Shown: piece after piece, positions 1-64,000 of the stretch
Numbering within the stretch: position 1 is the stretch's first letter
Layout of the letters: every line of letters starts with the position of its first letter
DNA from: Bacillota bacterium
Lineage (GTDB): Bacteria; Bacillota; Clostridia; Peptostreptococcales; Anaerovoracaceae
Direction: 5' to 3'
NCBI GenBank assembly: GCA_017436705.1
Contig: JAFSCP010000036.1
Span: forward strand, 124,001-188,000
Length of the DNA stretch: 64,000 bases
Position numbers and translations under genes: made by a program
Notes under the pieces: generated by a model
The model's database searches: none
What the model saw: only the letters and a program-made list of their open reading frames with translations
What the model was told of the DNA's origin: nothing

Positions 1-270
1 TCCGATTGCAGAAGTCATAACAACCCGCGGATATTTTGGCAGGTCCATATTGTTGAGAGTTTCAAGAACGCCCAGACCATCCATGTGAGGCATGATAAGG
101 TCAAGAACCAGAACATCAGGACGGCGCCCGTTCTCAATCATTTCCACTGCTTCCAGACCGTCATTGGCCACAAACATAATTTCCATGTTATCCTGACTTC
201 TCAGGTACTCTGCAACTACATCACAAAAATCTCTGTTGTCGTCGACAATTCCAATAGTAATTTTCTTCAT
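1..270 (-). CDS. spo0A: Spo0A, sporulation master response regulator (partial, N-terminal receiver domain)
   Basis: Only the first 90 residues are in the window; the effector (DNA-binding) domain lies beyond the left edge. The visible part is a receiver domain with the acidic pair D10-D11, the phosphoacceptor D57 in LVLDLIMPHMDG, and the conserved T86 segment (VVMTSA). The wording around these residues is closer to Spo0A than to generic receivers. Spo0A is phosphorylated through the sporulation phosphorelay or orphan kinases and switches on early sporulation genes. The ATG at 268-270 has an AGGAGG about 11 nt upstream. The gene directly upstream is spoIVB, the arrangement conserved in Bacillus and Clostridia, which supports the name. 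Confidence 0.95.
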   Translation of the reverse strand, partial: MKKITIGIVDDNRDFCDVVAEYLRSQDNMEIMFVANDGLEAVEMIENGRRPDVLVLDLIMPHMDGLGVLETLNNMDLPKYPRVVMTSAIG

Positions 271-355
271 TTTTTTCTTTTCCTCCTGTTTATTGCTTTA
301 TTCAGTTTTACAAACACACATCTGCCAAAATAAGGCAAATTTCTTTCACGAGATT

Positions 356-384
356 ATTGTACTATAGATTAAAAATCTTGTGGA
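356..384 (-). promoter_or_regulatory. Candidate sigma-A promoter for spo0A
   Basis: On the minus strand a -35-like TCCACA (379-384) is followed by a 17-bp spacer and TACAAT (356-361). It lies about 85 bp upstream of the spo0A start. The -35 matches consensus at four of six positions. A sigma-H promoter, known for spo0A in Bacillus, was not clearly seen. Confidence 0.4.
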
Positions 385-401
385 CGCTTTTTTAGTACAA
401 G

Positions 402-420
402 TTGTTACAGGGTGTAACAA
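402..420. repeat. Perfect 8-bp inverted repeat between spoIVB and spo0A
   Basis: TTGTTACA and TGTAACAA are separated by GGG. The stem is AT-rich and has no U-run after it on the minus strand, so it is a poor terminator. It looks more like a protein-binding dyad just upstream of the candidate spo0A promoter. Its half-site resembles the dyads near the two sigma-54 promoters of this window, but no sigma-54 promoter is present here. Confidence 0.4.
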
Positions 421-422
421 AA

Positions 423-1499
423 TCAGATGTTTTTTTCACATTCTTCAATCATCCACTCCACAAATATGCCGTATCCTTTTGTCGGATTGTTTACAAGTAC
501 ATGTGTAACAGCCCCGATAATCCTGTTATTCTGTATAATCGGACTGCCGCTCATGCCTTGCACAATTCCTCCGCTGCTGGCAAGAAGTTTTTCATCAACT
601 ACTTCTATTTCCATTCCTTTGCTTTCCGGTTCTTTCTGTGGATTAACCTTTGTAATTTTTATATCAAATTTTTCAACATTGCTGCCATCAATTGTGGTCA
701 GTATATAGGCATCTCCTACCTCAACCTGATCCTGCCGTCCCATTACCATTGGCTGTGCCAGCTGAAAATCCCTGAAATCGTCAGCCTGGGAATATATTCC
801 GAACTGGGAATTGCAAACCACATCTCCGATAGGATCTTCATTACCGTAGAAAATTCCCCTTATTTCTCCCGGTTTGCCTGCTTCACCTTCCTGGATTGAT
901 TTAACTTCTGTGCGCAGAAGCTGACCATTGCCAGCCTCAAGAAGTGTACCGGTCTGATTTTCGTAGATTCCATGGCCTAGGGCTGCGAAAAGATTGGTCT
1001 GCGGATCATAAAAGGTCAGTGTTCCGATTCCTGCGATTTTTTCCTTGACCCAGACACCTATTTTTTTCTCACCGGTTTCCCTGTCAAGCACAGGCTCAAT
1101 AAAAACCTCAAGTTCCTTTTCTTTGCGGAGTACTTTCAGTTTAAGTGGGTTGGAAGACGGTGATAATTCTGCTTTATTGACAATTTCCGACACATCCTTG
1201 GCATAATAAACCGGCTCATCGTTGATTGACAGAATCATATCACCAATCTGAAGACCTGCACTGTAACCGGGGCTGACTACTGAATCTTCTGTCTCTATTT
1301 CTTCCAGGCCCACAACAAGAACACCTTTCACATTCATTCTTATTCCGACAGACTGACCGCCGGGTACAAGGACACGCTCACTTATGACCTGTACAGCTTC
1401 CTTTGCTTCATCGGTATATTCGGCTGCAAAACCAGCAATTCCAATAATCGACAGCGTAAACACAAAGATAATCAGAGCGCTTTTAATTTTTCTGTTCAT
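423..1499 (-). CDS. spoIVB: SpoIVB, forespore signalling serine peptidase (S55 family)
   Basis: 358 residues. SpoIVB is secreted from the forespore into the intermembrane space, where it cleaves SpoIVFA and so triggers pro-sigma-K processing. A signal anchor covers about residues 7-26. A PDZ domain follows (around 55-135, with PGYSAGLQIGD). The peptidase domain holds the expected triad: H176 in ALGHGI, D302, and S317 in QGMSGSP, with the same Asp-to-Ser spacing as in Bacillus. The stop is about 150 bp upstream of spo0A. The BofC-like gene lies 8 bp upstream, so the two are probably co-transcribed. The family assignment is firm; the timing of expression is inferred from the family. Confidence 0.95.
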   Translation of the reverse strand: MNRKIKSALIIFVFTLSIIGIAGFAAEYTDEAKEAVQVISERVLVPGGQSVGIRMNVKGVLVVGLEEIETEDSVVSPGYSAGLQIGDMILSINDEPVYYAKDVSEIVNKAELSPSSNPLKLKVLRKEKELEVFIEPVLDRETGEKKIGVWVKEKIAGIGTLTFYDPQTNLFAALGHGIYENQTGTLLEAGNGQLLRTEVKSIQEGEAGKPGEIRGIFYGNEDPIGDVVCNSQFGIYSQADDFRDFQLAQPMVMGRQDQVEVGDAYILTTIDGSNVEKFDIKITKVNPQKEPESKGMEIEVVDEKLLASSGGIVQGMSGSPIIQNNRIIGAVTHVLVNNPTKGYGIFVEWMIEECEKNI

Positions 1500-1507
1500 G
1501 ATGCCAC

Positions 1508-1996
1508 CTAACTTTCAAAATCCTGAAGAAGTACGGCAAGCTGCTCCTGGGTATCAACCCTGTAACCTTCATCGAAAAGTTTCTGATCATCAGGTCCAAG
1601 CACATCATAAATTATTTCTGTCGTTTCAAGTTCAACCTGATTACCGCTTTCATCGATAAAAAATACTTTGATTTCGCTTCCGTCTCTTCTGACTAAATAA
1701 TATGTGGCACCAGCCTGTGCAATGTCTGGTTTTTCTTCATCTTGCTGGCCGATTTCATCTTCATCCTGGTTGTTTTCACCGAAACGTCCGATAAAATCTC
1801 CCGGATTGTACACATCCTTATTCTCCGGTTCTGTTACATTCTGGCTCTGCTCATGGATATCCTGATTTCCGGCTGAAGATGGCTGGTCACTGTTCTGCGG
1901 CCAGGCAATTATAACGATAATCAGACATAAAACCACAATAATGGCGGCATATATAAAAGTTCTGTAATTTTTCTTTTTTCTCTGTTCGATAAACAT
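1508..1996 (-). CDS. Membrane-anchored protein with BofC-like C-terminal region
   Basis: 162 residues. Residues about 12-32 form a single membrane anchor after a basic start. A low-complexity acidic and Gln/Asn-rich linker follows to about residue 90. The last 70 residues read YYLVRRDGSEIKVFF, then a Thr-rich turn, an LGPDDQ-type segment, and an ending of the form EQLAVLLQDFES. This layout resembles the C-terminal domain of BofC, the forespore protein that restrains SpoIVB in Bacillus. The gene ends 8 bp before spoIVB, which fits a regulator of that peptidase. The similarity was judged by eye and is weak at the residue level, so the role is an inference. Confidence 0.55.
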   Translation of the reverse strand: MFIEQRKKKNYRTFIYAAIIVVLCLIIVIIAWPQNSDQPSSAGNQDIHEQSQNVTEPENKDVYNPGDFIGRFGENNQDEDEIGQQDEEKPDIAQAGATYYLVRRDGSEIKVFFIDESGNQVELETTEIIYDVLGPDDQKLFDEGYRVDTQEQLAVLLQDFES

Positions 1997-2036
1997 TTCA
2001 TCACCTCGTGACTAGTGTTTGCCGGACTGGAAAAAT

Positions 2037-2696
2037 TTATACAGTGATATAGTCTTTTATGCTTTCAAAAGTTTTTTCACCAATGCCCGTAATGTTCATA
2101 ATATCTTCAATTTTCCGGAACCGTCCGTTGGTATTTCGGTAATCGATGATTCTATCAGCCTTGGACGGACCTATGCCCGGTATGGTCTGCAAAGTTGCCG
2201 AACCTGCAAGGTTCAGATTAACTTTGCCGTTGGTAATGCCGGACTGTGCAGATTGTGAACCTGAAGACTCCGAAGCTGCAGCTGACGGTTCTCCGAGAAT
2301 TCCGACAATGATTTTCTGTCCGTCATAAACAATCTCTGCCCTGTTGAGACTGTCCACATCAGCATTCTCTGTCAGCCCGCCGGCCATCTCAATTACCTGA
2401 AAAAGCCTGGTCTGACTGCCTACCTCATAAACTCCCGGATTTACAACGGCACCGCTGACGTCCACATACATTTTGGCTCCAGGATTTTCGTTGTATTCAG
2501 TTGTTTCACTGTTTCCGGCATAATCCGACATGCCATCAACCACAATATCTTCCTCTGCCCCATAAAACCAAAAAAATAAAACAGCAACGCCTATCACAAG
2601 GGGCAGGGCTGCTGTTTTTAGTAGTTCTTTGTGATCCGTGAAAAACTTCTTCAGGTCACTGAAATTTTTCACAGAAGGTATTTCGATTTTTTTCAT
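2037..2696 (-). CDS. comEA: ComEA-type DNA-binding competence protein
   Basis: 219 residues. ComEA is the membrane-anchored receptor for double-stranded DNA during transformation. A membrane segment at about 36-52 follows a basic N-terminus. Residues about 85-143 form an SLBB-like domain (VDVSGAVVNPGVYEV). The C-terminal 60 residues carry two helix-hairpin-helix motifs, seen as LQTIPGIGPSKADRII and IMNITGIGEKTFESI. Order and length fit ComEA well. No comEC or other competence gene is adjacent, so whether this strain takes up DNA is unknown. A sigma-A-like promoter lies just upstream. Confidence 0.9.
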   Translation of the reverse strand: MKKIEIPSVKNFSDLKKFFTDHKELLKTAALPLVIGVAVLFFWFYGAEEDIVVDGMSDYAGNSETTEYNENPGAKMYVDVSGAVVNPGVYEVGSQTRLFQVIEMAGGLTENADVDSLNRAEIVYDGQKIIVGILGEPSAAASESSGSQSAQSGITNGKVNLNLAGSATLQTIPGIGPSKADRIIDYRNTNGRFRKIEDIMNITGIGEKTFESIKDYITV

Positions 2697-2720
2697 AGAA
2701 AAGCCCCCTTTTCTTACATT

Positions 2721-2750
2721 ATTTTACAACACAATCAAGAGGGCTGTCAA
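2721..2750 (-). promoter_or_regulatory. Sigma-A promoter for comEA
   Basis: TTGACA (2745-2750), an 18-bp spacer and TAAAAT (2721-2726) on the minus strand, 25 bp upstream of the comEA ATG. It overlaps the gap after the DUF2344 gene, so comEA and the spoIVB genes can be transcribed independently of the radical-SAM pair. Confidence 0.55.
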
Positions 2751-2752
2751 TA

Positions 2753-3433
2753 TTAAAATTGTAAATTACTTACAAAATATAAGTTAAGGCGTTCAACTTC
2801 CATTTCGTGTCTTGGAGTTGTGATTCCGGCACTTTCGCAGAAACTTGCGATTACAAGTTCAGGGCTGCAGTTGGACTGGCTTCCGCAGTCAAGGAGAGCC
2901 TTAATCATGGCAAACTCTCCAACCTTGCTGATTTCAAGGTGTCTGAGCATATTTTTGATGTTCACAGGTGCCATTTTTTTAGTCTTTTTCTGGCGTTTAA
3001 GAGTGATGATTTCTTCCTGAGCAAGATACTTTTCAAGGGCTGCCTTCAGTTCTTCATCAGTCATTTCTGAAGGAATCCAGATTTTGTACTCTGCTGCATC
3101 AGCATCGGCCGCCAGTGACTTTACATCTTCACGGAGTTCCTGACAGGAAATAATTTTGATTCCTTCCGGCATCTCACCTATCATTTTTTTCATGATGTCT
3201 TCAGTGCTGTGATGCTCCTGAGTTTCAAACTCGATAAGCTCGCAGCGGCTTGCATATCCCAGGGAAAGAGGCTGTGCGAAGCCCATCTTAGGGTGCGGAT
3301 TGAAGCCCTGCGAATATCTAAGAGCCAGACCTGTCTTCTTGAACGCACGTCTGAAAACTCTCATCATATCCAGATGGGAAGTATATTTTACGTAACCATC
3401 TTTGGAAAATTTAATTACATATCTGTTAGTCAT
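2753..3433 (-). CDS. DUF2344 / TIGR03936 family protein, partner of the radical SAM enzyme
   Basis: 226 residues. It belongs to the family of small proteins encoded next to, or fused to, a B12-binding radical SAM protein. It opens with YVIKFSKDGYVKYTSHLDMMRVFRRAFKKT and has the family's GFNPHPKM segment. The gene overlaps the upstream radical-SAM gene by 8 bp, which implies translational coupling and a shared pathway. The biochemical role of the pair is not established to my knowledge; RNA modification is often suggested, but nothing in this sequence proves it. Confidence 0.85.
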   Translation of the reverse strand: MTNRYVIKFSKDGYVKYTSHLDMMRVFRRAFKKTGLALRYSQGFNPHPKMGFAQPLSLGYASRCELIEFETQEHHSTEDIMKKMIGEMPEGIKIISCQELREDVKSLAADADAAEYKIWIPSEMTDEELKAALEKYLAQEEIITLKRQKKTKKMAPVNIKNMLRHLEISKVGEFAMIKALLDCGSQSNCSPELVIASFCESAGITTPRHEMEVERLNLYFVSNLQF

Positions 3434-5288
3434 TTTTACCTCCCAGAATTCCGTCCATCTGACATTTTACACGTCTGTTGATTCCGCAGCCCACGCAACC
3501 GTGTCTGCAGTCCTGAGTAGTCTGTTCAGCGACTGCCTTCTTTGCTTCATTTATGAGGAACTTCTTTGAAACGCTGCAGTCGATGATATCCCAAGGAAGA
3601 ACTTCGTCAAAGCTGCGCTCTCTTGTAGTATAGAAGTTTCTGTCGATACCGCTTGCTTCAAAAGCTTTTTCCCAGGCTTCAGGCTTGAAGTGTTCGCTCC
3701 AGCCATCAAATTTACAACCGGCTTTGTGAGCCTCATAAAGAAGCTTGCTGCATCGTCTGTCTCCCCTTGCAAATACTGCTTCGTAGGAACTTGTTGTATT
3801 ATCGTGGTAGTTGAATGTAACACCTTTGATTTTAAGCTTCTGGATAAGATAATTATGCTTTTCAGCAAACTCTTCAGCAGTGTTCTGCGCCGCCCACTGG
3901 AAAGGTGTATCAGCTTTAGGCACAAAGTTTGAAACGCTGACAGTAAGTCTGAATCTGCCGCCTGCGCGTCCGTTCACCTTGAAATTAAGGTCCATAATCT
4001 TACGGGCAAGGTCTGCAATACCATCAAGGTCTTCGTAAGTTTCCGTAGGAAGACCAATCATGAAGTAAAGTTTGATGTGCTGCCAGCCCAGTTCCAGAGC
4101 CTGTTCGATTGATGTAAGGATATCTTCTTCAGAAACGCCTTTGTTGATAACGTCTCTGAGGCGCTGAGTTCCAGCTTCCGGAGCATAAGTAAGACCGGAC
4201 TTCTTGAACTCTTGAATCTTATTGAGTACTTCAAAAGCGAACTTGTCAATTCTCAGTGATGGCAGAGAAAGTGAAACATTTTCGCTCTTTGTGTAGTCGA
4301 TAAGCTCCATAGCAAAGCTTTCAAACTCGGAATGGTCGCTTGTTGACAGAGAAAGCAGAGAAAGCTCGTCATTACCTGTGTTTTCAAGGCTCTGACGGCA
4401 AAGGTCAAGAATTCTGTCCTTGCTTCTTTCTCTTACAGGTCTGTAAATCATACCGGCCTGGCAGAATCTGCAGCCTCTGGTGCAGCCTCTGAAAGTTTCC
4501 ACAATTGAACGGTCATGAACAGCTTCAACCATTGGAATAATCGGCTTTACAGGAAAATCAACGCTTTCAATTTCACTGATCATTGCACGCTGAACAGTAT
4601 CAGGTGCGCCATCATAAAGTTTACATAATTTATTTATCGTTCCATCCTCTTTATATTCCACTTCATAGAACTTCGGAACGTAGATGCCTTCCATTTTGCA
4701 GGCTTCGCGAAGGAATTCTTCACGGTCCATGCCTGCTTTTTTGCATTCTATGTACTTTTCAACAACAGCAGGAAGTGCTTCTTCCCCGTCGCCGATTACA
4801 AAAAAGTCCACGAAATCAGCCAGCGGCTCAGGATTGTATGCACAAGGACCACCTGCACAGATAAGAGGATATTCTTCTCCTCTGTCCTTTGAATAAAGCG
4901 GAATCTGCGCCAGATCCATCATATTGAGCACTGTTGTGTATGACATTTCATACTGAAGCGTGAAACCAAGCAAATCACAGTCTTTAAGCGGCGTCTTGCT
5001 TTCCAGGGTCATCAGCGGCATCTTTTCTTCTCGGAGCAGAGTCTCCATGTCCACTGCAGGCGCAAAAACTCTCTGGCAGTAAATATTTTCTCTTTTATTG
5101 AGCTGATGATAAAGAATCTGCAGTCCCAGATATGACATGCCGATTTCGTACATATCAGGGAAAGCAAATGCAAAGTTGGCATCAACTGCAGCCGGGTCCT
5201 TAACAACTGAATGTACTTCCCCGCCGATGTATCTGCCCGGTTTTTCAACTCTTTTAAGTAAATGATCCAATTTATTCATGTTATTCAT
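3426..5288 (-). CDS. B12-binding-like radical SAM protein (TIGR03960 family)
   Basis: 620 residues. The N-terminal 200 residues look like a cobalamin-binding-type Rossmann region (PDMYEIGMSYLGLQILY). A radical SAM core follows with the iron-sulfur motif C269-x3-C273-x2-C276 in RGCTRGCRFCQAG. A second cysteine cluster, C594-x3-C598-x2-C601, sits near the C-terminus and may bind another cluster. The enzyme should split S-adenosylmethionine to start radical chemistry. It overlaps the DUF2344 gene and ends 3 bp after the HD-domain gene, so the three form one operon. The substrate is unknown. Confidence 0.85.
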   Translation of the reverse strand: MNNMNKLDHLLKRVEKPGRYIGGEVHSVVKDPAAVDANFAFAFPDMYEIGMSYLGLQILYHQLNKRENIYCQRVFAPAVDMETLLREEKMPLMTLESKTPLKDCDLLGFTLQYEMSYTTVLNMMDLAQIPLYSKDRGEEYPLICAGGPCAYNPEPLADFVDFFVIGDGEEALPAVVEKYIECKKAGMDREEFLREACKMEGIYVPKFYEVEYKEDGTINKLCKLYDGAPDTVQRAMISEIESVDFPVKPIIPMVEAVHDRSIVETFRGCTRGCRFCQAGMIYRPVRERSKDRILDLCRQSLENTGNDELSLLSLSTSDHSEFESFAMELIDYTKSENVSLSLPSLRIDKFAFEVLNKIQEFKKSGLTYAPEAGTQRLRDVINKGVSEEDILTSIEQALELGWQHIKLYFMIGLPTETYEDLDGIADLARKIMDLNFKVNGRAGGRFRLTVSVSNFVPKADTPFQWAAQNTAEEFAEKHNYLIQKLKIKGVTFNYHDNTTSSYEAVFARGDRRCSKLLYEAHKAGCKFDGWSEHFKPEAWEKAFEASGIDRNFYTTRERSFDEVLPWDIIDCSVSKKFLINEAKKAVAEQTTQDCRHGCVGCGINRRVKCQMDGILGGKND

Positions 5289-5291
5289 TAA

Positions 5292-5825
5292 CTAATTCTC
5301 CTCGTCAGTAAACAGGCTGTCCACAGACCTGCCTATAATTTTTTCTATGTCTTCAATAAGCTGGGCAAGTATATCCCATCTGGCCCTGATTCTGGCTTCT
5401 CTGGCAGGATCATGACCTGGAATCTTTGCAATAAGATATTCCATGCGCGGCATAAGTCCCACATACTTGTCTTCACAGACCAGCTTGTCCGCAAGACAGA
5501 CCATATCGCACTCAGTAAGCTTGTCTGCGGTGCCGATTGTATAGTACATGTGGTCGCGCACTATATCTGCCTCATCTCTGTATCCGAGAGCTTCAAGTGC
5601 TTCAGCTCCGACCGCACCGTGTTCATCACTTGTTCTGGCCACATCATGAGCCAGTCCGGATCCCCTTATAAGGTCCAGATCGAGGCTGTAACCGTGTTTT
5701 TTAAGCTCTTCAGCAAGTTTTACGGCAACATGGGAAACTGCCCCGCAATGGCCGATTACGTGAGCCGGAGTTCCGAACTGTTCATATAAAGTTTTTACTT
5801 CTTCTTCGGAAATGCGTTTCGTCAT
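5292..5825 (-). CDS. HD-domain phosphohydrolase
   Basis: 177 residues from the ATG at 5823-5825, which has AAAGGA at a good distance; a longer reading frame upstream has no such site. Metal ligands typical of HD hydrolases are visible in HCGAVSHV, in GLAHDVAR (the HD pair) and in DHMYY. Such proteins dephosphorylate nucleotides or related small molecules. The gene sits 3 bp upstream of the radical SAM gene. Nothing in the sequence identifies the substrate. Confidence 0.8.
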   Translation of the reverse strand: MTKRISEEEVKTLYEQFGTPAHVIGHCGAVSHVAVKLAEELKKHGYSLDLDLIRGSGLAHDVARTSDEHGAVGAEALEALGYRDEADIVRDHMYYTIGTADKLTECDMVCLADKLVCEDKYVGLMPRMEYLIAKIPGHDPAREARIRARWDILAQLIEDIEKIIGRSVDSLFTDEEN

Positions 5826-5904
5826 AATCAGTCCTTTCTGCAGGAAAATTTCATGCCATAATATTGTACCATAAAACCACTGAAAATGCTCGTTTTTTTC
5901 GCTA

Positions 5905-6435
5905 TTATGCATAAATTTTTAAAGTATTTTCTGCATCTTCTGTTTCGTAATAAAAATCTTTGCCGGATGTATTGTCAAAGGTTCCGATTATGTCCCCTTT
6001 ACCCACTCTTTCGCCTGTCAGAACTGAAATCCGGGACATGTTACCACAGACAGAAATCTTTTCATCATGACTGATTTTAACGTACATTCCGAGTTCATCG
6101 TCTATACCTGCCGAAATTATCCTTCCGCCGGACGGCGCATAAACAATCTGTATTCCATCCGGATCAGCTTCTCCAAGTATCTTGCTGTACTGACCGTTAT
6201 TGTTGGCCGCAATTACTGCTGCCGTTACAGCTTCATGTGCATTTCCTGCTTCTGTAATCAGTTCTGATGCTGCCTGCTTTATATCTTCTGCCGTATAATG
6301 AACCTCAAGCAATGTTTCAGTCCATGTTCTGATGTCTTTAATAAATCCGGCATCAATCATCCCTGCAGATTTTGCAAAGGAAAAAATCATAAGGCATATT
6401 ATCGTCTGGGCAACAAATTTTTCTCTGAAATTCAT
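5905..6435 (-). CDS. Membrane-anchored degenerate LytM/M23-fold protein
   Basis: 176 residues from the ATG at 6433-6435, preceded by AGGAG. A membrane segment covers about residues 8-22. The C-terminal 70 residues have the glycine pattern of the LytM fold (APSGGRIISAG, GMYVKISHDEK, VGKGDIIGTF). The metal ligands are missing: the HxH segment reads GNMS, and no HxxxD is present. It is therefore probably not a working peptidase and may act in binding or scaffolding, as SpoIIQ-like proteins do. A terminator lies just upstream, so it must have its own promoter or depend on read-through. Confidence 0.7.
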   Translation of the reverse strand: MNFREKFVAQTIICLMIFSFAKSAGMIDAGFIKDIRTWTETLLEVHYTAEDIKQAASELITEAGNAHEAVTAAVIAANNNGQYSKILGEADPDGIQIVYAPSGGRIISAGIDDELGMYVKISHDEKISVCGNMSRISVLTGERVGKGDIIGTFDNTSGKDFYYETEDAENTLKIYA

Positions 6436-6495
6436 ATGGTCACACTCCTTTTTTACTAACTTATGAAGCGCAGTCCTTTTAAATTCAACAAAAAA

Positions 6496-6528
6496 GCAGA
6501 ACAACCGGCTGCGGGTCCGGTTGTCTGC
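6496..6528 (-). terminator. Intrinsic terminator upstream of the LytM-like gene
   Basis: A 12-bp stem (GCAGACAACCGG with one bulged base) and an 8-nt loop are followed on the minus strand by six Us (6490-6495). It lies 55 bp before the LytM-like start and about 80 bp downstream of the sigma-54 promoter at 6617. It would therefore end any transcript from that promoter after roughly 110 nt. Confidence 0.75.
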
Positions 6529-6607
6529 TTCCCTCTAGGAGTATATGTTTGTATTTATGAGAGAGTTATTAGTAAAATTTCATGATGAAGAATTTAGCTT
6601 TTATACT
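6496..6607 (-). ncRNA. Putative sigma-54-dependent small RNA
   Basis: The sigma-54 promoter at 6617-6632 predicts a start near 6607, and the terminator at 6496-6528 predicts the end. Between them there is no open reading frame longer than a few codons; the only ATG followed by sense codons is AAA TTT TAC and then a stop. The simplest reading is a transcript of about 110 nt whose 3' end is the terminator hairpin. Read-through into the LytM-like gene is the alternative. The 360-bp gap 6436-6794 holds this unit, the promoter, its dyads and one more terminator, and no protein gene that I can support. Confidence 0.45.
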
Positions 6608-6616
6608 ATTATATAT

Positions 6617-6632
6617 AGCAAGAAGTGTGCCA
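6617..6632 (-). promoter_or_regulatory. Sigma-54 (RpoN) promoter
   Basis: The minus strand reads TGGCAC, five bases, then TTGCT. This matches the -24/-12 consensus TGGCAC-N5-TTGCW with correct spacing. An activator-type dyad region lies 30-90 bp upstream. A second promoter of the same type is at 54195-54210, and a sigma-54 activator gene is in the window. Confidence 0.8.
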
Positions 6633-6660
6633 TCTTTTTTGGCCTGTTTGGGCGGCAAAT

Positions 6661-6720
6661 TGTTTCATCATGGAACATTTTTCATGTGTTGCAATTTTAC
6701 ATTGCGTTCATGTTGAAACA
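6661..6720. promoter_or_regulatory. Candidate activator-binding dyads upstream of the sigma-54 promoter
   Basis: Three sites resemble those near 54.3 kb. A 17-bp imperfect palindrome, TGTTTCATCATGGAACA, is at 6661-6677. A half-matching TGTTGCAATTTTACATTG is at 6687-6704. A single half-site, TGTTGAAACA, is at 6711-6720. They sit at a distance typical of enhancer-like sites for sigma-54 activators. The similarity to the 54.3-kb sites suggests one shared activator, probably the one encoded at 54357-55400. Confidence 0.55.
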
Positions 6721-6723
6721 AAA

Positions 6724-6759
6724 AAACAAACAACCTTGTGCGGGCAAGGTTGTTTGTTT
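6724..6759 (-). terminator. Terminator of the tct operon / first nitroreductase
   Basis: A 15-bp stem (AAACAAACAACCTTG and its complement) with a 6-nt loop and a U-run on the minus strand, 35 bp after the nitroreductase stop. It is also U-rich on the plus strand. The core AACAACCTTG stem recurs in the terminator at 12515-12540 after the second nitroreductase. Confidence 0.85.
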
Positions 6760-6794
6760 TTCCTTAAAGGAGAGTTTGTATTTATTGAAAGTGT

Positions 6795-7529
6795 TTATCT
6801 TGCAAGGAATCCGCGTTCTCTGAAAACATAGCCTACTTCATCTCTGGTCTTTGCCATCATAAGCTTGTTGCAGTGTTCTACCCATGTATCTTCACACTTA
6901 CCATCGCCTCTGTTAATGTAGTATTCCTTAACTTCAGCATCATACTTTGCAACCATTTCATCGTTGCCTTCTTCAGTATAAGTGTCAATCTTGTGTACAA
7001 CGGCCTGCGGAAGTCTTGGCTTGAGGCCCGGATTGTCGTCAGGATGTCCGAGACAGAGGGCGAATAAAGGTGCGACCTGCTCTGGAAGCTCGAATGTGTC
7101 GATGAGCTTCTGAACATCATTTCTGATTCCGCCTACAATTACGCCGCCAAGGCCCATACTTTCAGCAGCTGTGAATGCATTCTGTGCTGCTAACGCAGCG
7201 TCGATAACAGCAACAGTGTAGCATTCTGTATTTGTTAATACATCTTTATCAATTCCGTCAAAGTACTTGCCGCTTCTGTGCAGGTCTGCGCAGAAAAGAA
7301 GTACAAGCGGCGCAGTCACAGTCCACTTCTGACCGCCGGAGCATTCCTTAAGAACTTCTCTCTTGGCAGGGTCACGGACTTCAATGATTGAATATGCCTG
7401 GAAATGGCTGGATGTGGATGCCATCTGTGCGCACTGCACTATTGCATCAACCTGTTCCTGTGTTACGCCTTCTTCAGTAAACTTTCTGATGGAAGTGTGA
7501 TTTAAAATCTGTTTTACAACTTCGTTCAT
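6795..7529 (-). CDS. Nitroreductase family FMN oxidoreductase (NfrA/NfsA type), copy 1
   Basis: 244 residues. Enzymes of this family bind FMN and reduce nitro compounds, flavins or quinones with NAD(P)H. Family features are the N-terminal NHTSIRKF segment, the STSSHFQAYSII stretch contacting FMN, and GLGGVIVGGIRND. It is the last gene of the tct operon, 10 bp after tctA. A second copy of the same length at 12556-13290 is almost identical in residues 27-195 but differs at both ends. The physiological substrate is unknown; co-transcription suggests it acts on the imported compound or its product. Confidence 0.85.
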   Translation of the reverse strand: MNEVVKQILNHTSIRKFTEEGVTQEQVDAIVQCAQMASTSSHFQAYSIIEVRDPAKREVLKECSGGQKWTVTAPLVLLFCADLHRSGKYFDGIDKDVLTNTECYTVAVIDAALAAQNAFTAAESMGLGGVIVGGIRNDVQKLIDTFELPEQVAPLFALCLGHPDDNPGLKPRLPQAVVHKIDTYTEEGNDEMVAKYDAEVKEYYINRGDGKCEDTWVEHCNKLMMAKTRDEVGYVFRERGFLAR

Positions 7530-7539
7530 TTTCTGCCTC

Positions 7540-9066
7540 CTATTTTTTCAGTTCTTTTTTAGCGGCTTTTGCGTCAGACGCATTGCTCTTTCTGTTCTTT
7601 ACAAGCATCCATGATGTAAGCACAACAGCTGCAATCCAGATGCCTTTGCTTAACGGACTTTCAATAAATGCCATCGGATCCATGGAACTTCCGATAAGTG
7701 TGCGCTGGAAGTTTGTTTCAATTAAGCTTCCAAGTACAAATCCGAGAACCATTGGCGCCATGCTGAAACCTGCTTTTACAAGAAGGAAACCTACTGCCCC
7801 GATAATAACAATGAGGAAAAGATTGTAGTAGTTTGCAGATGAAGCATATACACCGCAGATGCAAAGTACAATTACAAACGGGAACAGAATGGATGATGGT
7901 ACAGCAAGGATATATGGGAAGAATTTGCTGCCCAGCAGACCGAATGCCCACATAGCCAAGTTTGATATGATGAGTACTATAAAGAAGAAGTACAGCATAT
8001 CAGGATAATTGGTTACAAAGGTTACCCCTGGGGTCATTCCGTGAATCATCAGCGCGCCGAGGAGAATTGCGGTAACGGAATCCCCCGGGATACCTAATGT
8101 TGTAAGAGGAATCATTGCGCCACCGGTAACAGCGTTGTTGGAAGATTCACATGCAATAATACCCTCCGCTGCACCGTGTCCATACTCTTCAGGATGCTTT
8201 GATGATCTTTTAGCTTCATTATATGCAATCCATGCAGAAATTGTCGGACCAGTACCTGGAATTGCACCAATAACAGTACCGATGAGGCATGATTTAAAAA
8301 GAATCCATTTGCAGTGGATATAGTCCGCAAGTCTAGGCTTATAGAATGTAAAGTCTGTAATAATTTCTTCTTTTTTCTTGCCGATCTGTTCTGCCTTGGC
8401 AAATACTTCAGTAAGTGCAAATAACCCGATGAGACCTGGGATGAGTGAAATTCCAGCCATCATATTTACTGAACCAAAAGTAAATCTGGTCATACCAGTA
8501 ATAGCATCCTGTCCGATCATTGCCATACATAAACCAAGGAGACCGGATGCAATGCCCTTAGGAAGGTCTTTTCCGGAAACACCTGCAAGACAAGTCATGC
8601 CAAGCATTGCAATTGCGAAATATTCGGGTGCTCCGAAGAGATAACCCATTTCGCCGATAAGCGGAGCAAAAAGCATAAGTACAAGTGCTGAGAAAATACC
8701 ACCCATCATTGATGAGGTTACTGAAAGTGATAATGCTTTACCAGCCTGTCCTTTTTCTCTCATCGGATAGCCTTCTACACATGTGGCAGCATTACCCGGC
8801 GCACCAGGTGTGTTGATAAGAATTGCAGGGATAGAGCCTGCATAGTAACCTCCGCAGTAAACACCAAGCAGGAAACCGAAGGCTGTGTATTTGGATAATG
8901 CGAAAGTAAGTGGTGTAAACATTGCCAGCGCAGTTGTTGCTGTAAGGCCAGGTATAGCTCCGAACACGATGCCCACTAAAACACCGAGAATCATGAAAAT
9001 CCATACCTCAGGACTTGCCAGATGTGCAAAGCCGGCAGTAAGATTAGTTAATAATTCCATTGTCAT
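7540..9066 (-). CDS. tctA: TctA, large permease subunit of tripartite tricarboxylate transporter
   Basis: 508 residues with about 11-12 hydrophobic segments. Signature glycine/proline-rich stretches include GIVFGAIPGLTATTALAM and GTVIGAIPGTGPTISAWIAYNEAKR, both typical of TctA. The TTT system imports carboxylates using a cation gradient and an extracytoplasmic binding protein. tctB is 24 bp upstream and the nitroreductase 10 bp downstream. The imported compound could be citrate, another carboxylate or an aromatic acid; the sequence does not decide. Confidence 0.93.
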   Translation of the reverse strand: MTMELLTNLTAGFAHLASPEVWIFMILGVLVGIVFGAIPGLTATTALAMFTPLTFALSKYTAFGFLLGVYCGGYYAGSIPAILINTPGAPGNAATCVEGYPMREKGQAGKALSLSVTSSMMGGIFSALVLMLFAPLIGEMGYLFGAPEYFAIAMLGMTCLAGVSGKDLPKGIASGLLGLCMAMIGQDAITGMTRFTFGSVNMMAGISLIPGLIGLFALTEVFAKAEQIGKKKEEIITDFTFYKPRLADYIHCKWILFKSCLIGTVIGAIPGTGPTISAWIAYNEAKRSSKHPEEYGHGAAEGIIACESSNNAVTGGAMIPLTTLGIPGDSVTAILLGALMIHGMTPGVTFVTNYPDMLYFFFIVLIISNLAMWAFGLLGSKFFPYILAVPSSILFPFVIVLCICGVYASSANYYNLFLIVIIGAVGFLLVKAGFSMAPMVLGFVLGSLIETNFQRTLIGSSMDPMAFIESPLSKGIWIAAVVLTSWMLVKNRKSNASDAKAAKKELKK

Positions 9067-9090
9067 TCTCCTTTTTCAAAGCAGTTCTCA

Positions 9091-9549
9091 TTAGAAATTC
9101 ACATTCATAAATTCCACGAAGAACAAATACAATACCAATGTTCCTGCAATACTGATTATTGCAACCTTTTTCCAGTTTCTTTCTCCAAAAAACCACATCG
9201 ATACGAACAGAAATACCGGAGTTGTAAGTAAAAATCCTACTGCTTTCAGCGCAATAATATAAATAATCATTAATGCAACTACAACAGCAACTTTTACGAG
9301 GTGCATTTCTGTTACTTTGTTAAGCAATGCTTGAACACCCTCATCTTTTTTCATCATTTTAATCAGTGTTCTTACAAATATGATTGCTCCGCATATAAAG
9401 ATAAGTGCAAAAACTGCACGTGGATATGTTTTTACAGAAACACCTGCTGCAGCTGATGATTCCTTCCAGGTAGAAGTTTCATACCATCCCCATAGTGAGA
9501 AAAGCATTAACACTACACCTGATATAATGTCTATATATTTCTTTTTCAT
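9091..9549 (-). CDS. tctB: TctB, small permease subunit of tripartite tricarboxylate transporter
   Basis: 152 residues with four predicted membrane segments (about 7-23, 44-61, 84-104 and 112-150). Size, hydrophobicity and position between tctC and tctA identify it; the TctB sequence itself is poorly conserved. It forms the membrane complex with TctA. A 107-bp gap with a stable hairpin separates it from tctC, which probably sets different expression levels for the two parts. Confidence 0.85.
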   Translation of the reverse strand: MKKKYIDIISGVVLMLFSLWGWYETSTWKESSAAAGVSVKTYPRAVFALIFICGAIIFVRTLIKMMKKDEGVQALLNKVTEMHLVKVAVVVALMIIYIIALKAVGFLLTTPVFLFVSMWFFGERNWKKVAIISIAGTLVLYLFFVEFMNVNF

Positions 9550-9614
9550 TGTCTTCTCCTAACGCTCGTCTACATAATTTTCGTTAGTTTATAATTTTAA
9601 AAGGTTTTAAATTT

Positions 9615-9645
9615 TGTGCTGGTGCGCACAAAACACACCAGCACA
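9615..9645 (-). promoter_or_regulatory. Intercistronic hairpin after tctC
   Basis: TGTGCTGGTG and CACCAGCACA form a perfect 10-bp stem with an 11-nt loop just after the tctC stop. The following bases are only weakly U-rich, so it may be a leaky terminator or an RNA-stabilising stem. Such hairpins commonly allow more binding protein than permease to be made. Confidence 0.65.
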
Positions 9646-9655
9646 TTTTAAAATA

Positions 9656-10615
9656 TTATTCAATTACGCCTAAATCTTTAAGAATACCTTCGTATAATGC
9701 GAAGTCATCGCCGATTCTTCCTGCGAAATCAGCTGCACCGATATAGGTCATTGGGAACTTAAGAGATTCAAAGTTCTTGATTACATCTTCATTTTCCATA
9801 GCAGTTCCGATTGCACTTGAAAGAGCTTCAGTTACAGCAGGATCCATATCAGCAGGACCAACGAAACAGAAGTATACGGATGCTGGGAAGTCATAGCCTA
9901 ATTCCTTTAATGTAGGTACGTCTGGATATGCAGGGTCTCTTTCTTCACCTGTTACAGCTAATACTCTTACATCACCGTTTGCTGTGTATGGAGCATAAGT
10001 TGGAAGATTTACGCTCATGAAATCAATATGTCCGCCGATAAGTTCAGCAATAGCTGCTGGTGAGCTGCTGTTTGGAGAGTGATTCCATGTGTTTCCTTCT
10101 GCCTGAGCAATAGCGGCAGCAAGAAGGTGTGGTGTGGAGTTTGCACCAGGTGTTGAGTAAGTTAAAGGACCTTCTGCAGCAACTAAATCAGCAAGAGTCT
10201 GATATTCGCTGTCGCCAGCAACTGCAATACCGATCTGGATTTCAGATACGATAGCAATTGGAGTAGTAGTATCCCACTTATAACCTACTTCGTTTACTTC
10301 AGGGTTGATTAAGTAACCGCCGTTGGAGCAGATAGCCAGTGTATAACCGTCTGCAGCGCTGTTTACAGCCTGGGAAGTACCTGTAGTACCGCCACCACCT
10401 TCAACGTTCTGTACTACAACATTAACACCGAGGTCAGTGCTGAGCTGTGTGCTGAGTGCACGAGCAAGTAAGTCAGTAGTACCGCCAGCTGCGTAAGGAA
10501 CGATAAGAGTGATGTCCTTTGATGGGAATTCATCTGCAGGAGCAGGTTCATCTCCACATGCTGTGAAACTGAATACCATTACTAATGCAAGCAATAATAC
10601 TAAAAATTTCTTCAT
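9656..10615 (-). CDS. tctC: TctC/Bug-family substrate-binding lipoprotein
   Basis: 319 residues. A lipoprotein signal peptide ends in FSFTAC, with the lipid-modified cysteine near residue 20. The mature part starts with a PADEFPSKDITLIVPYAAGGTTDLLAR segment, the classic TctC/Bug opening that binds the carboxylate of the ligand. The protein captures substrate outside the membrane and delivers it to TctAB. It is the second gene of the operon, after the cyclase gene. The binding-site specificity cannot be read from sequence. Confidence 0.93.
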   Translation of the reverse strand: MKKFLVLLLALVMVFSFTACGDEPAPADEFPSKDITLIVPYAAGGTTDLLARALSTQLSTDLGVNVVVQNVEGGGGTTGTSQAVNSAADGYTLAICSNGGYLINPEVNEVGYKWDTTTPIAIVSEIQIGIAVAGDSEYQTLADLVAAEGPLTYSTPGANSTPHLLAAAIAQAEGNTWNHSPNSSSPAAIAELIGGHIDFMSVNLPTYAPYTANGDVRVLAVTGEERDPAYPDVPTLKELGYDFPASVYFCFVGPADMDPAVTEALSSAIGTAMENEDVIKNFESLKFPMTYIGAADFAGRIGDDFALYEGILKDLGVIE

Positions 10616-10662
10616 TTTTTCTCCTCCTAAAATTATAAATTTATCTGAACAAATTGCTCATT

Positions 10663-11463
10663 CTATTTCTGTTCCGGAACGAAAGCAACTACTCTCGCCC
10701 AGCCTGCACTTGCTGCAGTTATTTTTACCGGAAAACAGCAGATATAGAAATCTTTTTCCGGAACTTTATCCAGATTGGCCAGTTTTTCAATGTGTGAATA
10801 ACTGTAATCAATTCCAGCTCTGTGTGCTTCCCAGAGCATTGAATCATCTGGATTTTCAGCATATTTTTCCTTTGTCATACGGAAAGGAATATCGAATCCC
10901 GGTGAATCAACACCGATAACCTTGACACCCTGATCAAGAATGTATTTTACTGATTCTGCACTCATTCCCGGGTGGGAACCCCAGTATTCCTTAGTAGTAA
11001 AGGTCTTGTCTGTATCAAATCTGACACATACAATATCACCATAGCTGAGCTTATAATCCAGCTTATCCAAAGCCTGTTTGACATCTTCAGCACTTACTGT
11101 TTCGCCAGCTTTTTTATGTGTCATATTGAGTACTACGCCACGTCCGAAATACCATTCAAGCGGACATTCATCAATTGTAAGTGATGGTTTTCCATCAGAT
11201 ACAGGATAATAATGATATGGTGCATCAACATGAGTTCCTGCATGGGTTGAAGTTTTTATACGTTCAGTCCCCCAACCATATCCACCCATCAGATTTTCCT
11301 TTTCACATCCAAAATATCCGCTTACGAGTGGAACTGTATCTTCATGATCTAAATATTTTATTTCTGCTGCCAGACTTTCCGCCATTACCGGAGCCATTTC
11401 TCCTTCTACAGGATTCTGGATTGGAACAGAAAGATCCACCAGCTTCATACCTTCAAAGGGCAT
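10663..11463 (-). CDS. Cyclase-family metal hydrolase (kynurenine formamidase-like)
   Basis: 266 residues. The metal-binding signature appears as STHAGTHVDAPYHYYP, the HxGTHxDxPxH motif of the cyclase family (Pfam PF04199). Members hydrolyse amide or ester bonds, for example N-formylkynurenine or isatin. It is the first gene of the TTT operon and is divergent from lysR. It may process the compound that the transporter imports. The family contains many different activities, so no exact substrate is claimed. Confidence 0.82.
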   Translation of the reverse strand: MPFEGMKLVDLSVPIQNPVEGEMAPVMAESLAAEIKYLDHEDTVPLVSGYFGCEKENLMGGYGWGTERIKTSTHAGTHVDAPYHYYPVSDGKPSLTIDECPLEWYFGRGVVLNMTHKKAGETVSAEDVKQALDKLDYKLSYGDIVCVRFDTDKTFTTKEYWGSHPGMSAESVKYILDQGVKVIGVDSPGFDIPFRMTKEKYAENPDDSMLWEAHRAGIDYSYSHIEKLANLDKVPEKDFYICCFPVKITAASAGWARVVAFVPEQK

Positions 11464-11559
11464 TTTTATACCTCCTCTTATATAATAATTATTACACCTC
11501 TTATTTCCTTGATTTTACTCCCGTTGTTAAAGTTTTGTCCATTTCAATATATATAACTG

Positions 11560-11581
11560 CTGTTTACTTGCATATAAACAG
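11560..11581. promoter_or_regulatory. Candidate LysR operator
   Basis: A perfect 7-bp inverted repeat, CTGTTTA-N8-TAAACAG, lies in the gap between the divergent cyclase and lysR genes, about 37 bp before the lysR ATG. The spacing and T/A ends fit the T-N11-A type of LysR-family sites. It is the only clear dyad in this 154-bp gap. Confidence 0.45.
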
Positions 11582-11617
11582 AAAATGTGTTAATATTTAA
11601 ATAGGAGGTAACAGAAT

Positions 11618-12508
11618 ATGGAATTATTACAGTTAAAATACTTTCTTGAACTTTCAAAGACAGAACATTTACGCAGAACTGCGGAAGAAATGATTGTAAC
11701 TCCTTCTGCTATCAGTACCAGCATTTCCCGGCTGGAAAACGAGCTTGGAGTTAAACTTTTTGACCGTGATGGCAGAAAAATAAGACTCAACGAATTCGGA
11801 AAAACTTATGCAAAATACATACAGCAGATGTTCGATGCATTGGATAATGCCAATGCCAGTCTGAATGAACTTACTAATACTGAAAAAACAACAATCTCTG
11901 TTTATGCTGTTAACCCTTTCTTATGGAACAATGCGCTTCAGGCATTCAGAAATACATATCCGGAAATATCGGTTGCACTTTTTGCTTTGGATGCAGGTAC
12001 GGACAGCACATCAGCCTCATCTCACTCTTACTCCAATGCAGATTTTTACTTATCAGCACCGGATACAATGCCAGATATTGAATTGGAATCTGAACTGCTT
12101 ACTCACTCTGAACTGCTTCTGGCGGTTTCTCCGAATCACTGGCTTGCCGACAGAAAAAGCATCAGTTTATCTGAAGCTAAAGATGAATGGTTTATCAATT
12201 CTCCACATAGTACAAGCTTCCGTAAATTCTGTGATGACCTTTGCCAGTCTGCTGGATTCACGCCAAAATCCAGTATTGAATGTGACTATGTAATACGTCC
12301 GCGAATGCTCATAAACGAAAATATGGTCTGTATTGCCACATCACTGGGTCGTCAGAGCAAACTATATGACGGAACAGTAATGATACCAATCGTTGACCCG
12401 CCTGCATCGCGTCCCTTCTATATTTTCTGGAACAAAAACAGATATCAGACGAAGAATGCCATAGCATTTAAAGATTTCATGGTTCAGTACTGTAAAGAAA
12501 ATTTTTAA
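11618..12508 (+). CDS. LysR-family transcriptional regulator
   Basis: 296 residues. The N-terminal 60 residues form the winged helix-turn-helix (LKYFLELSKTEHLRRTAEEM followed by AISTSISRLENELGVKLFDR). The rest is the two-lobed effector domain. It is divergent from the cyclase-tct operon, the standard layout for a regulator of a neighbouring pathway, with a dyad between the two. AATAGGAGGTAACAGAAT precedes the ATG. The inducer is presumably the transported carboxylate or a metabolite of it. Confidence 0.9.
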   Translation: MELLQLKYFLELSKTEHLRRTAEEMIVTPSAISTSISRLENELGVKLFDRDGRKIRLNEFGKTYAKYIQQMFDALDNANASLNELTNTEKTTISVYAVNPFLWNNALQAFRNTYPEISVALFALDAGTDSTSASSHSYSNADFYLSAPDTMPDIELESELLTHSELLLAVSPNHWLADRKSISLSEAKDEWFINSPHSTSFRKFCDDLCQSAGFTPKSSIECDYVIRPRMLINENMVCIATSLGRQSKLYDGTVMIPIVDPPASRPFYIFWNKNRYQTKNAIAFKDFMVQYCKENF

Positions 12509-12514
12509 CAAAAA

Positions 12515-12540
12515 AACAACCTTGTTTTCACAAGGTTGTT
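12515..12540. terminator. Bidirectional terminator between lysR and the second nitroreductase
   Basis: AACAACCTTG and its complement form a 10-bp stem with loop TTTTCA, flanked by an A-run on the left and TTTGTTTG on the right. It can serve both convergent genes. The stem is the same as in the terminator after the first nitroreductase. Confidence 0.85.
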
Positions 12541-12555
12541 TTTGTTTGAAAATAC

Positions 12556-13290
12556 TTATCTCCCAAGGAATCCATTCTTTCTCAGCACGAATCCAACTTC
12601 ATCTCTGGTCTTTGCCATCATAAGCTGGCCGCACTGCTGGCTCCAGGTGTTTGTGTTCTTTCCCCTGGTTCTTTCGGTGTAATAGTCCTTCACTCTGGCA
12701 TTGTACTCTTCCATCATTTCATCGTTGCCGTCTTCAGTATAAGTATCAATCTTGTGAACAATTGCCTGCGGAAGTCTTGGTTTGAGACCAGGATTGTCAT
12801 CAGGATGTCCGAGGCAGAGAGCGAATAAAGGTGCTACCTGTTCAGGAAGCTGGAAAGTATCGATGAGCTTCTGAACATCATTTCTGATGCCGCCTACGAT
12901 TACGCCGCCAAGGCCCATGCTTTCAGTAGCTGTGAATGCATTCTGTGCTGCCAGAGCTGCATCGATAACTGCAACAGTATAGCATTCTGTATTTGTTAAT
13001 ACATCTTTATCAATTCCGTCAAAATACTTGCCGCTTCTGTGCAGGTCCGCGCAGAAAAGCAATACAAGCGGCGCAGTTACAGTCCACTTCTGTCCGCCGG
13101 AGCATTCTTTAAGAACTTCTCGCTTTGCAGGGTCACGTACTTCAATGATTGAATATGCCTGAAAATGGCTGGAAGTAGATGCCATCTGTGCACACTGTAC
13201 GATTGTATCAACCTGTTCCTGTGTGATTGGCTCATCTGTATATTTTCTTATTGATGTATGATTCAACATCTGTTCTGTAATCTGATTCAT
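12556..13290 (-). CDS. Nitroreductase family FMN oxidoreductase (NfrA/NfsA type), copy 2
   Basis: 244 residues. The start is the ATG at 13288-13290, preceded by AGGAGGAACT; a longer frame upstream would run into obg antisense sequence and is rejected. Residues 27-195 differ from copy 1 at only about five positions, while the first 26 and last 48 residues differ at many. All FMN-contact features of copy 1 are kept. It has its own promoter and terminator, so the two isoenzymes can be expressed separately. This copy is convergent with lysR and outside the tct operon. Confidence 0.85.
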   Translation of the reverse strand: MNQITEQMLNHTSIRKYTDEPITQEQVDTIVQCAQMASTSSHFQAYSIIEVRDPAKREVLKECSGGQKWTVTAPLVLLFCADLHRSGKYFDGIDKDVLTNTECYTVAVIDAALAAQNAFTATESMGLGGVIVGGIRNDVQKLIDTFQLPEQVAPLFALCLGHPDDNPGLKPRLPQAIVHKIDTYTEDGNDEMMEEYNARVKDYYTERTRGKNTNTWSQQCGQLMMAKTRDEVGFVLRKNGFLGR

Positions 13291-13321
13291 AGTTCCTCCT
13301 GATGTTTGTTTTATTACCATT

Positions 13322-13350
13322 ATTGTACCAAGATTCCCGGTTTTATTCAA
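13322..13350 (-). promoter_or_regulatory. Sigma-A promoter for the second nitroreductase
   Basis: TTGAAT (13345-13350), a 17-bp spacer and TACAAT (13322-13327) on the minus strand, about 30 bp upstream of the start codon and directly after the obg terminator. Confidence 0.6.
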
Positions 13351-13355
13351 TAAAA

Positions 13356-13384
13356 AATCCTCCGGATCTGTTTTCCGGAGGATT
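13356..13384 (-). terminator. Terminator of the rplU-rpmA-obg operon
   Basis: AATCCTCCGG and CCGGAGGATT form a 10-bp GC-rich stem with a 9-nt loop, followed by a U-run on the minus strand, 40 bp after the obg stop. Confidence 0.9.
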
Positions 13385-13423
13385 CCTGTGTTGTTGACGT
13401 CTGTTATGTGGAAAATTTCCAGT

Positions 13424-14725
13424 TTAGAACTCGTCGTAATATTCGAGTTCGTAGTTGTGAATTCTGATGATGTCGCCTTCTTCCAGCCCCATTTCCTTGA
13501 GCTGTTCGATGGCACCATTCTTTTCGATATACTTGTAAAGATATCTGAGGGAACCCATGTCGTTGAAGTTTGTGGAGTTGAAAATCTTGGTGAGCTGCTT
13601 TCCTTCGATGGTGAAAACGCCTGCTTCTTCGTCGTAATCAACGTAGATATCGCGGTAAGTAGGATCGTTTTCTTCTGCTTCAAAGTCAAAGTATTCAGCA
13701 GGATCTTCTTCCTCAACCGGATTAGCTTCTACTGCACGGAGTTCCTGAAGTGCTGCAGAAAGCAGTTCCTGCACACCCATATCAAGCGGTGCGGACATCG
13801 GGAATACCTTATATCCCTTTCCTTCAACATACTCCTTGAATTCGATATATTTCGGATCATCTTCCTCAATCATATCAATCTTGTTTGCAGCAACAAGCAT
13901 TGGTTTCTTAAGGATTCTAGGGCTGTATGCTTCCAGCTCCCTGTTGATTTTTTCAAAGTCATCAATAGGGCTGCGGCCTTCGCTGCCGGACACATCCACA
14001 ACGTGAATGAGCACCTTGGTTCTTTCGATGTGCTTGAGAAACTTGAATCCCATGCCAAGGCCTTCGCTGGCACCTTCAATGATACCCGCAATATCAGCCA
14101 TTACGAAGCTTTCATCGTAAATCTGCACAACCCCAAGGTTAGGGTCAATTGTTGTGAAGTGATAGTTGGCAATCTTAGGCTGAGCACTTGTGGAAATTGC
14201 CAGAAGTGATGATTTACCTACGTTAGGGAAACCAACAAGTCCAACGTCCGCAATAAGCTTCAGCTCCAGAATTACATTTCTTTCTTTAGCAGCGCCGCCT
14301 GCTTCAGCGAAGTTAGGTGCCTGACGCACGGAGTTCTTGAAGTGTACATTACCCTTACCGCCTCTGCCGCCTTTTGCTGCCACAAATTTTTCTCCATCCT
14401 CTACCAGGTCCTTCATAATCTTTCCTGTTTCCTGGTCGAGAATTACTGTTCCCATAGGAACTTTTATGATAAGGTCTTCACCGTCTTTGCCAAAACGTTT
14501 CTTTTTCATACCGTTCTGGCCGGCTTCTGCCTCATATTTTCTCTTATATTTAAAGTCCATGAGAGTTCTCAGGTTTCTGTCGGCCTGGAAAATTACATCT
14601 CCGCCGTCTCCGCCGTCTCCGCCATCCGGACCGCCCTGCGGTACGAAAGGTTCTCTTCTGAAAGTAACAGCACCATCGCCGCCCTTTCCGGACTTAATTA
14701 TAATCTTGGCTCTATCTACAAACAT
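13424..14725 (-). CDS. obg: Obg, ribosome-associated GTPase
   Basis: 433 residues. The glycine-rich Obg fold occupies about 1-158 (GGPDGGDGGDGGDV). The G domain follows, with GFPNVGKSSLL as G1, DIAGIIEGAS as G3 and ANKIDMIE as G4. A C-terminal OCT domain (about 350-433) is present, as usual in Firmicutes. Obg acts in 50S assembly and stress signalling. It follows rpmA, the common order rplU-rpmA-obg, with a terminator-like hairpin between rpmA and obg that may reduce its expression. Confidence 0.96.
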   Translation of the reverse strand: MFVDRAKIIIKSGKGGDGAVTFRREPFVPQGGPDGGDGGDGGDVIFQADRNLRTLMDFKYKRKYEAEAGQNGMKKKRFGKDGEDLIIKVPMGTVILDQETGKIMKDLVEDGEKFVAAKGGRGGKGNVHFKNSVRQAPNFAEAGGAAKERNVILELKLIADVGLVGFPNVGKSSLLAISTSAQPKIANYHFTTIDPNLGVVQIYDESFVMADIAGIIEGASEGLGMGFKFLKHIERTKVLIHVVDVSGSEGRSPIDDFEKINRELEAYSPRILKKPMLVAANKIDMIEEDDPKYIEFKEYVEGKGYKVFPMSAPLDMGVQELLSAALQELRAVEANPVEEEDPAEYFDFEAEENDPTYRDIYVDYDEEAGVFTIEGKQLTKIFNSTNFNDMGSLRYLYKYIEKNGAIEQLKEMGLEEGDIIRIHNYELEYYDEF

Positions 14726-14756
14726 TTTTAAGAACCTCCTTTATACGATACAAAAA

Positions 14757-14780
14757 GCCCCTGTAATTACGTACAGGGGC
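14757..14780 (-). terminator. Terminator/attenuator between rpmA and obg
   Basis: GCCCCTGTA and TACAGGGGC form a perfect 9-bp stem with a 6-nt loop, followed by UUUUUG on the minus strand. As obg has no clear promoter of its own, the hairpin probably allows partial read-through and keeps Obg far below ribosomal protein levels. Confidence 0.8.
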
Positions 14781-14792
14781 ATGAAAAACTAA

Positions 14793-15053
14793 TTAAGCTT
14801 CCTTTGGATAAACACTAACCTGTTTTCTAGTCTTATCTTTTCTTTCGAACTTAACTGTTCCTTCAATCATAGCAAATAAAGTATCATCTCCGCCGATACC
14901 TACATTGTTGCCTGGGTGGAACTTAGTTCCTCTCTGTCTAACTAAAATGCTTCCAGCGCTTACAAACTGACCGTCACCAGCCTTAAGTCCAAGACGTTTG
15001 GACTCGGAATCACGACCGTTCTTAGAGCTACCTACACCTTTTTTACTTGCCAT
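14793..15053 (-). CDS. rpmA: 50S ribosomal protein L27 (no cleavable N-terminal extension)
   Basis: 86 residues starting [15 protein letters not shown], with KFHPGNNVG later. L27 reaches the peptidyl transferase centre with its N-terminal tail. In most Firmicutes the gene encodes about nine extra residues that the Prp protease removes, and prp lies between rplU and rpmA. Here the start codon has AGGAGG at proper distance, no upstream in-frame start, and only 30 bp separate it from rplU. Both the extension and prp are therefore absent at this locus. Confidence 0.95.
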
Positions 15054-15083
15054 AAAAAGTACCTCCTAACTATATAAGATCAA

Positions 15084-15584
15084 TTACTTTAATGCTGCTT
15101 CAATAGCTTCGATGATTACAGCCTTAGTAGCCTTTTCGTCGATAGCGATATTGTTTTCGTTAGCAAAAGCAATCAGTTCGTCTTTCTTCATTGAAGCGGA
15201 AACCTTCTTAGCAGGCTTTGCTTCTTCAACTACAGCTTCTACAGCTTCAGCCTTTGGAGCTTCCTTTTTAGGAGCTGCTCCAGTTAAGGATTCGATCTTA
15301 ACCATTGTGTATGGCTGTCTGTGACCCTGTTTCTTTCTGTAGTCCTTCTTAGCCTTATACTTGAAGATAATTACCTTCTGGCCCTTTCCGTTTTCTACAA
15401 CGCTGCCTGTTACAACGTCTCCAGTGTAAGGAGCACCAACCTTGATATCCTTACCTTCGCCTAATACGAGTACCTTGTCGAATGCAACTGTTTCACCAGC
15501 TTCTACGTTTAATTTTTCAACTGTGATTACGTCGCCTTCCTGTACTCTGTACTGCTTTCCACCAGTTTCAATTACTGCGTACAT
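15084..15584 (-). CDS. rplU: 50S ribosomal protein L21 with C-terminal extension
   Basis: 166 residues, about 60 more than the usual 103. The first 103 residues are a normal L21 ([17 protein letters not shown], later [14 protein letters not shown]). Then comes a linker rich in Ala, Glu, Pro and Lys (about 106-130). It ends in a small compact segment, [20 protein letters not shown] onward, that resembles SAP/HeH or Rho-N-type helical modules, which often bind nucleic acid. The gene is first in the rplU-rpmA-obg operon and has a strong promoter and a structured leader. The extension's role is unknown. Confidence 0.93.
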
Positions 15585-15667
15585 TATTTTTTATCCTCCT
15601 CTATCCAGTCTCGCCATTGTAGGTGGCCTTATTGCACTTCAAAAAAACCTATTCTGCGCGGCTCAAC
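15585..15667 (-). promoter_or_regulatory. Probable L21 leader (5' UTR of rplU)
   Basis: About 80 nt lie between the predicted transcription start and the rplU ATG, and they contain short complementary segments such as GGCCA...TGGC. Firmicutes often have an autoregulatory L21 leader RNA at this position. The match to that family was not verified; position and length are the main support. Confidence 0.45.
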
Positions 15668-15673
15668 TCAGTT

Positions 15674-15702
15674 ATAATAACATTGAAATTACTTAATGTC
15701 AA
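15674..15702 (-). promoter_or_regulatory. Strong sigma-A promoter for rplU-rpmA-obg
   Basis: TTGACA (15697-15702), a 17-bp spacer and TATTAT (15674-15679) on the minus strand. Near-consensus, as expected for ribosomal protein genes. Confidence 0.85.
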
Positions 15703-15735
15703 GGGTTTTTTAAAATTTTTTCGGACAAAATTTCA

Positions 15736-15766
15736 AGGACCCGTACATTAAACTACAGGTCCTTTT
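15736..15766. terminator. Hairpin terminator after recA
   Basis: AAGGACCTGTA pairs with the opposing TGTACGGGTCCTT arm (one mismatched pair), with a short loop. The U-run on the minus strand is modest (GAAATTTTG); on the plus strand it is better. It lies about 45 bp past the recA stop and probably ends the recA transcript. Confidence 0.6.
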
Positions 15767-15808
15767 GTTTTATTTTTTGCTTCAGATATTATATCACAAA
15801 ATATTCAG

Positions 15809-16897
15809 TTATTCAATAACAACTCCGTCATCATCCACGAATAAATCCATGATTGCAGAAATGTCTTCTTCAGGAATATCAGGTTCCGGTACGAAATCGT
15901 CATCCTTTTTAATCTGATCAAGGAGCAGTCCTTCAATCTTATCCATAACTTCAGGATGTTCTTTAAGGTAAACCTTGACGTTTTCACGTCCCTGGCCGAT
16001 TCTTTCACCTTCGAAGCTGTACCAGGATCCGGCCTTCTGTACAATTTTAGCTTCAACTGCAGAGTCAAGGATATCACCAGCCTTGGAAATACCTTCACCA
16101 TACATTATATCAAATTCAGCCTGTTTGAACGGAGGTGCAACCTTGTTCTTTACAATTTTAACTCTTGTTCTGTTACCTACAACATTATCACCCACCTTAA
16201 GGCTTTCAATTCTTCTTACGTCCATTCTCATGGATGAATAGAACTTAAGCGCACGGCCGCCTGTGGTAACTTCAGGATTACCGAACATGATACCAACCTT
16301 TTCACGGAGCTGGTTGATGAAAATTACACATGTGTTGGACTTGTTTACCGTACCTGTAATCTTACGGAGAGCCTGTGACATAAGTCTTGCCTGAAGGCCT
16401 ACGTGGGAATCACCCATTTCACCCTGGATTTCAGCTCTCGGAACAAGTGCTGCCACAGAGTCGATAACGATTACGTCGAGGGCTCCGCTGCGTGCAAGCA
16501 TATCACAGATTTCAAGAGCCTGTTCACCTGTATCAGGCTGGGAAACGAGAAGTTCTCCTACCTGAACGCCAAGGTTCTTGGCATATACAGGGTCAAGGGC
16601 ATGTTCTGCGTCGATGAATGCAGCCTTGCCGCCCGATTTCTGAGTTTCTGCTACAATATGTAATGCAATTGTAGTCTTACCTGAAGATTCAGGTCCGAAG
16701 ATTTCGACAATTCTTCCCTTAGGAACACCGCCGATACCTGTTGCTATATCTAAACTGATGGAACTTGTTGAAATAGCGTCGATATTCATGTGTGTATCGT
16801 CGCCAAGCTTCATAATGGCTCCCTTACCAAACTGCTTCTGAATCTGGGCCATTGCGGCCTCTAAAGCCTTATCCTTTTCGGTCTGATTAACGCTCAT
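15809..16897 (-). CDS. recA: RecA recombinase
   Basis: 362 residues. RecA forms filaments on single-stranded DNA, pairs homologous DNA and triggers LexA self-cleavage. The Walker A motif is GPESSGKTT; the [16 protein letters not shown] and [19 protein letters not shown] segments are diagnostic. The C-terminal tail is acidic ([14 protein letters not shown]). The ATG at 16895-16897 has GGAGG seven bases upstream; a TTG four codons further up overlaps that site and is unlikely. A LexA-type box sits at the promoter, so the gene should be SOS-induced. Confidence 0.97.
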
Positions 16898-16934
16898 ATT
16901 GTCCTCCAAATTTATCCTGTTTGTCCGTTCTTGT

Positions 16935-16946
16935 GAACATCTGTTC
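16935..16946. promoter_or_regulatory. LexA (SOS) box upstream of recA
   Basis: GAACAGATGTTC on the minus strand matches the Gram-positive SOS core GAAC-N4-GTTC. It lies just downstream of the -10 element, where LexA binding would block initiation. This indicates a Bacillus-type LexA regulon in the organism; lexA itself is not in the window. Confidence 0.82.
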
Positions 16947-16957
16947 TTGATGTTCTC

Positions 16958-16986
16958 ATTTTATACTATTTTGTTCTTCCGGTCAA
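16958..16986 (-). promoter_or_regulatory. Sigma-A promoter for recA
   Basis: TTGACC (16981-16986), a 17-bp spacer and TAAAAT (16958-16963) on the minus strand, about 60 bp before the recA ATG. The LexA box overlaps the expected start site. Confidence 0.75.
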
Positions 16987-17050
16987 GGGGGTTTTTAAGG
17001 AAATTTTATGGTAATTTATGTAAATATTTTACTCTGTTTTCACTGTTATG

Positions 17051-17746
17051 TCAAGCTCTTACCTTAAATGTTTTCAGGTATGCTTTCTGCTGCGGTATGA
17101 TTCTGAAGCTTTCCACGGACTTCTGTATGGTTTTATTGTGAGTCCAGTCATCCAGCCTCTTGTTTTCAATGAAAGGAACTACAGATTCGTACTGCTTGGC
17201 CAGCGCAGTTGCAAAATACCAGGCCCGCATCATGTTTACATAATACTCTTCCGAGTCAACTGCAGCTACCATTTCCGGGTATTCCAGGCTGAATTCTTCG
17301 TCAAGATACCATGTCATAAGCATTTTCATGGCAAATCTGCAGGTATATGTGTGATCTGACTGAATCCATACCTTTATCTTTTCAAGCAACTGCGCGGTAT
17401 ACTTTCTGAAAATCTTCGGTGAAATCAGATCGCAGGTCGCCCAGTTGTCGATATATGGCAGAAAATCTTCCAGCATGTCCATGCACTTTACGAAATCCTT
17501 TTCCATTTCGATTATCATTCCGTGCAGATTATTTTCTTCATAATATTTATGAGGCAGATCAGCCAGAAACACTGTAATTTCAGGGTCTTTGGCCAGTTTC
17601 TTTGCCAGTTTGCGCAGCTCGGGTGTACGGACACCTATGACCAGGTCCTTATCAACTGTGGGCATGAGCGCAGAATGAAAATCTCTGTATTTCAGGTCCT
17701 GATGCGAAAAAAGTCTTTCGCGTATTATTTCTGTCATCTTATTCAT
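17051..17746 (-). CDS. DNA alkylation repair protein, AlkD-like (HEAT-like repeats)
   Basis: 231 residues, alpha-helical throughout, with the family start VIGVRTPELRKLAKKLAK and the central IDNWATCDLISPKIF and YVNMMRAWYFATALA segments. AlkD-type glycosylases remove bulky or cationic alkyl adducts without base flipping. The gene overlaps the GyrI-like gene by 8 bp, so the two form a translational pair between cinA and recA. No separate SOS box was seen for the pair. Some members of this fold lack glycosylase activity, so the activity is inferred. Confidence 0.82.
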   Translation of the reverse strand: MNKMTEIIRERLFSHQDLKYRDFHSALMPTVDKDLVIGVRTPELRKLAKKLAKDPEITVFLADLPHKYYEENNLHGMIIEMEKDFVKCMDMLEDFLPYIDNWATCDLISPKIFRKYTAQLLEKIKVWIQSDHTYTCRFAMKMLMTWYLDEEFSLEYPEMVAAVDSEEYYVNMMRAWYFATALAKQYESVVPFIENKRLDDWTHNKTIQKSVESFRIIPQQKAYLKTFKVRA

Positions 17747-18386
17747 TACAGTTTTCCTTCTTTTTTATAGGATGACGTATTACCGTTTTTAGTTTTTCTG
17801 GGGCTACACGACGTGCATCAGACATATAAATCTCGTGATGCAGGCGTTTGTCATTAAGATCATTTTCATATCCATTTAACTCAAGGAAAGCATCCATCAA
17901 GGCAACTGATTCAGGCTCATCATCAAAAGGTCCCACGTGCATAATCTGTACGCAAAGCCCTTCGTCTACAGTAAGAAATTCTGCTGCACTGCAGTCAATT
18001 TTCTTTTTTGCTGACGCTGTTTCAACCGCCCATCTGAAATCTTTTTCTGTTATGAAATCAGGCAGTCTGATAGCCGAAATCCAGTTAAATTCTTCTTTAT
18101 GCTCATAATCAATGCCTTCAACACCATCCTGCCACCAGAATCCCTCCAGTGGCGGTACTACATACTCGAAGTAGCCCTCTATTTTATAATCCGTTTTGTA
18201 ACTCATTTTAAGAGCAAATGCCACCGAATATAGTATACTCATAGCTTTCTGATAAGCTCCACCCTCTTCGTTCGGGTTTCCCTTTCCTCTTACAGCTACA
18301 AAATTCATGGCAGGCACCGTCACTATTTCCGGTTTTTGCTTTGGCATATAAAACTCTTTGAACTCTTTTTTAAAATCAAATGCCAT
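17739..18386 (-). CDS. GyrI-like small-molecule-binding protein
   Basis: 215 residues. It has the features of stand-alone GyrI-like (AraC-effector fold) proteins: a KQKPEIVTVPAMNFVAVRGKGNP opening, then GYFEYVVPPLEGFWWQDG, and a late LCVQIMHVGPFDDEP segment containing the conserved acidic residue and HxGP. Such proteins bind small cyclic compounds, and some hydrolyse toxic natural products. It overlaps the AlkD-like gene, which suggests joint protection against DNA-active agents. GGAGGG precedes the ATG, and the cinA terminator lies just upstream. Confidence 0.8.
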   Translation of the reverse strand: MAFDFKKEFKEFYMPKQKPEIVTVPAMNFVAVRGKGNPNEEGGAYQKAMSILYSVAFALKMSYKTDYKIEGYFEYVVPPLEGFWWQDGVEGIDYEHKEEFNWISAIRLPDFITEKDFRWAVETASAKKKIDCSAAEFLTVDEGLCVQIMHVGPFDDEPESVALMDAFLELNGYENDLNDKRLHHEIYMSDARRVAPEKLKTVIRHPIKKKENCNE

Positions 18387-18397
18387 ATTACCCTCCG

Positions 18398-18423
18398 AAA
18401 AAAGCCCGCAATTTTCCGCGGGC
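18398..18423 (-). terminator. Terminator of cinA
   Basis: GCCCGC and GCGGGC with an 8-nt loop, followed by UUUUUU on the minus strand, lying immediately before the GyrI-like gene. It separates cinA from the gyrI-alkD pair. Confidence 0.85.
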
Positions 18424-18430
18424 AGTCATT

Positions 18431-19666
18431 CTATTTTATTAAGCAGTAAATCTGATAAAGCATTGCCAGAAGAGCTGCATTCTGGGTCCATTTGCGGCCT
18501 CCGCTGCTCTTGCGCTGGTTCTTCACAACCTTTACTTCACCCTTGTAGGAGATTCCGATGTAGGAAAGACCTACTGGTTTTTCTTCAGTTCCGCCGTCAG
18601 GTCCAGCAATACCTGTGATTGAGATGCAAAGGTCTGAACCGGTCTTTGCAGCCAGTCCGCGAACCATTTCTTCGGCGGTTTCAGGGCTTACTGCGCCGTG
18701 TTTTTCAAGAGTTCCGGCCTTTACGCCCAGTTCTTCCATCTTGGCACGGTTGCTGTATGTCACAATTCCACGTTCGAAAACCTTTGAAATTCCAGGGATT
18801 TCGCAAAGTGCAGCAGCGAGCTTGCCGCCTGTGCAGGATTCAGCACATGAAATTGTAATGTTCTTTTCGAGAAGAAGCTTTCCGACTACATTGATAAGGT
18901 CTTCATCGTTATTGCTGTAAATGTAATCGCCGATGATTTCTCTGACTTTTTTTTCAATTTCATCAACTGCTTCAATTGCCTCTTCCTTGGTTGCACGCTT
19001 GGAAGCGATTCTCAGGCTGCATTCCCCTTCCTTTGCATAAGTTGCAAGTGTCGGGTCAGTCTGGCCGTCGATCAGCGGTAGAAGCATTGTTTCCATCACA
19101 GATTCACCAAGTCCGAAAGTTCTGATAAGTCTGTAGTAAATCACGCTGTCCTGAAGTGATTCAAGAAGTGGTCTTACCTGAAGATCGAACATTCTTGTCA
19201 TTTCACGAGGAGGTCCAGGCATTGCGATAATTCTCTTGCCGTCCTTTTCGAGAGCAAAACCAGGCGCACTGCCCGCATCGTTAGGCAGTACAGTCGCTCT
19301 TGACGGCATATAAGCCTGCTTCAGATTGTTCGGTGTCAGCGCATAACCGTGCTTACGGATATGGTTCACAAGATAGTCCATACATTCTTTGTTTTCAACG
19401 ATTACGTCGCCCATAGCCTCAGCAATTACTTCCTTGGTCAGGTCGTCCTGAGTAGGTCCGAGGCCGCCTGTTGTAATAATAAGGTCGCAATCGTGGAAAG
19501 CAAAATCAATCAGCTCCTTAAGTCTGCCCGGATTGTCCCCTACAGAATAATGGTACATTACATCGTAGCCCATGTTCTGCAGCTGCTGGGAAATCCAAGC
19601 TGCATTGGTATTCACAATCTGTCCGAATAAAATTTCAGTTCCTACAGTTAAAATGGCAGTTTTCAT
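18431..19666 (-). CDS. cinA: CinA, competence/damage-inducible protein with NMN deamidase domain
   Basis: 411 residues. The N-terminal 170 residues form the MoCF/COG1058 domain (TVGTEILFGQIVNTNAAWIS, TTGGLGPTQDDLT). The C-terminal domain is the PncC-type amidohydrolase with ISCAESCTGGKLAA. CinA recycles nicotinamide mononucleotide and ADP-ribose-type products of NAD-consuming ligases. In many Firmicutes it directly precedes recA. Here a GyrI-like and an AlkD-like gene are placed between them. Confidence 0.94.
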   Translation of the reverse strand: MKTAILTVGTEILFGQIVNTNAAWISQQLQNMGYDVMYHYSVGDNPGRLKELIDFAFHDCDLIITTGGLGPTQDDLTKEVIAEAMGDVIVENKECMDYLVNHIRKHGYALTPNNLKQAYMPSRATVLPNDAGSAPGFALEKDGKRIIAMPGPPREMTRMFDLQVRPLLESLQDSVIYYRLIRTFGLGESVMETMLLPLIDGQTDPTLATYAKEGECSLRIASKRATKEEAIEAVDEIEKKVREIIGDYIYSNNDEDLINVVGKLLLEKNITISCAESCTGGKLAAALCEIPGISKVFERGIVTYSNRAKMEELGVKAGTLEKHGAVSPETAEEMVRGLAAKTGSDLCISITGIAGPDGGTEEKPVGLSYIGISYKGEVKVVKNQRKSSGGRKWTQNAALLAMLYQIYCLIK

Positions 19667-19693
19667 GTTCGCCTCCTTGGATCATATCTTTAG

Positions 19694-20980
19694 TTATATT
19701 ATTAAAGAAAGTAGTTTTTCCTGTATTACATTAATTGATTTTTCCACAAATTCTTTTCGATATTCTTCATCAACCAATTTTATTGCCGCATCATTCATTT
19801 CACGGAAGTCAGGTGTAATATCATCTTGATCTTCAGAACCACTTTTCCCAGATGGCAACCATACAGAATAAAATGGTGTGTCATCATCAAAATGGTCTAC
19901 ATCAAGGTATTTTCTGATATTCTGTTTATCAGTATCAGATAATTCAAAAATTTCTTCGGAAGACCCATTACTATGTTGTTGAAATAATGAGAATCCAGAA
20001 TATAATCCAAAATCAGAACATTCAACTCTTAAAATCAATTTTTTCCCTTTATACATCTTTGAACCGTTTATTATGTACGTAATTCCGGGAAAACTTTCTT
20101 TTTTCTTTTTGTAGAACTCCGAAATTTTGTCCTTATAATAATACCATGTTCTGTCTTTAGTAAAATTGTAACCTTTACTTTCTATCAATGAATCCATCTG
20201 CTTTTCAATTTCAGCAAAAACTTTTTCTGTAAGATCAATTTTTGCTGCGTTCAGTGTTTTTTCAATGCTAATAGCTGCATTGAAACTTTCAGAATCGGCG
20301 AGGATATTTTCCTTGATTATATTTGTTAATTCCATGTCTAAAATACCTGTCATTTCTTTTACTGCAATTAGATATTGCTCCAGAATTACTTTAATAGTAG
20401 TTGGATTATCCTCTATTGCAATACATTCCTCAAGCCAGCGTGTTATATTATCTCTGAATGAAATTGTACATATATCCTTTTCAACTGAAAGTTTTTTACT
20501 ACCTCTTCGAGTACTTCTTTCTGAAGGCATATTTCCATATTTGGTAAGATAATAAACTATCGGATTTTCTATTTTCTTTATTTTCTTTGCATATTGATAA
20601 TAGTCAAAACACTGCTGTGACTGTTCACATGCATCAATTTTTACTTCTATAGGTATAAATAAATCATCGATTTCAATGGTTATATCAATTCTTCTTGTTG
20701 AACAGGGAATAACATGTTCCTTCTGAACAATTGCTTTTTTTAGATCATAACCATTTCCATCTATACCCAGAACTTCTGTAAAAAATATTTTAAGAAATGC
20801 AGCACCTCTTCCATGTGCTCCTTTCGGATTTATTAAATCAGTAAGCATACGACACATGATTACCTCTTTTTCAACAATTTCAAGTACACTAAAAAGACTG
20901 TAATCTTTATGTACATCAGTATTGCTTCTATTTGATGTGCCCACTATTTCTCCCACATTTTTAAGTATATTTTCTATCAT
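19694..20980 (-). CDS. PD-(D/E)XK nuclease superfamily protein (PDDEXK_4-like)
   Basis: 428 residues. The nuclease core is visible in STRRIDITIEI followed by DLFIPIEVKID, which gives the D, E and K of the active site, and then EQSQQCFDYYQYAKK. The N-terminal part matches the PDDEXK_4 style (DYSLFSVLEIVEKEVIMCRMLTDLINPKGAHGRG). The gene is clearly more AT-rich than its neighbours and lies within the otherwise conserved ftsK-rimO-pgsA-cinA-recA block, next to a 192-bp inverted-repeat element. These are signs of recent acquisition. No toxin, modification or defence partner is adjacent, so the role is open. Confidence 0.75.
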   Translation of the reverse strand: MIENILKNVGEIVGTSNRSNTDVHKDYSLFSVLEIVEKEVIMCRMLTDLINPKGAHGRGAAFLKIFFTEVLGIDGNGYDLKKAIVQKEHVIPCSTRRIDITIEIDDLFIPIEVKIDACEQSQQCFDYYQYAKKIKKIENPIVYYLTKYGNMPSERSTRRGSKKLSVEKDICTISFRDNITRWLEECIAIEDNPTTIKVILEQYLIAVKEMTGILDMELTNIIKENILADSESFNAAISIEKTLNAAKIDLTEKVFAEIEKQMDSLIESKGYNFTKDRTWYYYKDKISEFYKKKKESFPGITYIINGSKMYKGKKLILRVECSDFGLYSGFSLFQQHSNGSSEEIFELSDTDKQNIRKYLDVDHFDDDTPFYSVWLPSGKSGSEDQDDITPDFREMNDAAIKLVDEEYRKEFVEKSINVIQEKLLSLII

Positions 20981-21037
20981 ACCATTATTTTTTCCCTATC
21001 TAATTATCAATAATCTGCCAATATTAATTCGCCAAAA

Positions 21038-21229
21038 GCTTAAGTAATTTTGAACGATTCCGCAGGAGCAGTCTGAAAAAGCAAGATAAGCAGTGAATAT
21101 GAACAGCTAAGACTTCAGCACTGTCTGAGCGGAAAATGTTAAGCAAGGCGAGTTTGCTGAAGTCTCTGTGAATAGAACTGCGTGCTTTGCTTTTTCCTGC
21201 GACGAGGACTAGTGAAAAATTACTTAAGC
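21038..21229. repeat. 192-bp element with 14-bp terminal inverted repeats (MITE-like or structured)
   Basis: The ends are perfect inverted copies of GCTTAAGTAATTTT (21038-21051 and 21216-21229). Inside, a second pair, AGACTTCAGCA and TGCTGAAGTCT, is also perfect, and a third pair around GCAGGA/AAAAGCAA is imperfect. The whole can fold into one long hairpin. It has no coding capacity. It fills most of the 253-bp gap between pgsA and the PD-(D/E)XK gene. No clear target-site duplication was seen and no second copy was found in the window. Confidence 0.65.
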
Positions 21230-21233
21230 GTTT

Positions 21234-21764
21234 TTATTTCATGGAAAATACTTGTTTATTCTGCATCACATACTCAACGCCCGAATATACAGTCATCACA
21301 AGTGATGCCCACAGGAAAGCCTGAGCGCCCCACCACAGCGGTGCAAATTCAGGGAATGCAGGTGCAATGATAAGCAGCGGTACAGCAATCATCTGAAGAA
21401 CAGTTTTGATTTTGCCGCTCATGCCTGCTGCAACCACGATACCTTCTGAGGCTGCAACGGTTCTCATGCCGGAAACAGTGAACTCTCTTGCAAGAATAAT
21501 GATAAACATCCAGGCAGGTACCAGATCAGGAATCATCAGTACGAAAGCTGCATAAACCAGCACTTTGTCTGCAAGCGGGTCCATAATCTTTCCGAAGTTG
21601 GAAACCAGGTTATGTTTGCGGGCAAGATGTCCGTCCAGATAATCTGTAAATGAAGCTCCAATAAAGATGATGCATGCTACTATGTAATATTCAAGCATAT
21701 ATGCTGCGATGAAAAACGGTACTGCAATTACTCTTCCGATTGTCAATTTGTTAGGTAAATTCAT
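21234..21764 (-). CDS. pgsA: CDP-diacylglycerol-glycerol-3-phosphate 3-phosphatidyltransferase
   Basis: 176 residues with several membrane segments. The CDP-alcohol phosphotransferase motif is complete: DYLDGHLARK, then SNFGKIMDPLADK, matching DG-x2-AR-x8-G-x3-D-x3-D. The enzyme makes phosphatidylglycerol phosphate. It is 3 bp downstream of rimO, a common clostridial arrangement. The stop codon lies only 4 bp from the inverted-repeat element. Confidence 0.95.
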   Translation of the reverse strand: MNLPNKLTIGRVIAVPFFIAAYMLEYYIVACIIFIGASFTDYLDGHLARKHNLVSNFGKIMDPLADKVLVYAAFVLMIPDLVPAWMFIIILAREFTVSGMRTVAASEGIVVAAGMSGKIKTVLQMIAVPLLIIAPAFPEFAPLWWGAQAFLWASLVMTVYSGVEYVMQNKQVFSMK

Positions 21765-21767
21765 ATC

Positions 21768-23078
21768 CTAAACCTCCCTGCCTACTAAGTCATAATCAAA
21801 TGCGTCAATAATCTCAACTCTTACCATATCCCCTGCTTTAAGTTCACGGTCTGAGGTAAAAAGCACGGAGTTGTCGATTTCAGGAGCATCGTACTCGGTT
21901 CTGCCCACGTAACTGCCGTCTTCATCACGGTCTTCCACAAGAACCTGGAGCACCTGGCCGATTTTTTCTTTGTTGTATTCAAAGGAAATGTCAAGCTGGC
22001 GGCGCATTACTGCATCCACTCTTTCTGCCTTGATTTCCTCCTCAATCTGGTCCTCTCTTTCCCCTGCAACAGTGTTTTCTTCCTGGGAATAAGCAAAGGC
22101 TCCAAGACGTGCAAAGCGCATTTCTTCAACGAAATCGATGAGTGTATCAAAATCGTCCTCTGTTTCTCCAGGGAAGCCCACAATGAGAGTTGTTCTGATA
22201 TGAATGTCAGGAATTGCAGCTTTGAGCCGGCCGATGGTTCCGCGTATTGATTCCTCTGTGGAACGGCGCTTCATTCCTGCAAGCACATTGTCTGATGCAT
22301 GCTGGATCGGAATGTCAATGTAGTGGCAGACCTTTGCTTCAGTTGCCATTACCTCGATGAGCTCGTCTGTGATTCTGTCTTCGTAGCAGTACATCAGTCT
22401 GACCCATTCAATACCTTCAACCTGACAGACCTGTCTTACAAGTTCAGCAAGTTTAAATTCACCGTAAATGTCCCGGCCGTAGTTTGTAACATCCTGAGCG
22501 ATGAGAATAAGCTCTTTACAGCCTGCTGCTGCAAGTTCTTCTGCTTCTGCGATTATATCTTCCATCTTCTTGCTTCTGAAACCACCGCGGATTGACGGAA
22601 TTACGCAGTACGCACAGCAGTTGTCGCAGCCCTCAGCGATTTTAAGGGTTGCTGAATAAGGGTTTTCATCCAGCTTGCGTGCCATCTTCGGCAGAACCTG
22701 CGGGAAGCAATCTGTTACAAGTTTCTGACGCTTTTCAAGACCGCCGAGAATTTCCGGAAGCTTTTCGTATTCGTTAACCCCGATAAAACAATCAACTTCC
22801 GGCATTTCTTCGTAAAGATCATCCGCATAACGCTTGGAAAGGCAGCCGGAAACCACCAGCTTCTTTCCTTCTTCGCGGTACGGCATGTAATCAAAAATTC
22901 TTTCGATTGATTCTTTTTTTGCGTCGTTGATGAAGCCGCAGGTATTTACAATGATTACATCAGCCTCATCAGCACAGTCCGCAATTTCAAAACCTTCCGC
23001 ACCGAGCAGCACACCTTTGGCCACCTGGGTGTCGTTAAAATTCTTCGGACACCCTAATGTTTCAAAAAATACTTTCAT
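21768..23078 (-). CDS. rimO: RimO, ribosomal protein S12 methylthiotransferase
   Basis: 436 residues. The MTTase N-terminal domain begins FFETLGCPKNFNDTQVAKG and contains the cluster-binding cysteines (NTCGFI). The radical SAM motif is EGCDNCCAYCVIP, C-x3-C-x2-C. A C-terminal TRAM domain ends the protein. RimO rather than MiaB is indicated by the GCPKN start and the EGCDN wording. It adds a methylthio group to an aspartate of S12. It lies between ftsK and pgsA with 2-3 bp gaps, so the three are one operon. Confidence 0.95.
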   Translation of the reverse strand: MKVFFETLGCPKNFNDTQVAKGVLLGAEGFEIADCADEADVIIVNTCGFINDAKKESIERIFDYMPYREEGKKLVVSGCLSKRYADDLYEEMPEVDCFIGVNEYEKLPEILGGLEKRQKLVTDCFPQVLPKMARKLDENPYSATLKIAEGCDNCCAYCVIPSIRGGFRSKKMEDIIAEAEELAAAGCKELILIAQDVTNYGRDIYGEFKLAELVRQVCQVEGIEWVRLMYCYEDRITDELIEVMATEAKVCHYIDIPIQHASDNVLAGMKRRSTEESIRGTIGRLKAAIPDIHIRTTLIVGFPGETEDDFDTLIDFVEEMRFARLGAFAYSQEENTVAGEREDQIEEEIKAERVDAVMRRQLDISFEYNKEKIGQVLQVLVEDRDEDGSYVGRTEYDAPEIDNSVLFTSDRELKAGDMVRVEIIDAFDYDLVGREV

Positions 23079-23080
23079 AA

Positions 23081-25774
23081 TTAAATTCCCTCTGTTTCAG
23101 ATTCAAGCTGGTCAAGTTCTTCTGCAGTCATAAGCACCTGGCGAGGACGGCTGCCGTCCTGAGGTCCGATGATGCCGCGGGCTTCCATCATATCAACGAT
23201 ACGTGCGGCCCTGTTGTAACCGATTCTGAACCTTCTCTGGAGCATTGATACAGATGCCTGTCCGCTTCTCACAACCAGGTCGATTGCTTCCGGAAGCAGT
23301 TCATCACTGTCGTCCATGGACTCCTGAACATTGGTCCTTTCTATTTTAGTTAAAATATCTGCGTTATAGTTATTTCCGCCTTCTTCCACCTGTTCCTTGA
23401 CAAAGTCGATAACTTTGTTGACTTCAGTGTCAGATACGAAAGTACCCTGTACACGGATTGGCTTGCCCATACCCATAGGGTTGAAAAGCATGTCGCCCTT
23501 TCCAACAAGTTTTTCTGCACCCTGCATGTCCAGAATGGTTCTGGAGTCAACCTGTGAGGATACAGCAAAGGCAATTCTTGAAGGAATGTTCGCCTTGATA
23601 ACACCTGTGATTACGTCAACGGAAGGTCTCTGAGTTGCAACGATAAGGTGCATGCCCGCTGCTCTTGCCATCTGAGCAAGACGGCAGATGGATTCTTCAA
23701 TCTGAGAAGGTGCTGCCATCATCAGGTCAGCAAGTTCGTCGATGATGATAACAACCTGAGGCATTACCTTTTCATGTTCTTCGTTGGCACGTACGTATTC
23801 GTTATATGACTCAAGGTCACGGACGCCTTCTTCAGCAAATTTCTTGTATCTGTCAGTCATTTCGGCAACTGCCCAGTTGAGAGCAGCAGCAGCCTTTGAA
23901 GGGTCAGTTACAACCGGAATGAGCAGATGCGGAATACCGTTGTAATTGCCAAGTTCCACAACCTTAGGATCGATGAGAATCAGTTTGACTTCATCAGGAT
24001 TTGCCTTGTAGATAAGGCTGGTGATGATACTGTTGATGCAGACTGATTTGCCGGAGCCTGTGGAGCCTGCAATAAGCAGGTGCGGCATGGACTTGAGGTC
24101 TGCAACGATTGCATTGCCGCTTATATCCTTACCGACAGCAAAGGTTATCTTGGACTTAGCCTTCTTGAATTCATCAGAATCAATGATTTCACGGAGGCGT
24201 ACCATTGTTACTGCATCGTTTTCAACTTCGATGCCGACAGCAGCCTTGCCAGGAATAGGCGCTTCAATTCTGATTGATTTTGCTTCAAGATTGAGGGCAA
24301 TATCGTCAGCCAGTCTTACGATGCTGTTTACTTTCACACCGATTGCCGGCTGTATTTCGTATCTTGTAACTGTAGGTCCCTGTGTTACCTGCACCACGCG
24401 GGCATTTACATGGAAATTCTGGAGAGTTTCTTCCAGTTTTTCCGCCTTGGCAGTGAGCGCATTGTTGTTGGCTTTAGCACCGCCACTCGGTCTTTCGAGG
24501 AGCGTAATCGGCGGCTTCTTATATTTTTTCACCGGAGGTGCCTGATTAAGTTCCTCCTGTGTGAGCATTGCTACACGGGCTTCCTTGTTTGTAATCTTTT
24601 CCACAACTTCCCTTGCAGGAGTTCCTGCAGTTTCAGCAGGTTTCGCCTCGTCTGCCTGTCCAAGTCCCAGTCCTGTACCAGAAGCAGCAGGTGCAGACAC
24701 GCCGTCAATACCGTAGCCTTCAGCAACGGTTCTCTGGTCTTCAAGGCCTGTGGAATCAGACTTCTTACGGCCGAACAGACTGTCATCGTTCATATATTTC
24801 AGAATACTGTTTTTCTTTTCCTGAGTCAGAGGTGCAACCTGACTAGGCGGTATGTATTCCCTTTCCTTTACCTGTTCCTGAGGTTCTTCAGGCATTGTCT
24901 GGTCTTCAGTTTCGAGAATGCTGCTGTTTACAATCTTGATTTCACGCTTTGGGGCGTTCAGCTCAGCCGCCGGTTTTACACCGTCTGCAGGAGCCTTTGC
25001 AAAACCAAAAGGAAGCTTCATTGTAACCTGCGTTTCTTCTTCATCGTCGTCAGGTTCCAGGTCAAGATGTGCATGTTCCTTGATAAGTCTGCGTTCTTCC
25101 ATCTTGGCACCGATTTTTGCAAAGAACCTTGAAACCGGTGTATTGATAATCAGAAGCAGGCAGATCAGTGTAAGAACTACTGTGAAAATCCAGCAGCCGC
25201 TTTTTCCAAGCCATGTTACAAGCCCTGAAGCGATAATCATTCCGAAGAAACCGCCGCTTTCAAGGGTCTGTCCGCTTGTATAGTAAGCTTTCATAGCTTC
25301 CCAGTTCCACTCAATATCAAGGACATTGACGAAACGGACTGAGTTCATAGTGCATATCATCAGCAGAATTACGAACAAAAGACCGATTGTTTTCAGTGAA
25401 AAATGTGAAGTCTGACGTGCAAAGAGAAGCACTCCGAAAACAATCAGATAGAACGGCAGCACATACGCCATAAAGCCGAAAAGGCCTTTGAGGCACATGT
25501 CAATCATTACGCCCAGTTTGCCGGCACCTTCTGTAAAAGTTGCAACTACAAGGAAAATACCTATAGCAATGGTACTGATAGCCCAGATTTCATCTATAAC
25601 ACGCTTGTTTGCCTGTTTCTTTGCCTGAATTTCCTGTGCTTTGGCCTTGGCCTTGGAATCGCCCTTGCCTTTACCCTTGCTGCCGGAACTCTTACCGGAA
25701 GACGCGGATTTTGCTGAAGTATTTTTATTTTTTGAACCAGGAGGTCTTCCCGGACCTCTTTTTGTTTCAGCCAT
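23081..25774 (-). CDS. ftsK: DNA translocase FtsK/SpoIIIE
   Basis: 897 residues. A basic low-complexity start is followed by four membrane segments (about 60-220), a long linker rich in Glu, Pro and Ala, and the motor. The motor has Walker A GSTGSGKSV, Walker B VVIIIDELADLM and the ATQRPS segment. The C-terminal gamma domain, a winged helix for recognising guide sequences, is present (VSMLQRRFRIGYNRAARIVD). The protein moves chromosomal DNA through the septum at division or sporulation. Without a second copy in view, FtsK and SpoIIIE roles cannot be separated. Confidence 0.95.
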   Translation of the reverse strand: MAETKRGPGRPPGSKNKNTSAKSASSGKSSGSKGKGKGDSKAKAKAQEIQAKKQANKRVIDEIWAISTIAIGIFLVVATFTEGAGKLGVMIDMCLKGLFGFMAYVLPFYLIVFGVLLFARQTSHFSLKTIGLLFVILLMICTMNSVRFVNVLDIEWNWEAMKAYYTSGQTLESGGFFGMIIASGLVTWLGKSGCWIFTVVLTLICLLLIINTPVSRFFAKIGAKMEERRLIKEHAHLDLEPDDDEEETQVTMKLPFGFAKAPADGVKPAAELNAPKREIKIVNSSILETEDQTMPEEPQEQVKEREYIPPSQVAPLTQEKKNSILKYMNDDSLFGRKKSDSTGLEDQRTVAEGYGIDGVSAPAASGTGLGLGQADEAKPAETAGTPAREVVEKITNKEARVAMLTQEELNQAPPVKKYKKPPITLLERPSGGAKANNNALTAKAEKLEETLQNFHVNARVVQVTQGPTVTRYEIQPAIGVKVNSIVRLADDIALNLEAKSIRIEAPIPGKAAVGIEVENDAVTMVRLREIIDSDEFKKAKSKITFAVGKDISGNAIVADLKSMPHLLIAGSTGSGKSVCINSIITSLIYKANPDEVKLILIDPKVVELGNYNGIPHLLIPVVTDPSKAAAALNWAVAEMTDRYKKFAEEGVRDLESYNEYVRANEEHEKVMPQVVIIIDELADLMMAAPSQIEESICRLAQMARAAGMHLIVATQRPSVDVITGVIKANIPSRIAFAVSSQVDSRTILDMQGAEKLVGKGDMLFNPMGMGKPIRVQGTFVSDTEVNKVIDFVKEQVEEGGNNYNADILTKIERTNVQESMDDSDELLPEAIDLVVRSGQASVSMLQRRFRIGYNRAARIVDMMEARGIIGPQDGSRPRQVLMTAEELDQLESETEGI

Positions 25775-25804
25775 TTTTTCTCTCCTAATTCTTTTATCAG
25801 ATTA

Positions 25805-26638
25805 CTATGCGAAGAAACTGTAAATCACTACAGCTGCGCCCAGTAACCATACGTAATATGAAAAATAGTTTAATTTTTTATTGGATACAACTTTAATCAT
25901 GGTCTTGATTGCAACCAGTCCTGAAACCGCCGCTACAATCATTCCGACAAGAACAGGGCCGAGCTGTGCCATGTCAAAACCGGCTTCCAGTGCTGCCGGT
26001 GCTTCAAGAACGGCAGATCCTAAAATTGAAGGAATTGAAATCAGGAAAACGTATTTTACAGCAAATTCCCTGTTGAGATTGCACACAAGGCTGCCGAACA
26101 GAGTTGAGCCTGACCTTGAAATTCCAGGGCAGATAGCGATTCCCTGCACAATACCGATAAAGATTGCATTGCGGTAGTTCATCTGCTTGATTCCCCTCTT
26201 GGATGAACCCATCTTTTCAGCAAAGGTTAACAGAAAACCTGTTATTATCAACCCGATACCTATCGGCAGAACTGAAGTATAAAGTGAATCAAATAAATCG
26301 TTGAAGAGTATTCCGATGATTCCTGTAGGAATAGTCGCCACAATAATCATAACGCCCAGCTTGCGGACCGGTCTTTCCTCGATACGAAGTCCCTTTCCTG
26401 TGAAAATGTCCTTAATTGTCAGACAAAGTTCGACAATCAGTTCCCAGATATCTTTCCAGTACACAATAAAAACTGAAACCAGCGTACCAACATGGAGCAG
26501 AACTGCAAAAAGAAGAACCTTGTCTTCTTCGATTCCGAACCACTGCTGCAGCAGAGCCAGATGGCCTGAGCTGCTGATTGGCAGGAACTCAGCGAGCCCC
26601 TGCACCAAACCCAAAATTACCGCTTCAAAATATGTCAT
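25805..26638 (-). CDS. uppP: Undecaprenyl-diphosphatase (UppP/BacA)
   Basis: 277 residues, polytopic. Both catalytic signatures are seen: EFLPISSSGHL near residue 17 and PGISRSGST around 170. The enzyme recycles the lipid carrier of cell wall synthesis and confers bacitracin tolerance. The gene starts 9 bp after asd on the same strand and precedes ftsK by 30 bp. Confidence 0.95.
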   Translation of the reverse strand: MTYFEAVILGLVQGLAEFLPISSSGHLALLQQWFGIEEDKVLLFAVLLHVGTLVSVFIVYWKDIWELIVELCLTIKDIFTGKGLRIEERPVRKLGVMIIVATIPTGIIGILFNDLFDSLYTSVLPIGIGLIITGFLLTFAEKMGSSKRGIKQMNYRNAIFIGIVQGIAICPGISRSGSTLFGSLVCNLNREFAVKYVFLISIPSILGSAVLEAPAALEAGFDMAQLGPVLVGMIVAAVSGLVAIKTMIKVVSNKKLNYFSYYVWLLGAAVVIYSFFA

Positions 26639-26647
26639 AATATCTCC

Positions 26648-27739
26648 TTATTTTTTAGTAATGTATCCTTTTGCAGTCAGACATTCTGCGCCGAGAATTG
26701 CGCCGCCTGCTGCACCTCTTACAGTATTATGTGAAAGTCCCACAAACTTAAAATCATAAATGCTGTCTTCTCTGATGCGGCCGATGGAAATTCCCATGCC
26801 CTTATCTCTGTCAACATCTGCCTTAACCTGAGGTCTGTTGTCTTCTTCAAAGTACTTGATGAACTGTTCAGGTGCCATAGGAAGTTTTGCTTCCTGCGGG
26901 AATCCCTTGTAACTTTCAAGCTTTTCGATAAGCTGCTGCTTTGTAGGCTGTTTTCTGAATTTAACGAAAGCAGCTGCTGTGTGGCCATTTAAAACAGGCA
27001 CTCTCAGGCACTGACAGGAAATCACAGGCTCCTGCGCCTTGACGATTTCACCCTTTTCCATGTCCACGTGGCCCCAGATTCTCAGAGGTTCCTGTTCGCT
27101 CTTTTCTTCTTCGCCACCGATGTAAGGAATGATGTTTTCAACCATTTCAGGCCATGAACTGAAGTCCTTGCCTGCACCTGAAATCGCCTGGTAAGTTGTG
27201 ATTACGCATTCATATGGTTCGAATTCCTTCCATGCGTTGAGAGCAGGCACATAGCTCTGGATTGAGCAGTTAGGCTTTACAGCGATGAAGCCGCGTGTTG
27301 TTCCCAGACGCTTTTTCTGAGCTTCGATAATCTGAAAATGATCATCGTTGATTTCAGGAATTACCATAGGAACGTCAGGAGTCCATCTGTGGGCACTGTT
27401 GTTGGAAACTACAGGTGTTTCAGTCTTTGCGTAAGCTTCTTCGATGGCCTTTATTTCTTCCTTGGTCATATCAACTGCACTGAAAACAAAGTCAACTGTT
27501 GCAGCCACTTTTTCCACTTCGTTCACATTCATAATTACGATGTTTTTCACAGCTTCAGGAATTGGATTTTCCATTTTCCATCTTCCTTCCACAGCTTCTG
27601 CATATGTCTGGCCTGCACTTCTTTCGCTGGCAGCAATGGTGGTCACTTCAAACCAAGGGTGATTTTCGAGAAGAGAAATGAATCTCTGACCTACCATACC
27701 TGTCCCGCCGAGAATGCCGACTCTTAATTTTTCATTCAT
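26648..27739 (-). CDS. asd: Aspartate-semialdehyde dehydrogenase
   Basis: 363 residues. NADP-binding GILGGTGMVGQRF is at the N-terminus, and the nucleophilic cysteine is in KPNCSIQ. The wording (NCSIQ, FVFSAVDMTKEEIK) fits the archaeal/fungal-like branch of the enzyme rather than the enterobacterial one. It reduces aspartyl phosphate on the way to lysine, diaminopimelate, threonine and methionine. It is divergent from dapA, which takes the next step towards diaminopimelate. Confidence 0.94.
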   Translation of the reverse strand: MNEKLRVGILGGTGMVGQRFISLLENHPWFEVTTIAASERSAGQTYAEAVEGRWKMENPIPEAVKNIVIMNVNEVEKVAATVDFVFSAVDMTKEEIKAIEEAYAKTETPVVSNNSAHRWTPDVPMVIPEINDDHFQIIEAQKKRLGTTRGFIAVKPNCSIQSYVPALNAWKEFEPYECVITTYQAISGAGKDFSSWPEMVENIIPYIGGEEEKSEQEPLRIWGHVDMEKGEIVKAQEPVISCQCLRVPVLNGHTAAAFVKFRKQPTKQQLIEKLESYKGFPQEAKLPMAPEQFIKYFEEDNRPQVKADVDRDKGMGISIGRIREDSIYDFKFVGLSHNTVRGAAGGAILGAECLTAKGYITKK

Positions 27740-27842
27740 GTCAATTACCTCACTTTATGTCAATTTAGTTTTAAGCATAGTTACACACTTTAATAGTTTA
27801 TTTTATCACTTTTCAGCGACCTTTTCAACAAAATCGGTCACT

Positions 27843-27871
27843 TTGAATATAATATTTTAACACTATTTAAT
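27843..27871 (+). promoter_or_regulatory. Sigma-A promoter for dapA
   Basis: TTGAAT (27843-27848), a 17-bp spacer and TTTAAT (27866-27871), about 33 bp before the dapA start. It lies in the divergent asd/dapA gap. Confidence 0.5.
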
Positions 27872-27903
27872 ATATGAATAACCCTTGAAAGGTGGTGGAA
27901 TTT

Positions 27904-28782
27904 TTGACACTTTTTGAAGGTGCTGCAACAGCCCTTATTACACCGTTCAGAGACGGTAAAATAGATTACGTATCAATGGGAAAGCTGGTGGAATGGCAGA
28001 TTGCCCAGGGCATTGACGCCCTGGTAGTCTGCGGAACAACCGGCGAGGCTTCTACCCTTTCTGTCCGCGAAAAACTGGATCTTATCAAGTTCGTGGCTGA
28101 CCTTACTTCAGGCCGCGTACCTGTAATCGCCGGAACAGGCGGCAACTGCACAGAATCAGCCCTCGAACTCTCAAAAGAAGCCGAAAAAACAGGCGCTGAC
28201 GGACTTCTTATCATAACCCCATATTACAACAAATGTTCTGAAACCGGCCTCATAACCCACTTTCAGACCATTGCTGATGCTGTAAACCTGCCGGTAATTA
28301 TGTACTCTGTCCCTTCCCGTACAGGTGTAAATATGGGTCCCGAAGCAGTCCGTATTCTCAAAGAACATCCTAATATAGTCGGGCTTAAAGAAGCTTCCGG
28401 CAACATTTCGCAGATATGCCAGCTGGCTGCCCATATTGACGATGATTTTACAATTTACTCGGGCAATGATGACCAGACTGTACCTATTCTCTCACTTGGC
28501 GGAAAAGGCTGTATTTCAACTGTTTCCAACATTATTCCGGGCCGTTTCAGCCGGATGATCCACTCATGGCTTGACGGCGAAGTGACCTGGGCCGGCAGCG
28601 AGCAGATTGCCCTCAAACCACTTATCGACGCTGTGTTCACCGAAGTAAACCCAATCCCGATCAAAGCCGCACTCTACATGATGGGCATGTGCAATCTTGA
28701 GTACCGTCTGCCCCTCTGCCCTCCGTCCAACAAAACCCAGTATGCCCTCTACGAAACATTACGCGATTACGGGCTGGTATAA
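27904..28782 (+). CDS. dapA: 4-hydroxy-tetrahydrodipicolinate synthase
   Basis: 292 residues from a TTG at 27904-27906, chosen because AAAGGTGG lies at normal distance and the protein then opens MTLFEGAATALITPF, as DapA proteins do; a GTG four codons upstream would overlap the binding site. The GTTGEASTLS loop, the YSVPSRTGV segment and the Schiff-base lysine in GLKEASG are all present. The enzyme condenses pyruvate with aspartate semialdehyde. Confidence 0.94.
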   Translation: MTLFEGAATALITPFRDGKIDYVSMGKLVEWQIAQGIDALVVCGTTGEASTLSVREKLDLIKFVADLTSGRVPVIAGTGGNCTESALELSKEAEKTGADGLLIITPYYNKCSETGLITHFQTIADAVNLPVIMYSVPSRTGVNMGPEAVRILKEHPNIVGLKEASGNISQICQLAAHIDDDFTIYSGNDDQTVPILSLGGKGCISTVSNIIPGRFSRMIHSWLDGEVTWAGSEQIALKPLIDAVFTEVNPIPIKAALYMMGMCNLEYRLPLCPPSNKTQYALYETLRDYGLV

Positions 28783-28798
28783 TAATCTTCAATTCAAA

Positions 28799-28817
28799 AG
28801 GGGCCTTATCGGCCCCT
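28799..28817. terminator. Terminator between dapA and the ABC module
   Basis: AGGGGCC and GGCCCCT with a 5-nt loop. The minus strand continues UUUUG, so it is a better terminator for the DUF4340 gene, but its position between convergent genes lets it serve both. Confidence 0.75.
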
Positions 28818-28824
28818 CAAACTG

Positions 28825-29370
28825 TTATTCTTCAGTTTCTGATTCTTCAGGTGCCGCCAGTTCATCCATTGTTACTTCAAAACTGTCAAGATAGCTTCCT
28901 GTAACAACGTAAATTTCCTCGCCGCCCTGAATCATTGCGTAATAATCCAGCGCCACTTCATTGTAGCTTCCAGTAAGAATTGTTTTGGCACTGCCGTCTG
29001 CCATCTCAAACCTGATACCTTCAGTATCTTCATAAAAACCATAGTCACTGGTGCTAACAGCATCATCGATAACTACGCTTGCCTCAATACTGGAAACTGC
29101 CGCTGCCATTGCCTCCGCAGCATCCTGATTAACTTCAAAATCTTCGTTGTAAGGGTCAACCCACACTCCATCGATTTTTGAGAGTACATATTCATTCCCT
29201 TCGTAAGACCAGTCAAGCTGAACGATTTCTGCAGGATCCACATCTGTAACAGTATAAGTTTTGTTATCATCAGCTACTGATTTTTCAGCCCATGCAGTAA
29301 CACCAAAATATGCACCGATGAGCACTGCCAGGCAAATAATCAGCAGAATCATTTTTTTAGATCTTGACAT
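28825..29370 (-). CDS. DUF4340 domain-containing membrane-anchored protein
   Basis: 181 residues from the ATG at 29368-29370, which overlaps the stop of the previous gene as TAATG and has AAGGAG upstream. An N-terminal membrane segment (about 7-27) is followed by an extracytoplasmic domain of the DUF4340 type (LDWSYEGNEYVLSKIDGVW). Proteins of this type accompany GldG-like exporters. It is the last gene of a four-gene ABC operon and probably works with it at the cell surface. The exact function is not known. Confidence 0.75.
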   Translation of the reverse strand: MSRSKKMILLIICLAVLIGAYFGVTAWAEKSVADDNKTYTVTDVDPAEIVQLDWSYEGNEYVLSKIDGVWVDPYNEDFEVNQDAAEAMAAAVSSIEASVVIDDAVSTSDYGFYEDTEGIRFEMADGSAKTILTGSYNEVALDYYAMIQGGEEIYVVTGSYLDSFEVTMDELAAPEESETEE

Positions 29371-30788
29371 TACATTTTTCTCCTTCTTACCCATACATAG
29401 ATTCCTGCCGCGATAAATGCCGCCGGAATAACAAAAATAATTAATACTGATAGCTTGTTTGACTGAGATGCCGTCATCGTCAGGTAGTCGTAGGAAATTG
29501 ATTTTGCTCTGATTGTGACAGAATCTTCGATTTCACAAAGCCAGCCCAGTGAGTTGATGACAAAGTCTGTGTTTGCACCTGATGCCAGTTCATCCATCTG
29601 TGCATCAGTAATATAGGAACTGGACATCCATACAATCTTAGCTTCTTCTGTATCCTGAACATCTGTGATTGCAACAGCTACAGCAAATCCGTCTTCTGTT
29701 TCAACATCTCCGGTTTCCTTTTCTGCAGTAGTTGAATTCATACCGGCTTTCTTTACAAAAGCATCTTCAGATGTCTGAAGTAATGTCGTAGCTGTAATAC
29801 TTTCGTCATCAAAATCATTATTGATTTCAATACCGTGAGCCATAGGCATGAGCACGAAATAATTACTGTTAATCAGCGGTGTAGTTATATCGTGGCTGTA
29901 CATGCCCGGAAGCAGATAGTTAGCGTAGTTATAAAGGCAGAAATCACTGTCCTGCTCCATTACTACACCGTTTACACCGTCCACACCGTAGCCTGACATA
30001 AGACCGTACAGATTAGTCAGTTCATCTTCTGTGCAATCGGTAAAGAGAAGCATTTTGCCACCGTTTTCAAGGTATTCACTTAGAATTTCAATGTCCTGCG
30101 CACTGAAATCAGACAATGGGCTGTAAACTATAAGTGCCTCGCAATCTGCAGGAACCGCACCCTCTTTAAGTAGATTTACTGATTCAACCTCCATGTTTTC
30201 AAGACTGATTTTTTTCTGCAGTTCTGACGGAATGTCCTTTTCACCATGACCTGTCACATAATACAGCTTGGTCTGGATATCACTTGTCACAATTTTAATT
30301 GCTGATGTAAGAACGCCCTCACCGTTGTATTCAGTTATTTCGTTATAGTTTTCATCGTAGGAATACAGGTAAATATCGTAGTAACTCAGGTACCGGGTCT
30401 TTGTTTCGTCGGAATTTGTTACAATAAGGCTGTTATTGTAAATACCGTCGCTTGTGTACTGGTAAGCAAAGGTCGGATAAACAACCGGGTCAATCTTTTC
30501 TACCACCACATTCTTACTCAGGTCCTCATAATTTGCAAGCATGTTTTCAATATAAACATCTTCGTAACCCTCCTGTACAAGCCAGTAAATGTGGACGTCT
30601 TCTTCCAGAGTCTTTACCACAGTCCTGGTCTGTTCGCCGATGGAATAGATTTCGTTGGAGTTGAGGTCAATTGCTTTGATTTTTGAAGGAAGTGCATTGA
30701 TACACATGTTGAAAATCACTGCAATTGCAATGACGGCAACCGTCGTAGCTGCGGTGTAAGTTCCAAGACGGAATTTTTTCTTATCCAT
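29370..30788 (-). CDS. GldG-type ABC transporter auxiliary protein
   Basis: 472 residues from the ATG at 30786-30788 (GGAGG upstream; TAATG overlap with the permease stop). One membrane segment lies near the N-terminus (about 10-32) and one near the C-terminus (about 445-466). The large outside region contains an ABC-auxiliary domain with YYVTGHGEKDIPSELQK and ENGGKMLLFTD. GldG was named for gliding motility in Bacteroidetes, but the family is widespread in non-gliding Firmicutes. The cargo is unknown. Confidence 0.8.
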   Translation of the reverse strand: MDKKKFRLGTYTAATTVAVIAIAVIFNMCINALPSKIKAIDLNSNEIYSIGEQTRTVVKTLEEDVHIYWLVQEGYEDVYIENMLANYEDLSKNVVVEKIDPVVYPTFAYQYTSDGIYNNSLIVTNSDETKTRYLSYYDIYLYSYDENYNEITEYNGEGVLTSAIKIVTSDIQTKLYYVTGHGEKDIPSELQKKISLENMEVESVNLLKEGAVPADCEALIVYSPLSDFSAQDIEILSEYLENGGKMLLFTDCTEDELTNLYGLMSGYGVDGVNGVVMEQDSDFCLYNYANYLLPGMYSHDITTPLINSNYFVLMPMAHGIEINNDFDDESITATTLLQTSEDAFVKKAGMNSTTAEKETGDVETEDGFAVAVAITDVQDTEEAKIVWMSSSYITDAQMDELASGANTDFVINSLGWLCEIEDSVTIRAKSISYDYLTMTASQSNKLSVLIIFVIPAAFIAAGIYVWVRRRKM

Positions 30789-31486
30789 TAACTCCACCTC
30801 CTTTTTTCAAGCGCCTGCACAGTCAGGAAAACCGCTACAGCAGCCACGCTCACAAAGAGCGCCACTACGCTCAGATCAAGCACACCATAAACAAACTGGT
30901 CAAGTCTCATGAATAGGCATGTGTCAGAAAGAAGCTGTGCACCGAAAGGCACATAGGCAGAAAGCCCGTCGGCCAGATAGTTCACAAGGAGCACCAGGAA
31001 GCAGATTGCTGCTGCCAGAGGCTGACTTTCTGTCAATGAGGAAATGAACATACCGATTGCAATGAGTGCCGCACCAAGAAGGAAGAACCCGAAAATTGCG
31101 CAGAATGAAATCTTAATTGACACATTTCCAAAAAAAGAAAGTATAAACGGATAAACTGCCATAACCGCCACAGGCACTGCAAATATAGCAAGAAGAGCCA
31201 GATACTTGCCAAGCACAATCTTCGTCATGCTCAGCGGCAGAGCATAAAGAAGTTGGTCAGTCTTCTGTTTTCTTTCTTCCGCAAAAACTCTCATAGTCAG
31301 TACAGGTACAATAATGAGAAAAATAAAGGCCACATTGCCCACCACATACTCAAAATTGGAATAATAACCCATAAGACAGATGGACATTGTATATATACCT
31401 GTAAATATCAGCAGGAAAGCAGCGAAAGCATATCCTGTCATAGATGTGAAATATGATTTGAATTCCCGTTTAAAGATTGCCAGCAT
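30788..31486 (-). CDS. ABC-2 type permease (GldF-like)
   Basis: 232 residues with six membrane segments, starting MLAIFKREFKSYFTSMTGY, the usual opening of GldF-type permeases. The ATG at 31484-31486 is preferred because GGAGG sits nine bases upstream; a GTG two codons earlier is too close to it. The start overlaps the end of the ATPase gene by 17 bp. It should form the membrane channel of the exporter. Confidence 0.85.
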   Translation of the reverse strand: MLAIFKREFKSYFTSMTGYAFAAFLLIFTGIYTMSICLMGYYSNFEYVVGNVAFIFLIIVPVLTMRVFAEERKQKTDQLLYALPLSMTKIVLGKYLALLAIFAVPVAVMAVYPFILSFFGNVSIKISFCAIFGFFLLGAALIAIGMFISSLTESQPLAAAICFLVLLVNYLADGLSAYVPFGAQLLSDTCLFMRLDQFVYGVLDLSVVALFVSVAAVAVFLTVQALEKRRWS

Positions 31487-32249
31487 CTTCACTCACCTCC
31501 TCTGTCACCGCTTCTGCAGACGTTTCTGCAAAAGTATCTGTTGCCCCCGTCAGTCTGAGGAAAATAGTTTCAAGATCCATGCCGTAAGTCTTTTCAAGGT
31601 TTTCGGCAGTGTCATCAGCCACAAGCTTTCCGTCAGAAATAATCAGAATATGATTGCAGACTGCACTGATTTCGGAAAGAATGTGGCTGCTGAGAATGAC
31701 CGTATGCTCTTTGCCAAGTTCTCTGATAAGGTCACGGATTTCAATAATCTGCTTAGGGTCAAGGCCCACTGTCGGTTCGTCAAGAATGATAATTTCCGGG
31801 TCGCCAATGAGCGCCTGAGCGATACCAACACGCTGGCGATAGCCCTTGGAAAGATTTTTGATTACTCTTCCGGCTACATCTGTCGTCTGGGTTTTTTCCA
31901 TAACGTCAAAGAGTTCCTCCATCATTCCACTCTTTGCCACACCCTTTACTTCCGCAATAAACTTCAGGTAATCGATAACCTTCATGTCCGGATAAAGAGG
32001 TGGGATTTCCGGCAGATAACCGATAAGTTTTTTTGCCTTCATTGCGTCTTCGAAAATATCAAAACCGCCGATGTTAACCTGCCCCGATGAAGCAGCCAAA
32101 CAGCCGGTTATGATGTTCATAGTCGTTGACTTACCTGCACCATTGGGACCTAAAAAGCCATAAACGTTTCCTTTTTCGATTGTGAAGGAAAGGTCATCTA
32201 TAGCCTTATGATTTCCGTAATTTTTAGTTAAATTTTTTACATTAATCAT
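31470..32249 (-). CDS. ABC transporter ATP-binding protein (GldA-like)
   Basis: 259 residues. Walker A GPNGAGKST, signature LSKGYRQRVGIAQAL, Walker B IIILDEPTVGLDP and the switch histidine in ILSSHILSE are all intact. The last 30 residues form an acidic tail. It is the first gene of the four-gene exporter operon, transcribed from a promoter with a near-consensus sequence. Confidence 0.92.
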   Translation of the reverse strand: MINVKNLTKNYGNHKAIDDLSFTIEKGNVYGFLGPNGAGKSTTMNIITGCLAASSGQVNIGGFDIFEDAMKAKKLIGYLPEIPPLYPDMKVIDYLKFIAEVKGVAKSGMMEELFDVMEKTQTTDVAGRVIKNLSKGYRQRVGIAQALIGDPEIIILDEPTVGLDPKQIIEIRDLIRELGKEHTVILSSHILSEISAVCNHILIISDGKLVADDTAENLEKTYGMDLETIFLRLTGATDTFAETSAEAVTEEVSEDAGNL

Positions 32250-32283
32250 GGTGAATTATGTCCTTTCTGTATAATGTACCTGC

Positions 32284-32312
32284 ATTTTAAACGTTGAAAT
32301 TTCAAGTGTCAA
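32284..32312 (-). promoter_or_regulatory. Sigma-A promoter of the Gld-type ABC operon
   Basis: TTGACA (32307-32312), a 17-bp spacer and TAAAAT (32284-32289) on the minus strand. The spacer contains the perfect palindrome TTGAAATTTCAA (32294-32305), which could be an operator. Confidence 0.72.
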
Positions 32313-32410
32313 CGGACTTTACCAACATCACATTCAAACTTCACATATTCACCTTGTGTGTGAAAACTTCGTAGCAATAATTTCATATTTTTCACGCAAA
32401 AAACAAGATA

Positions 32411-32432
32411 GGCGGCAGATTGGCCTGCCGCC
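32411..32432 (-). terminator. Terminator of the Rpn-family gene
   Basis: GGCGGCAG and CTGCCGCC form an 8-bp GC-rich stem with a 6-nt loop, followed by a stretch with UUUUUU on the minus strand, 7 bp after the gene's stop. Confidence 0.87.
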
Positions 32433-32438
32433 GTTGAT

Positions 32439-33311
32439 TTACATATTATCAATTTCTTCAGTTGTCAATCCTGTACACTCGGATATGATGCTGACATCTA
32501 TACCTTTAGCCTTAAATGCTGAAGCCAATGCTTTTTTCTCTGATTCTTTACCAGTTTTTTCTCCCTGCTCAAAACCCATTTCATACCCGTCCGTCATGTA
32601 AAGTTCTTTCACTTCTTCTTCGGTAAATCTCTTATATAACATACCAACCACCTCCGTCGCATACTTTTTTAGAAAGTCAGGCAAAATTCCCTCAGATATA
32701 CAGCTTTCAACTGCTTCTTTTACATCTTCACGTGTAATAGGACCACCGGATGCATACCAACGGATGCGGTCAATCAACTCGCTGTATCCTTCCATACTGC
32801 GTGACTTTCTAAGGATTTCTCCTTCCTTCTCTTTATTTATATTATACACCTTTACGGTGAGATTTAAAGCATTTTTTTGTTCGGGCAAATGTTCACCCAG
32901 ATACGAATCCTCCAACCTGTATTCCCAATAGCATGGCATATCCTCCATACCATTGTAAAATACAATAAACTCTGGTCTTGGTACCCTTACAGGTGACCGG
33001 CCGTAAAGTCTTTTTGTGTCAAGCTTCTGTTGATAGATGGACGAGATATAGAACAGATCCCGAAGCGGCATATTCGGGTTGATTGTCGACTGATGCTCAG
33101 TCAGCACGATAAATTTGTTGTCGATGGTAAATGCAATGTCATTCTTCATGTTGACAAAAAACACGTCCTCAATTGTATCGATGTCCAGTGGTGTTTCCAT
33201 GTCGTAGTCTGTGTCGTATAGTGCATTGTAGAGTTCGATGAGACGGGCTTTGTCATTGAAGAGCAGACAAAAAACACTGTCCTTGTATGTACGGTTCACA
33301 TTATCGCTCAT
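32439..33311 (-). CDS. Rpn-family PD-(D/E)XK nuclease / transposase-like protein
   Basis: 290 residues from the ATG at 33309-33311 (AGGAGG ten bases upstream). The start YKDSVFCLLFNDKARLIELYNAL and the core ... NDIAFTIDNKFIVLTEHQSTINPNMPLRDLFY place it in the Rpn/TIGR01784 family; the E of LTEHQ and the preceding D are the expected active-site positions. Rpn proteins promote RecA-independent recombination and have been linked to phage defence. The C-terminus is Glu/Lys-rich. It has its own promoter and terminator and lies directly downstream of the type III toxin-antitoxin locus. Confidence 0.82.
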   Translation of the reverse strand: MSDNVNRTYKDSVFCLLFNDKARLIELYNALYDTDYDMETPLDIDTIEDVFFVNMKNDIAFTIDNKFIVLTEHQSTINPNMPLRDLFYISSIYQQKLDTKRLYGRSPVRVPRPEFIVFYNGMEDMPCYWEYRLEDSYLGEHLPEQKNALNLTVKVYNINKEKEGEILRKSRSMEGYSELIDRIRWYASGGPITREDVKEAVESCISEGILPDFLKKYATEVVGMLYKRFTEEEVKELYMTDGYEMGFEQGEKTGKESEKKALASAFKAKGIDVSIISECTGLTTEEIDNM

Positions 33312-33333
33312 AATAATAAAACCTCCTGTCAAA

Positions 33334-33378
33334 ATAATTCTTTGGAAGAATTATCCTGTTCAGGAGGCTTCTTGTCAA
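33334..33378 (-). promoter_or_regulatory. Promoter and 5' hairpin of the Rpn-family gene
   Basis: TTGACA (33373-33378), a 17-bp spacer and GATAAT (33350-33355) on the minus strand. Directly after the -10, ATAATTCTT and AAGAATTAT form a 9-bp inverted repeat with loop CCA (33334-33354). It could be an operator or a 5' stem in the mRNA. Confidence 0.65.
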
Positions 33379-33446
33379 TATATCGATCCTATTTCTGCAT
33401 AAAATCGGTCGTTTTTTGTAATATGTTGGACGAATTTTGTTTACAA

Positions 33447-34439
33447 CTATTTACAGATTTTCCTATCATATAATGCATACATATCATCACTGAAGCAACA
33501 GAAAGTCACATCAAGCTCATAATCTGCATTTTTTGTCTGCCACTCTCTGACTGCTGCAACTGCGATTTCAGTCGCATCTTCCCATGGATAACCGTATACA
33601 CCGCAGGAAATAGCCGGAAAAGCGATGCTATGCAGGTCGTTTTCCTTTGCCAGATCAAGTGATTTCGTGTAGCAGGATTTCAGCTTAACAGGGTCTGATT
33701 CACTTCCTGAATAAATCGGACCTACCGTGTGGATAACATGCTTTGCCGGAAGCTTATATCCTTTGGTAATCTTCGCATCACCGGTTTCGCAGCCGTGAAG
33801 TGTTCTGCACTCTGCCAGAAGTTCAGGACCTGCCGCACGGTGAATCGCTCCGTCAACACCGCCGCCGCCCAGAAGACTTGAATTTGCAGCGTTTACTATT
33901 GCATCAATATCCAGTTTAGTAATGTCTGCTTTTATGTATGTTATTTTGCTCATAGGTTTGTCCTCCCTCTCCAATCCTAATTCTTTATGAAAATATTGTA
34001 ATGCACAGAAGCTGTATCGTCTACTAATTTCTTGCGGGCTTAATGATGAATTTTGGGTTATACAAGCAATATAATCGTCAAGAAAACTCAACGCTTCACG
34101 CTTAATTCTTGTAATATTCTGAACAGTTTCAATATATTCATCATTGTCAACCACTGCAGAAACAGTACTGAAATAACTTTCCTTTCCTACTATGACCATT
34201 TTTGTATAATCAAGTCCTGATTTATTCTTTACTGAACGTTTTGATTTATGAAATCTGTAGGAATATTTATGAGTAATCTCTGTCCTGTATGGAATACAAA
34301 CATAATATCCTTTATGAATCTCAAACATAAGGCATGTGTACGGACGTTCTTTCTTTGTCAGTATTTCCTTATACTTAGTACTTGGATAATTTTCATAAAA
34401 CTCTTTTGATAAAATTTTAAGTTCAAAATCTTTGTCCAT
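33447..34439 (-). CDS. Type III toxin (CptN/TenpN-like endoribonuclease) fused to a macrodomain
   Basis: 330 residues from the ATG at 34437-34439. Residues 1-162 match the CptN/TenpN branch of ToxN/AbiQ-type RNases: [37 protein letters not shown] and [12 protein letters not shown]. The length equals a whole toxin. Residues 163-330 are a whole macrodomain: [22 protein letters not shown], then [14 protein letters not shown], and [10 protein letters not shown]. These are the ADP-ribose-binding and catalytic-loop signatures of MacroD-type hydrolases. The join reads [11 protein letters not shown]. Inside the gene, GGGAGGA precedes the macrodomain ATG (33951-33953), so the macrodomain may also be made alone. 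Upstream lie a terminator and two 52-bp repeats, the standard RNA antitoxin layout. Family assignment of the toxin is by eye. Confidence 0.85.
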
Positions 34440-34464
34440 AAATATTCCCCCGAAAAACAAAAAC

Positions 34465-34493
34465 AAAAAAAGAGAGGATAATCAAATCCTCTC
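34465..34493 (-). terminator. Terminator between RNA antitoxin and toxin gene
   Basis: GAGAGGAT and ATCCTCTC form a perfect 8-bp stem with a 6-nt loop, followed by seven Us on the minus strand. In type III systems such a terminator keeps the antitoxin RNA in excess over toxin mRNA, which arises by read-through. It lies 26 bp before the toxin ATG. Confidence 0.92.
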
Positions 34494-34500
34494 CTGGCAT

Positions 34501-34604
34501 TCTTCGCTCGGTCAGTTTTTATTTTACCGACGAGTCAGAACCGTCACTCGTCTCTTCGCTCGGTCAGTTTTTATTTTACCGACGAGTCAGAACCGTCACT
34601 CGTC
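34501..34604 (-). ncRNA. Type III RNA antitoxin: two perfect 52-nt tandem repeats
   Basis: Positions 34501-34552 and 34553-34604 are identical. On the transcribed (minus) strand each unit contains GACGAGT and ACTCGTC, a 7-bp stem with a 10-nt loop. Then comes an A-rich linker (GUAAAAUAAAAAC) and ACCG, which can pair with CGGU in the loop (pseudoknot) or with CGGU after the first stem. The linker includes AAAAU, resembling the A-rich sites at which ToxN-type enzymes cut their RNA. A short hairpin, CATCT-TCGC-AGATG, precedes the first repeat. Unit length and copy number fit the cptIN type. Confidence 0.87.
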
Positions 34605-34630
34605 TCATCTGCGAAGATGTTTCTACAAAT

Positions 34631-34659
34631 ATTATATGCAGAATCTGATGATAAATCAA
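34631..34659 (-). promoter_or_regulatory. Sigma-A promoter of the type III toxin-antitoxin locus
   Basis: TTGATT (34654-34659), a 17-bp spacer and consensus TATAAT (34631-34636) on the minus strand. Transcription should start near 34624, about 20 nt before the first repeat. Confidence 0.82.
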
Positions 34660-34709
34660 GTATATTTTTATATACATATATTACCATAATTGATTTTAAA
34701 TGTCAATAT

Positions 34710-35486
34710 TTAATTATAAACATGCTCAAATATCTTTTCCCCTGTCATACCATTCTCTTCAGCAGCTTTCATAAAATCTTCCTTGCTTTTAATATGTAAT
34801 TCAGCAATCTCAGCAGCCTGTTCATCCGAAAGAACCATATCCTTTTCGATACAAAGAGTCCTGATTCCTGTCAATCTGGCCTCACCTGTTTCAATATCAT
34901 AATTGTAAATCAGTTCCGGCTGAAAATTATTCAGATGTTCACCATTCATGGCATTTCCATAATCATTTATAAAATCAAGTTCAATTGTGACAATATTGTC
35001 GTCAACTGTCATCTTGCTGTATCCGCTGCCGCCGCAGAGTTCTCTGATATAATTTGTATGAAATGATGTATACGACCAGTTGTTTCCAAAATAGTCACCA
35101 ATGTAAAACCAGTTGATCCGCTCTGTTCCTTTCAGTTCAGAAACAGATGTCTGCCGGCTTTTTTCCCACTTTTTGCCTGCCTGTTTCATGGAAACGCATA
35201 CATACACTTCGTCTTCAAAAATATTGCTCTTTACAAAAACCTGCCTGTCATGTCTGTATCCTGTATCCGTTCCAAAAGTATAATCAGCAATTACATCATA
35301 AGGCTGATTGATACCAAGCTGCATGAGTTCATATTCCAGAAATTCATCACTTGATTTGAAAACAGTCTCCTTCGGTCCCCATACCCAGCTGAGTACCATC
35401 GCCGCCAGAACAATAAGCAGAACATTACGGGCAATCTGCTGAGGCCTGGTCAGCTCAGGCAGTCTGATTTTTTTAATTTTTTTCAT
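34710..35486 (-). CDS. Membrane-anchored protein of unknown function, paralogue of the 36647-37456 product
   Basis: 258 residues from the ATG at 35484-35486, with GGAGGGG upstream. A basic start, KKIKKIRLPELTRPQQIARN, leads into one membrane segment (about 20-38); the rest lies outside the membrane. The same opening (RLPQLTRGQKVVRNL) occurs in the protein at 36647-37456, so the two arose by duplication. The C-terminus mentions no known motif. It is the last gene of a five-gene operon with a PadR regulator. Confidence 0.72.
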   Translation of the reverse strand: MKKIKKIRLPELTRPQQIARNVLLIVLAAMVLSWVWGPKETVFKSSDEFLEYELMQLGINQPYDVIADYTFGTDTGYRHDRQVFVKSNIFEDEVYVCVSMKQAGKKWEKSRQTSVSELKGTERINWFYIGDYFGNNWSYTSFHTNYIRELCGGSGYSKMTVDDNIVTIELDFINDYGNAMNGEHLNNFQPELIYNYDIETGEARLTGIRTLCIEKDMVLSDEQAAEIAELHIKSKEDFMKAAEENGMTGEKIFEHVYN

Positions 35487-35509
35487 ATATTTCACACCCC
35501 TCCGGAATG

Positions 35510-35851
35510 CTACGCAAAGCTTACACTTCCCAGAATCACCTGGTTCACCGATGTGCTGAAAGCTTCCCACTGCTTTCTTTCCTCAGCAAGCTGCTCCATT
35601 CCAAGGCCTGTGATGTGATAATATTTTCGCTCACGGCCGCCTTCTGCCTGTTCTTTGTATGAAGAAAGAAGCCCCTTGCTTTCCATCTTGTGGAGAATCG
35701 GGTACAGAGTCCCCTCGTTATACTCAAAAGTTCCGTTGGACCGTTCCTCCAGCGTTCTTATTATTTCGTAGCCGTAATAATCTTTTTCAGCCAGCAGCGA
35801 CAGCACCAGCAGCGCTGAACTTCCGCCTATTAAATTCTTATCTATCTTCAT
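35510..35851 (-). CDS. PadR-family transcriptional regulator
   Basis: 113 residues. The winged-helix signature LLVLSLLAEKDYYGYEIIRTLEERSNGTFEYNEGTLYPILHKMESKGLL is typical of short PadR proteins. PadR regulators often control membrane-stress or transport genes and autoregulate. It overlaps the upstream permease-prefix-domain gene by 4 bp and is followed by its membrane partner, so it probably regulates this operon. Confidence 0.92.
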   Translation of the reverse strand: MKIDKNLIGGSSALLVLSLLAEKDYYGYEIIRTLEERSNGTFEYNEGTLYPILHKMESKGLLSSYKEQAEGGRERKYYHITGLGMEQLAEERKQWEAFSTSVNQVILGSVSFA

Positions 35852-36636
35852 AACTGTGCCTCCTTGGTTTTAATCTCTTCAAATAAACTGCTCAGGTCAA
35901 TTTCACACTTGTCCTGCTGCCCGAACGCATTGTAATTCACATAAAGTCTGGTTTCTGAAAGGTCCGGTATCCATATCAGATAATAATTACGGGTATATTT
36001 TGACAGAACAAAAGGTTCAGATTTATATCCGTTATCTCTATATGAAAAATGCTGTCCATTTTTATTGAGAAACATTATATCGTCATATCCATGATCACTT
36101 AATGTCGCATAAATATCTTTGCCGGACTCACCTTCATGCTCATAAAACAGACCAATATAATACCCTCCGCGGTCACTGCTGTTCTGTAATAATGCAACCT
36201 CTTTGAACCATATACTGTAACTGTCCAAAAACAAACTTTCATCGATTTCAGTTCTGCATAGTGTGTCATTTTTATCTCTCATCGCAAAATGCTCAATAGG
36301 CGTCGGCTCTGTAATCAGATCTTTTACTTCTTTATACACCTGAGGAATCCCGAACCATGCCGCTGCCGCCGCCAGACAGAATGCAAAAATACAGCTGGCA
36401 AACCACACATATCCCACCAAGGGATTATGTGCCTTATTGAGTTCTCTCCCCATCTCCTGCGGGTCGCCCATACGCTGCACGGCCTCAGTTTCAGCAGATT
36501 CCGCCGCCATACCTTTTGCCTGCAGGTACTGACTTCTTTCGTAAATGTGGGTTTCCAGTTCCTTTTCGATTTCCTGGTGATCGTAGTGGAATTTCACTTC
36601 TTTAAGAACAGTTTTTATGTACTTTTCCTTATCCAA
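35848..36636 (-). CDS. Permease-prefix-domain (HAAS-like) membrane protein, copy 2
   Basis: 262 residues from a TTG at 36634-36636, preferred because GAGGTGA lies at a fitting distance and the protein then starts MDKEKYIKTVLKEVKF, exactly like its paralogue (MDKKKYIETVLSEVKF). The N-terminal 75 residues form the helical prefix domain (EIEKELETHIYERSQYLQAKG, AVQRMGDPQEMGRELNKAHNP), then one membrane segment, then an extracytoplasmic part. Such proteins are regularly encoded beside PadR regulators. Function unknown. Confidence 0.75.
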   Translation of the reverse strand: MDKEKYIKTVLKEVKFHYDHQEIEKELETHIYERSQYLQAKGMAAESAETEAVQRMGDPQEMGRELNKAHNPLVGYVWFASCIFAFCLAAAAAWFGIPQVYKEVKDLITEPTPIEHFAMRDKNDTLCRTEIDESLFLDSYSIWFKEVALLQNSSDRGGYYIGLFYEHEGESGKDIYATLSDHGYDDIMFLNKNGQHFSYRDNGYKSEPFVLSKYTRNYYLIWIPDLSETRLYVNYNAFGQQDKCEIDLSSLFEEIKTKEAQL

Positions 36637-36646
36637 ACCCCTCACC

Positions 36647-37456
36647 TCACTCTTTTATCAGTTCCTCCGCAATATTGTCTGTGACATACATTCCGCTGGC
36701 TTTATATTCTTTAAATATCTTCCATTTTCTTTCAAAGTCTTCAGCCAGATTAACAGCCATTCTGACCGCTGCTTCATTACCTAAAAACGCTCTCTGTTGC
36801 TTGCTAAACTCAGATGTTTCAAGCCATTTGACACTGTAATCGCTTTTCTTTACGGAAAAATATAAGTCTTCATTGCTTGTCTGTTCCGGATGATAGTCAA
36901 AGCTCATTCTTATGAGCCACTGGTCATTCTGGTCAGTCCACAAACCTGTAATTTCATCCTCAGGCATTTCATTATCCCAGTATGTAAAATATGATGTATG
37001 ATATGAGTCCTCAGACTCTCTGTCAATATCTGCCCATCTCACTTCATATTCCGGTTCGGTGTACGGTTCAACCTTTTCAATATAAGCATAATATTCAGGC
37101 TTGTACCAAATGAAATCATCCCAGAATGAATCCATCAGCCGGACGTTTAATTGTATAAGGACATCTTCGCCATTTAATGTCGATTTCACATATGCTACTG
37201 AATGATAAAATTCATGGTTTCCATTTCCCAGTTTATCAAAAACAGTATATCTGTCTGTAATTTCATAAGGTGGCAGCATGCCAGCGTCCCTGATAAGGCA
37301 TTTCTCAATTGCCTCATCAAAAGTCCTGCACGGTTTGTCAAATCCGAAAAAAACTCCGAACATGATTAAACACATTCCCGCGATTATAATCAGATTTCTC
37401 ACAACTTTCTGTCCGCGTGTCAGCTGCGGCAATCTGAACTTTCTTTTTTTCTTCAT
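36647..37456 (-). CDS. Membrane-anchored protein of unknown function, copy 1
   Basis: 269 residues. It starts MKKKRKFRLPQLTRGQKVVRN and has one membrane segment (about 21-40). The outside part shares the YEITDRYTVFD / PYDVIADYTFG pattern with the product of 34710-35486. It overlaps the upstream prefix-domain gene by 4 bp. Together the two make the first of two tandem gene pairs. No enzymatic motif was found. Confidence 0.72.
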   Translation of the reverse strand: MKKKRKFRLPQLTRGQKVVRNLIIIAGMCLIMFGVFFGFDKPCRTFDEAIEKCLIRDAGMLPPYEITDRYTVFDKLGNGNHEFYHSVAYVKSTLNGEDVLIQLNVRLMDSFWDDFIWYKPEYYAYIEKVEPYTEPEYEVRWADIDRESEDSYHTSYFTYWDNEMPEDEITGLWTDQNDQWLIRMSFDYHPEQTSNEDLYFSVKKSDYSVKWLETSEFSKQQRAFLGNEAAVRMAVNLAEDFERKWKIFKEYKASGMYVTDNIAEELIKE

Positions 37457-38217
37457 TGTTCACCACGCTCCATTTCATCAAACAGGGCTGACAAGTCTAT
37501 CTGTCCTGTCGCTTTTTGTCCGAAAACATCGAAATCAATATACATAATATCTTCTGAAGTATCATTTATCCAAAAAAGAAAATATTCATCATTAAAAGAA
37601 TAATATGGTTCTTCATATGGCTCCCAGTTCGGTGCATAACTTTTTCTCTGACTGTTTAGAAAGGTATCCGCTTCCACATACCTGTAAAAGTTCTCTCCGG
37701 AATTTCCACGATGTTTATAGAACAATACCAGATAATATCCTCTGGCTTCATTATCTACACTATGTTCGCCACAATAAGCATCTGTAAATTTCACTGAGTA
37801 TCCATCCAGTTCCAGAGTCGAATTGACAGGTGAATGGAAATATTCCTCTCCGTCATAAATCCATTCCAGTTGCTGATGTCTGCCTGGTTCTGAAAGAATA
37901 TCTCTTATTTCAAGTACAGTCCACCAGCCTCCGGCAATTACTGTAGGAACTAATATCAACATGACTATCAGACTTGTAAACTGCCAGAGCCAGCCAATCC
38001 AGGGGTTGTGTGCCTTGTTCATTTCCTGGCCCATTGCCTGCGGGTCGCCCATGCGGCGGACTGCTTCCGCCTCTGCTTCTGCAGCGTCTATGCCTTTTGC
38101 CCGCAGGTATGCGCTGCGTTCAAAGATATGATTTTCAAGTTCCCTGCTGATTTCATCGTGATCGTAGCGGAATTTTACTTCACTAAGAACCGTTTCGATA
38201 TACTTTTTCTTATCCAT
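37453..38217 (-). CDS. Permease-prefix-domain (HAAS-like) membrane protein, copy 1
   Basis: 254 residues. The prefix domain (DEISRELENHIFERSAYLRAKG, AVRRMGDPQAMGQEMNKAHNP) is followed by a membrane segment (about 77-97) and an extracytoplasmic part. Its first 75 residues are very close to those of copy 2, while the remainder has diverged. It is the first gene of the five-gene operon and is transcribed from a consensus promoter. The function is unknown; linkage to PadR suggests envelope stress or peptide response. Confidence 0.75.
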   Translation of the reverse strand: MDKKKYIETVLSEVKFRYDHDEISRELENHIFERSAYLRAKGIDAAEAEAEAVRRMGDPQAMGQEMNKAHNPWIGWLWQFTSLIVMLILVPTVIAGGWWTVLEIRDILSEPGRHQQLEWIYDGEEYFHSPVNSTLELDGYSVKFTDAYCGEHSVDNEARGYYLVLFYKHRGNSGENFYRYVEADTFLNSQRKSYAPNWEPYEEPYYSFNDEYFLFWINDTSEDIMYIDFDVFGQKATGQIDLSALFDEMERGEQ

Positions 38218-38285
38218 GGGCAGGCCTCCTTCCTCTGCAATTCCCCGTCGGCAATACCTCGAAGTCCGATGCTTTCTTTGTCCTC

Positions 38286-38314
38286 ATTATACCTCGAGCT
38301 GCGAGGGTTGTCAA
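38286..38314 (-). promoter_or_regulatory. Consensus sigma-A promoter with a dyad in the spacer
   Basis: TTGACA (38309-38314), a 17-bp spacer and TATAAT (38286-38291): a perfect promoter on the minus strand, 70 bp upstream of the operon. The spacer holds CCTCG-N5-CGAGG, an inverted repeat placed exactly where a bound repressor would block RNA polymerase. PadR is the obvious candidate. Confidence 0.85.
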
Positions 38315-38321
38315 TAAAAAA

Positions 38322-38343
38322 GAAACCCTCCCGCGAAGGTTTC
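38322..38343 (-). terminator. Terminator of the STAS gene
   Basis: GAAACC and GGTTTC with a 10-nt GC-rich loop, followed by UUUUUU on the minus strand, about 30 bp after the STAS gene stop. It separates that gene from the prefix-domain operon. Confidence 0.8.
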
Positions 38344-38371
38344 CTGAAAAGCTTTGTATTCATACCAGGCC

Positions 38372-38668
38372 TTATTCAATTGTAAGGATATCAATAAACC
38401 CTGTCACTTCAAAAATTTCATTGATTGTCTCATTAACATTTCTGATAATCATCTTGCCCTGCTTGTTCATCACTTTCTGTGCAGCCAGAAGCACTCGCAG
38501 ACCTGCAGATGAAAGATATTCAAGTGCCGAAAAATCCAGTACAAGCATTTCCACACCATCTATATCCTGTTTTAATTCTGCTTCAAGCTGTGGAGCAGTT
38601 GTCGTGTCCAGACGGCCCTCAATAACCAGATTCAGTTCATTTTCCTTTTTACATTTTTTAATTTCCAT
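38372..38668 (-). CDS. STAS-domain anti-anti-sigma factor (RsbV/SpoIIAA-like)
   Basis: 98 residues. The STAS fold shows EGRLDTTTAPQLEAEL and the phosphorylatable serine in LEYLSSAGLRVLL. In partner switching the unphosphorylated form binds a kinase of the RsbW type and frees its target; a PP2C phosphatase reactivates it. Here the gene is divergent from exactly such a phosphatase and kinase. The STAS protein is therefore their likely substrate. Confidence 0.9.
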   Translation of the reverse strand: MEIKKCKKENELNLVIEGRLDTTTAPQLEAELKQDIDGVEMLVLDFSALEYLSSAGLRVLLAAQKVMNKQGKMIIRNVNETINEIFEVTGFIDILTIE

Positions 38669-38716
38669 AAAGTTTCCTCGCTCCCCGAATATATACAGCC
38701 TTAATATCCTGCTTCA

Positions 38717-38745
38717 ATTATACAGCAAATACAGCGTTTATACAA
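38717..38745 (-). promoter_or_regulatory. Sigma-A promoter for the STAS gene
   Basis: TTGTAT (38740-38745), a 17-bp spacer and TATAAT (38717-38722) on the minus strand, about 50 bp upstream of the start. The divergent phosphatase gene on the plus strand has a TATAAT near 38803 but no good -35. Confidence 0.57.
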
Positions 38746-38837
38746 CACCTTTCAGCATTCAAAAAAAGAAAGTAAAACACTTCCATTGTTTTCTCATGTT
38801 TGATATAATTAAGAAAAAACTTTTCAGAGAGGCAGTT

Positions 38838-40703
38838 ATGAACAGAAACCGTGCAAACAATAAACATGTTCGCATTTCCCAGACTTTCCAGCGCTGGCTT
38901 TTTGTTGTTGTTACTATTGCGTTCCTCTTTACCACAGCGTTTCTGTGGTTCTTTCAGACAAGACTTTCACAGCAGAATGCAATTGAGCTGCTTTCGCTGA
39001 ATATTTCCGATGTGAGACAGGACATCATCGATGCTTCTGATGAAAATCTTCTGGAACGTGCTGCTCTTGTAGCAGAAGAAATAAATAATAACGCTGCCCC
39101 TGACTCTGCTTTCCTTCTGGACATGATTGTAAAATATAATCTGGCAGAAGCAAATATTATTGATTCAGACGGTATAATTACTGCTACAACTTATAAACCT
39201 TTTCTGAATTATGACATGGCAAGCGGCACACAGTCTGCTGAGTTTATGGTTCTCCTTCAGGGACAGACCGAATATGCACAGAGTTATCAGCCTACTTCAT
39301 ACGACCCTCAGATTCTGCGTAAATACGGTGGCGTGGTTCTGGAAGGAGGCGGATTTGTTCAGGTTGGTTACGATTCAGGACGTTTCCAGCGTGATATAGA
39401 CAGTCTTGTTGTGGGACTTACCCGTAATCGTCATGTGGGTGAAGCCGGCAGTATAATTATCGCTGACGAAGATTTCAAAATTGTCAGTGACAGACATGAC
39501 AATGAGAGCCGCGGACTGAGAATTACCGGTCTTACATTTGATCCGGAAACCATTGCTGAGAATGAGCCTTTCACAGCAGAGGTCTACAGCGAATCCTGCT
39601 ACTGCATGTATGTTCATACTGAAGGTTATTACATTATCGCTGTATTGCCGCAGAAAGAAGCCGTTCTGTCCCGTAATGTGTCTGTAGGAATAACAACTGC
39701 CATGGAATTAATAGTTTTTGCAGCCCTGTTCCTGCTGATTTACATACTTATCAAAAAACTTATAGTAGACAATATTCACCGTATCAATCATTCTCTCAGT
39801 GAAATCACAGATGGAAACCTCGATGTTACGGTAGATGTCAGATCCAATGAAGAATTTTCTTCTCTTTCTGACGATATAAACTCCACAGTAGATACGCTGA
39901 AGCGCTATATTGCCGATGCTGCTGCCCGTATTGATGCAGAGCTGGAATTTGCCCGTGCAATACAGCACTCGTCCCTGCCGTCGGTGTTCCCGCCTTATCC
40001 CGGCAGAAAAGAATTTGAACTTTTTGCTTCAATGCGTACTGCTAAAGAAGTTGGCGGTGATTTTTACGATTTTTACCTTATTGATGATAAGACTCTGGCC
40101 TTCCTCATTGCTGATGTTTCCGGCAAAGGTATCCCTGCCGCAATGTTTATGATGCAGTCAAAAACGCTCCTGAAGAGCTGCGCCGAATCGGGCATGAGCG
40201 TTGAAGAAGTCTTCACCCAGGCCAATGAAAAGCTCTGTGAAGGCAACGATGCGGGCATGTTTGTAACTGCATGGATGGGTATTCTTGATATTGATACAGG
40301 TCTTGTAACCTTTGCAAATGCCGGTCATAACCCTCCTCTCATCAGACGCTCAGACGGCAGCTGTGAGTATCTTAAAACACGCCCTGGCTTCGTACTTGCA
40401 GGCATGGAGAGCATACGCTACCGTAAAAATGAACTTCAGCTCATGCCCGGTGACATGCTTTACCTCTATACCGACGGAGTGACTGAAGCTACCGATGCTG
40501 CAAACCAGCTTTATGGCGAGTACAGACTCTTTGACCTTCTCAATAAGCATGGCGAATTACAGCCGCAGCCTTTATGCGAAAATATAATAACTGATGTGGA
40601 TAAATTCACAGGCGAAGCTCCTCAGTTTGACGACATTACAATGTTATGCCTGAAATATTCGGGGCCGCAGAAAGGAGATTCCAATGAAAGAACTGACGAT
40701 TGA
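38838..40703 (+). CDS. Cache-HAMP-PP2C serine phosphatase (RsbU/SpoIIE-like sensor)
   Basis: 621 residues from the ATG at 38838, preceded by GAGAGG; frames extending further upstream have no such site. Membrane segment one is at about 17-37. A Cache-like extracellular sensor domain follows to about 275 (DSDGIITATTYKPF, GGFVQVGYD). Membrane segment two precedes a HAMP linker (INHSLSEITDGNLDVTVDVRS). The C-terminal phosphatase has KEVGGDFYDFYLIDD, VSGKGIPAAMFM and GHNPPLI, all metal-site motifs. It should dephosphorylate the STAS partner when its ligand binds. It overlaps the kinase gene by 20 bp. Confidence 0.92.
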   Translation: MNRNRANNKHVRISQTFQRWLFVVVTIAFLFTTAFLWFFQTRLSQQNAIELLSLNISDVRQDIIDASDENLLERAALVAEEINNNAAPDSAFLLDMIVKYNLAEANIIDSDGIITATTYKPFLNYDMASGTQSAEFMVLLQGQTEYAQSYQPTSYDPQILRKYGGVVLEGGGFVQVGYDSGRFQRDIDSLVVGLTRNRHVGEAGSIIIADEDFKIVSDRHDNESRGLRITGLTFDPETIAENEPFTAEVYSESCYCMYVHTEGYYIIAVLPQKEAVLSRNVSVGITTAMELIVFAALFLLIYILIKKLIVDNIHRINHSLSEITDGNLDVTVDVRSNEEFSSLSDDINSTVDTLKRYIADAAARIDAELEFARAIQHSSLPSVFPPYPGRKEFELFASMRTAKEVGGDFYDFYLIDDKTLAFLIADVSGKGIPAAMFMMQSKTLLKSCAESGMSVEEVFTQANEKLCEGNDAGMFVTAWMGILDIDTGLVTFANAGHNPPLIRRSDGSCEYLKTRPGFVLAGMESIRYRKNELQLMPGDMLYLYTDGVTEATDAANQLYGEYRLFDLLNKHGELQPQPLCENIITDVDKFTGEAPQFDDITMLCLKYSGPQKGDSNERTDD

Positions 40704-41091
40704 TGCCGTCATCGGAAATATACCTGAAGTTACTGCTTTCGTAGACGAACAGCTTGAGGCACTTGATTGTCCCATGAAAGCTCAGATGCAGATTGATATT
40801 GCCATCGACGAGCTCATGAGCAATATTGCCCGTTACGCTTACAATCCGGATGTGGGACCTGCCACAGTCCGTGTAGAAGTTATGGAAGATTCCATGGCAG
40901 TAATTATAACTTTTATTGACAACGGTGTTCCTTATGACCCACTCAGCAATGAAGATCCTGACATTAACCTTTCCGCTGAAGAGCGTGAAATCGGCGGTCT
41001 TGGAATATATATGGTCAGAAAAACCATGGACGAAGTTGTTTACGAATACAAAGACGGACAGAATATCCTCCGGATACGCAAAAATATTTAG
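40684..41091 (+). CDS. RsbW-like serine kinase / anti-sigma factor
   Basis: 135 residues of the GHKL ATPase fold. The N box, IAIDELMSNIARYAY, keeps the catalytic Glu and the Mg-binding Asn. The G1 box is IDNGVPYDP and the G2 box GGLGIYMVRKTMD. It should phosphorylate the STAS protein and bind a partner, which may be a sigma factor or, given the next gene, the transporter. It overlaps the phosphatase gene and is followed by the transporter after 17 bp. Confidence 0.9.
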   Translation: MKELTIDAVIGNIPEVTAFVDEQLEALDCPMKAQMQIDIAIDELMSNIARYAYNPDVGPATVRVEVMEDSMAVIITFIDNGVPYDPLSNEDPDINLSAEEREIGGLGIYMVRKTMDEVVYEYKDGQNILRIRKNI

Positions 41092-41108
41092 AAAGGTCGT
41101 GTAATACT

Positions 41109-42728
41109 ATGGCAATGAAACATTACCGCAAAGATTTTACATTAATTCCGGAAAACATCGACTCAGCAGCTGATTTCGCTGATGAAACACTCCAGATGTT
41201 CTCCCTTCCGCGTAAAGAAGTCCTCCGCATCAGGCTTTCACTGGAGGAAATTCTTCTCAGATGGTATGATAATGCTTCAAATCTTAAGGATAAATTTACT
41301 GTGGACATTTCCCGCCGGTTCGGCCGCATTACACTTACTGTTTCATGCAATGGAATGCCTTGCGACCCACTGGCTGCAGAAGATGAAGACGAATCTTTTG
41401 GCAGCGGTGCTCTCGGCCGTGCAATGCTGACAAATCTGGGTCTTTCACCTTCCTGGCAGTATCAGAATGGTTCCAACACCGTATCATTTTCCATAAAGAA
41501 AAAGCAGAAACTCAGCCAGCTCAGTCTCGTGCTCATTGCAGTTGTGTCTGCACTCGTGCTCGGATGGCTGGGACTTCTTCTTCCGGAAGGTCTGAGAACA
41601 ACTATACTTACAACTCTGCTGGACCCTCTTTTCAATACTTTCCTCAGTGTATTTTCATGTATTGTCGGCCCTCTCATGTTCCTTTCAATGGTATGGGGTA
41701 TTGTTAATATCGGCGATACGCGTCAGCTTGGCCGTATCGGAAAAAAACTTCTCGGAAGATATATGATTGTATCAATTATTGTTGGTATAGTATGCATGAT
41801 TGCTGCCGTTTCCTTCTTTAAACCAACGCTCAGCGGCGCGCAGAGCGGGCAGGCAGTACTTCAGTCAGTCATTGAAATGGTTCTGGATATAATTCCGGGC
41901 AATATTGTTGAACCATTCCTTACAGGAAATACTCTGCAGATTCTTTTTATGGGAGCAGTAGTGGGCATTGTGATGATTCTGCTGCGTGACCGCATGCAGA
42001 CACTTACTCAGGTCGTAGAACAGTCAAATGCTGTTGTTCAGGTAATTCTTTCTGCAATCAGCAGTATTACCCCTGGTTTTATCTTCCTTTCGGTACTTCG
42101 CCTGCTTCTTCAGGGGACACTTGCACAGAGTGCAGCAGGACTTATCAGCGTAATACTTCTCAGCGTGGTTCTTTCCGCTGCAGAAATTCTTATTGAAATT
42201 GTTACAATGATGAAACTTGGTGTCTCACCTGTCCAGGCGATGCGTAAACTGAGTTCCACTTTCCTCATTGCACTTACTACGGCATCTTCAGCGGCGGCCT
42301 TCCCGACCATGATTGATACCTGTCACAATAAACTGGGTATTGAAGAAAAGCTCACAAGCTTTGCCCTCCCTTTTGGCAGCGTGGTATTCATGCCTCATGC
42401 AGTAAACCTTTTTATACTTGTTCCTCTTTTTGCAGCCCAGTTATATGGGGTGGAACTTACAGCGGGCAGTATTGTACTGTGCGTAATCAATGCAGTAGTC
42501 CTCTCAGTTGCAGCACCACCTATTCCAGGTGGCGCAATTTCGTGCTATACGCTCATGTTCCTGCAGCTCGGTGTACCGCTTGAAGCAATTTCTCTTGCTG
42601 CTGCAGCAAATGTAGTGCTTGACTTTACTGCAACCTCCGGAAATATTATGGCACTTATGATTCAGACATCCCATGGTGCTTCCAAGCTTGACATGCTCAA
42701 TCATGATATAATCAGAAAAAACAACTGA
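41109..42728 (+). CDS. Dicarboxylate/amino acid:cation symporter with N-terminal GHKL-like domain
   Basis: 539 residues. Residues about 1-130 are an RsbW-like domain: the G1-like CNGMPCDPLAAEDEDE aligns with DNGVPYDPLSNEDPD of the upstream kinase. The domain looks catalytically dead: the N box reads LEEILLRWYDN with Arg in place of Asn, and the G1 Asp is Asn. Residues 135-530 are a DAACS/GltPh-type transporter with eight membrane helices. The re-entrant loop appears as TTASSAAAFPTMIDTC, and PFGSVVFMPHAVN and ISLAAAANVVLDFTATSGNIMALMI are clear symporter segments. Transport of a C4-dicarboxylate or acidic amino acid is inferred. A terminator follows. Confidence 0.88.
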   Translation: MAMKHYRKDFTLIPENIDSAADFADETLQMFSLPRKEVLRIRLSLEEILLRWYDNASNLKDKFTVDISRRFGRITLTVSCNGMPCDPLAAEDEDESFGSGALGRAMLTNLGLSPSWQYQNGSNTVSFSIKKKQKLSQLSLVLIAVVSALVLGWLGLLLPEGLRTTILTTLLDPLFNTFLSVFSCIVGPLMFLSMVWGIVNIGDTRQLGRIGKKLLGRYMIVSIIVGIVCMIAAVSFFKPTLSGAQSGQAVLQSVIEMVLDIIPGNIVEPFLTGNTLQILFMGAVVGIVMILLRDRMQTLTQVVEQSNAVVQVILSAISSITPGFIFLSVLRLLLQGTLAQSAAGLISVILLSVVLSAAEILIEIVTMMKLGVSPVQAMRKLSSTFLIALTTASSAAAFPTMIDTCHNKLGIEEKLTSFALPFGSVVFMPHAVNLFILVPLFAAQLYGVELTAGSIVLCVINAVVLSVAAPPIPGGAISCYTLMFLQLGVPLEAISLAAAANVVLDFTATSGNIMALMIQTSHGASKLDMLNHDIIRKNN

Positions 42729-42745
42729 TAAAACCTGATATGGAA

Positions 42746-42781
42746 AAGGAAGTCTTGTGCACGAAGATTCAAGGCTTCCTT
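42746..42781 (+). terminator. Terminator of the partner-switching/transporter operon
   Basis: AAGGAAGTCTTG pairs with CAAGGCTTCCTT (one G-U pair) around a 12-nt loop, followed by UUUUU on the plus strand. It can also act for trmO on the minus strand, though its U-run there is poor. Confidence 0.82.
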
Positions 42782-42788
42782 TTTTAAT

Positions 42789-43457
42789 CTAACGTTTTTC
42801 AATTTTTTCGAGAAAAATCGACACACCCTCTGCCCGGAACTTAATTTCCCAGTCCTTATATGCCATTCCATAAACCCTTTCCGGGTCGTCCTGATAATGT
42901 GGTCTAGGGTCCTGAGACAGGAGTTTTTCAATGGTTTCAAGGTCTTCTGCAGGTACAGAACCGCTGATTTCCGGGCTGAAAATAACCTTCATGGAATCAT
43001 CCTTGACTTTGTGTGCAAAACCGCCCCTGGCCTCAATTTTTGCCTCAGAATAAGGCAGATAAGGCTTGATGTCGAATATTGGCGTGCCGTCAAGAATATC
43101 TGCGCCGCGTACATAAAGTACAGGCCCCAGCTTGCTGTCAATTTCAATCTTTTCAAGCTCCACGCACGAAAGACCTATCGGGTTGGGACGGAACGGAGAC
43201 CGAGAGGCAAAGACCCCTACCCGCGTATTTCCGCCCAGTCTTGGCGGACGGACGGTCGGCGACCAGTCGTCCCTTTTGCTTTCTGAAAACTCCCAGATAA
43301 GCCAGATATGAGAGAATTCTTCAAGTCCGCGCACCGCATCCGGATTGTTGTACGGCGGCTCAAAAACTATATATCCCGGAGTGTCCACAATTCCGCTCTG
43401 CCTTGGAATTCCGAACTTTTCGGGGAAATCTGTGTGAATATGTGCGATTGTTTTCAT
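42789..43457 (-). CDS. trmO: TrmO, tRNA (t6A37) N6-methyltransferase
   Basis: 222 residues. The TsaA/YaeB fold shows FPEKFGIPRQSGIV, RPPRLGGNTRVGVFASRSPFRPNPIGLS and VRGADILDGTPIFDIKPYLPYSE, all family signatures. TrmO methylates threonylcarbamoyl-adenosine 37 of tRNA-Thr with S-adenosylmethionine. The start lies 4 bp after the RelE-like toxin gene with no good ribosome binding site, so it appears translationally coupled to the toxin-antitoxin pair, an odd arrangement for a housekeeping enzyme. Confidence 0.92.
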   Translation of the reverse strand: MKTIAHIHTDFPEKFGIPRQSGIVDTPGYIVFEPPYNNPDAVRGLEEFSHIWLIWEFSESKRDDWSPTVRPPRLGGNTRVGVFASRSPFRPNPIGLSCVELEKIEIDSKLGPVLYVRGADILDGTPIFDIKPYLPYSEAKIEARGGFAHKVKDDSMKVIFSPEISGSVPAEDLETIEKLLSQDPRPHYQDDPERVYGMAYKDWEIKFRAEGVSIFLEKIEKR

Positions 43458-43461
43458 ACTG

Positions 43462-43731
43462 TTAAATTCGTTTTAATATGTCATGATGCCCTACATCCAC
43501 AAGTATAATCATCATTTCATTTTCATAAAACCATATTATTCGTACATCCATATTTACACTGCATTCAAATAAATCCCGCGTTCCCTGAATTCGTTTTGTA
43601 CGCAGCGAAGGATGAGGTGGATTTTCGGCCAAAAGCTCAAGTTTATTCTTAAGCTGCCGCTTTTCATCTGCGGTCAGCCTCCTGAAATGTTTTTCAAATC
43701 TTGGAGTAAAAGTCAGCTGATAAGGCATCAT
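43462..43731 (-). CDS. RelE/ParE-superfamily toxin
   Basis: 89 residues with the typical small basic RelE pattern: LTFTPRFEKHFRRLTADEKRQLKNKLELLAENPPHPSLRTK, then RDLFECSVNMDVRIIWFYE and a final DVGHHD. Toxins of this fold cut mRNA at the ribosome or block gyrase; the subfamily cannot be decided here. The start overlaps the antitoxin gene by 4 bp. Confidence 0.85.
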   Translation of the reverse strand: MMPYQLTFTPRFEKHFRRLTADEKRQLKNKLELLAENPPHPSLRTKRIQGTRDLFECSVNMDVRIIWFYENEMMIILVDVGHHDILKRI

Positions 43732-43988
43732 TTCACCTCCAATTTTTCGAATAAAGCATCTACATTATCAAATAATGGCTGCTTTCCTTCGGCAATATTT
43801 TCCCGTACTACGGATATTTCACCCCGCAGTTCTTCCAGATATTTTTTAGGATAAACTGCAACCGGCATGATACATATCATTCCATCATTAACGTAAATTT
43901 CAAGTTTATCCCCTTCGTTAAGTCCCAGCTGTTCAACAATTTCTTTTGGTATTGTAATCTGCGACTTCTGGCGTAATTCAGCTAACAT
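43728..43988 (-). CDS. AbrB/MazE-type antitoxin
   Basis: 86 residues. The swapped-hairpin AbrB domain is at the N-terminus (ELRQKSQITIPKEIVEQLGLNEGDKLEI). The C-terminal half is acidic and would wrap the toxin. The pairing of an AbrB-type antitoxin with a RelE-type toxin is one of the known mixed combinations. GGAGGG precedes the ATG. Confidence 0.87.
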   Translation of the reverse strand: MLAELRQKSQITIPKEIVEQLGLNEGDKLEIYVNDGMICIMPVAVYPKKYLEELRGEISVVRENIAEGKQPLFDNVDALFEKLEVK

Positions 43989-44035
43989 TTAACTCCCTCC
44001 TTTCTCTCATTCTTATTTTCTTACTTTCTTACTAA

Positions 44036-44064
44036 ATTATACATCATCAGAAATAATTGTGCAA
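44036..44064 (-). promoter_or_regulatory. Promoter of the AbrB/RelE pair
   Basis: A consensus TATAAT (44036-44041) is preceded at 17 bp by TTGCAC (44059-44064) on the minus strand. The -35 is weak. It lies directly after the rpmF terminator. Confidence 0.5.
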
Positions 44065-44075
44065 CAAAAAATAAA

Positions 44076-44101
44076 AACGGCAAACCGTCTGGTCTGCCGT
44101 T
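44076..44101 (-). terminator. Terminator of rpmF
   Basis: AACGGCAGACC and GGTTTGCCGTT (one G-U pair) with a 4-nt loop, followed by UUUAUUUUUU on the minus strand. Confidence 0.88.
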
Positions 44102-44119
44102 AATCGTTCAAAAGATCAA

Positions 44120-44296
44120 TTAAGCTTCAACAACTTCCTTACCATCATAGTAGTTGCAGTTTGGACAAACTCTATGAGGAAGCTTTGGTTCCTTGCACTG
44201 TGGACAAATGGATAATCCAGGTGCTGTCATCTTCATGTTAGCTGACTTTCTGCTGCTTGTTTTAGCCTTTGATGTTTTACGCTTAGGTACTGCCAT
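44120..44296 (-). CDS. rpmF: 50S ribosomal protein L32
   Basis: 58 residues beginning [20 protein letters not shown], the near-universal L32 opening, with a zinc ribbon of two CPxC pairs ([17 protein letters not shown]). AGGAGGTG lies upstream of the ATG. It follows ackA after 108 bp. In many clostridia a yceD-like gene lies between ackA and rpmF; it is missing here. Confidence 0.97.
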
Positions 44297-44404
44297 ATCT
44301 TAACACCTCCTTGTGAGTATTTGCTCTTTATGTTAATTTCATAATAGTCGTCAACTCCATGATTATACAATAAAATCAAGGTGTTTGTCAACAATTATTT
44401 TGCA

Positions 44405-45601
44405 TTATGCATTTACGATTTCGTAAGTGTCTCTTGCAATCATTAACTCTTCGTTTGTAGGGATGAGTAAGATCTTAACCTTGGATTCATCAGCGGAGAT
44501 AACTGTGTCCTTACCTCTTACATTGTTCTTTTCTGCATCAAGAACGATACCAAGGTTTTCAAGGCCTTCGCAGATAGCTGCTCTGTTGCCGATACCGTTT
44601 TCGCCAACGCCTGCTGTGAATACGATAGCATCGCAGCCGTTCATTTCAGCCATGTAAGCACCGATGTAAGCCTTTACTTTGTGAGTGAATACGTCAAGTG
44701 CAAGCTGTGCTCTTTCGTTGCCTTCCTTAGCAGCGGATTCGATGTCTCTGAAGTCGCTGGAAACGCCGGAGATACCAAGAACGCCGGATTTCTTGTTAAC
44801 TACGTTGTTAACTTCTGCATAGGAAAGACCTTCTTTTTCGCCGATGAAAGTTACGATAGCTGGGTCGATGTCACCACATCTTGTACCCATTGCAAGACCT
44901 TCTAATGGAGTGAAGCCCATTGTAGTGTCGAAGCACTTTCCGTCCTTAACTGCAGCTAAGGATGAACCGTTACCAAGGTGGCAAGTGATGATCTTGAGGT
45001 CCTTAAGGTCCTTACCAAGCATTTCAGCTGCTCTTGCGGATACGTATCTGTGGGAAGTTCCGTGGAAACCGTATCTTCTTACGCCGTACTTAGTGTAGTA
45101 TTCGTAAGGAAGAGCGTAGATGTAGGATTCAGCTGGCATTGTCTGGTGGAATGCAGTGTCGAATACAGCTACCATTGGTGTAGTTGGCATTAACTGCTGG
45201 CAAGCAGCGATACCTAATAAGTTAGGTGGGTTGTGAAGAGGTGCAAGTTCGATACATTCTTCTAATGCCTTGATTACTGCTTCTGTGATTAATACGGATT
45301 CAGCGAACTTTTCGCCTGCGTGTACAACTCTGTGACCTACTGCACCGATTTCGTCCATGGATGCAACTACGCCGTATTCAGCGTTCTGTACAGCTGCAAG
45401 AACCTGAGCGATAGCGTCCTTGTGGTCTTTCATAGGAACTTCAGTCTTAACCTTGTCCATACCAGTCTTTTCGTGAGTGATTACAGAACCGTCCATACCG
45501 ATTCTTTCTACTAAGCCTTTGCAAAGTAATTCTTCGTTAGTCATGTCCAGGATCTGGTACTTTAAAGAAGAGCTGCCGCAGTTGATTACTAAAACTTTCA
45601 T
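44405..45601 (-). CDS. ackA: Acetate kinase
   Basis: 398 residues. Signatures are [14 protein letters not shown] at the N-terminus, the [12 protein letters not shown] loop, [10 protein letters not shown] and FTAGVGENG. The enzyme makes ATP from acetyl phosphate and is the main energy-conserving step of clostridial acetate formation. It has its own near-consensus promoter. The codon usage looks highly expressed (few rare codons), as expected. Confidence 0.97.
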
Positions 45602-45664
45602 GATCTATTATTCCTCCATAAAAAAATAAAAAATAATTAACAAATAACAAATTTAGCCTTATAT

Positions 45665-45693
45665 ATTATACACTCTGTAACGAGCAATTTCAA
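45665..45693 (-). promoter_or_regulatory. Sigma-A promoter for ackA
   Basis: TTGAAA (45688-45693), a 17-bp spacer and TATAAT (45665-45670) on the minus strand, 64 bp upstream of the ackA start. Confidence 0.77.
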
Positions 45694-45902
45694 GGACAAG
45701 TTTTCCCCTTTCCCACCCTATTTTCAGTCAATGCTGTGGTAGTAAGCTGTTCGCAGTAAAAATGAACGTGTGAACTGTCGGAGCAAAACAATAATCGGGG
45801 AGTTGAACCCCTGACCTGCTCTTCGGTCGCCACTGATGCATACTCATTCTCAGCATGCAGAGATCGCATTCGCCCTGAAAAATTAACGTCGTTCTTGTCC
45901 TG
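45694..45902 (-). other. Non-coding stretch with a tRNA T-arm-like hairpin
   Basis: The gap between ackA and the DIP1984 gene is 301 bp, and this part has no gene I can support. On the minus strand, AGGTC followed by GGGG-TTCAACT-CCCC (45797-45811) reads like the variable loop and T arm of a tRNA, and a further hairpin with a 7-nt loop lies nearby (about 45839-45862). No matching 5' acceptor or usable anticodon arm could be found. It may be the 3' scar of a tRNA-targeted insertion, or an unrelated structured RNA. Confidence 0.35.
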
Positions 45903-46370
45903 TTAAATTTCGTCGTCCTCAGGAAAATCAGTAGCCCAGTTTGCTGCCTGGATTTTGTTGTCGATAATTCTCAGCTCACGGGACATGTCGTCGATTTCCT
46001 TCTGAAGTGCTGCTACGTCCACTGTGCTGAGAAGCTTGATTTCTGTTCTCTTGGCACGCTGTGCAACATTGCTTGCACATCCGAGAAAATCTCTGTAAAT
46101 GCTGATTTTGTTGGTCAGAACGTCTTTCTTTGCAATCATTGCTGTGATGGAAGTTCCGTCCACGATTGTAAAGCAGTTTATGATATTGATTTTTTTGATA
46201 AGTTCCTCAAGTCTGGTGGTGCAGCGGTTAAGTTCTTTGAGAAGTTCTTTAGGGTCTTCGGGGGATTTTTCCCCTTCCTGCACGATGGCATTGGTGTTAA
46301 GTCTTACTCTGAGACTTTCTATTCTTCTGTTAAGGTCTGCTCTTTCCTGAAGAGCTTCTGCAAGTTTCAT
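45903..46370 (-). CDS. DIP1984/septicolysin-family protein
   Basis: 155 residues, nearly all helical and coiled-coil-like, beginning MKLAEALQERADLNRRIESL and containing NRCTTRLEELIKKIN and DGTSITAMIAKKDVL. This is the DIP1984 family, which includes clostridial septicolysin; the biochemical function of most members is unknown. It lies 14 bp after tmcAL on the same strand. No signal peptide is present, so a secreted toxin role is not supported. Confidence 0.85.
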   Translation of the reverse strand: MKLAEALQERADLNRRIESLRVRLNTNAIVQEGEKSPEDPKELLKELNRCTTRLEELIKKINIINCFTIVDGTSITAMIAKKDVLTNKISIYRDFLGCASNVAQRAKRTEIKLLSTVDVAALQKEIDDMSRELRIIDNKIQAANWATDFPEDDEI

Positions 46371-46384
46371 GGCATGTTCCTCCT

Positions 46385-47584
46385 TTATAACTTAAATGGT
46401 CTGCGTACAAATTCTGAACCAGCGTACAGGTCCCGGCCTGTGGCCAGATTATATATATCTGCAGCCAGAATGTCCTTTTCCAGTGTGGAAAGTATTTCCG
46501 GGCAGTTTTCTGTGTCTTTGTTTATGTTTGTTATTACCGGCAGCGGACATGCACCGGACTTCTTAATCTGCCTGAGATAAGCACTGCCTTTTTCGTCAAA
46601 AGCAAGCACTCTGATGTAGCTGCGTGCGTTCCTCACATCATCGCGTGTGACTCCCAGCAAAGTCAATGCAAGGACTCTGGCGATTCTGGTGCGGGTATAA
46701 CGCTTGGATTTAAGGTCTTCAATTATATCTTCGTAAGACTTCCAGTAACGGACACCCTTCTTCATGGCACTGCCAAGACCCTCTTCCGCACCAAAAATTT
46801 TATTCAGTTCTTCGGCAGATGTTGTGAGAACCTTCTCGCGGATTAAGTCAAAAAGCATTTCCTGATCTGCCATGTTTCCGCGCTCGCGGCTGATTATTTC
46901 CCGGGTAATTTCAGGAACTGACTGGAATATTTCCCTGCCTTCTGCGATTGCTCTGCGGATTGCTGTGGCCGATGCAAGCGGCATATCTGCCTGATGATCG
47001 TGATAGCCTGCACCCTGGCGCTTTACAGTCATGGGCTGTGCTTTTTTTATAGCACGCAGGTACTCAAAAGCCAGAATATTGTTAGGATTATCAAGGTGAG
47101 CGGCTGATTCTTCACCAAGAATCGATACAAGTGCTTCGTGACGTGCCCGTGGATAAGCCAGACCGGCCTTCACAGCTTCTTTTATTGAGTTTTCAATGAT
47201 TTCCTTATTTTCGTCCATTGCCCGGGCAATACGGCTGATTTCATCCATATTTCCCAGCTCACTGCCGAATGAAATCGTTGAAACTCCAAGGGCTTCCAGG
47301 ATTTCCACTCCGCCCTGTGCGAAATATCCGGCATTGCTGCATGCAAAAACCACCGGCATTTCCACAACCAGATTGGCGCCGTTTCTCACGGCCATTTCAG
47401 CCCTTGTCCACTTGTCCAGTATTGCAATTTCACCGCGCTGCATGAAATTGCCACTGATCACGGCAACGCAAACATCAGCCCCAGACTCTTTCAGGGACTG
47501 CTCAAGATGATACTTATGGCCGTTGTGGAACGGATTGTATTCGGCGATGGTGCCGAGGGTTGTTAATTGTTCTCTCATTTTCAT
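46385..47584 (-). CDS. tmcAL: TmcAL, tRNA-Met cytidine acetate ligase
   Basis: 399 residues from the ATG at 47582-47584; the ATG two codons later is equally possible and the ribosome binding site is weak. The nucleotidyltransferase motif is YNPFHNGHKYHL, with ISGNFMQRGE after it. TmcAL activates acetate with ATP and acetylates C34 of elongator tRNA-Met. In Bacillus it is ylbM, near ylbJ; here a ylbJ-like gene is 3 kb away on the same strand. Confidence 0.9.
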   Translation of the reverse strand: MKMREQLTTLGTIAEYNPFHNGHKYHLEQSLKESGADVCVAVISGNFMQRGEIAILDKWTRAEMAVRNGANLVVEMPVVFACSNAGYFAQGGVEILEALGVSTISFGSELGNMDEISRIARAMDENKEIIENSIKEAVKAGLAYPRARHEALVSILGEESAAHLDNPNNILAFEYLRAIKKAQPMTVKRQGAGYHDHQADMPLASATAIRRAIAEGREIFQSVPEITREIISRERGNMADQEMLFDLIREKVLTTSAEELNKIFGAEEGLGSAMKKGVRYWKSYEDIIEDLKSKRYTRTRIARVLALTLLGVTRDDVRNARSYIRVLAFDEKGSAYLRQIKKSGACPLPVITNINKDTENCPEILSTLEKDILAADIYNLATGRDLYAGSEFVRRPFKL

Positions 47585-47626
47585 ATTGATTATAGCATTT
47601 CCCACGGGAAACCGTTTTAAACTCAT

Positions 47627-47725
47627 TTTACTGGGGGATTTTCATTCAAATTACTCCTAATCTATATGAATTACAAGCAAATTTAATGAAAAACCGCCTG
47701 AAAATACAAAAATTTCCCCAGTAAA
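47627..47725. repeat. 99-bp imperfect palindrome
   Basis: The ends TTTACTGGGG (47627-47636) and CCCCAGTAAA (47716-47725) are perfect inverted repeats. Inside, TTTTCATTCAAATT opposes AAATTTAATGAAAA imperfectly. It occupies the gap between tmcAL and the zinc-ribbon gene and carries no reading frame. It could be a small mobile-element remnant or a transcript-end structure. Confidence 0.5.
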
Positions 47726-47785
47726 CTAATAATTATTTGAAAAATATGTGGAAAATCCCAGCCTTTTTGTTGCTAAATGCAAATT

Positions 47786-48205
47786 CTACGGTAACTTCTT
47801 TCCACATTTATTACAGAATTCAAATTCAGTTCCGGCAGGCGCTCCGCAGTACGGGCAGAAATTGCTTTCGCTGCCTTCTTCGTCATATACAGTATCATAT
47901 TGTGCCGGATCTTCGGCACCGCGGGCATCTCTGCTGTATCCGAAACGATCATTGAACGGGTCGCTCTCTTCATGTTCATCCACTATGTCGAACTCTGAGT
48001 AGCGGTTCTTGCCGGTTGCATTTTTGTAGTTGTATATTGCGCTGACAATTGCCTGTCCTATGAAAAAAACTCCGAACAGTGCAAAGAACCACGGTGCACC
48101 CATACCGACTGCCGCTATTGTCCATACAACACCGAAAATTGCTGCAAATATACTTCCCATGGCTCCCATAGCCGATGGTCCGCGTCCTGATTTGATACTT
48201 TTCAT
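47786..48205 (-). CDS. Zinc-ribbon membrane protein
   Basis: 139 residues. Two membrane segments lie near the N-terminus (about 13-52), followed by an acidic stretch. A C-terminal zinc ribbon reads FCPYCGAPAGTEFEFCNKCGKKLP, with two CxxC pairs. Proteins of this layout are common in Firmicutes and uncharacterised. The gene lies 3 bp after the SdpI-like gene and is probably the last in a run from the hydrolases. Confidence 0.75.
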   Translation of the reverse strand: MKSIKSGRGPSAMGAMGSIFAAIFGVVWTIAAVGMGAPWFFALFGVFFIGQAIVSAIYNYKNATGKNRYSEFDIVDEHEESDPFNDRFGYSRDARGAEDPAQYDTVYDEEGSESNFCPYCGAPAGTEFEFCNKCGKKLP

Positions 48206-48208
48206 AGT

Positions 48209-48589
48209 TTATCCCCTCCGTCTTCCATAATCATCAAATGTATGTTTTAGTTTTCCTTCTACTATAAAAAAAGTTAAAAGCAGCGGAATTATCTGCACAA
48301 ATAGTAAAACCGTGCTGAAATTGCCGATTTCCAGTGTTGTCTTGCCAAGTACCGTAACCATGGCGATAATGTCCACAGGTATCATAATAATGCCCAGTAC
48401 AATCCAGACTTTACCGCAATATCTGTGAGCATAATCCCAGGTGTCCTTGTTCATCATTGATCGCCTTGTCCTGTAACCAAGCGCATAGTTGATTCTGGCA
48501 GGCGGTTTCTTGACGAACCACAGACCGCAGCCAATCATCACAGCCGGTATCAGCAGTTCCATCAGTGTCATGAAAATCCAGTAACCCAT
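48209..48589 (-). CDS. SdpI-family membrane protein
   Basis: 126 residues with three membrane segments. The SdpI signature is seen in YALGYRTRRSMMNKDTWDYAHRYCGKVWIVLG. SdpI gives immunity to the SdpC killing factor in Bacillus; most homologues are not linked to a toxin and their role is unknown. No sdpC-like gene is adjacent. Confidence 0.85.
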   Translation of the reverse strand: MGYWIFMTLMELLIPAVMIGCGLWFVKKPPARINYALGYRTRRSMMNKDTWDYAHRYCGKVWIVLGIIMIPVDIIAMVTVLGKTTLEIGNFSTVLLFVQIIPLLLTFFIVEGKLKHTFDDYGRRRG

Positions 48590-48591
48590 GA

Positions 48592-49401
48592 TTATTCCCC
48601 TTTTAAAAATTCCAATACTATATCATTAAAGTCCTTTGCTTCCTCATAAAGCCCATGTCCCCACTGCTCATACATCACAAGCTCGCTGCCTTCAATATGC
48701 TCTGCAATCTCCCGCGAAGCATCACCGCCAAGGCATATGTCCTTTTCACCGCCGACAACAAGAGTTGGAGCGGTTATCTGCCCCAGTTTACCGTAAGCGT
48801 TATGTTCAAGGCAGGCTCTGGCCATAATCAGGAATCTGTCATATGATGCGGGTTTTGTAAGTCTGCCGACCAGCGGAATCATCCATTTATTTCTTCGGTA
48901 ATATCCCTCCGAGTAAATCCGCCTGAGATTGCTTTCCATAAGTGCCCTGTGGTCTCCGCGAAGCGCGCAGTCAGTCCATTCGCCTATTGCTTCTTCAAGT
49001 ACCGGGTTTGGCTGTGCACAGGTCACAGTCAGCACAAGCTTGTCCACCATCTGCGGATAGTCCGCTGCAAAATGCTGGGAAATCATGCCACCCATCGATA
49101 CTCCCAGTAAATGTGCATGCTCAATGTCCAGAACATCCATTGCTTCCTTAACATCTGCGGCCATATCTTCTGTTGTCGCATCCTCTGCCAGCACCTTTCT
49201 GCGGCTGAAAGCATACACAGTAAAGTCTTTTGCAAACTTGCGGTACATGAACGCCATCGGCAGCGAAGTTCCCTTCACTGAGCGGAGGCCGTCGCCAAGT
49301 CCCGGCAGCATAACAAGCGCCTGCGGTCCCGTGCCGAAGCTTATGTACTCCATTTCGCCGCCTGCCAATCTGATTGTTCCGTCTTTTGCATTATATATCA
49401 T
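48592..49401 (-). CDS. Alpha/beta hydrolase
   Basis: 269 residues. The nucleophile elbow is GVSMGG, with Asp (GGEKDI) and His (QWGHGLYEE) completing the triad. It overlaps the next hydrolase gene by 4 bp, and the two share fold and length, pointing to an old duplication. The substrate is unknown. Confidence 0.87.
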   Translation of the reverse strand: MIYNAKDGTIRLAGGEMEYISFGTGPQALVMLPGLGDGLRSVKGTSLPMAFMYRKFAKDFTVYAFSRRKVLAEDATTEDMAADVKEAMDVLDIEHAHLLGVSMGGMISQHFAADYPQMVDKLVLTVTCAQPNPVLEEAIGEWTDCALRGDHRALMESNLRRIYSEGYYRRNKWMIPLVGRLTKPASYDRFLIMARACLEHNAYGKLGQITAPTLVVGGEKDICLGGDASREIAEHIEGSELVMYEQWGHGLYEEAKDFNDIVLEFLKGE

Positions 49402-50222
49402 ACCATATCCTCCACAAACCTTTCAATGAGCTTGTTGACTATTTCAGGTTTATCGGTATTGCAGTTGTGGCCTGCGTCCTTTATCCACTCAATAGGAATG
49501 CCGGTCTTGCGGTGCCAGGCTTTGTTGTAGCGGATGCATGAACCCGCACGGTCCTTTTCGCCGCATATAAGCAGTGCCGGACATTTTATTTCATAAGCCA
49601 GGTTCTTTTCCATGGCTTCTGCAAGCATTCTGAACCCGTGACCGGAAAGTCTGGCGTATCGCCTCTTGTCGCCGTCGTATGTCATCATAATTTGGTGCAT
49701 CAGCTGGCGCCCATATTCAGTCGTCGCCACTCCGTTGGTGCCTGATTTAAGCAGGCTTTTCCACGGATAATAGTAATAGACAGGCTCCATTTTCTTTAAG
49801 AGCCAGATTTCAGCGGCAGTGACATACTCACGCTGAAGAGGCGCAGAATCCAGTGATATGAAACCTTTGAGTTTCTGCGGAAAAAGTTCTGCAAAGGCCT
49901 GTCCCACATAACCGCCCATGGACTGTCCTATGATTACAGGCCGGGTGATTCTTTCTTTTTCGAGAATTCCGGCAAGCCACTTTGCCTTGTCCATCAGGTC
50001 AAAACCGAACTCAAAAGGCCATGACGCAGCATGTCCCGGCGCATCCCACACGAAAACATTATATTTTCCTTCGAAGTACTCAATCTGCTTGTCAAAGAGC
50101 CTGTGATCGGCCGTCAGCCCTGGCAGAAATACAAGTGTCGGACCATCATAATCCACGATATTCAGCCAGTAATGAATCGCTCCACATGAAGTTTCAAATA
50201 TCTTTTCAACCATGGCCGGCAC
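49398..50222 (-). CDS. Alpha/beta hydrolase
   Basis: 274 residues. The oxyanion-hole region VFLPGLTADHRLF, nucleophile elbow GQSMGGYVGQ, acid in CGEKDRAG and histidine in DAGHNCNTD form a complete serine hydrolase. It lies upstream of, and overlaps, the second hydrolase gene. Esterase, lipase or haloperoxidase-type activity cannot be distinguished. Confidence 0.87.
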   Translation of the reverse strand: MPAMVEKIFETSCGAIHYWLNIVDYDGPTLVFLPGLTADHRLFDKQIEYFEGKYNVFVWDAPGHAASWPFEFGFDLMDKAKWLAGILEKERITRPVIIGQSMGGYVGQAFAELFPQKLKGFISLDSAPLQREYVTAAEIWLLKKMEPVYYYYPWKSLLKSGTNGVATTEYGRQLMHQIMMTYDGDKRRYARLSGHGFRMLAEAMEKNLAYEIKCPALLICGEKDRAGSCIRYNKAWHRKTGIPIEWIKDAGHNCNTDKPEIVNKLIERFVEDMV

Positions 50223-50269
50223 CTCCTTTTTTTAATTATACCAAATTATCGTGCTGAAGTACACAATTT

Positions 50270-51172
50270 CTACAACAATATTAAACCAAGCAGCGCCGCA
50301 ATGATGCCGGCAAGCAGTCCGTGAGTAATTTTTATTTTAATCAGATCAGTCAGGCCCAGCCATCCGCCGCCTGAAACCGACAACGACTGCCCTATAACAG
50401 AAAGACCCCCGAAAGATATGATAAAAGCGGCCAGCACGGTTTTAAGGCGGAGATTGATATTGCACATTCCAAGTGCACATGTGCCTACGGTCATTTCAAT
50501 CAGACCTTTGGCAAAACTTCTCCAGTGTTCTCCCGGAAGCAAATCAAGCAATCCCAGCATTTCCAGCAGATCTGCCCCTATCATGAACAGAATGAGGTAT
50601 GCAAGTATTATGGCCATAGCCCGGAAACCTGCCAGTATTGCATCAGTGAAACAGTCAAGGTTGTTTTCCCTGCGCTGGTTGGTAGTTATATTTCGACTTT
50701 TTCCGACAACATCCGACTTCCACATCATACCATTACAAACCGCACCTGCATAGTGCCCGATAGCCACAATTGCTGCCGCCTGACTGCTCCCGAGGAAAGC
50801 CCCGACGGTTCCAAGGATAAACGCAGGTCCTGTCACCAGAGAATAGCTCAGCACATATCTCCCTTCGCTTCCTGTCAGCACGCCTTGTTTTACCATATCT
50901 CCGACAATTTTCGCGCCCATGGGATACCCTGAAAGAAATGCCATGACCAGCGGATAAACCCTCACTGGCAGCCGCTCTATGTCGGCAGTGCGCTTTATAA
51001 AATCCGCAAAAATAAAAAATGGCAGCAGAACAGGAACAACAGAGTTGAGCCAGATTGAAATCGCAGATTTTGCGCCCGCCTCTGTTATCGCCGGAAATGC
51101 CACCATAACTGCAGCAAAAAACATCGCTGCCGCCGCTATTATGTTGTTTTCTTTAAGGACATTCTTCTTCAT
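50270..51172 (-). CDS. YlbJ-like nucleoside-recognition-domain membrane protein
   Basis: 300 residues with about seven membrane segments. SIWLNSVVPVLLPFFIFADFIKRT and MAFLSGYPMGAKIVGDMVKQG, then LVTGPAFILGTVGAFLGS, are family signatures of YlbJ and SpmA/SpmB-type gates. Bacillus YlbJ is about 100 residues longer and is needed for normal spore heat resistance. A sporulation role here is inferred. Confidence 0.78.
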   Translation of the reverse strand: MKKNVLKENNIIAAAAMFFAAVMVAFPAITEAGAKSAISIWLNSVVPVLLPFFIFADFIKRTADIERLPVRVYPLVMAFLSGYPMGAKIVGDMVKQGVLTGSEGRYVLSYSLVTGPAFILGTVGAFLGSSQAAAIVAIGHYAGAVCNGMMWKSDVVGKSRNITTNQRRENNLDCFTDAILAGFRAMAIILAYLILFMIGADLLEMLGLLDLLPGEHWRSFAKGLIEMTVGTCALGMCNINLRLKTVLAAFIISFGGLSVIGQSLSVSGGGWLGLTDLIKIKITHGLLAGIIAALLGLILL

Positions 51173-51200
51173 GTCTGATTATATGTCCCTGATAATGTTT

Positions 51201-51416
51201 TTAGAACAGCCCTCCGAAAAGTCCGCCGCCTTTGTTGTCACCGCAGAAAAGCAAATAAAGAACCACCAGCAGAATCAGAAGCCAGATTCCGTTTCCCTGA
51301 TTATCGTCGCAGCAGCAAGGGTTGCAATGCTGGTAATTATCGCACGGATCATAATCGCAGCATTTTTCTCTGCACTGCTGCTCGCAGCGCTCAATACATC
51401 TTCTTTCATCGCCCAT
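51201..51416 (-). CDS. Small cysteine-rich protein with hydrophobic tail
   Basis: 71 residues from the ATG at 51414-51416 (GGAGG upstream). The first 40 residues carry about ten cysteines (CIERCEQQCREKCC, then CCCDD). They are followed by a hydrophobic stretch, GIWLLILLVVLYLLFCG, and a Gly-rich end. The tail resembles small YjcZ-type sporulation proteins; the cysteines suggest metal binding or cross-linking, as in spore coat. The ribosome binding site lies inside a hairpin. Function is unproven. Confidence 0.65.
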   Translation of the reverse strand: MGDERRCIERCEQQCREKCCDYDPCDNYQHCNPCCCDDNQGNGIWLLILLVVLYLLFCGDNKGGGLFGGLF

Positions 51417-51422
51417 AAAAAA

Positions 51423-51455
51423 ACCTCCATAGCTTTTTTTATATACTATGAAGGT
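51423..51455 (-). promoter_or_regulatory. Hairpin that overlaps the ribosome binding site of the cysteine-rich gene
   Basis: ACCTTCATAG and CTATGGAGGT pair over 10 bp with a 13-nt loop, and a run of seven Us follows directly (51417-51423) up to the ATG. The 3' arm contains the GGAGG of the small gene. The same structure thus looks like a terminator for the preceding gene and would hide the ribosome binding site in any read-through transcript. Confidence 0.68.
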
Positions 51456-51477
51456 CTGCTGTTTTTTGTGAATGAAG

Positions 51478-52053
51478 CTACATGTAAAGCTCGTCCTCTT
51501 CGCCTGTATCAGCCATTTCTTCAGCTTCGTTTGCTGCAATCATATCGCCGAAGGAAACGATATATTCATCAAGAACATAGTTTTCACATTCGCTGAAATC
51601 GTACTGGAACTTGTCTCCGTCCAGCTTCTCAATGCGGGCATTTACCAGAGCATCTCTGAGTGTAAATTCCCGCTCGTCCATGGTTCCCAGATTGGTCAGA
51701 TAAACTCTGCTGTCAATGGAATACCAGCGTCTGAAACGTTCAAGTTCGTCGGCAAGCTTGGTTTCCATGGTGTCATCGTCGCAGTTTCTTGCCATACCCA
51801 TAAGTGCCCTGCGCACATTGTCAAGAATGCTGTAGACTCCTGTTTCTGAACCTGGCACGAAGTCTGTCAGCTCCTCAAAATAGTTGTCCACCAGCTGTGC
51901 CAGAGTATCCTTGTCCACACCCTGGAAAAGCTCAGCAACATCTTCGTATTCCAGTTCTTCATCACATTCCAGGAAAGCTGCCAGATTCTCAAAATACTGG
52001 AACTCCGCCGGATAATCAATATCTAAAAGTTCATAAAAATCTTCTTTTCTCAT
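51478..52053 (-). CDS. Acidic protein of unknown function
   Basis: 191 residues, strongly acidic, soluble and mostly helical, starting MRKEDFYELLDIDYPAEFQYFENLA. No known motif was recognised. It lies 17 bp after murI and ends before the hairpin at 51423-51455, so it is probably co-transcribed with murI. Codon use and ribosome binding site (GGGAGA) support a real gene. Confidence 0.75.
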   Translation of the reverse strand: MRKEDFYELLDIDYPAEFQYFENLAAFLECDEELEYEDVAELFQGVDKDTLAQLVDNYFEELTDFVPGSETGVYSILDNVRRALMGMARNCDDDTMETKLADELERFRRWYSIDSRVYLTNLGTMDEREFTLRDALVNARIEKLDGDKFQYDFSECENYVLDEYIVSFGDMIAANEAEEMADTGEEDELYM

Positions 52054-52070
52054 GTAGTTTCTCCCTTTTG

Positions 52071-52883
52071 TTATAAATCAAGGTTTTTGAATTTAAGAAT
52101 CAGCTCCGAGCTTTCGATTTCGAGGATTTTCTGAATCATGTTCACGAAATTTTCCGAAAGGTCGCTGGCATAAAATATATTTTCACGGTCGTTGCCTGCC
52201 GCCAGCATATCCTTTTCCCTGAGAATTTCCTCAATGCGTCCGATGATTTCATATGACGGATTTACAATCTTAAGCTGCGGATAAAGCCTCATGATTTCCT
52301 TGCGGATAATCGGGTAATGAGTGCAGCCCAGAACCAGTGTATCCAGATTGTTTTCAGCTACGAAATCGTCCAGATAATGTCTGATTGTGAGGTCCATGAT
52401 ATCGTTATCCACAATGCCCTCCTCAATGAGCGGAACGAAAGCAGGTGTTGCCTTGCTGTAAACATTGAGTGCCGGATTCTTTGCCTTAATCATTGTATTA
52501 TAGTCGTCACTGGCGATAGTCACCTTGGTTGCAATTATGCCGATGTTGTTGGTGCTGTCGCAGTTTTCCGCGATTTTTTCGGCAGCAGGTCCGATAATTC
52601 CTACAATAGGCATCTGCGGGAATCTGGCCTGAAGTTCTTCAAGGCATGTCGCAGTGATTGTGTTGCAGGCGATTACCATCATCTTTACGTCCTGGGATGC
52701 AAGAAAATCCGCAATCTGGTCCGCATAATGACGGATGGTTGAAACAGCCTTGGAACCATAAGGCGTGCGGGCTGTATCGCCGAAATATATTACTCTTTCT
52801 TCAGGCAGTCTTGAAAAAAGGTTTGGGATGCATGTCAGGCCTCCCAGACCGGAATCAAAAAAGCCGATAGGTCTGTTGTCCAT
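52071..52883 (-). CDS. murI: Glutamate racemase
   Basis: 270 residues. Both catalytic cysteines are in place: VIACNTITA and LVLGCTHYPII, with the opening IGFFDSGLGGLT. The enzyme supplies D-glutamate for peptidoglycan. It heads a short transcript with the acidic unknown gene. Confidence 0.95.
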   Translation of the reverse strand: MDNRPIGFFDSGLGGLTCIPNLFSRLPEERVIYFGDTARTPYGSKAVSTIRHYADQIADFLASQDVKMMVIACNTITATCLEELQARFPQMPIVGIIGPAAEKIAENCDSTNNIGIIATKVTIASDDYNTMIKAKNPALNVYSKATPAFVPLIEEGIVDNDIMDLTIRHYLDDFVAENNLDTLVLGCTHYPIIRKEIMRLYPQLKIVNPSYEIIGRIEEILREKDMLAAGNDRENIFYASDLSENFVNMIQKILEIESSELILKFKNLDL

Positions 52884-52974
52884 AATTATGTCCTTTCGAA
52901 AGGTTTTGCTTAACTAATAAAGTATATCACGGTTTGATAAAATATTCCACATTATTTTAATCCAAAAAACAAAA

Positions 52975-52995
52975 CCACCGTCGGTCACCCGGCGG
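52975..52995 (-). terminator. Terminator of the dehydrogenase gene
   Basis: CCGCCG and CGGTGG (one G-U pair) around a GGTGACC-type loop, then UUUUGUUUUUU on the minus strand, 40 bp after the stop. Confidence 0.8.
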
Positions 52996-53034
52996 CAGCT
53001 CTGCATGAAATATGTGATGTATTTAACTGCTATT

Positions 53035-54150
53035 TTATTTGTAGTTTTCTAAGAAGTAAGTTATTGTGGATCTTGCAAGTCCTCTTTCGAATGTATCGTC
53101 GGATTCGATGGAAACGTCGTCAAGATCTTCCTTAGCTAAGAGAACGTTGAAGAAGTTCTTCATAAGTAATTCGTAAACAGCGATTGACTTGTGTGGGTCT
53201 ACACTTGGCCATGCGTCGCAGCTTACTACTACTCTTCTGTTTGTGCTGTCTACCCATGCAGGAAGTTCATCGTATGCCTTGTTGTCTGGAAGGAGAACCT
53301 TTTCGCTTGGAGTACCCTTAACAGTACCTTCAAAAGCTCTTACCATTCTAGGTTCTGAGTCAACGTATCTGTCTGCGGATAAGTCAAGAATGATAGCATC
53401 TTCTGGCAGATAGCCCAGCATCTTGTTGGAAATGATGTGCTGTGAGTAGTCGAAACGCTTACTTGCGTCAACGAGGATGTCAGTTGTGCTGAAGATTTCC
53501 TTCAGAGCAGCTTCGTTACCAGTGATTGTTCTTGTAAGTACGCTGGAAACTACGCCTGTGTATTCAGTTCCGAGGAATTCCTTGTCACTGAGTACTTCGA
53601 AGGACTTAACTGCATTCTGGCCTACGCCGCCTGCACCAACGATTGTAACCTTGATAGGTCCTCTTTCAGTGCTGTGGAAATCTTTCTTTCTCTTCTTTAA
53701 TTCAGCAAATGCGATTTCGCAGCCTGAGAAAGCTGTTCCGAAATAGTCTACGAATGTTCTGATGCCGTAATCGTCAACGATTGCGTCCATTGAGAAGGAC
53801 TGGATTTTCTTTCTTGTGATGAGTTCAACTGCAGCTGGTCTTGAGTCGTAGTGAATCATTGAGAAAAGTGATGCGCCGTCTCTCATAAGTTCCAGATTCT
53901 TAAGATCAGGATTCTTGAGGATTGCAATCATATCCTGCTTGTACACTTCTTCTAATGGTACAAAGTGAATTCTTGTGTTTACTGCTGTGTAGTCTTCCTT
54001 GGTGTAGCCCAGTCTTTCGCCGTAACCTTCTTCAAGGTAATACTCAAGGTGTGTGAATTTTTCAAGATACTTGAAAAGGTTTGGTGTGAATTCTCTGATG
54101 TCGCCAGGATAATTGTGGATTACAGGAAATCCGAGTGTTTTAACTTTCAT
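53035..54150 (-). CDS. Alanine-dehydrogenase-like NAD(P)-dependent oxidoreductase under sigma-54 control
   Basis: 371 residues from the ATG at 54148-54150 (GGAGGG upstream). The N-terminal half resembles the AlaDh/PNT N-terminal domain (SLFSMIHYDSRPAAVELITRKKIQSFSMD). A Rossmann motif, VTIVGAGGVGQNAVKSF, follows near residue 175. The second half (LPEDAIILDLSAD, VLLPDNKAYDELPAWVDS) differs from true alanine dehydrogenase, so the substrate is probably another amino or opine-type acid. A sigma-54 promoter with two activator dyads lies directly upstream, after the activator gene. This suggests a catabolic or fermentation step induced by its substrate. Confidence 0.72.
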   Translation of the reverse strand: MKVKTLGFPVIHNYPGDIREFTPNLFKYLEKFTHLEYYLEEGYGERLGYTKEDYTAVNTRIHFVPLEEVYKQDMIAILKNPDLKNLELMRDGASLFSMIHYDSRPAAVELITRKKIQSFSMDAIVDDYGIRTFVDYFGTAFSGCEIAFAELKKRKKDFHSTERGPIKVTIVGAGGVGQNAVKSFEVLSDKEFLGTEYTGVVSSVLTRTITGNEAALKEIFSTTDILVDASKRFDYSQHIISNKMLGYLPEDAIILDLSADRYVDSEPRMVRAFEGTVKGTPSEKVLLPDNKAYDELPAWVDSTNRRVVVSCDAWPSVDPHKSIAVYELLMKNFFNVLLAKEDLDDVSIESDDTFERGLARSTITYFLENYK

Positions 54151-54194
54151 GATACCCTCCATGATGTCTTTTTTGTTTTGATGCAATATATTAT

Positions 54195-54210
54195 AGCAAG
54201 ATACGTGCCA
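54195..54210 (-). promoter_or_regulatory. Sigma-54 promoter of the dehydrogenase gene
   Basis: TGGCACGTATCTTGCT on the minus strand is a full -24/-12 match. Transcription should start near 54185, 35 nt before the ATG. Confidence 0.92.
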
Positions 54211-54281
54211 AAACGCACCCTGCATTTAAATCATTGGAATTTCAATGGTTTTTAATCTTACAGCTATAATTTTACCACATG

Positions 54282-54345
54282 TGTTGCAAAAAGTAAACAC
54301 GTACCGTTCCATTTTTAAAACGCATGTTGTTACAAAATTGCAACA
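54282..54345. promoter_or_regulatory. Two activator dyads upstream of the sigma-54 promoter
   Basis: TGTTGCAAAAAGTAAACA (54282-54299) and TGTTACAAAATTGCAACA (54328-54345), read on the plus strand, share the consensus TGTTRCAA-N2-TTGYAACA; the second is a near-perfect 18-bp palindrome. Their centres are 46 bp apart, 80 and 126 bp above the -24 element. These are typical enhancer-like positions for the adjacent activator. Confidence 0.72.
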
Positions 54346-54356
54346 CCACCGGTATG

Positions 54357-55400
54357 TTATTCCTCACCTGACATTTTGCGGGACAAAGATGCCGGTGAAA
54401 CTTGGAGCTCTTTCGCTGCTTTTCGCAGGCTGCCATACTTCTTTACATACTCAGCTATTACCATCTTTTCATATTCACCTACTATCTCCTTCAGTGACTT
54501 TCCCGAAGCTGAATAGTGTTCCATATCAAAGTATGTGTTGCCCTTTTCCTGCGGCGTGTCTTTGTGAATGACTTTGGTTTTCACGCTGTTTTTAAGGTCA
54601 ACCTGCGTAAGAAGATCATCAGAACTGAGAAGAACCGCCCTCTCCATCACATTTTTAAGTTCGCGCACGTTGCCCGGCCAGTGATAATCCAGCAAAATCT
54701 CCATGAGCTGCGGGCTCATCCTGCGGTTAAGGCCGTATGCCTTGTTGAAACCGTCCATAAAGGCCATGGCAAGAAGAACTATATCGTCCTTACGCTGATT
54801 GAGAGGCAGAAGCTTCACAGGAATTACATTGAGCCTGTAGAACAGATCCTCTCTGAACTCACCTTCTTCAACCATGCCGGCAAGTTCCCTGTTGGAAGCA
54901 ACGACTATGCGTACGTCAACCTTGGTTTCCGCACCGCCGCCTACCTTTACAAAGGCATTTTCCTGAATAGCACGGAGAAATTTGGACTGATTGTTCTTAC
55001 TCATTTCAGAGATTTCATCCAGGAAAATAGTGCCGCCGCTGGCAATTTCAAAGATCCCCTGCTTGCCGCCTTTGAGAGCGCCTGTGAAGGCACCCGGCTG
55101 ATAACCGAACATTTCTGATTCAAAAAGGCTCTCGGAAATTGTGGCACAGTTTATCTTAATATATCGTTTTTCACGTCGGGCACTCATCTGGTGGATGTAC
55201 TCAGCGTAGAGTTCCTTACCGGTCCCTGTCTCCCCGAAAATAATTACGGTTGCGTTGGACTGGGCGATTTTGCGGATACGCTCAAGCTGGTCCATCATGT
55301 ACTCATTGCAGGTAAGAATATTGCCGAATTTATACTTATCGTACTCTTCCCTGAATTCCAGATGATCGCCTGTCACATTACAGAATTTTTCAATGTACAT
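54357..55400 (-). CDS. Sigma-54-dependent activator (AAA+ with Fis-type HTH), no sensor domain
   Basis: 347 residues. The AAA+ domain starts about residue 28. It has Walker A FGETGTGKE, the sigma-54 contact loop GAFTGA, Walker B GGTIFLDEI and the arginine-finger region VASNREL. The C-terminal Fis-type helix-turn-helix is GSLRKAAKELQVSPASLSRKM. Only about 25 residues precede the AAA+ domain, so a PAS or receiver sensor is missing. Control must come from expression level, a partner protein, or the RpiR regulator encoded 15 bp upstream. The dyads at 54282-54345 are its likely sites. Confidence 0.92.
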   Translation of the reverse strand: MYIEKFCNVTGDHLEFREEYDKYKFGNILTCNEYMMDQLERIRKIAQSNATVIIFGETGTGKELYAEYIHQMSARREKRYIKINCATISESLFESEMFGYQPGAFTGALKGGKQGIFEIASGGTIFLDEISEMSKNNQSKFLRAIQENAFVKVGGGAETKVDVRIVVASNRELAGMVEEGEFREDLFYRLNVIPVKLLPLNQRKDDIVLLAMAFMDGFNKAYGLNRRMSPQLMEILLDYHWPGNVRELKNVMERAVLLSSDDLLTQVDLKNSVKTKVIHKDTPQEKGNTYFDMEHYSASGKSLKEIVGEYEKMVIAEYVKKYGSLRKAAKELQVSPASLSRKMSGEE

Positions 55401-55415
55401 ATTTACACCTGGTCC

Positions 55416-56258
55416 TTAAATATAGTAGTCCATGTTGAATGCAGTTTCATCAAATTCTCTCAGTTTCTTTTCAACGAACTCTTTGTTGCACTTCTGGATT
55501 GTGATAACCACAAGGTTAAGCAGCAGCATGGAAGCTGAATAAGAGTCCGTGAACTCTCTGGAACTTGATTTGAGAATAATTGAATATTCTGAAAGGCTCA
55601 CCAGCGGAGATCTTGTAAAGTCAGTGATTGAAGCAATTTTGAATCCTTTGCGTTTAAGGTGATTTACAGCCACAATAGTTGCCTTCGGATATCTTGCGAA
55701 ACCTACAGCAATGACCAGTGCTGATCTGTCAATATTGTTGATATGGTCAAAATAGTTGGTATTGGCTGAGTCCAGTTTGGTTGCGCGGATACCGATTTTA
55801 TTCAGAATATACACAGCGTATGAAATCACCGCTTCTGAAGCTCTGGTACCCAGAATTACAACTTCAGGTGCGTTGATAATATCTTCAACAAGGCGGAGCA
55901 CCATCTTTTTGTCAATGGACTGTTTGAAGTCCAGCATATTGCCCATTTCAATGTTCACCAGGTCTTCTGCAACTCTGGTGATTGTATCTTCCATGGAAAC
56001 ATTGAAACCGTTTTCTGCATCGACGGAATTGATGGTGTCTTTTACAAATTCCTTCAGCTGGTTGTAATCGCTGAAGCCTGCTGCAGTTACAAACTGATCC
56101 AGTTCATAATCGCTACAGTCACACTCATAGCAGAATTTTTCGCTGCACATGTAAGTCATAGCACTGTTATTCTTCAGAATATATTCTAAAATACTGCGGT
56201 CAAGGCTGCCGCTTCCAGGCAGTCTGCTGAATTTCTGTTCAAGTATTTCTCTGTACAA
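55416..56258 (-). CDS. RpiR/MurR-family transcriptional regulator with SIS domain
   Basis: 280 residues. The N-terminal 75 residues form the RpiR helix-turn-helix (SAMTYMCSEKFCYECDCSDYELDQFVTAAGFSDYNQLKEF), and the SIS domain follows (VVILGTRASEAVISYAVYILNKIG, then ALVIAVGFARYPKATIVAVNHLKRKG). SIS domains usually bind phosphosugars, yet the linked enzyme is amino-acid-dehydrogenase-like, so the ligand is uncertain. It is 15 bp upstream of the sigma-54 activator gene in one operon and divergent from pepF. Confidence 0.88.
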   Translation of the reverse strand: MYREILEQKFSRLPGSGSLDRSILEYILKNNSAMTYMCSEKFCYECDCSDYELDQFVTAAGFSDYNQLKEFVKDTINSVDAENGFNVSMEDTITRVAEDLVNIEMGNMLDFKQSIDKKMVLRLVEDIINAPEVVILGTRASEAVISYAVYILNKIGIRATKLDSANTNYFDHINNIDRSALVIAVGFARYPKATIVAVNHLKRKGFKIASITDFTRSPLVSLSEYSIILKSSSREFTDSYSASMLLLNLVVITIQKCNKEFVEKKLREFDETAFNMDYYI

Positions 56259-56294
56259 TTTGGATCCCTCCGGTTAAATATTACTCATGGTCAA

Positions 56295-56323
56295 AGTATA
56301 ACAATTTTTTTTAGAACTTTCAA
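56295..56323 (-). promoter_or_regulatory. Sigma-A promoter of the RpiR-activator operon
   Basis: TTGAAA (56318-56323), a 17-bp spacer and TATACT (56295-56300) on the minus strand, about 40 bp upstream of the RpiR start. Confidence 0.67.
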
Positions 56324-56342
56324 TAAACTTTCACTTTACCCG

Positions 56343-56371
56343 TTATATTCTCTGCCAGATTGTGGTACAAT
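56343..56371 (+). promoter_or_regulatory. Promoter of the pepF operon
   Basis: TACAAT (56366-56371) preceded by TGG, an extended -10, with a weak -35-like TTATAT 17 bp upstream on the plus strand. It lies about 30 bp before the pepF ATG. Confidence 0.47.
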
Positions 56372-56403
56372 AATATATTATTTTGGAAACGAGGAGGACT
56401 AAA

Positions 56404-58203
56404 ATGTCTGATAAAACTTTAAAACAGCGCGACCAGATCGCAAAAGAATATAAATGGAACATCGAAGCAATGTACCCTGACGAATCCCAGTGGGAAAAGG
56501 ACATCGAAGAATGTGTAAAGGCTGCCGAGGCTTTCACAGGTTTTGCCGGCAGACTGACTGAATCTGCCGATACCCTTTACGAAGCCCTTGCTGAAAAGGA
56601 CCGCATCTGGGAAAAACTCGAACATGCCTTCGTTTACGCAGCAATGAAAAAGGACGAAGACAACCGCGTTACCAAGTACCAGAGCATGGATGACAAATGC
56701 GGCTCCGCAATTGCGAAAGTTGCTGCTGCAACTTCTTTCTTCGCACCTGAACTTCTCACTGCTTCCGAAGAAACAATTCTTGGCTATATTGAAGCAAAGC
56801 CTGAACTCAAGCAGTACGAATTCGTTCTCAGGGATGCTCTCCGCGAAAAGCAGCATGTGCTCTCTGCAGCAGAAGAAAACATCCTTGCCCAGCTCAGTGA
56901 GGTTACAGGCGCTACCAACGACATCTTCAAGATGCTCAACAATGCTGATTTAACCTTCGGTACAGTGGTTGACGAAGACGGTGATACGGTAAACCTGACT
57001 CACGGAAACTACATTTCTTTCATGGAATGCCACGACCGTGAAGTCCGCAAAGCCGCATTTTCCAACATGTACGAGGCTTATAAGAAACTTATCAATACAA
57101 TCGCAACAACTTATAACTACAATACCAAGAACGATGTAGTTTCTGCAAGAGTCCGTAAATACGACTCTGCCCGCCAGGCAGCTCTTTCCGGCGGCAACAT
57201 TCCTGAAGAGGTTTATGACAACCTTATTTCAGTTGTAAACGAGTACCTGCCTGTACTTCACAAATATACTGCACTCCGCAAAAGAGTCCTTGGTGTGGAC
57301 GAACTGAAGATGTACGACATCTACGTTCCCCTTGTTCAGCTTCCTAAGAAGGACATTCCTTACGAAGAAGCTCTTAAGATGATGCAGGAAGGCCTTGCCC
57401 CACTGGGTGAAGAATATCTTGCCCAGGTTGACCGCGGCACTAAGGAAGGCTGGATTGACGTTTACGAAAATCAGGGCAAGACAAGCGGAGCATACAGCTT
57501 CGGTTCCTACAGCAGCATGCCGTACATCCTGCTCAACTATACCGATACCCTCAAGGACGTTTTCACCATCGTTCACGAAATGGGTCACTCCATGCATTCA
57601 TACTACACACGCAAGACTCAGCCTTACACATATGGTGACCACTCCATTTTCACAGCAGAAGTTGCATCCACAGTAAACGAATCCCTGCTCATGCAGCACC
57701 TTCTGGCAACTGAAACTGACCCTGAAATGCGTAAGTATCTTATCAACTACTACATTGAAGAGTTCAGAACCACCCTTTTCCGCCAGACCATGTTTGCAGA
57801 GTTCGAAATGCTCACTCACCGCGAAATCGAAAACGGCGGCGTTCTCACTGCAGAATGGATGTGCGACATTTACAACGACCTTAACAAAAAATACTTCGGC
57901 CCTGCCCTTGCAGATGACGAATATATCAGATATGAATGGGCGAGAATCCCTCACTTCTACAGAGCTTTCTACGTTTACCAGTACGCTACAGGCTATTCTG
58001 CAGCCAATGCAATCTCTAAAAAAATCCTAGAAGAAGGCGCACCTGCCCGCGATAACTATATTGAATTCCTCAGGAGCGGTTCCTCAGACTACCCTGTTGA
58101 ACTTCTCAAAATCGCCGGCGTTGACATGTCAAGCCCTGAGCCTATCAGAATGGCCATGGAAACTTTCAGAAATCTGGTTGATGAACTGGAAAAACTGCTT
58201 TAA
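56404..58203 (+). CDS. pepF: Oligoendopeptidase F (M3 family)
   Basis: 599 residues from the ATG at 56404 (GAGGAGGACT upstream). The zinc motif HEMGHSMHSYY with the downstream glutamate (FTAEVASTVNESL) is intact. PepF cleaves short peptides in the cytoplasm and helps in protein turnover. It is first in an operon with nadK and the pseudouridine synthase, all on the plus strand. Confidence 0.95.
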   Translation: MSDKTLKQRDQIAKEYKWNIEAMYPDESQWEKDIEECVKAAEAFTGFAGRLTESADTLYEALAEKDRIWEKLEHAFVYAAMKKDEDNRVTKYQSMDDKCGSAIAKVAAATSFFAPELLTASEETILGYIEAKPELKQYEFVLRDALREKQHVLSAAEENILAQLSEVTGATNDIFKMLNNADLTFGTVVDEDGDTVNLTHGNYISFMECHDREVRKAAFSNMYEAYKKLINTIATTYNYNTKNDVVSARVRKYDSARQAALSGGNIPEEVYDNLISVVNEYLPVLHKYTALRKRVLGVDELKMYDIYVPLVQLPKKDIPYEEALKMMQEGLAPLGEEYLAQVDRGTKEGWIDVYENQGKTSGAYSFGSYSSMPYILLNYTDTLKDVFTIVHEMGHSMHSYYTRKTQPYTYGDHSIFTAEVASTVNESLLMQHLLATETDPEMRKYLINYYIEEFRTTLFRQTMFAEFEMLTHREIENGGVLTAEWMCDIYNDLNKKYFGPALADDEYIRYEWARIPHFYRAFYVYQYATGYSAANAISKKILEEGAPARDNYIEFLRSGSSDYPVELLKIAGVDMSSPEPIRMAMETFRNLVDELEKLL

Positions 58204-58222
58204 CCACATGGAGGACATAAAA

Positions 58223-59026
58223 GTGGAAAACAAAAAAGTGTTTATATACGCAAATGATACCGAAATGTCGAAAAAAATCGAAGCAACTCTGCGTACCAAG
58301 CTGGTCAAGTCCGGTCTTCGCGTTTTTGAAGAATATACCGAAGACACAGAGCTGATTTTCTGCGTCGGCGGTGACGGCACCCTCCTTCACCTCATGCACG
58401 ACCTGGATTTTCCAAAGACTCCTGTAGTCGGCATCAACACCGGCCATCTGGGCTTTTTCCAGGAAGTACTGCCCGAAAAAATCGATGATTTTATTTTCGC
58501 TTTCAATCAGGGGAATTACACGCTCCAGCCTTACAGCACAGTAAAGGCTGTTGTCGAAACTGAACACGGTACTTTCACCCATACTGCGCTCAACGAAATC
58601 GCAGTCAAGGGTGAACCTACATATCCTGTTCACCTGAACATTTCAATCAATGAATCCTTCGTTGAAAGATTCAGCGGAGACGGCATCTGCGTTGCAACTC
58701 CTGCAGGCAGTACAGCCTATAATTACTCCCTTGGCGGCAGTCTTGTGGACCCTCGCCTCAACCTGCTTCAGGTTACCCCTATTGCTCCGATGAACAGCAT
58801 TGCCTACCGTTCATTCACATCAAGCATTCTCCTTCCGTCCAACGACAAACTCATTGTCCTTCCTTTCGATGCAACTGACAAGAAACTGAGCATCATTTTC
58901 GACGGTAACATTGCAGAATACAGCGATGTGGTTTCCATCACCATGGGGCTTTCAAGGCGCAAGGTCAACCTGGTACGCTTCGAAGATTTCAACTTCTGGG
59001 AAAAAGTCAAGTGCAAGTTCCTGTAA
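58223..59026 (+). CDS. nadK: NAD kinase
   Basis: 267 residues from a GTG at 58223, which has GGAGG eight bases upstream; an ATG further up falls within that site. The GGDGTLLH motif, the GHLGFF loop and DGICVATPAGSTAYNYSLGG are signatures. The enzyme phosphorylates NAD to NADP. It starts 19 bp after pepF. Confidence 0.95.
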   Translation: MENKKVFIYANDTEMSKKIEATLRTKLVKSGLRVFEEYTEDTELIFCVGGDGTLLHLMHDLDFPKTPVVGINTGHLGFFQEVLPEKIDDFIFAFNQGNYTLQPYSTVKAVVETEHGTFTHTALNEIAVKGEPTYPVHLNISINESFVERFSGDGICVATPAGSTAYNYSLGGSLVDPRLNLLQVTPIAPMNSIAYRSFTSSILLPSNDKLIVLPFDATDKKLSIIFDGNIAEYSDVVSITMGLSRRKVNLVRFEDFNFWEKVKCKFL

Positions 59027-59050
59027 TTATTTCGCAAAGGATATATTTCA

Positions 59051-60037
59051 ATGACAGAATTCAAGTATACAGTTAAAGAAACAGACCGGGAGCTCTCCAT
59101 CAAAGAGCTTCTTTCCCGTAATTTCGGTTTCTCAGGCCGCTTTATGACCAAGCTCAAGCAGAACCGTTTGATTTTCCTCAACGGAGAAAACATGCCCGGC
59201 TGGGTTACGCCTGAACCCGGAGATGTGATTACAGTAACCACACCTGACGAAACCAGCGACTTTCCGCCTGAGGATATTCCTGTCAGCGTAGTTTACGAAG
59301 ATAACGACCTGCTTGTAATCAACAAGCAGCCCGGAGTGGTTGTTCATCCTACCAAAGGCAAGCCTTATCATACCATGGCCAACGGCATTATGAAAAAAAT
59401 GCTTGATGAAGGTGAAAGCTACAAAATCCGCTTTGTCAACCGTCTGGATATGAACACATCCGGCCTTCTGATTGTGGCAAAAAATAGCCATGCCCAGGAC
59501 AATCTGACCAAGCAGATGAAGTCAGACCACATCCAGAAAAAATACAAGGCCATCGTAGACGGTGTAATAGCTGAAGACAGCGGAACCATTGACCTTCCTC
59601 TCGGCCGTCCTGACCCGGATGAAGTTGAGCGCTGGGTTCTTCCAGTTGAAGACGGCGGCTACCCTTCAGTGACCCACTACAGGGTTCTTGAACGCTATCC
59701 TGCCCACACCCTTGTGGAACTTCAGCTGGAGACAGGCCGCACCCACCAGATCCGTGTACACCTTTCCTACTGCGGTCATCCGATTATCGGCGACCATCTG
59801 TACTGCAACGGCGACCCATTTGAATACCGCAGAATACACGGCGACCCACGCCCGCCTCTTGACGGTACCAAGGGCCCGCGCATGGAAACCAACCCTGAAA
59901 TCGTGTCACCTTACATAGACCGGCAGGCACTCCATGCCTTCTCACTTACCTTTACCCATCCTGTTACCGGCGAAATTCTTCATCTTGAAGCTCCTCTGCC
60001 TGAGGATATGGAAAAGGCCATCGAAAAAATACGTTAA
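59051..60037 (+). CDS. RluA-family pseudouridine synthase
   Basis: 328 residues. An S4-like RNA-binding region (about 10-75: KLKQNRLIFLNGENMPGWVTPEPGD) is followed by the catalytic domain with NRLDMNTSGLLI; most members have HRLD, so His is replaced by Asn but the catalytic Asp is kept. The late GRTHQIRVHLSYCGHPIIGDHLY segment is standard. RluD-type 23S rRNA or tRNA targets are possible; the exact site cannot be assigned. Confidence 0.9.
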   Translation: MTEFKYTVKETDRELSIKELLSRNFGFSGRFMTKLKQNRLIFLNGENMPGWVTPEPGDVITVTTPDETSDFPPEDIPVSVVYEDNDLLVINKQPGVVVHPTKGKPYHTMANGIMKKMLDEGESYKIRFVNRLDMNTSGLLIVAKNSHAQDNLTKQMKSDHIQKKYKAIVDGVIAEDSGTIDLPLGRPDPDEVERWVLPVEDGGYPSVTHYRVLERYPAHTLVELQLETGRTHQIRVHLSYCGHPIIGDHLYCNGDPFEYRRIHGDPRPPLDGTKGPRMETNPEIVSPYIDRQALHAFSLTFTHPVTGEILHLEAPLPEDMEKAIEKIR

Positions 60038-60045
60038 AAATCAAA

Positions 60046-60076
60046 ACTGCCAGGCCGGATAAACCAGCATGGCAGT
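60046..60076 (+). terminator. Terminator of the pepF-nadK-rlu operon
   Basis: ACTGCCA and TGGCAGT around a 17-nt loop, followed by AUUUUUU on the plus strand. It sits between convergent genes. Confidence 0.8.
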
Positions 60077-60081
60077 ATTTT

Positions 60082-61581
60082 TTATTTATTATTCAGATAT
60101 TCCTGTACTCTCTCTCCGTCTGTTGCAAACTCCACAAAAGTGGTTCCACGCTTTACATAAGCGTCAGAACCGCAGCCTGCAAGAATCAGCACGCAGTTGT
60201 CCATTTCTTCGGCAGTCTCAAGGGCTGCGCGCACTGCCTGGTCACGGTCTGTGATGATGCGGGCCTTTTCTTTGTGTGCAACGTTTTCCAGGATTTCGCT
60301 GCAGATTTTGTTCACATCTTCCTTGCCCGGGTCACGCTCTGTGATTACGATAAAATCCGCGTTAGCATCGGCGATTTCACCTGCTTCCTTACGGCGGTTA
60401 AAAGCCTTGTCTCCTACGCATCCGAACAGGAATCCCACTTTGCGGTCCGGATAATGATGGTGAACATAATCGAAAACAGCCTGATAGCTCATCTTGTTGT
60501 GAGCACAGTCAACAATCACATCAACAGCCTTGCCCGGTATCTGATAAAGCTCCATTCTTCCTGCAACCTTTACAGTTTCAAGACCTTTTTTGATTGTACC
60601 GCGCGGCACACCCAGCTCTGTTGCCGCAGCAATTGCCATCAGTGCATTGTATGCGTTATATTCCCCGCCGATATTGACGGTGAAAGTATCTTCTTCCCCG
60701 AAAATACTTGCTGTCAGAACAATTCTGCCCGGCATTTCTTCAACTTTCAGGCCACGTACATCTGCATTTTCTCCAAAACCGAAAGTTATGACCTTCTGAC
60801 AGTCTGCGGCAGCAGCCTCAAGCACACGTCCGCAGTATTCACGATCCATGTCCACATTGACGCAGGCTGCTTTACTCTGCCGGAAAATTCTCAGCTTGGA
60901 AGTAAAATAGTCCTCCATGTCGCTGTGCTCTGCATCAGAAATATGGTCTTCGGAAATATTCAGGAATCCGCAGACTTCAAACTTAAGGTCCAGAGTTCTG
61001 TCGTACTTGAGCCCCTGTGAGGAAACTTCCATGGTCAGATACTTACATCCGTTATTTACGCAGCCGTCCAGAATCCTGTGCAGCTCAATGGTTTCAGGGG
61101 TAGTAAGCTTGCGGGCTTTTTCCTTATGCTGGCCGTCGTATGTGTAAATTCCTGAACTGAACCCTGTTTCACGGCCGCAGTGCGCATCCAGAATTGACTT
61201 GATCATAGTGGCAGTGGTCGACTTACCCTTGGTTCCTGTCAGGCCGATGATTTTCAGCCCATCGTCCCAGCTATGGTCAAAATACATTGCCGAAATCCTT
61301 GAAATTGCACGGCGCATATCATTTACGACCATAAAAGGCACATCAGCCGCCATACCCATATCGCGCTCTGCAATATATCCGCATGCGCCCTTTGCCAGGG
61401 CATCTTCCAGATACTGAGCCTTGAAATTGGCACCTTTGCAGATGAACAGCGTTCCTTCCTTAACCAGCATGGAATTGTATGAAATATCTTTTACCTGAGC
61501 CGGAAGCAGCCCGCCGGACGCTGCCAGCAGGCCTTCATTTTCCAGCATCATTTTATAATCATTTAAAGTCTTTATCTTCAT
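60082..61581 (-). CDS. MurE-like Mur ligase with altered amino-acid-binding motif
   Basis: 499 residues from the ATG at 61579-61581 (GGAGAT upstream). Three Mur-ligase domains are present; the ATP loop is GLTGTKGKSTTA and the middle domain has TTPETIELHRIL and TMEVSSQGL. True MurE enzymes for diaminopimelate have DNPR and a GKGHE element. Here the segments read ERDPGKED and AGCGSDAY, so the usual Dap contacts are not conserved. It may be MurE with another amino acid, or a paralogue. asd and dapA in this window show that the Dap pathway exists. Confidence 0.8.
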   Translation of the reverse strand: MKIKTLNDYKMMLENEGLLAASGGLLPAQVKDISYNSMLVKEGTLFICKGANFKAQYLEDALAKGACGYIAERDMGMAADVPFMVVNDMRRAISRISAMYFDHSWDDGLKIIGLTGTKGKSTTATMIKSILDAHCGRETGFSSGIYTYDGQHKEKARKLTTPETIELHRILDGCVNNGCKYLTMEVSSQGLKYDRTLDLKFEVCGFLNISEDHISDAEHSDMEDYFTSKLRIFRQSKAACVNVDMDREYCGRVLEAAAADCQKVITFGFGENADVRGLKVEEMPGRIVLTASIFGEEDTFTVNIGGEYNAYNALMAIAAATELGVPRGTIKKGLETVKVAGRMELYQIPGKAVDVIVDCAHNKMSYQAVFDYVHHHYPDRKVGFLFGCVGDKAFNRRKEAGEIADANADFIVITERDPGKEDVNKICSEILENVAHKEKARIITDRDQAVRAALETAEEMDNCVLILAGCGSDAYVKRGTTFVEFATDGERVQEYLNNK

Positions 61582-61659
61582 AATGTATCTCCGTTTACTC
61601 TGATTTACTTCTCTATGATACCACATTTTGGGCGGTTGATACAGTAAAAAAGTAAAAAA

Positions 61660-62775
61660 TTACTTTCCTTTCAGTTCCTCAAAAAGTTCTTCAGCCAGGG
61701 CGCTTACCTGGGTAAAGTTCATATTTGGAATGTAAAGAGCTTCAACTTTCATGTGAGTATCCTTTGCATGGCCCAGAGCACGTATTGCCTTGCCAAGCAG
61801 AATGTCAGCTTCTTCCCTCAGACTTTCAAGCAGCTCAGATTCTTCTTCCAGACTGACAGAGTCCATGTAGTCGCTCATATCAATCAGTGTTATTTCCTGA
61901 TGGCTGTCATCATCGCGGATTACTTCCCACGGTTCCATATCGTGATAATCATTTACTGTTATGAACGCAAGGCTGAGCTGTGGAATTATCAGGTGCTCGA
62001 TTTTTTCATCAGGTGCCATCGGACAGTAAAATACTTCTGTATCAAAACCTCTGTATACGGCTCCTTCCCTCAGAATCTCCATGAAGCTGCTGTTCTGGAA
62101 GCCTTCCGGTGAACTTACAATGAATACCTTTTCAACTCCCTGCAGCAAAGTATCGATGTAGTGGGTCATACCTCCTGCTGTAATTGCAGATGCAAAGAAT
62201 TTTTTCTGCCTGCCAGGTCTCATTGAAATGGGATGTTCTCCGTATTCTGCTCTGATGATATCAGCAACAAGTCCGTAAACTTCCCCTGCCTGGACTGCAC
62301 CGTTATATACCTCTTCCAGGCTTCTGAAAACGCTTCTGGCCGCGCTTAAGTAATTATATGCAATTCTGTACCATCTTGATGTTTCTTCGTTTAAATCAAT
62401 GATTTCAGCCTTGTTTGCCGCAATACCTTCCTCATTCCAGAAATCGCCAAGATTTATGATTCTGTCAACAGCTCCCGGCGTTACAGGGTCTGTCATGTGA
62501 GGGCTGGTTCCATCAATGAGTGCAATTCTGCGGTTTTTCAGCACAATTCCATCCAAAGAATCTTCATCAGCCGAACAGTGCAGAAAATCCACATCCTCCC
62601 CCATTTCAGCAAACTTTTCACCGATTTTTTTCATAAATGTTGATTTCCCTGTTCCCGGACCTCCTTTGATGCAGATTATCCTGCTGGCTTCCCGCTGGCT
62701 AAGGATGTACCTGTAATAAGAAAAAAATCCCTGGGGCGTGTTATTGCCAGGGAAATAGTGTCTTTGTACGGACAA
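61660..62775 (-). CDS. P-loop ATPase of the PRK06851 family
   Basis: 371 residues starting from a TTG at 62773-62775, favoured because AGGAGG lies eight bases upstream; the TTG two codons earlier is only two bases from it. Opening is RHYFPGNNTPQGFFSYYRYIL, then Walker A IKGGPGTGKSTFMKK. A second P-loop-like half is lacking in clear motifs. The family is common in spore formers and uncharacterised. It lies 64 bp after the response regulator gene on the same strand. Confidence 0.8.
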   Translation of the reverse strand: MSVQRHYFPGNNTPQGFFSYYRYILSQREASRIICIKGGPGTGKSTFMKKIGEKFAEMGEDVDFLHCSADEDSLDGIVLKNRRIALIDGTSPHMTDPVTPGAVDRIINLGDFWNEEGIAANKAEIIDLNEETSRWYRIAYNYLSAARSVFRSLEEVYNGAVQAGEVYGLVADIIRAEYGEHPISMRPGRQKKFFASAITAGGMTHYIDTLLQGVEKVFIVSSPEGFQNSSFMEILREGAVYRGFDTEVFYCPMAPDEKIEHLIIPQLSLAFITVNDYHDMEPWEVIRDDDSHQEITLIDMSDYMDSVSLEEESELLESLREEADILLGKAIRALGHAKDTHMKVEALYIPNMNFTQVSALAEELFEELKGK

Positions 62776-62784
62776 GGGCAATAC

Positions 62785-62820
62785 CTCCTCATAAAAATAT
62801 ATACCATACTATGTGAGGAG
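62785..62820 (-). promoter_or_regulatory. Possible ribosome-binding-site hairpin of the ATPase gene
   Basis: CTCCTCA on the transcript is complementary to TGAGGAG seven bases long, 22 nt later; the second arm includes the gene's ribosome binding site. The intervening loop is AT-rich. Regulation by this fold is speculative. Confidence 0.4.
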
Positions 62821-62839
62821 CTTGGGAGAAGTACAGAAT

Positions 62840-63517
62840 TTATTCGCTGATGCGATACAGCATACATGGGCGCCCGCCTGTACTGTAATCAATTTCTGCA
62901 AACACCCTGCCGGTCTGTGACAGGTAATTAAGATATCTACGTGCTGTAACACTTGTAATTCCGGTCATTTCTGCAATTTTTTCTCCGGTAAGCCAGCTTT
63001 CTCTGTTTTCACGAAGCTGGTTCAGTATGAGAGAAAGGGTTTTCTCCTGTATGCCCTTGGGTAATGCAGTCTCAGAAGATCTGCCTCTGCTGTTCTCAAT
63101 TATATAGTCTACTGTTTTCTGATTAAGCTTATCAAAATTCTTCAGTGCGTTTGCCTGGGAAGCAAATTTATCAAGAGCCATTCTGAATCTGTCAAAGGTG
63201 AACGGTTTCACCAGATAATCTACCGCACCAAGGTGCAGGGCTTCTTCAAGAGCCTGCCTGTCATTGGCCGCAGTAACCATAATTACATCTGCAGGGTACT
63301 GCAGTCTGCGTATCTGCCGCAGTGTTTCAAATCCATCCATGCATGGCATATATACATCCATAATAATCAGATCCACTTTATTCTCTTCCAGAAAAGTCAG
63401 TGCACTTTTTCCGTCACTGCATTTTCCTGCCACACTGAATGACCTGCACCGTGCAATGTACTGCTCATTAATCATTGCTACCATAGGGTCATCTTCAACT
63501 ATCAGTACTTTATACAT
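62840..63517 (-). CDS. CitB/DcuR-type response regulator
   Basis: 225 residues. The receiver domain has the acidic pair in VLIVEDDPMVAMINEQYI, the phosphoacceptor in LIIMDVYMPCMDG and the lysine in VDYLVKPF. The C-terminal part carries the helix-turn-helix typical of the CitT/DcuR class (GEKIAEMTGITSVTARRYLNYLSQTG). Its partner histidine kinase gene overlaps by 8 bp. Such pairs sense citrate or C4-dicarboxylates and activate transporter genes. Confidence 0.92.
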   Translation of the reverse strand: MYKVLIVEDDPMVAMINEQYIARCRSFSVAGKCSDGKSALTFLEENKVDLIIMDVYMPCMDGFETLRQIRRLQYPADVIMVTAANDRQALEEALHLGAVDYLVKPFTFDRFRMALDKFASQANALKNFDKLNQKTVDYIIENSRGRSSETALPKGIQEKTLSLILNQLRENRESWLTGEKIAEMTGITSVTARRYLNYLSQTGRVFAEIDYSTGGRPCMLYRISE

Positions 63518-64000
63518 TTTTATTCTCCATATTTTTTCTTTGAAATTTTACTGAAAACGATGTACCGTTTCCTTCATCGGATTCTGCTGTAATTGTTCCT
63601 CCAAGAGACTCAACAATATTTTTTACCTGGAAAAGACCCGTGCCATGTCCTTCGCCTTTGGTTGAATATCCGTTCTCAAAAATATGTTTCATGTCATTTT
63701 CCGGAATTCCATGTCCTGTATCAGTAACATTTATGAGCAGTGCATCCTGCTGCGAATATATTCCCAGCATCATTTTTTTGTGTTTCCTGCAGCTGTTACA
63801 ATCATTCATTGCATCGAAGCCATTGTCTATAAGATTGCCTAAGATTGTTACAAGAGATTCAGATGGTATGTTCATGTCCGATAAGGAATACCTTGATCCG
63901 TCTCTTATTATAAATTCCACGTTCAGCTCAGAAGCACGTGCAATTTTGCCTATCAGCAGTGCTGCCGCTGCCGGTTCTTCAACTATATTCATCACCTTGC
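63510..64000 (-). CDS. CitA/DcuS-type sensor histidine kinase (partial, C-terminal part)
   Basis: The C-terminal 163 residues are in the window; the N-terminus runs off the right edge. The ATPase domain shows the N box ILGNLIDNGFDAMND, the G1 box DTGHGIPE and the G2 box GHGTGLFQVKNIV. Together with the downstream regulator, this is a CitA/DcuS-class system, whose members sense carboxylates through a periplasmic PAS domain (not visible here). Confidence 0.9.
   Translation of the reverse strand, partial: KVMNIVEEPAAAALLIGKIARASELNVEFIIRDGSRYSLSDMNIPSESLVTILGNLIDNGFDAMNDCNSCRKHKKMMLGIYSQQDALLINVTDTGHGIPENDMKHIFENGYSTKGEGHGTGLFQVKNIVESLGGTITAESDEGNGTSFSVKFQRKNMENKNV

Follow-up and report, generated by a model that had tools for sequence, protein, structure and literature searches.

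This locus raises the question of why a membrane transporter should be fused to a domain resembling a partner-switch kinase. The known role of partner switching is mainly to free sigma factors or to tune a few enzymes. The window, the 64,000-nucleotide stretch of contig JAFSCP010000036.1 that we analyzed, derives from a Bacillota bacterium of the Anaerovoracaceae and contains an open reading frame of 539 amino acids (positions 41109-42728, plus strand) preceded by the sequence AGAAAGG, which resembles a ribosome-binding site. The original prediction had read this frame as a DAACS-type symporter carrying a dead switch kinase at its N-terminus, and hence as a possible link between transport and partner switching in which no sigma factor takes part, the STAS protein either gating the transporter or being kept by it from the active kinase. 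The features on which the following analysis relies are:

38320..38345, minus strand: hairpin resembling a terminator, beyond the 3' end of the STAS gene (11-pair stem, then a T-run)
38372..38668, minus strand: STAS-only protein (STAS, E 8.7e-16; ant_ant_sig TIGR00377 above cut-off)
38669..38837, no strand assigned: divergent intergenic region of 169 bp between the STAS gene and the PP2C-kinase-fusion operon (from the gene layout)
38838..40703, plus strand: HAMP and SpoIIE-type PP2C phosphatase (SpoIIE, E 8.7e-55; HAMP, E 2e-4)
40684..41091, plus strand: free switch kinase, RsbW/SpoIIAB-like (HATPase_c_2, E 1.1e-19), its start overlapping the PP2C stop
41109..41508, plus strand: predicted N-terminal pseudo-switch-kinase domain, fusion residues 1-133 (from Pfam, AlphaFold2 fold and family-wide loss of ATP-site residues)
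41509..42728, plus strand: SDF membrane domain of the DAACS/glutamate-transporter fold, without Na+ ligands (from Pfam, AlphaFold2 matches and residue tables)
L249:6669-7757, contig C35, same genome, outside the window: ATPase of a polar-amino-acid ABC importer carrying a putative C-terminal pseudokinase domain

As judged from sequence, the genes flanking the fusion have the expected composition of a partner-switching module, with a STAS protein bearing a phospho-acceptor serine, a kinase with intact motifs and a phosphatase with a SpoIIE-type PP2C domain. The phospho-acceptor motif SSAGLR (Ser53/Ser54) is invariant across 19 STAS proteins from such loci, and the free kinase retains Glu43, Asn47, Asp79 and the GGLG segment, the first three residues each being present in 32 of 32 related kinases from such loci. 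The phosphatase, whose start codon at 38838 was picked by inspecting the list of open reading frames, is probably membrane-anchored. The STAS gene is transcribed divergently from the operon encoding the phosphatase, the kinase and the fusion, and a search of the 169-bp region between them yielded no convincing promoter. A sequence matching the sigma-70 consensus at 12 of 12 positions (TTGACA-17-TATAAT) lies at 38286-38314 on the minus strand, just past the hairpin of the STAS gene, and reads toward the frame at 37453-38217. The latter is one of two paralogous minus-strand frames (35848-36645 and 37453-38217) that are separated by a third gene and have similar starts (KKYI.TVL.EVKF.YDH.EI..ELE.HI.ERS.YL.AKG).

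The N-terminal domain of the fusion protein is related to the free kinase encoded upstream. Pfam detects HATPase_c_2 at residues 14-128 (E 4e-4); at 20.8 bits the match falls short of the curated cut-off of 27.4 bits, and the score stays below this cut-off when the domain is scanned alone (E 2e-5, 24.9 bits). In BLASTP, residues 1-133 align with the kinase at 40684-41091 with 25% identity over 118 amino acids (E 7e-12), and the alignment includes the shared DPL-x2-ED segment (DPLSNEDPD / DPLAAEDED) on which the original prediction had drawn. Profile-profile comparison of 40 fusion N-domains against 21 kinases gave a probability of 97.4 and an E-value of 9e-12, compared to an E-value of 0.48 against STAS as a negative control. 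Because phmmer searches of the domain against PDB sequences returned chance matches only, its homology rests on Pfam, on profile-profile comparison and on structure.

The structural predictions are consistent with these results. The AlphaFold2 model of the isolated N-domain (pLDDT 87, pTM 0.80) finds its top structural matches in the PDB among anti-sigma kinases solved in complex with their STAS antagonists, namely UsfX-RsfB, RsbW-RsbV and SpoIIAB-SpoIIAA, with Z scores between 14.5 and 15 (8ih8, 15.0; 6m37, 14.8; 1th8, 14.5), compared to 10.1 for SiaB and at most 8.3 for the ATPase domains of histidine kinases. The topology of the domain is unchanged in the full-length model (pLDDT 85.7, pTM 0.79). 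Thus, the N-domain is a relative of the switch kinases whose predicted fold is, as anticipated, a GHKL fold like that of anti-sigma kinases, rather than one unrelated to the GHKL ATPases.

The residues expected to operate the ATP site have been lost from this domain, both in the window and throughout the family. The window protein retains the catalytic glutamate (E47) and has Arg51 in place of the N-box asparagine and Cys80 in place of the G1 aspartate, in agreement with the losses originally reported. The N-box asparagine (Mg2+/ATP) is present in 12 of 121 fused domains as opposed to 32 of 32 kinases, the position of the G1 aspartate (DxG), which is Asp in 32 of 32 kinases, is mostly occupied by V, A, L, I, H or Y in the 121 fused domains, and the GGLG lid (G2), found in 30-31 of 32 kinases, is lost from the fused family. 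The catalytic glutamate position holds Glu in 103 of the fused domains and Asp in 14. Other positions are conserved across these 121 domains, including E46 (118), N123 (117), G82 (115), L107 (106), L49 (105), P87 (105), Y118 (101) and P114 (92). Since the fused domain maintains a residue set of its own despite having lost those of the nucleotide site, it is not drifting freely, and the residue pattern indicates that it is a pseudo-enzyme throughout the family, under its own constraint.

The membrane domain is an SDF domain by Pfam (residues 141-518, E 1.3e-55, 189 bits, above cut-off), the full-length model matches GltPh, GltTk and AncInt in Foldseek, indicative of an elevator-transporter fold, and the closest solved sequence is that of Anc-Int (9bgz, E 3.7e-39). 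The assignment to the DAACS family is therefore upheld as regards the fold, whereas the loss of the Na+ ligands casts doubt on the term symporter. In the window protein these ligands are replaced (N310F, D312P and D405L in GltPh numbering). We read the corresponding positions off an alignment to the aspartate-transporter chain 9bgz for 116 fused and 45 unfused SDF proteins. All three ligands (N310, D312 and D405) are absent from 104 of the 116 fused proteins and present in 40 of the 45 unfused ones, and position 311 is Lys in 57 of the fused proteins. R397, the residue that recognizes the side-chain carboxylate of the substrate, is retained in 7 fused proteins. Substrate-side residues partly persist, with S277 found in 100 of 116, S278 in 78, N401 in 73 and D394 in 65. 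In a quick tree of 162 rows, which contains several long branches, 103 of the 104 fused proteins without Na+ ligands, together with one that has lost them in part, form one clade with a support of 100, the unfused proteins make up one side of a branch with a support of 95, and eight fused proteins that retain the Na+ ligands fall on that unfused side. With these ligands and R397 lost, the membrane domain may no longer transport, which would count against transport as the output of the locus. Ligand loss alone does not imply loss of transport, as the paper behind 9bgz (PMC12668577), which defines the Na+ ligands, describes an uncoupled lineage in the Bacillota.

The search for the same architecture recovered 121 distinct genes, a recurrence that makes the fusion neither a chance event nor an assembly artefact. 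The fusion is present in 75 of 350 genomes of the family to which the window belongs, was not seen among the sampled other families of its order, and is scattered over four other families in the sample of the phylum. A scan of contigs from named genomes with a three-sequence alignment returned 57 loci, almost all of them fused and almost all from uncultured gut or rumen Clostridia; Flavonifractor sp. An82 and Lachnospiraceae AD3010 are among the isolates that carry the fusion. The plasmid collection searched gave no match. A longer version of 760 amino acids, with about 220 additional residues before the pseudokinase domain, occurs at L087:6853-9132, L088:5491-7731, L089 and L090. The additional segment, apparently membrane-spanning, matches neither the kinase, STAS and pseudokinase profiles nor any Pfam family.

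The neighborhood of the fusion recurs as well, and neither of the two outcomes that would have refuted the original prediction was observed. A STAS, kinase or PP2C gene lies within 1.5 kb of 38 of 121 fusions as opposed to 3 of 55 unfused or fragmentary SDF genes, the flanks being nearly equal at 2.8 kb per gene for fused and other genes alike (Fisher p 8e-5, computed ignoring relatedness and thus inflated, as related genomes are not independent). The corresponding 4-kb comparison (52/121 versus 3/55) lacks flank matching and is not relied on here. The gene order varies, from STAS-kinase-fusion (L031, L067) to fusion-kinase-STAS-PP2C (L072) and PP2C-fusion-STAS (L076). Some fusion operons also encode proteins that join STAS to an APH-type kinase (PF01636; L074:4344-5936, L076:7886-9475, L099:5210-6385 and similar), a number of them with a further C-terminal switch-kinase domain. 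The 83 of 121 fusions without a partner-switch gene inside 1.5 kb count against a partner-switch function. At the genome level, co-occurrence is nearly obligatory. The STAS subfamily of the window is found in 74 of 75 genomes with the fusion, the sole exception being 59% complete, versus 77 of 275 genomes of the family without it; the kinase subfamily is found in 72 of 75 versus 82 of 275. Counted by genus, by hand from tables, the STAS subfamily is present in 20 of 20 genera with the fusion versus 23 of 72 without.

The same domain recurs on transporters of other folds, frequently within the same operons. Many fusions are adjoined by polar-amino-acid ABC ATPases of 362-386 amino acids that are extended at the C-terminus by about 125 residues. 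The extension is also present on neighboring all-in-one SBP-permease-ATPase proteins of some 1130-1140 amino acids. Most of these extensions are missed by Pfam alone; in hhalign, 13 of them match the SDF N-domain with an E-value of 2e-10 and the kinases with an E-value of 3e-11, and they too are devoid of the N-box asparagine and the G1 aspartate. A HATPase_c_2-like domain also forms the C-terminus of MATE transporters near STAS, kinase or PP2C genes at L035, L217, L221 and L257, the domain in L221 exceeding the Pfam cut-off. Seven such MATE extensions gave E-values of 1e-10 to the SDF N-domain and 1e-15 to the kinases in profile comparison, and a few of them retain the N-box asparagine. Searching the genome of the window with the ABC-extension profile, which contains no sequence from that genome, returned one match (E 2.7e-24), the 362-aa ABC ATPase listed above, which shares the contig of the fusion, lies about 91 kb upstream of it and is flanked by a permease gene and an SBP_bac_3-like gene. 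Two stretches from genomes of the same genus without the SDF fusion (L253, L254) combine PP2C and kinase genes with an extended ABC ATPase and a weakly matching MATE, and that of L254 includes a STAS gene as well. No such transporter was present in the stretches retrieved for other STAS loci without an SDF fusion (e.g., L255, L258 and L268). At L260 and L262, the PP2C-kinase and STAS genes lie beside what seem, from the starts of the frames only, to be branched-chain amino-acid ABC genes, in which the extension is absent. The recurrence of the domain on SDF, ABC and MATE proteins is the strongest hint, at the sequence level, that it serves as an adaptor for the STAS switch.

A sigma factor encoded together with the module was considered as its output, but the locus contains no sigma-factor gene, and the closest one on that contig is about 145 kb away. 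The genome has 16 matches to sigma-70 region 2, none of them near the locus, and three STAS proteins above cut-off: the STAS protein of the window, SpoIIAA, which accompanies SpoIIAB and sigma F, and a frame of 584 amino acids that contains a STAS domain and probably encodes a SulP-type transporter. On another contig of this genome (L243:4144-5282, contig C3), a SigB-like sigma gene lies next to gyrase genes and to a degenerate RsbW-like protein in which the N-box asparagine is Met, with no STAS gene nearby. The STAS protein of the window may in reality act on this SigB-like factor, which counts against transport as its output.

Taken together, the fold, the neighborhood, the co-occurrence and the absence of a sigma factor at the locus provide good support, at the genomic level, for the proposed link between transport and partner switching through a dead kinase domain. 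We somewhat favor, as a complete mechanism, a partner-switching module that has membrane transport as its output in place of a sigma factor. In such a module, the sensor PP2C phosphatase and the free switch kinase would control whether a dedicated STAS protein is phosphorylated; when unphosphorylated, this protein would dock on the dead switch-kinase domain of the transporter and alter its activity, and upon phosphorylation it would release the pseudokinase domain. We infer the binding of STAS, its dependence on phosphorylation and the sign of its effect, and the SDF family and the ABC neighbors suggest, by analogy, amino acids as the substrate. As the docking domain is common to polar-amino-acid ABC ATPases and MATE proteins, one STAS protein could set several transporters together. 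With a little less assurance, and at not quite even chances, we envisage that a single STAS protein, switched by PP2C and kinase, docks on the same adaptor of SDF, ABC ATPase and MATE proteins in an undescribed regulatory layer widespread in gut Clostridia, through which nutrient import and efflux would be set together, post-translationally and without a sigma factor.

The main competing explanation, which we regard as fairly unlikely, is that the SDF domain is no longer a transporter and has become a sensor (transceptor) for an amino acid outside the cell or in the cytoplasm; binding of this ligand would then alter the hold of the pseudokinase domain on STAS and thereby feed into the partner switch. 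There is a parallel in the SLC5-type modules that feed into histidine kinases such as CbrA. The loss of all three Na+ ligands in 104 of 116 fused proteins while substrate-side residues partly persist, as well as the apparently membrane-spanning addition of about 220 residues in the 760-aa version, would suit such a sensor. Against it, the ancestor of the Bacillota Ext-Int lineage has documented uncoupled transport without Na+ (PMC12668577), and the presence of the domain on complete ABC importers, each comprising a binding protein, a permease and an ATPase, is easier to reconcile with an output than with a sensor.

Two further explanations appear distinctly improbable. The pseudokinase domain might act as a sink that withdraws STAS from an anti-sigma factor elsewhere, such that the abundance or state of the transporter would set sigma activity, a scheme for which the SigB-like gene of this genome, adjoining a degenerate RsbW without a STAS of its own, offers a candidate partner. 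There is, however, no sigma factor near the locus of the window, and the subfamily of the window STAS, which is one of only three STAS proteins above cut-off in the genome, follows the fusion and a cognate intact kinase in its distribution. We assign an equally low probability to a structural or assembly domain, involved in folding, oligomerization or the binding of another ligand and devoid of any present link to STAS. The many copies that do not lie beside STAS or kinase genes and the loss of the ATP-site residues are compatible with this explanation, which nonetheless can hardly account for co-occurrence with one STAS subfamily in 74 of 75 genomes or for the presence of the domain on three unrelated transporter folds.

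Compared to known systems, the locus resembles RsbU/RsbV/RsbW and SpoIIE/SpoIIAA/SpoIIAB in its PP2C phosphatase, its STAS protein with a conserved serine, its GHKL switch kinase and the matching fold of the N-domain, and differs from them in lacking a sigma factor and in placing an additional dead kinase domain on a transporter. With SiaA/SiaB/SiaC/SiaD, in which SiaD is a diguanylate cyclase, and with SypA/SypE it shares a STAS protein that is switched by kinase and phosphatase and acts on a non-sigma output; this output is an enzyme or a biofilm pathway in those systems and would here be a transporter contacted through its pseudokinase domain. SulP/SLC26 proteins with a STAS domain are also transporters physically joined to a partner-switch domain, but they carry the STAS side and the fusion carries the kinase side. 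Regulatory domains located C-terminally on the ATPase are known from ABC importers such as MetN (NIL/ACT) and OpuA (CBS), and the extended ABC ATPases share this arrangement, their extension differing in being a switch-kinase-like domain common to SDF and MATE proteins. The SDF fold is shared with GltPh, GltTk and the uncoupled Anc-Int aspartate transporter (PMC12668577), from which the fusion is set apart by the lack of the Na+ ligands and R397 and by the N-terminal pseudokinase domain; the terms 'HATPase' and 'anti-sigma' are absent from the text of that paper. The open-licence literature searched gave no account of an SDF, ABC or MATE protein joined to this switch-kinase-like domain, which, given this scope, is weak evidence of novelty, and since non-sigma partner switches are already known the fusion system does not constitute a new category.

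If the preferred mechanism, with membrane transport as the output of the switch, is correct, a bacterium would be switching its membrane transporters directly with the parts of a partner switch, the transporter having acquired an inactive kinase copy on which to dock STAS. This would provide a physiological setting for SDF proteins without sodium sites, and it would account for many transporters of gut bacteria that carry an unassigned domain of 130 residues.
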